Positions 1-20,717 of a stretch of DNA of 20,717 nt are shown piece by piece; position 1 is the first letter of the stretch, and each line of letters opens with the position of its first letter. The DNA is from a virus: positions 1 through 20,717 of the IMG/VR virus record IMGVR_UViG_3300009170_000495. The stretch is one strand, 5' to 3'. The position numbers and the translations under genes were made by a program. Under the pieces are notes generated by a model. It was given only the letters and a program-made list of their open reading frames with translations, ran no database searches and had not been told where the DNA came from.

Positions 1-320
1 CTTCCATGATCCTACGAGGTCAGTTACCTGAGATTAAGGTGCGGGACTCCCACATGGAGTTACTACAACTAGCCACTCTACATCTACAAGAGAATCAATA
101 TCCTCCTGAAGTAATGGAAGTCTGGGGCAAGTATGTACAAAAACATATGTCATTTATTCAGTCTCAAAAAGAGATAAACGCCATGAGCCAACCTCAGATG
201 CCCCAACTAGCCAGCCCTGAAATGTTACAAGGTGGTGGTGGTGGGGGTGGAGTAGCCCCAGATGCTATGGGTGAACCAGAGCCAAACATGGGCACATATA
301 ATCTTGGACAGATCGCATAA
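1..320 (+). CDS. Probable portal protein, C-terminal part (cut by window edge)
   Basis: The reading frame is open to the left edge (codon TCC at 3-5), so this is the tail end of a larger gene. The visible ~105 residues hold a charged helical stretch (LQLATLHLQENQYPPEVMEVW and after), then a low-complexity Q/M/P-rich tail with seven consecutive glycines encoded at 231-251. It ends TAATG, overlapping the next start by one base. The portal call rests mainly on position: just upstream of structural genes leading to scaffold and capsid, where podoviruses encode the dodecameric DNA gate. A helical end followed by a disordered Gly/Pro tail is compatible with portal C-termini, but no diagnostic portal motif is visible in this fragment. 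It could be another head protein. Confidence 0.5.
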   Translation, partial: SMILRGQLPEIKVRDSHMELLQLATLHLQENQYPPEVMEVWGKYVQKHMSFIQSQKEINAMSQPQMPQLASPEMLQGGGGGGGVAPDAMGEPEPNMGTYNLGQIA

Positions 321-1276
321 TGGAATACAAAACCGTAATTGGACTGACTCAAGCTGTTATCGATGCAGTTCAAAACTCAGCGATTTCTATAAACCGTTCT
401 CTCAAAAACACTCTCTCGGTCAAGATTGCAAATCCAGTTAAGAAGGTAGAGGTTAAGGGACAGGTGGTGGTTTCCAATCTTAAAAACCTAGATAAGCCAC
501 TCAAACAACTCAGGGAGGCTACTCTGGCTGTTAAGACTTCGGTTGAATCTATTCCTACCGAGATTAAAGTTAATAACTTCCCCACTTCTATTAAGGTTGA
601 CAATCCTCCAGTAGATCGAACAGATGATATAGTTAAGGCTCTTGATTCTGTGGGTGAAAAAGTGTCGACATTACATAAACCAACCAGTGATAAGAAGTTT
701 TTTGTTACTAATCAACCGACCAAAGAGTTGTCTGCAATAGAAAAAGCCGTTTTTAAGGTATCTGACAGCCTCTCCAAGATTAAATTCAACCCCCAAATCA
801 ATGTAGAAGCTCCAAAACCTGAGAGAGTGGTAGTTCCGCCCGCCCAAGTTACTGTTGAAAGAGTAGAAATTGATTATAAGAAGTTGGCAAAAGAGGTGTC
901 ACTTGTTACCAAGGAAATAGATTACAAGAAGTTAGCCGACACTCTGGCTACTAAAATGGCGAGTTTAGTGATCTCAGGGGGTGGGGGTGGAGGAGGTACA
1001 ACTTCCTTCAAAAACTCTTTGGGTCAGCCAACCAGAGCCCTAGTAGATGACGAGGGAAGATTGGTCACGGCTACTACTACTGAAGAGAAATATTATCTTC
1101 TTGAGCAGACTGAGTCTGGTGGAGTTCAATATGTTGGTTCTGCTACTCCTGCTGGAGCATGGATGATTAAAAAATACGAAAACGAATCAATGAGGTATAC
1201 TACTGGTGATTCAGATTTTGTAACCAATTGGACAAACAGAGCCTCACTAGATTACGATTACATCTTCAACCTATGA
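320..1276 (+). CDS. Predicted virion structural protein with heptaglycine linker
   Basis: A 318-residue protein starting at the ATG of a TAATG overlap. Residues ~1-215 repeat a loose beta-type pattern of alternating hydrophobics with Asn-Pro turns (KVNNFPTSIKVDNPP; INVEAPKPERVVVPP). A duplicated EIDYKKLA motif occurs near residues 187 and 202. Seven glycines at 220-226 (bases 977-997) then act as a linker to a ~90-residue C-terminal domain containing GQPTRALVDDEGRL, VQYVGSATPAGAW and FVTNWTNRASLDYDY. I infer an elongated, probably multimeric stalk bearing a small globular head, as in a capsid or neck fibre. No enzyme motif, signal peptide or membrane segment is seen. Its position between portal and scaffold supports a virion role, but the exact role is unknown. 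Confidence 0.6.
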   Translation: MEYKTVIGLTQAVIDAVQNSAISINRSLKNTLSVKIANPVKKVEVKGQVVVSNLKNLDKPLKQLREATLAVKTSVESIPTEIKVNNFPTSIKVDNPPVDRTDDIVKALDSVGEKVSTLHKPTSDKKFFVTNQPTKELSAIEKAVFKVSDSLSKIKFNPQINVEAPKPERVVVPPAQVTVERVEIDYKKLAKEVSLVTKEIDYKKLADTLATKMASLVISGGGGGGGTTSFKNSLGQPTRALVDDEGRLVTATTTEEKYYLLEQTESGGVQYVGSATPAGAWMIKKYENESMRYTTGDSDFVTNWTNRASLDYDYIFNL

Positions 1277-1632
1277 AAAGAAAAATAACCAGTTCCCAGT
1301 GGGAGACTATTCAAGAGGAAGCTAGGTCTGCCAAACTTCTTCTTCAGGGCAAATCCTTCTCTTTTTTCGCCAACTTCTTAATTCAGGGTAAGCTAGATAT
1401 TGAACGGATGATACTAAACAACACGGTTCGGGATGTTACTGAAGAACATTCCATATCTGAGACTATTAAGAAATCCTTCTTTACTTCCAAAAAAGACCAA
1501 CTACAAGAACTCTCAGGCAGGTATAAGATGTTGGCTGAAGTCACTCAGATGCTTGAAAACAAGATTAGACAGCGAGACGATCTGCTCAAACTTATCAATG
1601 AAGAAAAGGTTCTCATAGATGAAACTCAATGA
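1273..1632 (+). CDS. Small helical phage protein, unknown function
   Basis: A 119-residue protein. I chose ATG 1273 because it forms an ATGA overlap with the preceding stop. An upstream in-frame TTG at 1228 would overlap the preceding gene far more. It is charged and predicted almost wholly alpha-helical, with a possible coiled coil in the second half (SKKDQLQELSGRYKMLAEVT to the end). There are no cysteines, membrane segments or recognised motifs. Its end overlaps the next gene by 14 bases, so the two are probably translationally coupled. Possible roles include a virion assembly factor or minor head protein. I do not recognise the family. Confidence 0.65.
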   Translation: MKRKITSSQWETIQEEARSAKLLLQGKSFSFFANFLIQGKLDIERMILNNTVRDVTEEHSISETIKKSFFTSKKDQLQELSGRYKMLAEVTQMLENKIRQRDDLLKLINEEKVLIDETQ

Positions 1633-1909
1633 GTTTATTGAAGAGAAAGTTCCAATCAAAGTTCACTCTCTAAATGACAAGGGTGAGCTTGAAGAGAAAA
1701 CTGAGTGGCATACTCAGAAGGTCATGTATTTAGATCCTAAAAGAACTAAGATAGTCTGCAAGCCAGGCGACCACAACTGGTATTCTAAAAACATTCATAC
1801 CTATCTTTTCGCCTGTCATAACTGTAAGAGAACCGTTAGAGCCTTCCCCGTTTCCTACAATTTCAAGGATGGTGTTTTGACTCACAAAGAAACTGGTGAG
1901 GTCGTTTAA
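1619..1909 (+). CDS. Small protein with possible zinc knuckle, unknown function
   Basis: A 96-residue protein whose start lies 14 bases inside the preceding gene. The middle contains CKPGDH (Cys47, His52) and CHNC (Cys66, Cys69). This C-x4-H-x13-C-x2-C spacing could bind one zinc ion in a ribbon-like fold. Aromatic and basic residues follow (CKRTVRAFPVSYNF), and the protein ends in a short beta-type tail. The N-terminus is acidic and lysine-rich. Zinc-ribbon proteins of this size are common in phage genomes and often bind nucleic acid or stabilise small virion parts, but neither can be shown here. It is the last gene before the 127-bp leader of the scaffold-capsid unit. Confidence 0.65.
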   Translation: MKLNEFIEEKVPIKVHSLNDKGELEEKTEWHTQKVMYLDPKRTKIVCKPGDHNWYSKNIHTYLFACHNCKRTVRAFPVSYNFKDGVLTHKETGEVV

Positions 1910-1930
1910 GACACCACACATCATTTTTCA

Positions 1931-1941
1931 GTATAATGAAG
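1931..1941 (+). promoter_or_regulatory. Promoter-like -10 box P1 (GTATAATGAAG)
   Basis: A perfect TATAAT at 1932-1937 in the gap before the scaffold gene. The 11-mer GTATAATGAAG recurs exactly at 4388 and 12824, also in gaps before structural genes. The best -35 match is weak (AAGACA at 1908-1913, 18-bp spacer). If used, the scaffold-capsid mRNA would have a leader of roughly 90 nt. Confidence 0.5.
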
Positions 1942-2076
1942 TTAAGTAATAAACGCCTTTCTGCTTTGCGGAACTTCGGGGTGCGAACCTCGTCATATAA
2001 CTCGTCAGGTGAAGTGAAGGGCAAGAAAGGATACCTATGTCAGAAGGTTCAATTGTTCCTGACGGTGATGCGGTAG
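1936..2076 (+). CDS. Possible small basic peptide ORF (46 aa) in the scaffold leader
   Basis: An ATG inside the TATAAT/ATGAAG box opens a 46-codon frame (MKLSNKRLSALRNFGVRTSS...) that ends at a TAG at 2074-2076, overlapping the scaffold start out of frame by 40 bases. The peptide is strongly basic. It has no Shine-Dalgarno site, and if the box is a promoter this ATG lies upstream of the mRNA start. Chance is the likelier explanation. It is listed because it is the only frame filling this gap. Confidence 0.12.
   Translation: MKLSNKRLSALRNFGVRTSSYNSSGEVKGKKGYLCQKVQLFLTVMR
1977..1992 (+). promoter_or_regulatory. GNRA-capped hairpin in scaffold leader
   Basis: CGGGGT-GCGA-ACCTCG can form a 6-bp stem (one G-U pair) closed by a GCGA tetraloop. 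It lies about 45 bases upstream of the scaffold start. A direct repeat CTCGTCA follows at 1989-1995 and 2001-2007. There is no T-run, so it is not a terminator. It may stabilise or regulate the capsid-unit mRNA. This is inference from sequence only. Confidence 0.35.
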
Positions 2077-2879
2077 AGGAGTCTGAAGAGACTGAAGTTG
2101 AAGAATCTGAAGCTGAGGAAACTCAGCCTGAAGAAACGGAGGCAACTCCTGAAACAACTGAAGAAACTGAGGAAACCAAACCGCCACTTACAGAGGAAGG
2201 TACAAAGCTAGACCCCAACCCTCTGTCTGCAGCACATCAACAACTAGCGAATGCTGAAAGGAAACTCAAGGCATATGAGACGGTTCTCAATGACCCGAAT
2301 CTATACCAAGAGTTCGCTGGCAAACTTGCAGGGAAACCTCAAGTACAAGAAATAACGCCAGATAGCATTCAAACAGTTGAAGATCTAGTCCAAGTCGTAA
2401 ATGATTTGCGAAAGCAAGCATCTGCGGTAGAGGAGCAGAACAGAGCACTTCAAGGTCAATTGGGTCAAATGACCACTAAGCAGTTCGCTGACAATGTTGA
2501 AAAAAACATTTCTCAGGGGACAAAGCTGGTTCAGGACACATATCCTGAATTAAGGTCTGGAGATCCTAGCTACAATGAGCATTTAGAGAAGCAAGTGTCT
2601 GCTCTCTATCATGAGCTCAACTACGATCCTCAACTGGAACAGCAAACTGGGGGAGAGGTCAGATACACTGATCGCTACCCGCTACACAGAGTAGCCAAGA
2701 CAATCATGGACACCTACAACCTGACTAAACAATCTGCTAGTCAGGAAGCACAAACGGTTGTCAAGCAGAAAAGCATGGGTAAAGTTGTTACTTCTGGGAA
2801 ACCGAGTCAGAGCGAGCCAGATTATAGTGAGCTCTCAATCGCCCAGCGTATTGCATTAGCAAATAAAAGGAAAAAATAA
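2037..2879 (+). CDS. Probable capsid scaffolding protein
   Basis: A 280-residue protein directly upstream of the major capsid gene. Residues 1-60 are extremely acidic (repeated EE, ET and EESE runs). Residues ~63-155 are helical with heptad-like spacing (AAHQQLANAERKLKAYETVL; VEEQNRALQGQLGQ). The end is lysine/arginine-rich (IALANKRKK). An acidic, coiled-coil protein with a basic C-terminal capsid-binding tail, encoded just before the coat gene, is the usual signature of an internal scaffold that templates procapsid assembly and then leaves or is degraded. The start ATG 2037 is preceded by AAGAAAGG at 2023-2030, six bases away. Two bases separate its stop from the capsid start. No protease domain is seen. 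Confidence 0.82.
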   Translation: MSEGSIVPDGDAVEESEETEVEESEAEETQPEETEATPETTEETEETKPPLTEEGTKLDPNPLSAAHQQLANAERKLKAYETVLNDPNLYQEFAGKLAGKPQVQEITPDSIQTVEDLVQVVNDLRKQASAVEEQNRALQGQLGQMTTKQFADNVEKNISQGTKLVQDTYPELRSGDPSYNEHLEKQVSALYHELNYDPQLEQQTGGEVRYTDRYPLHRVAKTIMDTYNLTKQSASQEAQTVVKQKSMGKVVTSGKPSQSEPDYSELSIAQRIALANKRKK

Positions 2880-2881
2880 TC

Positions 2882-4033
2882 ATGCCAGTACAAACAGGTA
2901 TGCAAACAACCTTTGGTGCTAACTCATATGACCTTTATGTCAATATCGAGGACAAGATCCAGAAATATCCTGATCCTCGGTTAGAGTTGCTCAAACGTTG
3001 GGACGGTAAGAATTTTAAGAAAGCCGTGAACTCCCACGAATATCGATGGGACATCCGTGACTTTCGCCCAGTTAGTTCTACAATTGCCACCGCAATTGCT
3101 TCTGGTGCAACTACCCTCATCTTGAACACCCCAGGTGTTCTTCAGGTGAACGAGTTGTTCAAGAAGCCAGATGGTGAGCAGTGTGTAGTAACTGCGGTAT
3201 CGGGTGGTGTGCAAGTCACCTTCCGAACGTTGGCAGGGACTCCTGAATCCGTTGAAATCGGAGAAACAGTCACTCGTATTGGTGGAGCTGCCCCACAAGG
3301 TTCTCGTATGCACGATGGTTCAGCAAGGGGTAAAACACCTTTGTTCAACTACACGTCTATCATCACTGACTATCTGACTCTTTCAGATACTCAAGAACAG
3401 GCGTTAATTCGTGGAGACGAGGGTTCTGATGAGCAAATTGTCACCATGCAAAAGCTCAAAGGAGAAGATCTCCAGGCTCAGTTACTTCTGGGTCAGAGGA
3501 CTGCCGATGATACAAGAGAAACCTATACTCTAGGTGGTCTCAAGTATTTCATTGATACATATGCTTCGGCAAATGTTATCAACTTCGGAGGTTCTGGTAC
3601 ATGGTCTACCGATGCTGGAGTCATTGGTAAGCTAGACGATGGGTTTGACAAAATTGCCGCCAAGGCTTTTGACAAACCAGTGATGTATGTGGGTGCTAAA
3701 TTCATGCGCAAATTCAAAAATGTGCAGGATGAGACCACACGCACTACCCTAAGAGAAGGTGCAAGAGGTGTCGGATTCGTCCGCACTTATCTGTCACATC
3801 TCTTTGGTGACATCGATGTCATCATGATCCAGGATAGAGCTGGTATCATGGATGATCTTGTCTTCTTGGTTGATGAAAGCCAAGTCGGCTATAAAGCTAT
3901 GAGGAATCGTGGCTGGAAGGTCGAGAAACAAGGCAAGTCTGGTGACCGTCATCAATGGATGATGGTGGGGGAATATACTGCTAAATTCTCAGTTCCTGAG
4001 AGTATGGTATATCTCTACAACTTGGGAGTTTAA
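2882..4033 (+). CDS. Major capsid protein (HK97-fold type, SU10-like)
   Basis: A 383-residue protein that follows the scaffold and is closed by a strong terminator. This fits the most highly expressed virion gene. Residues ~1-65 form an N-terminal arm with a charged segment. Residues ~66-140 form a beta-rich inserted region (ATTLILNTPGVLQVNELF; GVQVTFRTLAG; GETVTRIGG) ending at APQGSRMHDGS. The rest has the helical spine and loop character of HK97-fold coats (TLSDTQEQALIRGDEG; KLKGEDLQAQLLLGQR; GGLKYFID), and the end is a beta-type region with MMVGEYTAKFSVPESMVYL. The inserted beta segment followed by the spine recalls the SU10-type / DUF5309 coat family. That name is from memory, not a search. 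A weak AAGG lies about 11 bases upstream of the ATG. Confidence 0.85.
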   Translation: MPVQTGMQTTFGANSYDLYVNIEDKIQKYPDPRLELLKRWDGKNFKKAVNSHEYRWDIRDFRPVSSTIATAIASGATTLILNTPGVLQVNELFKKPDGEQCVVTAVSGGVQVTFRTLAGTPESVEIGETVTRIGGAAPQGSRMHDGSARGKTPLFNYTSIITDYLTLSDTQEQALIRGDEGSDEQIVTMQKLKGEDLQAQLLLGQRTADDTRETYTLGGLKYFIDTYASANVINFGGSGTWSTDAGVIGKLDDGFDKIAAKAFDKPVMYVGAKFMRKFKNVQDETTRTTLREGARGVGFVRTYLSHLFGDIDVIMIQDRAGIMDDLVFLVDESQVGYKAMRNRGWKVEKQGKSGDRHQWMMVGEYTAKFSVPESMVYLYNLGV

Positions 4034-4054
4034 GTAAATTAGACTCAAACAATT

Positions 4055-4079
4055 AGCCCCCTCACTGAGGGGGCTTTTT
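4055..4079 (+). terminator. Intrinsic terminator after the capsid gene
   Basis: The inverted repeat AGCCCCCTC / GAGGGGGCT (9 bp, G/C-rich, 3-nt loop ACT) is followed immediately by TTTTTG. It lies 21 bases after the capsid stop and should end most transcripts of the scaffold-capsid unit. Confidence 0.92.
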
Positions 4080-4112
4080 GATACCCCCCCCATACAACTC
4101 TCATAAACCAGT

Positions 4113-4133
4113 TATACTTAGATTAGAAAGGAG
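4113..4133 (+). promoter_or_regulatory. Promoter-like box P2 (TATACT) and strong RBS before the 62-aa gene
   Basis: TATACT at 4113-4118 lies downstream of the capsid terminator. AGAAAGGAG at 4125-4133 is a strong Shine-Dalgarno site eight bases before ATG 4142. The box-to-ATG distance is the same as at 7149/7178 (24 bases). No good -35 is seen. A separate promoter here is expected, because the gene is bracketed by terminators. Confidence 0.45.
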
Positions 4134-4141
4134 TAAAAACT

Positions 4142-4330
4142 ATGATGACCAATTCAAACAGAATCTCTGGTACAGCTACGGCTACCACTGTTGTTCTGAT
4201 GGGTAACGCAGTCGAGGGAAACCGAGATATGCGTACCTATGTTACGGGTGAAGCATACGAATATGAAGCTGACAACGTTGTGTTGTACACTTCTACTGAT
4301 GTTCGTATTCCTTACACCATGCCACTGTAG
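4142..4330 (+). CDS. Small monocistronic protein (62 aa), possible capsid decoration protein
   Basis: A 62-residue protein of beta-type composition, rich in Thr, Val, Tyr and Asn (TATATTVVLMGNAVEG; DNVVLYTSTDVRIPYTMPL). It has no membrane segment, cysteine or charged tail. The start may be ATG 4142 or the next codon, also ATG. The 4142 start has better spacing from a strong ribosome site. The gene lies alone between the capsid terminator (4055-4079) and a second terminator (4347-4385), so it is probably transcribed separately and strongly. Small beta proteins encoded next to the coat gene are often decoration, cement or head-tail accessory proteins. That role is inferred from context only, and I do not recognise the family. 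Confidence 0.72.
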   Translation: MMTNSNRISGTATATTVVLMGNAVEGNRDMRTYVTGEAYEYEADNVVLYTSTDVRIPYTMPL

Positions 4331-4346
4331 AGTGTAATCTTTACAT

Positions 4347-4385
4347 TAAAACACCTCTGAAGTTAAGCCTTGAGAGGTGTTTTTT
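4347..4385 (+). terminator. Intrinsic terminator after the 62-aa gene
   Basis: AAAACACCTCT pairs with AGAGGTGTTTT around a 14-nt loop, giving an 8-bp core stem extended by A-T pairs and followed by a T-run at 4380-4385. It begins 17 bases after the stop. The T-run runs directly into the next promoter-like box at 4388. Confidence 0.85.
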
Positions 4386-4387
4386 GT

Positions 4388-4398
4388 GTATAATGAAG
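4388..4398 (+). promoter_or_regulatory. Promoter-like -10 box P3 (GTATAATGAAG)
   Basis: TATAAT at 4389-4394 directly follows a terminator and lies only seven bases before the adaptor ATG at 4401. A transcript starting at the usual distance would begin at or next to the start codon, giving a leaderless or near-leaderless mRNA. No convincing -35 is seen. It is the same 11-mer as at 1931 and 12824. Confidence 0.5.
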
Positions 4399-4400
4399 GT

Positions 4401-5105
4401 ATGAATAATGCACCACAAGCCCTCCAAACCTGTACTCAAATCTTCAACTACATCTCTCCATACGCAGGAGGCTCAGTTCCCTCTGATGATTCAAAACAAT
4501 ACGCTAACTGGATGAGGTGGCTTCAAACCAAACAAGATGAGTATGCTCGCAGAGGTTATTGGAAAAGACTTTTGACCAAGGCAACTATTACGGCTGCAGC
4601 TGAGGCTGAAACCGCAGTTTTGCCAGACGACTTTCACCGAGCCAATGGACTTTATGTTTTCAAGGTGGCTGATGAGTATGGTAATGAAACCGACTGGGCT
4701 GAAGAAGGAGCTAATAAACTATTCGTCACCATGATTACTGATGATACTGATGAGGATTATGGTCAGTGGCAAATTGAATTTATTGAACCATTGACCTCAG
4801 CGATCTCGGCTACGGCTTGGTACTTTAAGAATCCACCCATTCCAACAGTTGGTTCTGATAAAGTGATTCTTCCTGGTGATCTATTAGCTTACGGAGTTCT
4901 CTCTGAGTATTTCAGGTCTACTGGAGCTGAGGGGTCTCAGGATGATGCTCGTGTCGAAGCGGAGAATAGGTTTCAATCTTACCTCACCCAAGAGAACATT
5001 CCTGCTAGATACGAGCTTCTCCAATTCAATTCTAAGCCCAGAAAGATCTTCAACATCTGGAATCGCAGACTGTATTCAAGCAGACTAGATCGTCAATCAA
5101 ACTAA
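4401..5105 (+). CDS. Probable head-to-tail adaptor (gp4 / tail tubular A type)
   Basis: A 234-residue protein. I chose ATG 4401 over an upstream GTG at 4377 because the GTG lies inside the terminator stem. The N-terminal half is helical with aromatic and charged residues (KQYANWMRWLQTKQDEYARR). A VLPDDFHRANGLYVF segment near residue 72 follows, then a beta region and a C-terminal helix that includes LLAYGVLSEYFRSTG. This layout, and the place between coat and nozzle genes, matches adaptors that form a ring below the portal (P22 gp4 and T7 gp11 types). The P-D-D-F motif leading into a strand is frequent in such proteins. There is almost no leader and no well-spaced Shine-Dalgarno site. One base separates it from the nozzle gene. 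Confidence 0.62.
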   Translation: MNNAPQALQTCTQIFNYISPYAGGSVPSDDSKQYANWMRWLQTKQDEYARRGYWKRLLTKATITAAAEAETAVLPDDFHRANGLYVFKVADEYGNETDWAEEGANKLFVTMITDDTDEDYGQWQIEFIEPLTSAISATAWYFKNPPIPTVGSDKVILPGDLLAYGVLSEYFRSTGAEGSQDDARVEAENRFQSYLTQENIPARYELLQFNSKPRKIFNIWNRRLYSSRLDRQSN

Positions 5106-5106
5106 A

Positions 5107-7134
5107 ATGTTCAATTACCCACCCAAGAGAAAAAATCCCCCTGTCAGACGGGATTCAACAGAGGGGTTCAAAGAACTAAACACCTTAGCCCACCCCTCAA
5201 TGAACAAGAATGAGGAAGCCACTGAGTTATTAAATGCAGTTTATTCTCAGTACGGTACTACTTCGAAAAGACCTGGCTCTGTTATCTTAGGAGGTGATGG
5301 CGAGGGTGATAGTTGTGATGTTTTGTTTGCAGCCTATGATGTTGGTGGAAACGATTACTTAATTAGAATCAATTCAGATGGTATTCCTCAGTATTACAAC
5401 TTTGATAATTACGCTTGGACTGATCTGGCTGGTACAGCTCCAGTGGCTTATGTTGGGACTAATCCTGAGTTCACGGCTGGAGTACCCACTTTTGACATGA
5501 GTTATCCCACTCAAGTAGTTCAGTCTTATGGAAACATCTGGTTCTCCAATCCCGTGAATGATATGGTTTGGTTTGATGGTTCTGCTTGGTACATAAGAAC
5601 CGCTTTAGCCGATCCTACAGTCAAGGCTACAGTAGCCAAGACTGGTGCTGGTACTGGTACGGTTACTTATTACTATCAATATGTTAATTACAACTCAGCT
5701 GGGGGTACTCTGGCTTCTCCTGGTTTTGAGTCTGGTGATGCAGATGGTACTGGTTACAAAAACGCCATGCCAGCCACACTAGATACTTCAACTTACTTGA
5801 CAATTACCATTCCAGCCGCTCCAGCTGGCACTACTAGAAGAGCTATCTTTAGAGGGGAAGATCCGACTAGATTGAGATACTTAGATGATATGGCTACTAG
5901 CCAAACAACTTATGTAGATCAAGGAGAAAAGGAAGTTACTAATACCGCTGGAACTCCAACCACCAACACCACCAAGGGTTATCACTACTACTTAATGGAT
6001 GTGTTTGAGAGAAGGATGGTTGGTGTGACAGTTGAAGAGGGCAGGTCAATTGTAGTGTGGTCAGACCCATATCCAGTAGAGGGTGACTTTTATCACACGC
6101 CCAAGATTGCTGGTTTTGATGATTACTATGTTGGAGATGGAGAGGATATAAACGTCATTAAAACCTACACGGCTAATAACGTTGGAGGTCTTTATGTTTT
6201 TAAGGATTCAAGAATTGGGGTGTTAGAGTTCTCAGAAGATAGTGGTAGTGTTCGAGATGTGACGGCTTTTGTTGGTAGTCTAGCTCCAAACTCAGTTCAT
6301 ATTGCGGGAAATAATTTAAGGTTCTGGTCGCCTGAAGGTCCAGCTATGTTGGGTAATGAGAAAAACTATGGAAGTATTTTAAGATACTCAGTTATGGGAG
6401 TTAAAGTTGAGAACATCGCCAATCGTATTACAGATTCAGCTCAGAGCGGAGTGGCTTCAGCTTTCTTGAATCACAAATCATACTTCTCATTCTCAACCCG
6501 TGACGATGGTAAAAATAACCAAATGTTAGTTTATGACGAAAGATATGATGCTTGGTCGCTCTGGACTGGTATGTATGCCAAGGTACTATCTAAGTTCAAG
6601 GATGCTAGTAAAAAGACTCGTTTATTTTACGGCTCATCTATTCATCCCAGAGTAGTTGAAATGAACACTGGCAAAACTGATTACGGCACTACTGGTAAGA
6701 ATGGAACTAAGGTTGTTTACTCACTAACAACTAGACAATATACAATGGGACTACCAGATAGATTCAAGAAGTTTGATAAGATAGTTTTTGTGTTTGCCTT
6801 CCTCAGTGGGAACAATACTAAGGTTGCAATCTCCTACGCCAATGAGAACGGAACATTCTCTGAAGACCCTCTTCCAATACTCTCTGCTAGGTCAAGAGTG
6901 GGATTTGGTACTCAGCAATGGGGCAGTGTAATGGTTGGTTATGCTGGCGAGATTACAGCCTCGAACTCTTTATTTGTAAAATACATTGACTTGGCTCAAC
7001 AAGATATGTTCTGGGTACAAGCCACCATTACTAATGACGGAGTTGATGATGAGCTGTCTCTTTTAGGAATGAACCTTTATTACTCAGATAGTAACAGGAT
7101 GCTTCCATTCGAGGCTCAACTAACTAGACAGTAG
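5107..7134 (+). CDS. Probable tail nozzle / DNA stabilisation protein
   Basis: A 675-residue, beta-rich protein that follows the adaptor by one base. The N-terminus is basic and proline-rich. ELLNAVYSQYGTTSKRPGS near residues 41-58 resembles the entry into the propeller domain of nozzle proteins, where an Arg-Pro-Gly turn is common. Many tryptophan/tyrosine-rich strands follow (DVLFAAYDVGGNDYLIRI; NIWFSNPVNDMVWFDGSAWY; KSYFSFSTRDDGKNNQMLVY; YDAWSLWTGMYAKVLSKFK), compatible with a beta-propeller plus added beta domains. P22 gp10 and T7 gp12 (tail tubular B) are the functional models: they form the tail tube below the adaptor and hold the DNA in. Length and gene order fit. Sequence identity to either cannot be tested here. 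Confidence 0.7.
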   Translation: MFNYPPKRKNPPVRRDSTEGFKELNTLAHPSMNKNEEATELLNAVYSQYGTTSKRPGSVILGGDGEGDSCDVLFAAYDVGGNDYLIRINSDGIPQYYNFDNYAWTDLAGTAPVAYVGTNPEFTAGVPTFDMSYPTQVVQSYGNIWFSNPVNDMVWFDGSAWYIRTALADPTVKATVAKTGAGTGTVTYYYQYVNYNSAGGTLASPGFESGDADGTGYKNAMPATLDTSTYLTITIPAAPAGTTRRAIFRGEDPTRLRYLDDMATSQTTYVDQGEKEVTNTAGTPTTNTTKGYHYYLMDVFERRMVGVTVEEGRSIVVWSDPYPVEGDFYHTPKIAGFDDYYVGDGEDINVIKTYTANNVGGLYVFKDSRIGVLEFSEDSGSVRDVTAFVGSLAPNSVHIAGNNLRFWSPEGPAMLGNEKNYGSILRYSVMGVKVENIANRITDSAQSGVASAFLNHKSYFSFSTRDDGKNNQMLVYDERYDAWSLWTGMYAKVLSKFKDASKKTRLFYGSSIHPRVVEMNTGKTDYGTTGKNGTKVVYSLTTRQYTMGLPDRFKKFDKIVFVFAFLSGNNTKVAISYANENGTFSEDPLPILSARSRVGFGTQQWGSVMVGYAGEITASNSLFVKYIDLAQQDMFWVQATITNDGVDDELSLLGMNLYYSDSNRMLPFEAQLTRQ

Positions 7135-7148
7135 ACAAAAAAAATCTC

Positions 7149-7172
7149 TATAATAGAGGTATAGAAAAGGAG
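7149..7172 (+). promoter_or_regulatory. Promoter-like box P4 (TATAAT) and strong RBS
   Basis: TATAAT at 7149-7154 has TAGACA at 7125-7130 as a plausible -35 with an 18-bp spacer, the best -35 in the window. AAAAGGAG at 7165-7172 is a strong ribosome site five bases before ATG 7178. The box is embedded in a small inverted repeat CTCTA-TAA-TAGAG. Confidence 0.55.
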
Positions 7173-7177
7173 TGTAT

Positions 7178-8374
7178 ATGGCAACTCAAATAGCAACATT
7201 ATCAGATGGGAGAATTCTTTATTCTGACGGCAGTATTGGAATGAGAGGCACTCCAGTTGCAAATCCAACACCCTATGTAGCTCCAACTTCTGGAGGAAAT
7301 CCTTACTTAAAAACTGGCACTACTGGTCCTCATCTAGCTCAAACAGCACAGCCTCAGATGTCTATGGCTTCTGGAAACATTGGGTTTTCTGGTGGGACAG
7401 AATATCCAAGAAGTCAGGTTCTCGGAGCAAGCACTGGTGCTCCCACACAAGATTATTCAGACAGATCCTCAGATAGACCAATTCCTACACCAAATCCAGG
7501 TCCTCAACAAGACGATGGTGCAGCTGCTAGAATGGAAGCTGAACGTCAAGCTAGAATCGCAGCCAACAATGAGAGATTAAATAACATATTAGGTTATGTG
7601 GGTGGGGCAAGAGGTAGGGGTGGTTCTGCTTTAGAACAGGCTTTACAAGCGATTTCAGGTTACAGAGACAGATCAAAACAAGCCAATGAAGAGGCTCAAC
7701 GTCAAATTGGCGAACAGTTCTCTTTTGCTGAGGGTGACAATGTAACCAACTCCTCAAGAAACTTGGGGGAGAACATAAACACTTTTGATGATCTAAAAGC
7801 CAAGTCTACCAATAGATTAAATAAAATGGGACTTAGTACCATGTTGTTTGGTCTACAAGACTTAGATAAGGCTTTAGCTGGTCAGCAGGGTAATGTGGTT
7901 CAACAAAGACAACAGAACGCCCAGCAAAACGTCTTCAATAGAGATCAGAATACCAATTCCAACAGACAACTCTTAGATGAAAGATTTGCTGATGCTGAGG
8001 AACAAGAGAGATCAAAACGCTTTGCCAATGATGACTTGATGGCTCAGCTTGATCTAACCGAACAAGGTGCTCGAAGTCAATTTGGTTCAGATTCAAATGA
8101 TGTAGCTAATTGGTTCTCAAATGCTCAGGCTCAACAGGCTCAAATGAATGCAATGATTGCACAACTTGGGCTTAGTGGCTTGGCTAACAAACAAGCCTCT
8201 GCTTTCCAACCAACTGCCTACACTCCTCAGTTTCAAGTTAGTGATATGGTAGGTCAAGCTGCAGCTGGGCTACCTTCTTCACAAACTGCAATGGCTGGAG
8301 GTAATGAAGCTGGTGACGTGTACAATCCTACTAGATTGGCAGATCTTAATAAAAGACGCGGTCTTTATGCATAA
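7178..8374 (+). CDS. Probable internal virion / ejection protein, Gln-rich
   Basis: A 398-residue protein. ATG 7178 is preferred to GTG 7172 because the latter is part of the Shine-Dalgarno site. Residues ~1-110 are low complexity, rich in Gly, Pro and Thr (LSDGRILYSDGSIGMRG near the start). Residues ~115-330 are helical and strikingly rich in Gln, Asn and Ala (NVVQQRQQNAQQNVF; FSNAQAQQAQMNAMIAQLG). There are no cysteines and no transmembrane segment. Small Ala/Gln-rich helical proteins encoded between the nozzle and a giant protein are typical of podovirus ejection proteins, which leave the capsid with the DNA (P22 gp7/gp20 and T7 gp14/gp15 as functional analogues). The role is inferred from context and composition. 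A perfect 20-bp palindrome spans its stop codon. Confidence 0.55.
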   Translation: MATQIATLSDGRILYSDGSIGMRGTPVANPTPYVAPTSGGNPYLKTGTTGPHLAQTAQPQMSMASGNIGFSGGTEYPRSQVLGASTGAPTQDYSDRSSDRPIPTPNPGPQQDDGAAARMEAERQARIAANNERLNNILGYVGGARGRGGSALEQALQAISGYRDRSKQANEEAQRQIGEQFSFAEGDNVTNSSRNLGENINTFDDLKAKSTNRLNKMGLSTMLFGLQDLDKALAGQQGNVVQQRQQNAQQNVFNRDQNTNSNRQLLDERFADAEEQERSKRFANDDLMAQLDLTEQGARSQFGSDSNDVANWFSNAQAQQAQMNAMIAQLGLSGLANKQASAFQPTAYTPQFQVSDMVGQAAAGLPSSQTAMAGGNEAGDVYNPTRLADLNKRRGLYA

Positions 8375-8394
8375 AGACCTAGCATTAGGTTTTT
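8360..8394 (+). promoter_or_regulatory. Overlapping palindromes between two virion genes
   Basis: GGTCTTTATGCATAAAGACC (8360-8379) is a perfect 20-bp palindrome across the stop codon of the upstream gene. A second hairpin, ACCTA-GCAT-TAGGT (8377-8390), shares the ACC and is followed by TTTT (8391-8394) right before ATG 8395. The two cannot form together. The second resembles a weak terminator. This may tune read-through or translation of the giant gene. Confidence 0.4.
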
Positions 8395-11300
8395 ATGAAA
8401 CTAGGCGATTTACTCAAAAAAATAAAGACCAAGGCTTCTGATAGTTACAGTAAAGTAAACGACACCTATCAGCGTGGTAACTCTATTTCCAACTTCTTAG
8501 GTAGTGTTCGATCTGCTTACAATAAACTTCCCCAAACCTTAGAACCTGCCAGAAAGACTTACAACAATCCAGATCCTAGGAATATCTCTGATCTTTTTGC
8601 TCCAGTTGCCCGTCAAGTAGGCAAGTCGCTTCAGACTCAAGCCCCAGACGTTCCTCAGAAATTACTACTTCCATACTTGCCAAAAGCAATAGAACCAGCT
8701 CTTGATACTGGTAGAGCTATATCAAGAGGAGTTCTAGAAGCTCCTCTTATGGTAAATGAACTTGTTGGTGGCAAAAGAACCAATCCAACTCCACAACAAA
8801 TGTTAGGTAAGAATAAACTAACAGATTTATTCTTTGGTAAACAACCATTAAAGTCTCAACTAAATCAAGCTGAAACTGGTGGTGTTGAAACACTATCTGA
8901 GTTTGGTGTCAAGAACCCAGAAAAATACATTCTTCCAATGGCTGCTATTGGTTTTGTAGGTGATGCTTCTGCTCCAGGAGTTGATGACATCTTAAAGAAA
9001 ACTGGCATGAAAACCGTTCCTAAGGTAGCAAAAGCGGCTCCAAAAGTAGCCAAGACAGTTAGTGAGGTTCAAGACCTACTTAAACAACAAGCCAAAGTAG
9101 CTCCTAAAATACTGGATAGTGGCTTGCCAGTTCAAGATGCTCAGAAGGCTATTGGTGAGGCATATAAGTATTTATCAAGCAAGGTAGATTCAAGAGTAAT
9201 TGATGAGCTTGTAGATAGTGGTGTTAGTCCAGTTAAGATAAGACAGGTTATGTCTAGTGTTTCTCAGAAAACTTATGACACATTAGCGGCTGATTCAAAG
9301 TATGCAAAAAATTACATAAACAAATTACTTGGTAATAAACCAGCTTTTAATAATGATGAGTACATGAGAGGGTTGGTTGAAAGTGAACCAGTGGCTAAAA
9401 AAGTAGATGAGTTGAAGACTCCAGTATTAGATACGGTGCTAGTTAATTTGGAGAACTTAGATGGTCCTCAATTAAAAAGTGTGATTGATCAGCTAGAAAA
9501 AAAGTTAAACATGGCTAGGATGGCGGAAGAACAAGGCAAGTCCGTAGTTGGTGGCTCAGCATTTATAAAAAGTGATTTGAATAAGGTAATACAATATTAT
9601 TCTAATAAAGTTGGTACTACACCAAAGGTAGATGAGTTTCAAGGGATAGTGGATGAGGTTGGTAAACTTAGCCCCAGCGATGTACCTCTTGTTAGAAATC
9701 TAAAAGACATCATAGAAAACAAACCAGATCTTAAAGAAGATGCAATCAATGCACTAAATAATGTTAGAAAAATGGTGGCTGAGGAAGCCGCCGTAAAGAC
9801 TCAGGGAGCAAAGACTAATTTGGGTGTTCCAAGAAGTTTTGATGAGTGGGAGCAAACCGTATTACCCAAATTAGACTCAGTCTTGCCAGATGAAAATGCT
9901 TGGTCTACTGCCTTCCAACAGAGGGAAGCTGGAGTAGCCAGTCCTCTAACTGAATCTATAAAAGAACAACTTGACTTCGGTAAGAAGTTGGCTCAAGACC
10001 TTGGCTTTAGTGTTGGGACAATCTCAAAAGATAAACATGGGGTTGAGTATGTACCCCACTTCTCTCAGTCAATGATTGGGAAAGCTCTTGATAAAATACC
10101 AACTCCAGATACATTCGGGAGCGTTCTATCAAAACCAATCTTTACTAATAGGAGAGAATGGAAGGTAGATCCTATTTATTCAAGAGATACTTTAAGAGCC
10201 TACATGAAAGAGGCGTTCAAGAACGCCAATCTTTCTGCAGAAGAAGCATCTGATATTAAATTGGCTAATGAAATTCAGAATGAAATCAGGAGTAAGTTCG
10301 CTCAGACATTTGATAAAACCCAAACAAAGGCTGGCAAGACCAAGAGAGAAATAGGTGTTTTATTCAGGAAAGGCATTCATGGTTGGGGATCTAATTCAAT
10401 TGACGTGGTTAGCAAGATAAAGAATCAAATACCAGATGTTGGTAATGTTGAAAAGACAGTCTATGATATTCCCAAAAACCTATTCTCAAACTTTGCTGGT
10501 AGAACATTCAGAAGCGTAAATGATCGGGCAGCTATGGTTGGTAATAAGTATTATGATTCATTCCTATATCCATTTAGAAAAGCCATTGCAGACTCAAACA
10601 TTTATGAGAGTCGGTTGAGAGATATGAGTGAGGCTGATTTTGCCAAGGAACTACTTGAAAGGAACATGAGTTTTGACGCACCTATAACTAGAGATCAAGT
10701 AATAGGTATGATGTCTTCAAGTAATAGGAGAGAACTAATGGGTCAAGCAACCAATGCTTTCAAGGAAGCCGTGCGTGGTACTGACTTCAGACAAGACTGG
10801 CTCAAAGAATTGACTAACGACATTTTTGATGAGTATGTTGGTAGGAGTATTAGAGAGGCTTCGGTTGCAGATGAGGTTATGACTGAAATAAGGAAATTCT
10901 CAGGTAGAGGTGCTTTGGGATTTAATATAACTTCACCAATAATGAATTTGCTTGAGAATAAAAGATTGGCTTCCGTTATAAATAAAGATTCGATGGAAAA
11001 GGCTGTTAAGAGCGTGGCATCTGGAATAGATTATGTTAAAAAATATGGTTATGCTTCTGAGAGAGGAACTGCTCTTGAAAGAGGAGCTGATGAGGGTAGA
11101 TTGGCAGCTTTGGCGGCTATCGATAAGATAGATCCAGCTTTATTCTATATGTTTGATAAGTCTGAGAGACTAAAAGACAATCTAATGTTGGCTGGATTTG
11201 AGGCTCAGGGAATTAAGAAGGGTCTCAAGGGAGATGAGTTGTGGAAATATGTAACCAAGAAGACAGATCAGTTCGCAATCAAATATGGTATGGGTCAAGA

Positions 11301-12819
11301 TATCGGTTTATACAGAAGTCCAGTAATAAAAACTTTGGCTCAGTTTGGTCAATATCCAGTTAAAGATTCGGTTATTTTTGTTGATAAGGTTGCTGGGGCT
11401 GTTGGTGGAGATAAGGGAGATGCGGCTTACGCTGTTAAATATGCCACCTTATCAGCTATCCAGATGTTGGCTTTCAAAGCAATGTTTAATCAAATTGGAT
11501 TCGGAAACCAGACAAATACTCCTTGGGATTTTGCCTCAGATCTATCTAAGGGAGAAATACCAGTTTCACCTTTAGTTCAATCATTCATTGGAATTTCAAA
11601 GAACATATCAGATGAGATTACTGGTAAACAACTAAGTGATTATGACCAAGAACAAAGAAACAAAAACATTCAAAGGTCTCTGGGTGTGGCTACTATTCCA
11701 GCATTCAATCAGATCTCAAAGACTGGCAGAACCATTGGCAATCAGATCAAAGGTTACCAAGAGACATTTAGCGGGAATGTGGCTAATGAAGTGAGTAGAG
11801 ACCCAATCAATTTAATTAAGACTCTTGGTTTCGGACCTAGTTACGATCCTAAAAGACAGGAGTATGATTCTAATCGCAAAAAGGGTGAATCATCAGCTTT
11901 GACTGGTAAACAATCAGATGTTTACAAAAACTTATCAGATAAGACTGGCTTCTTTGACAAGATGAGTGCCTTAAACAAGCAGACTGAAGAAATTAAAACT
12001 GCCAAGGCTGAAATGGAAGAACCAACAAAAGGCAACTTCCTATCTAACATCTTGGGGGCTAAATCAAAAGATCTGGCTATCCCTACAAAGGATGATCCTC
12101 CAACAGTACACAAAGCCTACAAATCATATCTGACTGGTAAGGTTGATCTAGGTGAACCACTCTCTCCAGAAGAGGCTAATTACTATTATCTTGAAGGAAA
12201 AACCCTACAAGATCAGAAGACCGTTAAAGAATCAGACGCTTTCTACACTAGTCTTTACAAAGCCTCAGAAGATCTTGAACCACAAGAGTTTGAACAATTG
12301 TTACAACAATCTGGAGTCAATCCCAATGACTTCATGCACTACCAGTTAGCCAACGAACCTAATGACGAGAAATTAAGACTAGTGTCTAGCCTAGCTTCAA
12401 TGCAAGATAAAGAAAAGATGGTTGATGCCCTGATTAGCTTAAAGAAGAAAGTTGGTAATAAAGCCATCATCACAAGTACAGAAATTGATTATCTCTACGA
12501 CAAAGGACTTATTTCAGAGGATGAAAAGAAGTTTATAAACGCAGTCAAGTTTGATGAATTGACTGGCACGTTCTACTTTGACCGAGATTACAAGGGGGGT
12601 TCAGGAGTTGGTAGTTCGGGGCTAACTCTCAAACAAGAGATTGCTTTATTGGCTAAAGTAAACAAACTATTTGAAACGCCCAAATACGAGTCTCAGACCC
12701 GCCCCCTGACCTCTCTATTCCCCAAATTACCAAAGATAAAAGAAGAGCGAACTGGGTCGCCTAAACCCAAGACAATAGCCAGAGCACAAAGTAAAGGTTT
12801 CTGGTTTGCACCCTATTAG
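8395..12819 (+). CDS. Giant internal virion / ejection-type protein (1474 aa)
   Basis: The largest gene in the window, predicted mostly alpha-helical and rich in Lys, Ala and Asp. The first ~100 residues are basic and helical. Residues ~200-530 are long helices (DEFQGIVDEVGKLSPSDVP; LKDIIENKPDLKED). YVPHFSQ lies near residue 552. At ~833-860 the segment KFSGRGALGFNITSPIMNL recalls a module I associate with large polyvalent phage proteins (LPD38 type, from memory). The ~1010-1036 segment (KYATLSAIQMLAFKAMFNQI) is the most hydrophobic and could contact a membrane. The end is charged and ends in a basic tail. No lysozyme or transglycosylase motif was recognised, although T7 gp16 carries one. Size and position after nozzle and Q-rich genes suggest a protein ejected into the cell with the DNA. 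The start has only a weak TAGG ribosome site. Confidence 0.55.
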   Translation: MKLGDLLKKIKTKASDSYSKVNDTYQRGNSISNFLGSVRSAYNKLPQTLEPARKTYNNPDPRNISDLFAPVARQVGKSLQTQAPDVPQKLLLPYLPKAIEPALDTGRAISRGVLEAPLMVNELVGGKRTNPTPQQMLGKNKLTDLFFGKQPLKSQLNQAETGGVETLSEFGVKNPEKYILPMAAIGFVGDASAPGVDDILKKTGMKTVPKVAKAAPKVAKTVSEVQDLLKQQAKVAPKILDSGLPVQDAQKAIGEAYKYLSSKVDSRVIDELVDSGVSPVKIRQVMSSVSQKTYDTLAADSKYAKNYINKLLGNKPAFNNDEYMRGLVESEPVAKKVDELKTPVLDTVLVNLENLDGPQLKSVIDQLEKKLNMARMAEEQGKSVVGGSAFIKSDLNKVIQYYSNKVGTTPKVDEFQGIVDEVGKLSPSDVPLVRNLKDIIENKPDLKEDAINALNNVRKMVAEEAAVKTQGAKTNLGVPRSFDEWEQTVLPKLDSVLPDENAWSTAFQQREAGVASPLTESIKEQLDFGKKLAQDLGFSVGTISKDKHGVEYVPHFSQSMIGKALDKIPTPDTFGSVLSKPIFTNRREWKVDPIYSRDTLRAYMKEAFKNANLSAEEASDIKLANEIQNEIRSKFAQTFDKTQTKAGKTKREIGVLFRKGIHGWGSNSIDVVSKIKNQIPDVGNVEKTVYDIPKNLFSNFAGRTFRSVNDRAAMVGNKYYDSFLYPFRKAIADSNIYESRLRDMSEADFAKELLERNMSFDAPITRDQVIGMMSSSNRRELMGQATNAFKEAVRGTDFRQDWLKELTNDIFDEYVGRSIREASVADEVMTEIRKFSGRGALGFNITSPIMNLLENKRLASVINKDSMEKAVKSVASGIDYVKKYGYASERGTALERGADEGRLAALAAIDKIDPALFYMFDKSERLKDNLMLAGFEAQGIKKGLKGDELWKYVTKKTDQFAIKYGMGQDIGLYRSPVIKTLAQFGQYPVKDSVIFVDKVAGAVGGDKGDAAYAVKYATLSAIQMLAFKAMFNQIGFGNQTNTPWDFASDLSKGEIPVSPLVQSFIGISKNISDEITGKQLSDYDQEQRNKNIQRSLGVATIPAFNQISKTGRTIGNQIKGYQETFSGNVANEVSRDPINLIKTLGFGPSYDPKRQEYDSNRKKGESSALTGKQSDVYKNLSDKTGFFDKMSALNKQTEEIKTAKAEMEEPTKGNFLSNILGAKSKDLAIPTKDDPPTVHKAYKSYLTGKVDLGEPLSPEEANYYYLEGKTLQDQKTVKESDAFYTSLYKASEDLEPQEFEQLLQQSGVNPNDFMHYQLANEPNDEKLRLVSSLASMQDKEKMVDALISLKKKVGNKAIITSTEIDYLYDKGLISEDEKKFINAVKFDELTGTFYFDRDYKGGSGVGSSGLTLKQEIALLAKVNKLFETPKYESQTRPLTSLFPKLPKIKEERTGSPKPKTIARAQSKGFWFAPY

Positions 12820-12823
12820 TTCT

Positions 12824-12842
12824 GTATAATGAAGTAAGGAGG
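12824..12842 (+). promoter_or_regulatory. Promoter-like box P5 (GTATAATGAAG) with AAGGAGG RBS
   Basis: TATAAT at 12825-12830, five bases after the giant gene, is part of the third exact copy of GTATAATGAAG (12824-12834). AAGGAGG at 12836-12842, seven bases before ATG 12850, is the strongest Shine-Dalgarno site in the window. No clear -35 is seen. A transcript from here would have a leader of only about 13 nt and would cover fibre and lysis genes. Confidence 0.52.
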
Positions 12843-12849
12843 AAATTAT

Positions 12850-14364
12850 ATGATTTACAAAGCCAATGACACCTATGAAGCCAGCTTAAGAGCAACTTGG
12901 ACTGCCGATCCAGCTGATACCACAATGTCAGTTACGGCTATTCCAGACAATCTACCAACGATTATTACTTCCAACGCTGGTTCAACCTCAGAGAAGAAAT
13001 TCTCTGTCACAGGTACTTCTGGAGATAGTCCTGCAAATTATGCTCTAACTGGTGTTACTTTACTTTCAGGTGTTTCTGAAAACGTCTCAAAAGATGTCAG
13101 TCTAACCTGTCTTAATCATGAAGAATTTTTTAATCAATATAGCGAGATTGTTAATGAAGATTATGTCAGATTAGTAGATCAAGATGATGACCCTGCCACA
13201 CCTGATGCTGGGAAAACACTCTTTTACTTAAAAGATGGACAAGCCTACACCAAAGATGATGCTGGAGTTGAAACCGTCATTACGACAGATATTGCCACTC
13301 AGGCAGAAGTCGCCACTGGTACTGACAACGCTAAAATAGTTACTCCACTAGCAGCAGCCCCCTATGGGTACTCCTCCCTCTCTCGTCAAGCTATTATCAA
13401 TGGTAACTTTGATGTATCTCAACGTGCTACTACTTTTGTAGCGGGTGCGAATAATGATGATGTTTACACATTAGATAGGTGGAACTTAGTCAGTGACGGA
13501 AATGACGTACTAGACGTATCTCAAGAGGCTGTTACTGATCTTCCTGGGTCTAACTACGCTATTAAACTAGACGTAGAAACTGCCAAACGCGCAGGTATTG
13601 TTCAGTTCCTAGAAGCTAAAGACGCACAGAAGTTCAAGGGTAAAACCGTATCTATCTCTTTTGCTGTCAAGAGTGCAAATATCTCAGCAATTAGAGCAAC
13701 CGTACTCTCGTGGGCTTCAACTGCTGATAGTGTAACCTCAGACATTGTAGGTACTTGGGGAGAGACTCCAACTTGGGCAACTAATTGGGCTGATAACGCC
13801 ACCCCTGCTGATCTAACAGTAACAAGTGGTTGGACTACGGTCAAAGTAGAGGGAATCGCAATTGATGAGGCAACTGTAAACAACCTAGCCCTAGCTATCT
13901 GGCTACCTAATGAAGAAACCATAGGGGATATTGTTTATATAAGTCAGGTGCAAATGAATATGGGTAGTGTCGCCCTTCCCTTTCAACCAAAGAGTTATGA
14001 AGAAGAATCGAGAGCGTGTCGGCGGTATTACCAAAAGGTTGTAACTGGCTCAACTGTACCAGTAGTCATGGGTATGGTCTGGGATACGGCTGGTTCTTTA
14101 AGAGTCTCATTCCCACTTTGTACACCAATGCGACCAGCAATAACACTAAATACTGGATTTTATTTAAGGGCATTAAGAACAACTGCGGTTGGGGCTGGAG
14201 ATATTTTAGATGGTGCTGGTGCTACTCCAGTAAGTGTCGGGGCGACTTACGCTGAGGGGGATTGTATGGTTCAGGTTGTATGGGGAAGTCTAAATACAAC
14301 ATTAATTCCCGCTTTTTGTAATATCGGAGTCTGGGGTAACTTCACTTTCTCAGCAGAACTATGA
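12850..14364 (+). CDS. Tail fibre / adhesin with sugar-binding-type domain
   Basis: A 504-residue protein. Residues ~1-85 are a beta-type domain (YEASLRATWTADPADTTMSV), probably the virion anchor. Residues ~95-165 contain LFYLKDGQAYTKDDAGVET and the linker TQAEVATGTDNAKIVTP, a motif widely seen in phage tail fibres just before the receptor-binding part. RQAIINGNFDVSQRATTF near 178-195 then opens a jelly-roll of the carbohydrate-binding type common in fibres (NGNFDVWQR-like start, YTLDRWNLVSDG, later KTVSISFAVKSAN). ESRACRRYYQKV near 386 begins a C-terminal beta domain, probably the tip. It likely binds a host surface glycan. No depolymerase motif was seen. The last four bases overlap the endolysin start (ATGA). 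Confidence 0.8.
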   Translation: MIYKANDTYEASLRATWTADPADTTMSVTAIPDNLPTIITSNAGSTSEKKFSVTGTSGDSPANYALTGVTLLSGVSENVSKDVSLTCLNHEEFFNQYSEIVNEDYVRLVDQDDDPATPDAGKTLFYLKDGQAYTKDDAGVETVITTDIATQAEVATGTDNAKIVTPLAAAPYGYSSLSRQAIINGNFDVSQRATTFVAGANNDDVYTLDRWNLVSDGNDVLDVSQEAVTDLPGSNYAIKLDVETAKRAGIVQFLEAKDAQKFKGKTVSISFAVKSANISAIRATVLSWASTADSVTSDIVGTWGETPTWATNWADNATPADLTVTSGWTTVKVEGIAIDEATVNNLALAIWLPNEETIGDIVYISQVQMNMGSVALPFQPKSYEEESRACRRYYQKVVTGSTVPVVMGMVWDTAGSLRVSFPLCTPMRPAITLNTGFYLRALRTTAVGAGDILDGAGATPVSVGATYAEGDCMVQVVWGSLNTTLIPAFCNIGVWGNFTFSAEL

Positions 14365-15122
14365 CACTTCAATCTTTTATCACCACCTACAACGGAAAGA
14401 AGTCAGACTTTGACGGTTCTTATGGTGCGCAATGTGTAGATTTATTCAGGTTCTATGTGCGTGATGTTATGGGAACTCCCCAACCCAAAGGCGTAACGGG
14501 TGCTAAAGACTTCTGGACAAATTACGAGACTGACGCAAACCTTAACAAATACTTTGACAAGATACCCAACTCACCAACAGGCGTACCTCAAGCAGGTGAT
14601 GTCATGGTCTGGGGATCAGGTTATGGTCAATTTGGTCACATAGCGATTGTTACAGAGGCAACGGTCAATTCATTCAAGGCTCTCTCACAAAACGATCCTA
14701 TCAACCGAGAGACACATATTAAATCGTACAACTACAACAACACATTAGGTTGGCTACACCCGAAAGGAACTATGACAGAACTGCATACATATCTAGGCGT
14801 TTCAACTGACGCTGAGGCTAAAACTAAATTAAAAGAACATCTAGGAGAAGCTAACTCTAAATGTAATTGGGGACTAACAGGCGATCAAGGTGGTTATCTA
14901 GGCTCTGAGAGGAAAAAGAACAACGAACTAACGGCTCTTAATGTCAGCCACATAACAGAGATTGAGGCACAAAAGGCAAAAATAACTCAATTAGAACAGG
15001 ATTTAGCCGATTGTGAGGCAGAAGCACCAGAGATAGACCCCGCCAAATGGCTTGAAAACGGCTTAATGGTTGAGGTGACGGAGGGTAACAAGAAAACAAC
15101 AACCAATTACAAACCAGCATGA
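14361..15122 (+). CDS. Endolysin with N-terminal CHAP domain
   Basis: A 253-residue protein coupled to the fibre gene by ATGA. The CHAP catalytic domain is clear at residues ~1-135: QCVDL contains the nucleophile Cys25, the PQAGDVMVWGS segment follows, and GHIAIV contains His93. CHAP enzymes cut peptidoglycan as amidases or endopeptidases. There is no signal peptide, so a holin is needed for release, and membrane protein genes follow directly. Residues ~138-185 form a small charged region with a Cys. Residues ~190-225 are a predicted coiled coil (ITEIEAQKAKITQLEQDL), and the C-terminus is acidic. No known cell-wall-binding domain was recognised. The coiled coil suggests the enzyme may oligomerise. 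A virion-associated lysin is less likely given the neighbouring holin-type genes. Confidence 0.88.
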   Translation: MTLQSFITTYNGKKSDFDGSYGAQCVDLFRFYVRDVMGTPQPKGVTGAKDFWTNYETDANLNKYFDKIPNSPTGVPQAGDVMVWGSGYGQFGHIAIVTEATVNSFKALSQNDPINRETHIKSYNYNNTLGWLHPKGTMTELHTYLGVSTDAEAKTKLKEHLGEANSKCNWGLTGDQGGYLGSERKKNNELTALNVSHITEIEAQKAKITQLEQDLADCEAEAPEIDPAKWLENGLMVEVTEGNKKTTTNYKPA

Positions 15123-15161
15123 TAAAAAAAAACGTACTAACCAAATACATATTGGCTACTT

Positions 15162-15335
15162 ATGCAGGAGTTAATCTCAGCCGTCACACAGATCGGCATC
15201 CTACCAGTAATTATTCTATTTCTCTTGTGGGATTACTCCAAGAAAATGGCATTGTTACAGATTGAGGTAGCCAAGAATACTGTCAAGATCGACACTGTGT
15301 TGATGACCATCGAGAGAATCGAGGATAAGCTATGA
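15162..15335 (+). CDS. 57-aa membrane peptide, holin-like (BhlA/UviB type)
   Basis: A short gene that fills most of the gap after the endolysin. The ATG at 15162 leads to a frame that ends in ATGA with the next start. The peptide begins MQELISAVTQIGILPVIILF, with one membrane segment at residues ~9-24, then Lys-Lys and an amphipathic helix to the end (ALLQIEVAKNTVKIDTVLM). The plan of a short N-terminus, a single membrane helix and a charged helical tail is that of small BhlA/UviB-type holin peptides. Position directly after the CHAP lysin supports a lysis role. There is no good Shine-Dalgarno site, so translation may depend on coupling with the endolysin. It is in the same frame as the endolysin but separated by several stop codons. 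Confidence 0.75.
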   Translation: MQELISAVTQIGILPVIILFLLWDYSKKMALLQIEVAKNTVKIDTVLMTIERIEDKL

Positions 15336-15727
15336 CAGAATTACAAGAATCATTTATCTGGGTCACCACAGGGGCTAACTTCTGGGCTTGGTCTGCTTCA
15401 ATCTTTATTTTTGGTATGGTCTGGGGCTGGAAACAGAATCACGGCTTTTCAGGCTTCAAGCAGTCTTTAATAACCATCACTCCCTTAATCCTGATCTACT
15501 TTTTCTCCTCTCTCAACCGTGTTTACGAGTACGCAAAAATTTCTGGTTACGGGGCACAGAGTTTTAATAATCTAATCTCTATCGTCTTAATCGCTCTACT
15601 TTACTTAATCGGTCTAGTTATTGGTCATAACATTAAAAACAAGGCTATCGAGTCTGCCGTTAAAGAGTCTGGTGTACCAGAACACGAACAGAAAATCTTG
15701 ATAGCTCAACTGAAAGAGGCAATATGA
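15332..15727 (+). CDS. Membrane protein, candidate holin or lysis protein (131 aa)
   Basis: A 131-residue protein with three likely membrane helices at about residues 17-34 (FWAWSASIFIFGMVWGW), 45-61 (LITITPLILIYFFSSL) and 80-99 (NLISIVLIALLYLIGLVIG). Its charged C-terminal tail (IESAVKESGVPEHEQKILIA) probably faces the cytoplasm. Both ends are joined to neighbours by ATGA overlaps, placing it in the lysis operon. Three membrane segments and a charged tail match class I holin topology, although the length is somewhat above average. It could instead be a regulator of the other membrane proteins, such as an antiholin. No sequence family was recognised. Confidence 0.65.
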   Translation: MTELQESFIWVTTGANFWAWSASIFIFGMVWGWKQNHGFSGFKQSLITITPLILIYFFSSLNRVYEYAKISGYGAQSFNNLISIVLIALLYLIGLVIGHNIKNKAIESAVKESGVPEHEQKILIAQLKEAI

Positions 15728-16026
15728 CAGAAAAAAAACCAGATCCAGCAAAACAAGCAGCTGGTTATAAAGGTGAGATTACTAAGATTACTAAGAATAC
15801 AGTTATCTCCCCCCGTAGAGAATTGATCCCAGAGGACTACAAAAAACTGGTAATCAATTTTATTAAGTTTGTAGCACCGTCATTTGCGATCTTCTTTGCT
15901 CAACTAGCACTAGGAGTTGAGCCTAAATTAGCCTTCATGGTGGCTCTATTAGGCTTTTATCAACTACTCTCAGACTGGTTGTCTAAGTGGTCAGGTGAGA
16001 CCACCTACAAAACAACAGAAAAATAA
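15724..16026 (+). CDS. Membrane protein, candidate holin (100 aa)
   Basis: A 100-residue protein with a charged, proline-containing N-terminal tail (~40 residues). Two probable membrane segments follow at ~44-62 (VINFIKFVAPSFAIFFAQLAL) and ~68-86 (KLAFMVALLGFYQLLSDWL), joined by a short turn with Gly-Val-Glu-Pro, and the protein ends in a short charged tail. Two helices joined by a tight loop match class II holin topology. The start is an ATGA overlap with the preceding gene. With the 57-aa and 131-aa proteins it makes three consecutive membrane proteins after the endolysin. Which one forms the lethal pore cannot be decided from sequence. Confidence 0.62.
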   Translation: MTEKKPDPAKQAAGYKGEITKITKNTVISPRRELIPEDYKKLVINFIKFVAPSFAIFFAQLALGVEPKLAFMVALLGFYQLLSDWLSKWSGETTYKTTEK

Positions 16027-16041
16027 TGGTCAGGTCTGCTT

Positions 16042-16362
16042 ATGGGTAATAGAAAAGAACGACAACCCAGAGAGAACACGATAAAAGTTAGAACAAATGC
16101 AAATCAGCAGTCACGTGATGAGACTGCTAGTTTAGAACCAAGGGTGAGCGTAGTAGAAGGTCACGATTCGAGAGGTATGGAGTTCGTAATAGTAGAAGGT
16201 TGGACAAGAAAAGACAACGGATCGAGAAACAACTTAAAAGACTACAGATTTGAGAGAGAAAACTTTGATGATGCGAGGGACTACTTTTGGTCACAAGTAT
16301 TTAACGATACTGAAACACTTTGGAGATTGATTGACTACGCAACAGAAAGAGAATATGAGTGA
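16042..16362 (+). CDS. Charged soluble protein, unknown function (106 aa)
   Basis: A 106-residue hydrophilic protein. The N-terminal ~35 residues are basic and probably disordered (RKERQPRENTIKVRTN). A mixed central part follows (RVSVVEGHDSRGMEFVIVEG), then an acidic, aromatic helical end (FDDARDYFWSQVFNDTETLW). There is no cysteine, membrane segment or known motif. An earlier ATG at 16026 ends after seven codons, so 16042 is the likely start, although no clear ribosome site precedes it. Its last eight bases overlap the collagen-like fibre gene, suggesting coupled expression. A chaperone or assembly factor for that fibre is a guess from position only. Confidence 0.6.
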   Translation: MGNRKERQPRENTIKVRTNANQQSRDETASLEPRVSVVEGHDSRGMEFVIVEGWTRKDNGSRNNLKDYRFERENFDDARDYFWSQVFNDTETLWRLIDYATEREYE

Positions 16363-19060
16363 TTTTACACTTGTACATCTATTAAACCAAAAAACACCCG
16401 TTATTATCACAGGTGGGTATGTGCCTCGCGGTGCTTACGCTGCTGGAACTAATTATGCAGTAGGTGACTCAGTAGACTATAACGGTTCTTCCTATGTGAT
16501 GTATGTAGATGCTGCTGCTGGTACTTTACCAACCGACACTGATTACTGGCAAGTGTTAGCTGAACAAGGTGCGTGTGGGGTCTCGGGTGTCTCAGGAGCA
16601 AGTGGTGCTGATGGAAGTGCTGGTGCGTGTGGTGTATCAGGAGTCTCTGGAGTATCAGGTCTTTCAGGAGATGGAGTATCTGGTGCGTGTGGTGTATCTG
16701 GGGTCTCTGGGGTAGCTGGTGCGTGTGGTGTTTCTGGTGTTTCTGGTGTCTCTGGTTCCGATGGCGATGATGGAGCTTGCGGAGTGTCTGGGGTATCTGG
16801 TGTATCAGGTGCTGATGGAGCCGAGGGGGCTTGTGGTGTCAAAGGAGATACTGGAGCCTGCGGAGTTTCGGGGGTAAGTGGCGCATCTGGCAGTGATGGT
16901 GCCTGTGGGGTATCTGGAGTTTCAGGAGTTTCGGGTGCAGATGGAGCTTGTGGAGTTTCGGGAGTTAGTGGTATAGATGGAGCAACTTCTGGACAATTAT
17001 ATTGGTTTCATAATGATGCCTCAGACATTGTTGGTTATGAGGGGTTCAAACGAATACCTAACGAGTCTGCGGAAGATGATGAAGCAGTCACCTGCACCCT
17101 AGCTGATACTGAATACCTAGTTGATGGCTACGCTACGATGGCTGGAGTTCCTGGTTTATCATCTTTCCCTGTAGGTTTATGGCAATTTCACTGTTATCAC
17201 TATGGGGATGCACCTAGTACTGTTGGTGATTTACGGGCAGTCTATCGTGTTTATATAAGAAAAACAGATACCACAGAAACAGAGATTACTCCTGTTGGGG
17301 GTATTGTTACCGATGAAATAAATGCAACTTCATCAACAGAATATATAACTAAGTATACTTTTTCAACAGCCGTAGCGATGGATTCTACTGACAGAATTAT
17401 TGTTAAAGTGTTCATGAAGAATACATCTGCTGGAAAAATAGGACACTTTGTCTATGAAGGAACAACTAGCGTGTCTTATGCAATTACCTCTTTTGGAATA
17501 GAGGCTGTAGTGGGTGCTTGCGGAGTTTCTGGAGTAAGTGGAGTGTCAGGTGTATCGGGAGTTTCTGGTGTATCTGGGGTCAGTGGAGTTTCAGGAGTGA
17601 GTGGAACAGCAGGAGCGTGTGGTGTTTCGGGTGTGGCTGGTGCTTGTGGGGTGAGTGGTGTCGCTGGGGCTTGTGGGGTTAGCGGAACAGCAGGAACTGA
17701 CGGAGCTTGTGGAGTATCTGGGGTATCGGGAGCTGATTCTACTGTTGCTGGAGCCTGTGGTGTAAGTGGAGTCGCAGGTGCGTGCGGGGTAAGTGGTACT
17801 GCTGGCAGTAACGGTGCGTGTGGTGTGTCAGGTGTCAGTGGTGTGGCTGGTGGTGGAATCAATCCTCTAGGTGCGTATGAAGAATTAGTTAACTATGTTG
17901 TGGGTGATTCTGTTGATTACAACGGTTCATCTTATATCATGTATGTGGATGCACTAGCTGGAACTTTACCGACTGATACAGACTATTGGCAGGTATTAGC
18001 AAACAAAGGTGCTTGTGGTGTTTCTGGAGTAAGCGGAGTTTCTGGTTCAGATGGGGCTAATGGAGCTTGTGGGGTTAGTGGAGTAGCGGGTGCTTGCGGT
18101 GTTAGTGGTGTATCTGGAGTGTCAGGTGTCGCTTCAACAGTGGCAGGTGCCTGCGGAGTTAGCGGAGTAGCGGGAGCTTGTGGCGTTTCTGGAGTAGCGG
18201 GAGCCTGTGGGGTAAGTGGCACAACTGGAGCGGGGGGTGCGTGTGGAGTTTCGGGAGTTTCAGGTGTATCAGGTGCTGATTCTACTGTTGCGGGTGCGTG
18301 TGGGGTATCTGGGGTAGCTGGAGCGTGTGGGGTCAGTGGAATGACAGGAAGTGGTGCTTGTGGTGTAAGTGGAGTTGCAGGTGCCTGTGGAGTCTCTGGG
18401 GTAGCTGGAGCGTGTGGGGTGTCTGGAGTAGCGGGTGCTTGCGGTGTTTCTGGAGTAAGTGGAGTTTCAGGTGTGACAGGAGTGGCTGGGGCGTGTGGTG
18501 TTTCAGGAATATCAGGGGTGAGTGGGATATCTGGTGTGAGTGGTGTATCGGGTACTGCGGGAACAAAGCCAGCAGGACAACTCTTTTTGAGTGCAGCTGG
18601 AATGTGGGCTTCTACTACTGCGGGTTGTGGAACGAACACAAAAAATGAGTTTGCGACCAATGATATCAATATGTATCATTTGCCATTTGATAAAGATGCC
18701 GATGAAAATGCTGAATGTAATGTAGTCATGCCATCTGATTGGGATGCTGGAACGGTTACAGCTACCTTTTACTGGACTGCAATAGCTGGTACGACAGGTA
18801 CAGTTAAATGGTACATCCAAGGTCAATCGTATGCTGATAATGATGCGATAGACCAAGCACTTGGTACAGCTGTAGGTATTGAAGATACGTTTATCACAAC
18901 AGGAGATATGCACATCAGTTCGGCTACGGGCAACGTAACGATTGCTGATGCTACCGCTTCTGAATTGGTACAGTTCAAGATTTACCGAGATATTTCGGAG
19001 GACACCTTTGATGCTGATGCGTGTTTGCTCGGAGTAATGATTAACTACACAAGAACATAA
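16355..19060 (+). CDS. Collagen-like cysteine-rich fibre with duplicated carbohydrate-binding-type module
   Basis: A 901-residue protein. ATG 16355 (MSDFTLVHLL) is chosen over TTG 16331. Order: anchor (1-23); module A (~24-71, YAVGDSVDYNGSSYVMYVDA then TDYWQVLAEQG, like the chitin-binding type 5/12 modules that precede collagen repeats in other fibres); collagen I (~72-212); a beta domain (~213-386); collagen II (~387-501); module B (~503-551, nearly identical to A); collagen III (~552-738); and a C-terminal beta domain (~739-901), probably the receptor-binding and trimerisation tip. The collagen parts are Gly-X-Y triplets dominated by GAC and GVS, with almost no proline and about 31 GAC. The interruption STVA recurs three times. 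I infer a long trimeric host-binding fibre on the virion. The stop overlaps the next start (TAATG). Confidence 0.85.
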   Translation: MSDFTLVHLLNQKTPVIITGGYVPRGAYAAGTNYAVGDSVDYNGSSYVMYVDAAAGTLPTDTDYWQVLAEQGACGVSGVSGASGADGSAGACGVSGVSGVSGLSGDGVSGACGVSGVSGVAGACGVSGVSGVSGSDGDDGACGVSGVSGVSGADGAEGACGVKGDTGACGVSGVSGASGSDGACGVSGVSGVSGADGACGVSGVSGIDGATSGQLYWFHNDASDIVGYEGFKRIPNESAEDDEAVTCTLADTEYLVDGYATMAGVPGLSSFPVGLWQFHCYHYGDAPSTVGDLRAVYRVYIRKTDTTETEITPVGGIVTDEINATSSTEYITKYTFSTAVAMDSTDRIIVKVFMKNTSAGKIGHFVYEGTTSVSYAITSFGIEAVVGACGVSGVSGVSGVSGVSGVSGVSGVSGVSGTAGACGVSGVAGACGVSGVAGACGVSGTAGTDGACGVSGVSGADSTVAGACGVSGVAGACGVSGTAGSNGACGVSGVSGVAGGGINPLGAYEELVNYVVGDSVDYNGSSYIMYVDALAGTLPTDTDYWQVLANKGACGVSGVSGVSGSDGANGACGVSGVAGACGVSGVSGVSGVASTVAGACGVSGVAGACGVSGVAGACGVSGTTGAGGACGVSGVSGVSGADSTVAGACGVSGVAGACGVSGMTGSGACGVSGVAGACGVSGVAGACGVSGVAGACGVSGVSGVSGVTGVAGACGVSGISGVSGISGVSGVSGTAGTKPAGQLFLSAAGMWASTTAGCGTNTKNEFATNDINMYHLPFDKDADENAECNVVMPSDWDAGTVTATFYWTAIAGTTGTVKWYIQGQSYADNDAIDQALGTAVGIEDTFITTGDMHISSATGNVTIADATASELVQFKIYRDISEDTFDADACLLGVMINYTRT
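16568..16992 (+). repeat. Collagen-like repeat block I
   Basis: Triplets (GAC, GVS, GAS, GAD, GSD and others) with nine GAC by my count. One visible phase break occurs around GLS-GD-GVS. Codons for the same triplet vary widely, so the DNA repeat is imperfect although the protein repeat is strong. Confidence 0.9.
17513..17857 (+). repeat. Collagen-like repeat block II
   Basis: Begins with GAC and eight consecutive GVS triplets, then mainly 9-residue units of the form GACGVSGVA or GACGVSGTA. Eight GAC by my count, with one STVA interruption. It separates the central beta domain from the second carbohydrate-binding-type module. Confidence 0.9.
18008..18569 (+). repeat. Collagen-like repeat block III
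   Basis: The longest block, with about fourteen GAC triplets. The 9-residue unit GACGVSGVA is repeated, with breaks at STVA (twice) and at GMTGS. It leads directly into the C-terminal beta domain. Confidence 0.9.
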
Positions 19061-20717
19061 TGGCAGCAACATATACACAACTAGATCCAGCTTCAAAAAA
19101 ATGGACTGGTAGTGGCACAGACGGGGTTTGGGCTGACTACGACCTTTTTACTAACCAAGGCGTGCCTAAAGGTGCGGTAGCTGAAATTATTATCGCTAAT
19201 GTTCAGGCTGGAACAGAAAACATCACAGGTGTTAGAACAGACGGAAGTGCCTTAGATACTAGATATGTTGATATTCACGAAGCGGAAGGTGGTGGGGAAA
19301 CTCACGTCAGAATGTTTGTTACCTGTCACGCCACCACAGGTCTAATTGAAGTATATGGTGAAGATATTTCTGATGCTATTTTTTATGTAGTCGGATACTG
19401 GACTGGAGTTACTTTCACTGAACTAGCAACTACCTTTACAGCTAATGGTTCTGGTAGTTGGGGAGATGAGATATTAGCTGCTGCTACTGCTGGTAAAGTT
19501 TGTCACATCATAGCTGAAAATAACGAAGACAATGTCAATAACTTAATGGGGGTTAGAGCCAACGGTTCAGCCCTTGATAGATATATCAATATCCACGAAC
19601 CAGAAACTGGTGGCTCAAGTGTTGCTGATTTCTTGGTTTTGTCTGATACCAACTACACCATAGAAGTTTATTCAGAAGATGCTACCAATGCTGATTTTGT
19701 CAACATGGGATATTTCGGAACTGAAATGTCTTTTGTGGAAAAGTGGCAGACTATTTCCGTTACCTCAACTGGGTGGCAAGAATACGACTTAACAGCTTAC
19801 CTTGATGCAGATGGTAGACATTGTGACTTTTGGTTAGGTCATGGAGATTCAGCCACAGCAGGAATTACTATCGGTGCAAGAGATGCTGATACTACGATTG
19901 AAAGAAGTTTAGTAGAACACGAAGCGGAAGGAACTGGAGATAACACTGAGTACACTGGTTTTGGGATATCGGTTAAATCAAGTGCCACAGGTATAGTTGA
20001 TCTTAATATCTCTGATGCGGGTTTTGAATACTTTTACCTAGCTGGATATTATGTTCCTAATTTATCACCTACAGTAGCTTTAGGTACTCCGGCAGATGAC
20101 GCTACTATTACCGACACTACTCCAGCTTTAACCTTTACAGGAACAGACACAGAAAGTAATGAAGTGGAATATGAGGTACAGGTGGATACGGTTAATACGT
20201 TTGATAGTCAAGATGTCTTCTCTAAAACAGGTAATAGTTTAACAATAACTGGTGCTAGTTATCCTGCTCTTGCAATGCTTTCTTCTACTAGAGTAGCATA
20301 TATAAATAGTGGAAACGATAAACTTGAAACATATGATTGGAGTGGCACAGACTGGACTAAAACAGGTAATAGTTTAACAATAACTAGTGCTGCTGCTCCT
20401 GCTCTCGCAGCTTTGTCTTCTACTAGAGTAGCATATATAGACTACACCAACGATAAACTTGAAACTTATGACTGGAGTGGCACAGACTGGACTAAAACAG
20501 GTAATAGTTTAACAATAACTGGTGCTGCTGTTCCTGCTCTCGCAGCACTTTCTTCTACCAGAGTAGCATATTTTGAGAGCCAAAACGATAAACTTGAAAC
20601 TTATGACTGGAGTGGCACAGATTGGAGTAAGGTTGGTAATAGTTTAACAATAACTGGTGCTGGTGTTCCTGCTCTTGCAGCACTTTCTTCAACTAGAGTA
20701 GCATTTATAGACTCTAC
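19060..20717 (+). CDS. Multi-domain repeat adhesin or fibre, C-terminus beyond window
   Basis: Opens at the ATG of a TAATG overlap and stays open for 552 codons to the right edge. Residues ~25-330 hold three tandem beta domains of 107-108 residues, seen from GVRTDGSALDTRYVDIHE (57), GVRANGSALDRYINIHE (164) and GARDADTTIERSLVEHE (272), each followed by a partly conserved strand pattern such as IEVYGED and GYW. An Ig/FN3-like linker starts at ~336 (SPTVALGTPADDATITDTTP...) with EYEVQVDTVNTFDS. From ~387 an exact 45-residue repeat begins (GNSLTITGA, PALA, LSSTRVAY, NDKLETYDWSGTDW), probably blades of a beta-propeller. Four copies are visible, the last cut off. Likely a surface-binding virion protein; the propeller assignment is inference. 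Confidence 0.75.
   Translation, partial: MAATYTQLDPASKKWTGSGTDGVWADYDLFTNQGVPKGAVAEIIIANVQAGTENITGVRTDGSALDTRYVDIHEAEGGGETHVRMFVTCHATTGLIEVYGEDISDAIFYVVGYWTGVTFTELATTFTANGSGSWGDEILAAATAGKVCHIIAENNEDNVNNLMGVRANGSALDRYINIHEPETGGSSVADFLVLSDTNYTIEVYSEDATNADFVNMGYFGTEMSFVEKWQTISVTSTGWQEYDLTAYLDADGRHCDFWLGHGDSATAGITIGARDADTTIERSLVEHEAEGTGDNTEYTGFGISVKSSATGIVDLNISDAGFEYFYLAGYYVPNLSPTVALGTPADDATITDTTPALTFTGTDTESNEVEYEVQVDTVNTFDSQDVFSKTGNSLTITGASYPALAMLSSTRVAYINSGNDKLETYDWSGTDWTKTGNSLTITSAAAPALAALSSTRVAYIDYTNDKLETYDWSGTDWTKTGNSLTITGAAVPALAALSSTRVAYFESQNDKLETYDWSGTDWSKVGNSLTITGAGVPALAALSSTRVAFIDS
19228..20045 (+). repeat. Three diverged tandem protein domains (~107 aa)
   Basis: Landmark motifs GVR-x2-GSALD...IHE-x-E start at 19228, 19549 and (as GARDAD...EHEAE) 19873, a period of 321-324 bases. 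They are similar in protein but diverged in DNA, so older than the 135-nt array downstream in the same gene. Confidence 0.7.
20224..20717 (+). repeat. 135-nt tandem repeat (45-aa propeller-like blades)
   Basis: Units begin at 20224, 20359, 20494 and 20629, exactly 135 nt apart, and the array runs past the window. The core GGTAATAGTTTAACAATAAC is identical in all four. Variation clusters at two spots, after ACAATAACT and after GTAGCATAT. Such identity points to recent duplication or gene conversion. Confidence 0.92.

Follow-up and report, generated by a model that had tools for sequence, protein, structure and literature searches.

This locus raises the question of why the rods of a phage tail fibre should carry dozens of cysteines and no proline, and what their thiols could do. 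The window, which is the whole stretch of DNA that was analysed, is an IMG/VR virus record of 20,717 bases and encodes a 901-residue protein on its plus strand (Table 1). Sequence comparisons support this protein as a collagen-like phage tail fibre. It has a PHROG tail fibre match, virion genes are found in the same window, and glycine occurs at every third residue over runs of 7 to 34 triplets, which places it among the collagen-repeat proteins (Pfam PF01391). The ATG start lies within the upstream gene, so that the two share 8 bases. From the N-terminus, a CBM_5_12-like module precedes rod 1 and knob 1, after which come rod 2, the second CBM_5_12-like module, rod 3, and the tip. The first-pass annotation took positions 16568-18569 as the Gly-X-Y stretch. 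The rods do lie inside this interval, but the gene runs from 16355 to 19057 and includes globular parts and several breaks in the rods, for example at GADSTVAGAC.

Table 1. Positions of the fibre gene, its modules, and other genes in the window.
Feature	Position	Strand	Basis
Collagen-like tail fibre gene, 901 aa	16355..19057	+	ATG ORF; Pfam Collagen 3.3e-50; PHROG tail fibre protein 2.4e-82
N-terminal part with CBM_5_12-like module (aa 27-48)	16355..16567	+	Pfam CBM_5_12 5e-6
Rod segment 1 (GAC/GVS; 46 Gly-X-Y triplets, two runs)	16568..16987	+	Triplet count
Knob 1, globular interruption (aa 212-386)	16988..17512	+	Identity to L002 and LR756501 ORF
Rod segment 2 (37 Gly-X-Y triplets, two runs)	17513..17857	+	Triplet count
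CBM_5_12-like module, second copy	17858..18007	+	Repeats N-terminal module; sequence GAYEELVNYVVGDSVDYNGSSYIMYVDALAGTLPTDTDYWQVLA; homologues
Rod segment 3 (59 Gly-X-Y triplets, four runs, and one isolated GAC)	18008..18568	+	Triplet count
C-terminal tip, predicted jelly-roll beta-sandwich	18569..19057	+	AlphaFold, Foldseek, tips of relatives
Major head protein	2882		Pfam/PHROG profile searches
Other tail fibre	12850		Pfam/PHROG profile searches
CHAP endolysin	14361		Pfam/PHROG profile searches
Small genes	15332-16362		Upstream of fibre gene

The window also encodes a large protein of 1,474 residues, and gene 5107 has a weak match to 'phage stabilization protein'. No tblastn match to the head protein was found in cultured phages. 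Shine-Dalgarno-like sites before several genes argue weakly against a Bacteroidota host. The gene at 19060-20715 leaves the window and had no Pfam or PHROG match in profile searches. Its end consists of near-identical repeats of about 46 residues (NSLTITGAxxPALAALSSTRVAYIDxxNDKLETYDWSGTDWTKTG), which perhaps form a beta-propeller-like head. Opposite the rods, minus-strand frames at 16543-16842, 17476-17862, and 17983-18669 are rich in Pro-Thr (TPDTPQAP...). These long frames resemble codon-composition shadows of Gly-X-Y rather than genes.

The rods are built from a small set of triplets, and their cysteines are confined to the Y position. There are 142 Gly-X-Y triplets in eight runs (426 residues), the longest with 34 triplets. 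The commonest types are GVS (63), GAC (30), and GVA (14), and one further GAC lies outside any run of four or more, so that the total is 31. The earlier description of a fibre made mostly of GAC and GVS, with about 31 cysteines in Y, is borne out, and none of the 31 is in X. Within the runs, X is mainly Val (79) or Ala (41), while Y is Ser (68), Cys (30), Ala (19), or Asp (11). The intervals between cysteines are most often nine residues, as was first noticed (11 cases), followed by 18 (five), 12 (four), and 15 (two). Proline was described as essentially absent from the fibre. This holds for the triplets, which have none in X or in Y, but not for the globular parts (aa 1-71, 212-386, 502-551, and 739-901), which are not Gly-X-Y and contain proline. 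The only charged residues in triplets are 2 Lys, 14 Asp, and 1 Glu, and the rods do not have the usual stabilizers of a collagen helix, proline or charge, which are not strictly required.

The composition differs from that of ordinary phage collagens, as the first-pass annotation had said. In the E. coli prophage collagens, proline fills about half of the X positions, charged residues are numerous, and cysteine is missing (PMC3368898). EPclA-D of E. coli resemble the window fibre in being phage fibres with Gly-X-Y rods between other modules, and they are trimeric (PMC3368898), whereas the window rods have 31 Y cysteines, few charges, and no proline.

The GAC array has been kept at the protein level. 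GVS directly follows GAC in 30 of 31 cases, and all 30 copies of GACGVS differ in DNA, with both cysteine codons in use (TGT 23, TGC 7) and mixed codons for Ser, Val, and Gly. Because no two copies are the same, the array is not a young DNA duplication. Tandem-repeat scores across the rods are low to moderate. The 14 other larger ORFs of the phage contain 17 cysteines in total, and seven of them have none.

The cysteine density of the window rod is exceptional among viral Gly-X-Y ORFs, yet it is not unique. An unselected sample was taken from viral contig ORFs on the sole condition of eleven consecutive Gly-X-Y triplets, and its rods (at least 94 ORFs) have 1 cysteine in 7,196 triplets among the matches listed. 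Likewise, at least 70 viral ORFs chosen for GVSGVSGVSGVS, four GVS in a row, have 3 cysteines in 6,243 triplets among the matches listed. The window fibre by comparison has 30 in 142 run triplets. A search of viral contigs with the pattern GACGVSGV found GAC/GVS arrays on five other contigs (L030, L032 with L065, L034 with L059 on the same contig as L002, L047, and L064), which in IMG/VR are, in no particular order, 3300001765_000151, 3300033233_000104, 3300050015_000397, 3300037258_000232, and 3300014656_000239. Their fibres have the same triplet fabric and Y-only cysteines as the window fibre, while their tips differ. Across 84,980 prokaryote genomes, GACGVSGV[SA]G had 36 matches, all of them single and many from GC-rich organisms. 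No Cys-rich Gly-X-Y run accompanies any of them, so they provide no host link.

At least four unrelated types of rod with cysteine in Y occur in viruses. A scan for Y-position cysteines nine residues apart found a GLC/GIQ/GPQ rod (L149), a GLC/GVQ rod (L171), GFC/GYC rods (L156 and L188), a GFC/GAT rod (L167), and a GSC/GQC rod (L179). A differently spaced cysteine pattern, which serves as a chance control only, gave four stray matches. All GAC/GVS fibres, and likewise the GLC, GFC/GYC, and GSC/GQC rods, confine cysteine to Y and have none in X, and none of the six rods from the scan mixes the two positions. The mirror scan for cysteine in X gave one convincing fibre (L381) and a protein of another type (L408) among the matches listed. 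The L381 rod (1-1323) is of the GYS/GFS type with seven GCS triplets, so that its cysteines are in X only with none in Y, a mirror image of the window fibre.

Several other candidates were rejected. Apparent 'Cys collagens' of the GPC type, both in viral contigs and in LR756501, are antisense shadows of GPQ/GPI/GPT collagen ORFs. Pure GSC, GAC, or GPC runs in L142, L153, L235, and L236 are situated opposite other open frames or across them, and most of those frames are longer. The cultured phages S-CRM01, CRP-114, and phi12:1 are among the top collagen matches of the Cys-rich rods, and their own rods have no cysteine.

The alanine codon before cysteine is biased. GCA is used at 0 of the 31 positions in the fibre gene, compared with 21 of 80 alanine codons elsewhere in it. 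Across the GAC family the figures are 12 of 120 before cysteine and 131 of 410 elsewhere, with L032 and L047 as exceptions. Avoidance of an out-of-frame ATG (GCA-TGY after G-rich codons) was rejected as the cause, because other Cys rods do not avoid GCA-TGY.

These distributions bear on the possibility that cysteine is simply a tolerated small residue in Y. On this explanation there is no thiol chemistry, and GACGVS was amplified and kept for good packing. The Y residues are otherwise mostly the small Ser, Ala, Thr, and Asp, the spacing of the cysteines is loose, and the residue before cysteine is Ala in 120 of 121 GxCG triplets of the GAC/GVS family (the five contigs and the window), with varying cysteine codons. 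Against it, the other viral rods listed hardly use cysteine (1 in 7,196 triplets), and dense cysteine in several unrelated rods (GLC, GFC/GYC, GSC/GQC) suggests that the thiols are used. We regard this explanation as rather unlikely, although together with rod modification (below) it is one of the two chief alternatives.

The modules of the window fibre are also found on other rods, which shows that the thiols belong to the rod. The N-terminus is 68% identical to that of the fibre of 3300001765_000151, and the N-terminal module recurs at 66% identity in L003, which has a GPT/GAT rod. Knob 1 is 76-77% identical in the near relative 3300001765_000151 (L002), and it is found at 34% identity in a 2,830-residue ORF of the 735-kb phage LR756501, which has 545 triplets and no rod cysteine. 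The tip is 49-53% identical to the tips of L317, L315, L326, and L274. Fibres of this GVT/GAT/GTS type, including that of LR756501, share the tip or knob 1 and long low-complexity rods with the window fibre, but their rods are Cys-free (GVT/GAT/GPT in the four with related tips). Because the same knobs sit on Cys-free rods, the thiols are dispensable for these knobs. The tip itself has cysteines at residues 758, 788, and 890. The four relatives whose rods are Cys-free have none at those columns, which gives the impression that cysteine was gained throughout the fibre in the lineage of the window.

The relatives suggest a trimer, and the model of the tip suggests a possible host-binding end. 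One GAC/GVS relative has a tip related to the other fibre of the window phage at 12850, and two (3300001765_000151 and L030) end in a C1q domain. The first of these does so despite sharing the N-terminus and knob 1 with the window fibre. C1q domains are trimeric, which supports a parallel trimer for the GAC/GVS rod family, and by analogy the window fibre is probably a parallel trimer as well. The AlphaFold models made here are of monomers. The model of the tip is a jelly roll (pLDDT 81, pTM 0.81), and its Foldseek matches are CBM-like and ephrin-receptor jelly rolls and the tips of viral collagen proteins, including giant-virus collagen-repeat proteins. The tip, with its CBM-like predicted fold, may be the host-binding, receptor-binding end. 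A fold search with knob 1 gave no match, its model being of low confidence (pLDDT 49) and too poor to use, and the PDB match 8zxl reflected compositional bias only.

Genes next to some other Cys-rich rods raise the possibility that Cys and Ser are modification sites for phage glycosyltransferases, possibly through S-glycosylation. In L030 (4115-5167) the gene right after the fibre encodes a glycosyltransferase. An FkbM-methyltransferase/glycosyltransferase comes after the fibre in L032 (2322-8003) and an FkbM-like ORF in L059 (2-535), while glycosyltransferases precede the Cys rods of L156 (6424-10289) and L188 (1086-3937). On the other hand, no glycosyltransferase was seen beside the window gene or near L047, L149, L171, and L179. 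The count of five Cys-rich loci against 17 of 199 Cys-poor ones is biased, since four of the five supplied the sequences for the search profiles. Such genes also often modify host surface glycans instead, so beside Cys-rich rods either rod modification or host glycan remodelling is possible. As the reason for the cysteines, modification seems quite improbable.

The geometry of the canonical triple helix shows that the cysteines of one such rod cannot meet. The first-pass annotation had proposed that each GAC brings three cysteines together, where disulphides or a bound metal would lock the trimer. The high cysteine density in proline-free rods favours this idea, and a phage fibre leaves the reducing cytoplasm on lysis. 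In a disulphide the sulphurs must come to about 2 Å from each other, and thiolates that share a metal must be within about 4.7 Å. Triple helices were built from backbone angles held to 7/2 and 10/3 symmetry, with a distance of 2.9 Å from Gly N to X O. The nearest Y-Y Cβ distances are 7.5 Å (7/2) and 8.6 Å (10/3), and the closest approach of Y-Y sulphurs over all rotamers is 6.1 Å and 7.3 Å, respectively, for an idealized rigid backbone, compared with which a proline-free GVS rod may be looser. Chain register is irrelevant, as all Y-Y pairs were scanned. X-Y pairs do approach each other (5.3 Å between Cβ atoms, 2.3 Å between sulphurs), but the window fibre has no X cysteine as a partner. A 2025 review reached the same result for disulphides with its own model, in which the distance between a pair of Y cysteines is too great for the bond (PMC13138384, Fig. 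8), and it states that cysteines in triple helices mostly bond with other molecules or oxidize (PMC13138384). Because the Y-Y sulphurs are at least 6.1 Å apart, the canonical helix allows no disulphide within the trimer, nor can cysteines of different chains bind one metal there. The distance check that had been suggested at the outset thus went against the proposal: no Y cysteine of the modelled helix has one in a neighbouring chain within bonding distance, and the cysteines face outward. A locked trimer is contradicted for the canonical helix and is very improbable overall. Equally hard to credit is a monomeric polyproline-II bundle closed by disulphides, like the snow-flea antifreeze protein, whose fold has Gly at every third residue together with cysteines, since the 426 residues form long regular runs of up to 34 triplets with no evident turns, match the collagen profile, and have relatives with trimeric C1q tips.

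The best explanation is a trimeric tail fibre with rings of outward rod thiols that are used outside the trimer, a reading that we hold tentatively and with somewhat less than even confidence. The fibre would be a collagen-like receptor-binding device in which globular modules separate three rods, estimated at about 40, 33, and 53 nm (0.286 nm per residue), and the jelly-roll tip comes last. With approximately 31 Y cysteines in each chain, the trimer would expose about 93 outward thiols in rings of three, recurring every 2.6 nm or more along the rod. During synthesis in the cytoplasm the thiols would remain reduced. After leaving it, they could bond to neighbouring fibres, resulting in bundling, or to partner thiols or ligands on a surface. 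Because the cysteines of one canonical rod are out of each other's reach, any bonding would have to involve a partner beyond the trimer, for instance an adjacent fibre or the surface of the host. When two model trimers are placed side by side, good Y-Y disulphide geometry is found in 4-11% of random clash-free packings, with every Y counted as a candidate, compared with none inside a single trimer. The earlier idea of thiols that are reduced in the cytoplasm and disulphide-bonded after lysis fails within the trimer, but in the models it appears geometrically feasible between trimers or to another surface.

Some points weigh against this reading. No thiol-oxidizing or isomerizing enzyme was recognized next to the fibre gene. 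An ordered lateral lattice is ill suited to these rods because the cysteine spacing is not strictly periodic (9, 12, 15, 18). If the habitat is permanently anoxic, the thiols might never oxidize.

The window fibre has partial parallels in animal proteins. C1q, SP-D, and MBL have a collagen stem and a trimeric head, and cysteines join their trimers. In C1q and the collectins most of the linking cysteines sit at the end of the Gly-X-Y region or beyond it, while the window fibre has dozens along the rod. The minicollagens of Hydra likewise combine collagen with cysteine and are hardened by disulphides after assembly, but their cysteines are in separate flanking domains and their rods are proline-rich.

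Collagen-like phage tail fibres are known, but the Cys-rich, proline-free composition was not found described, and searches of the open-access literature turned up no Cys-rich collagen rod from a virus. Known viral and bacterial collagens offset missing hydroxyproline with proline in X and charged or polar residues, whereas rods of the window type have no proline, few charges, and many Y cysteines. The analysis corrects the attractive idea of cysteine rings stapling a trimer. Genetically encoded, thiol-studded collagen rods are also a possible material. A broader proposal, which we consider unlikely as it stands, is that viruses repeatedly evolved rods with dozens of Y thiols that are unable to bond inside one trimer and, once the cell has lysed, cross-link fibres or form covalent bonds with thiols of the host or the environment, so that the fibre would be a redox-triggered adhesive. 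Overall these rods pose a sharp and testable question, namely what purpose thiols serve where bonds within one helix are impossible.
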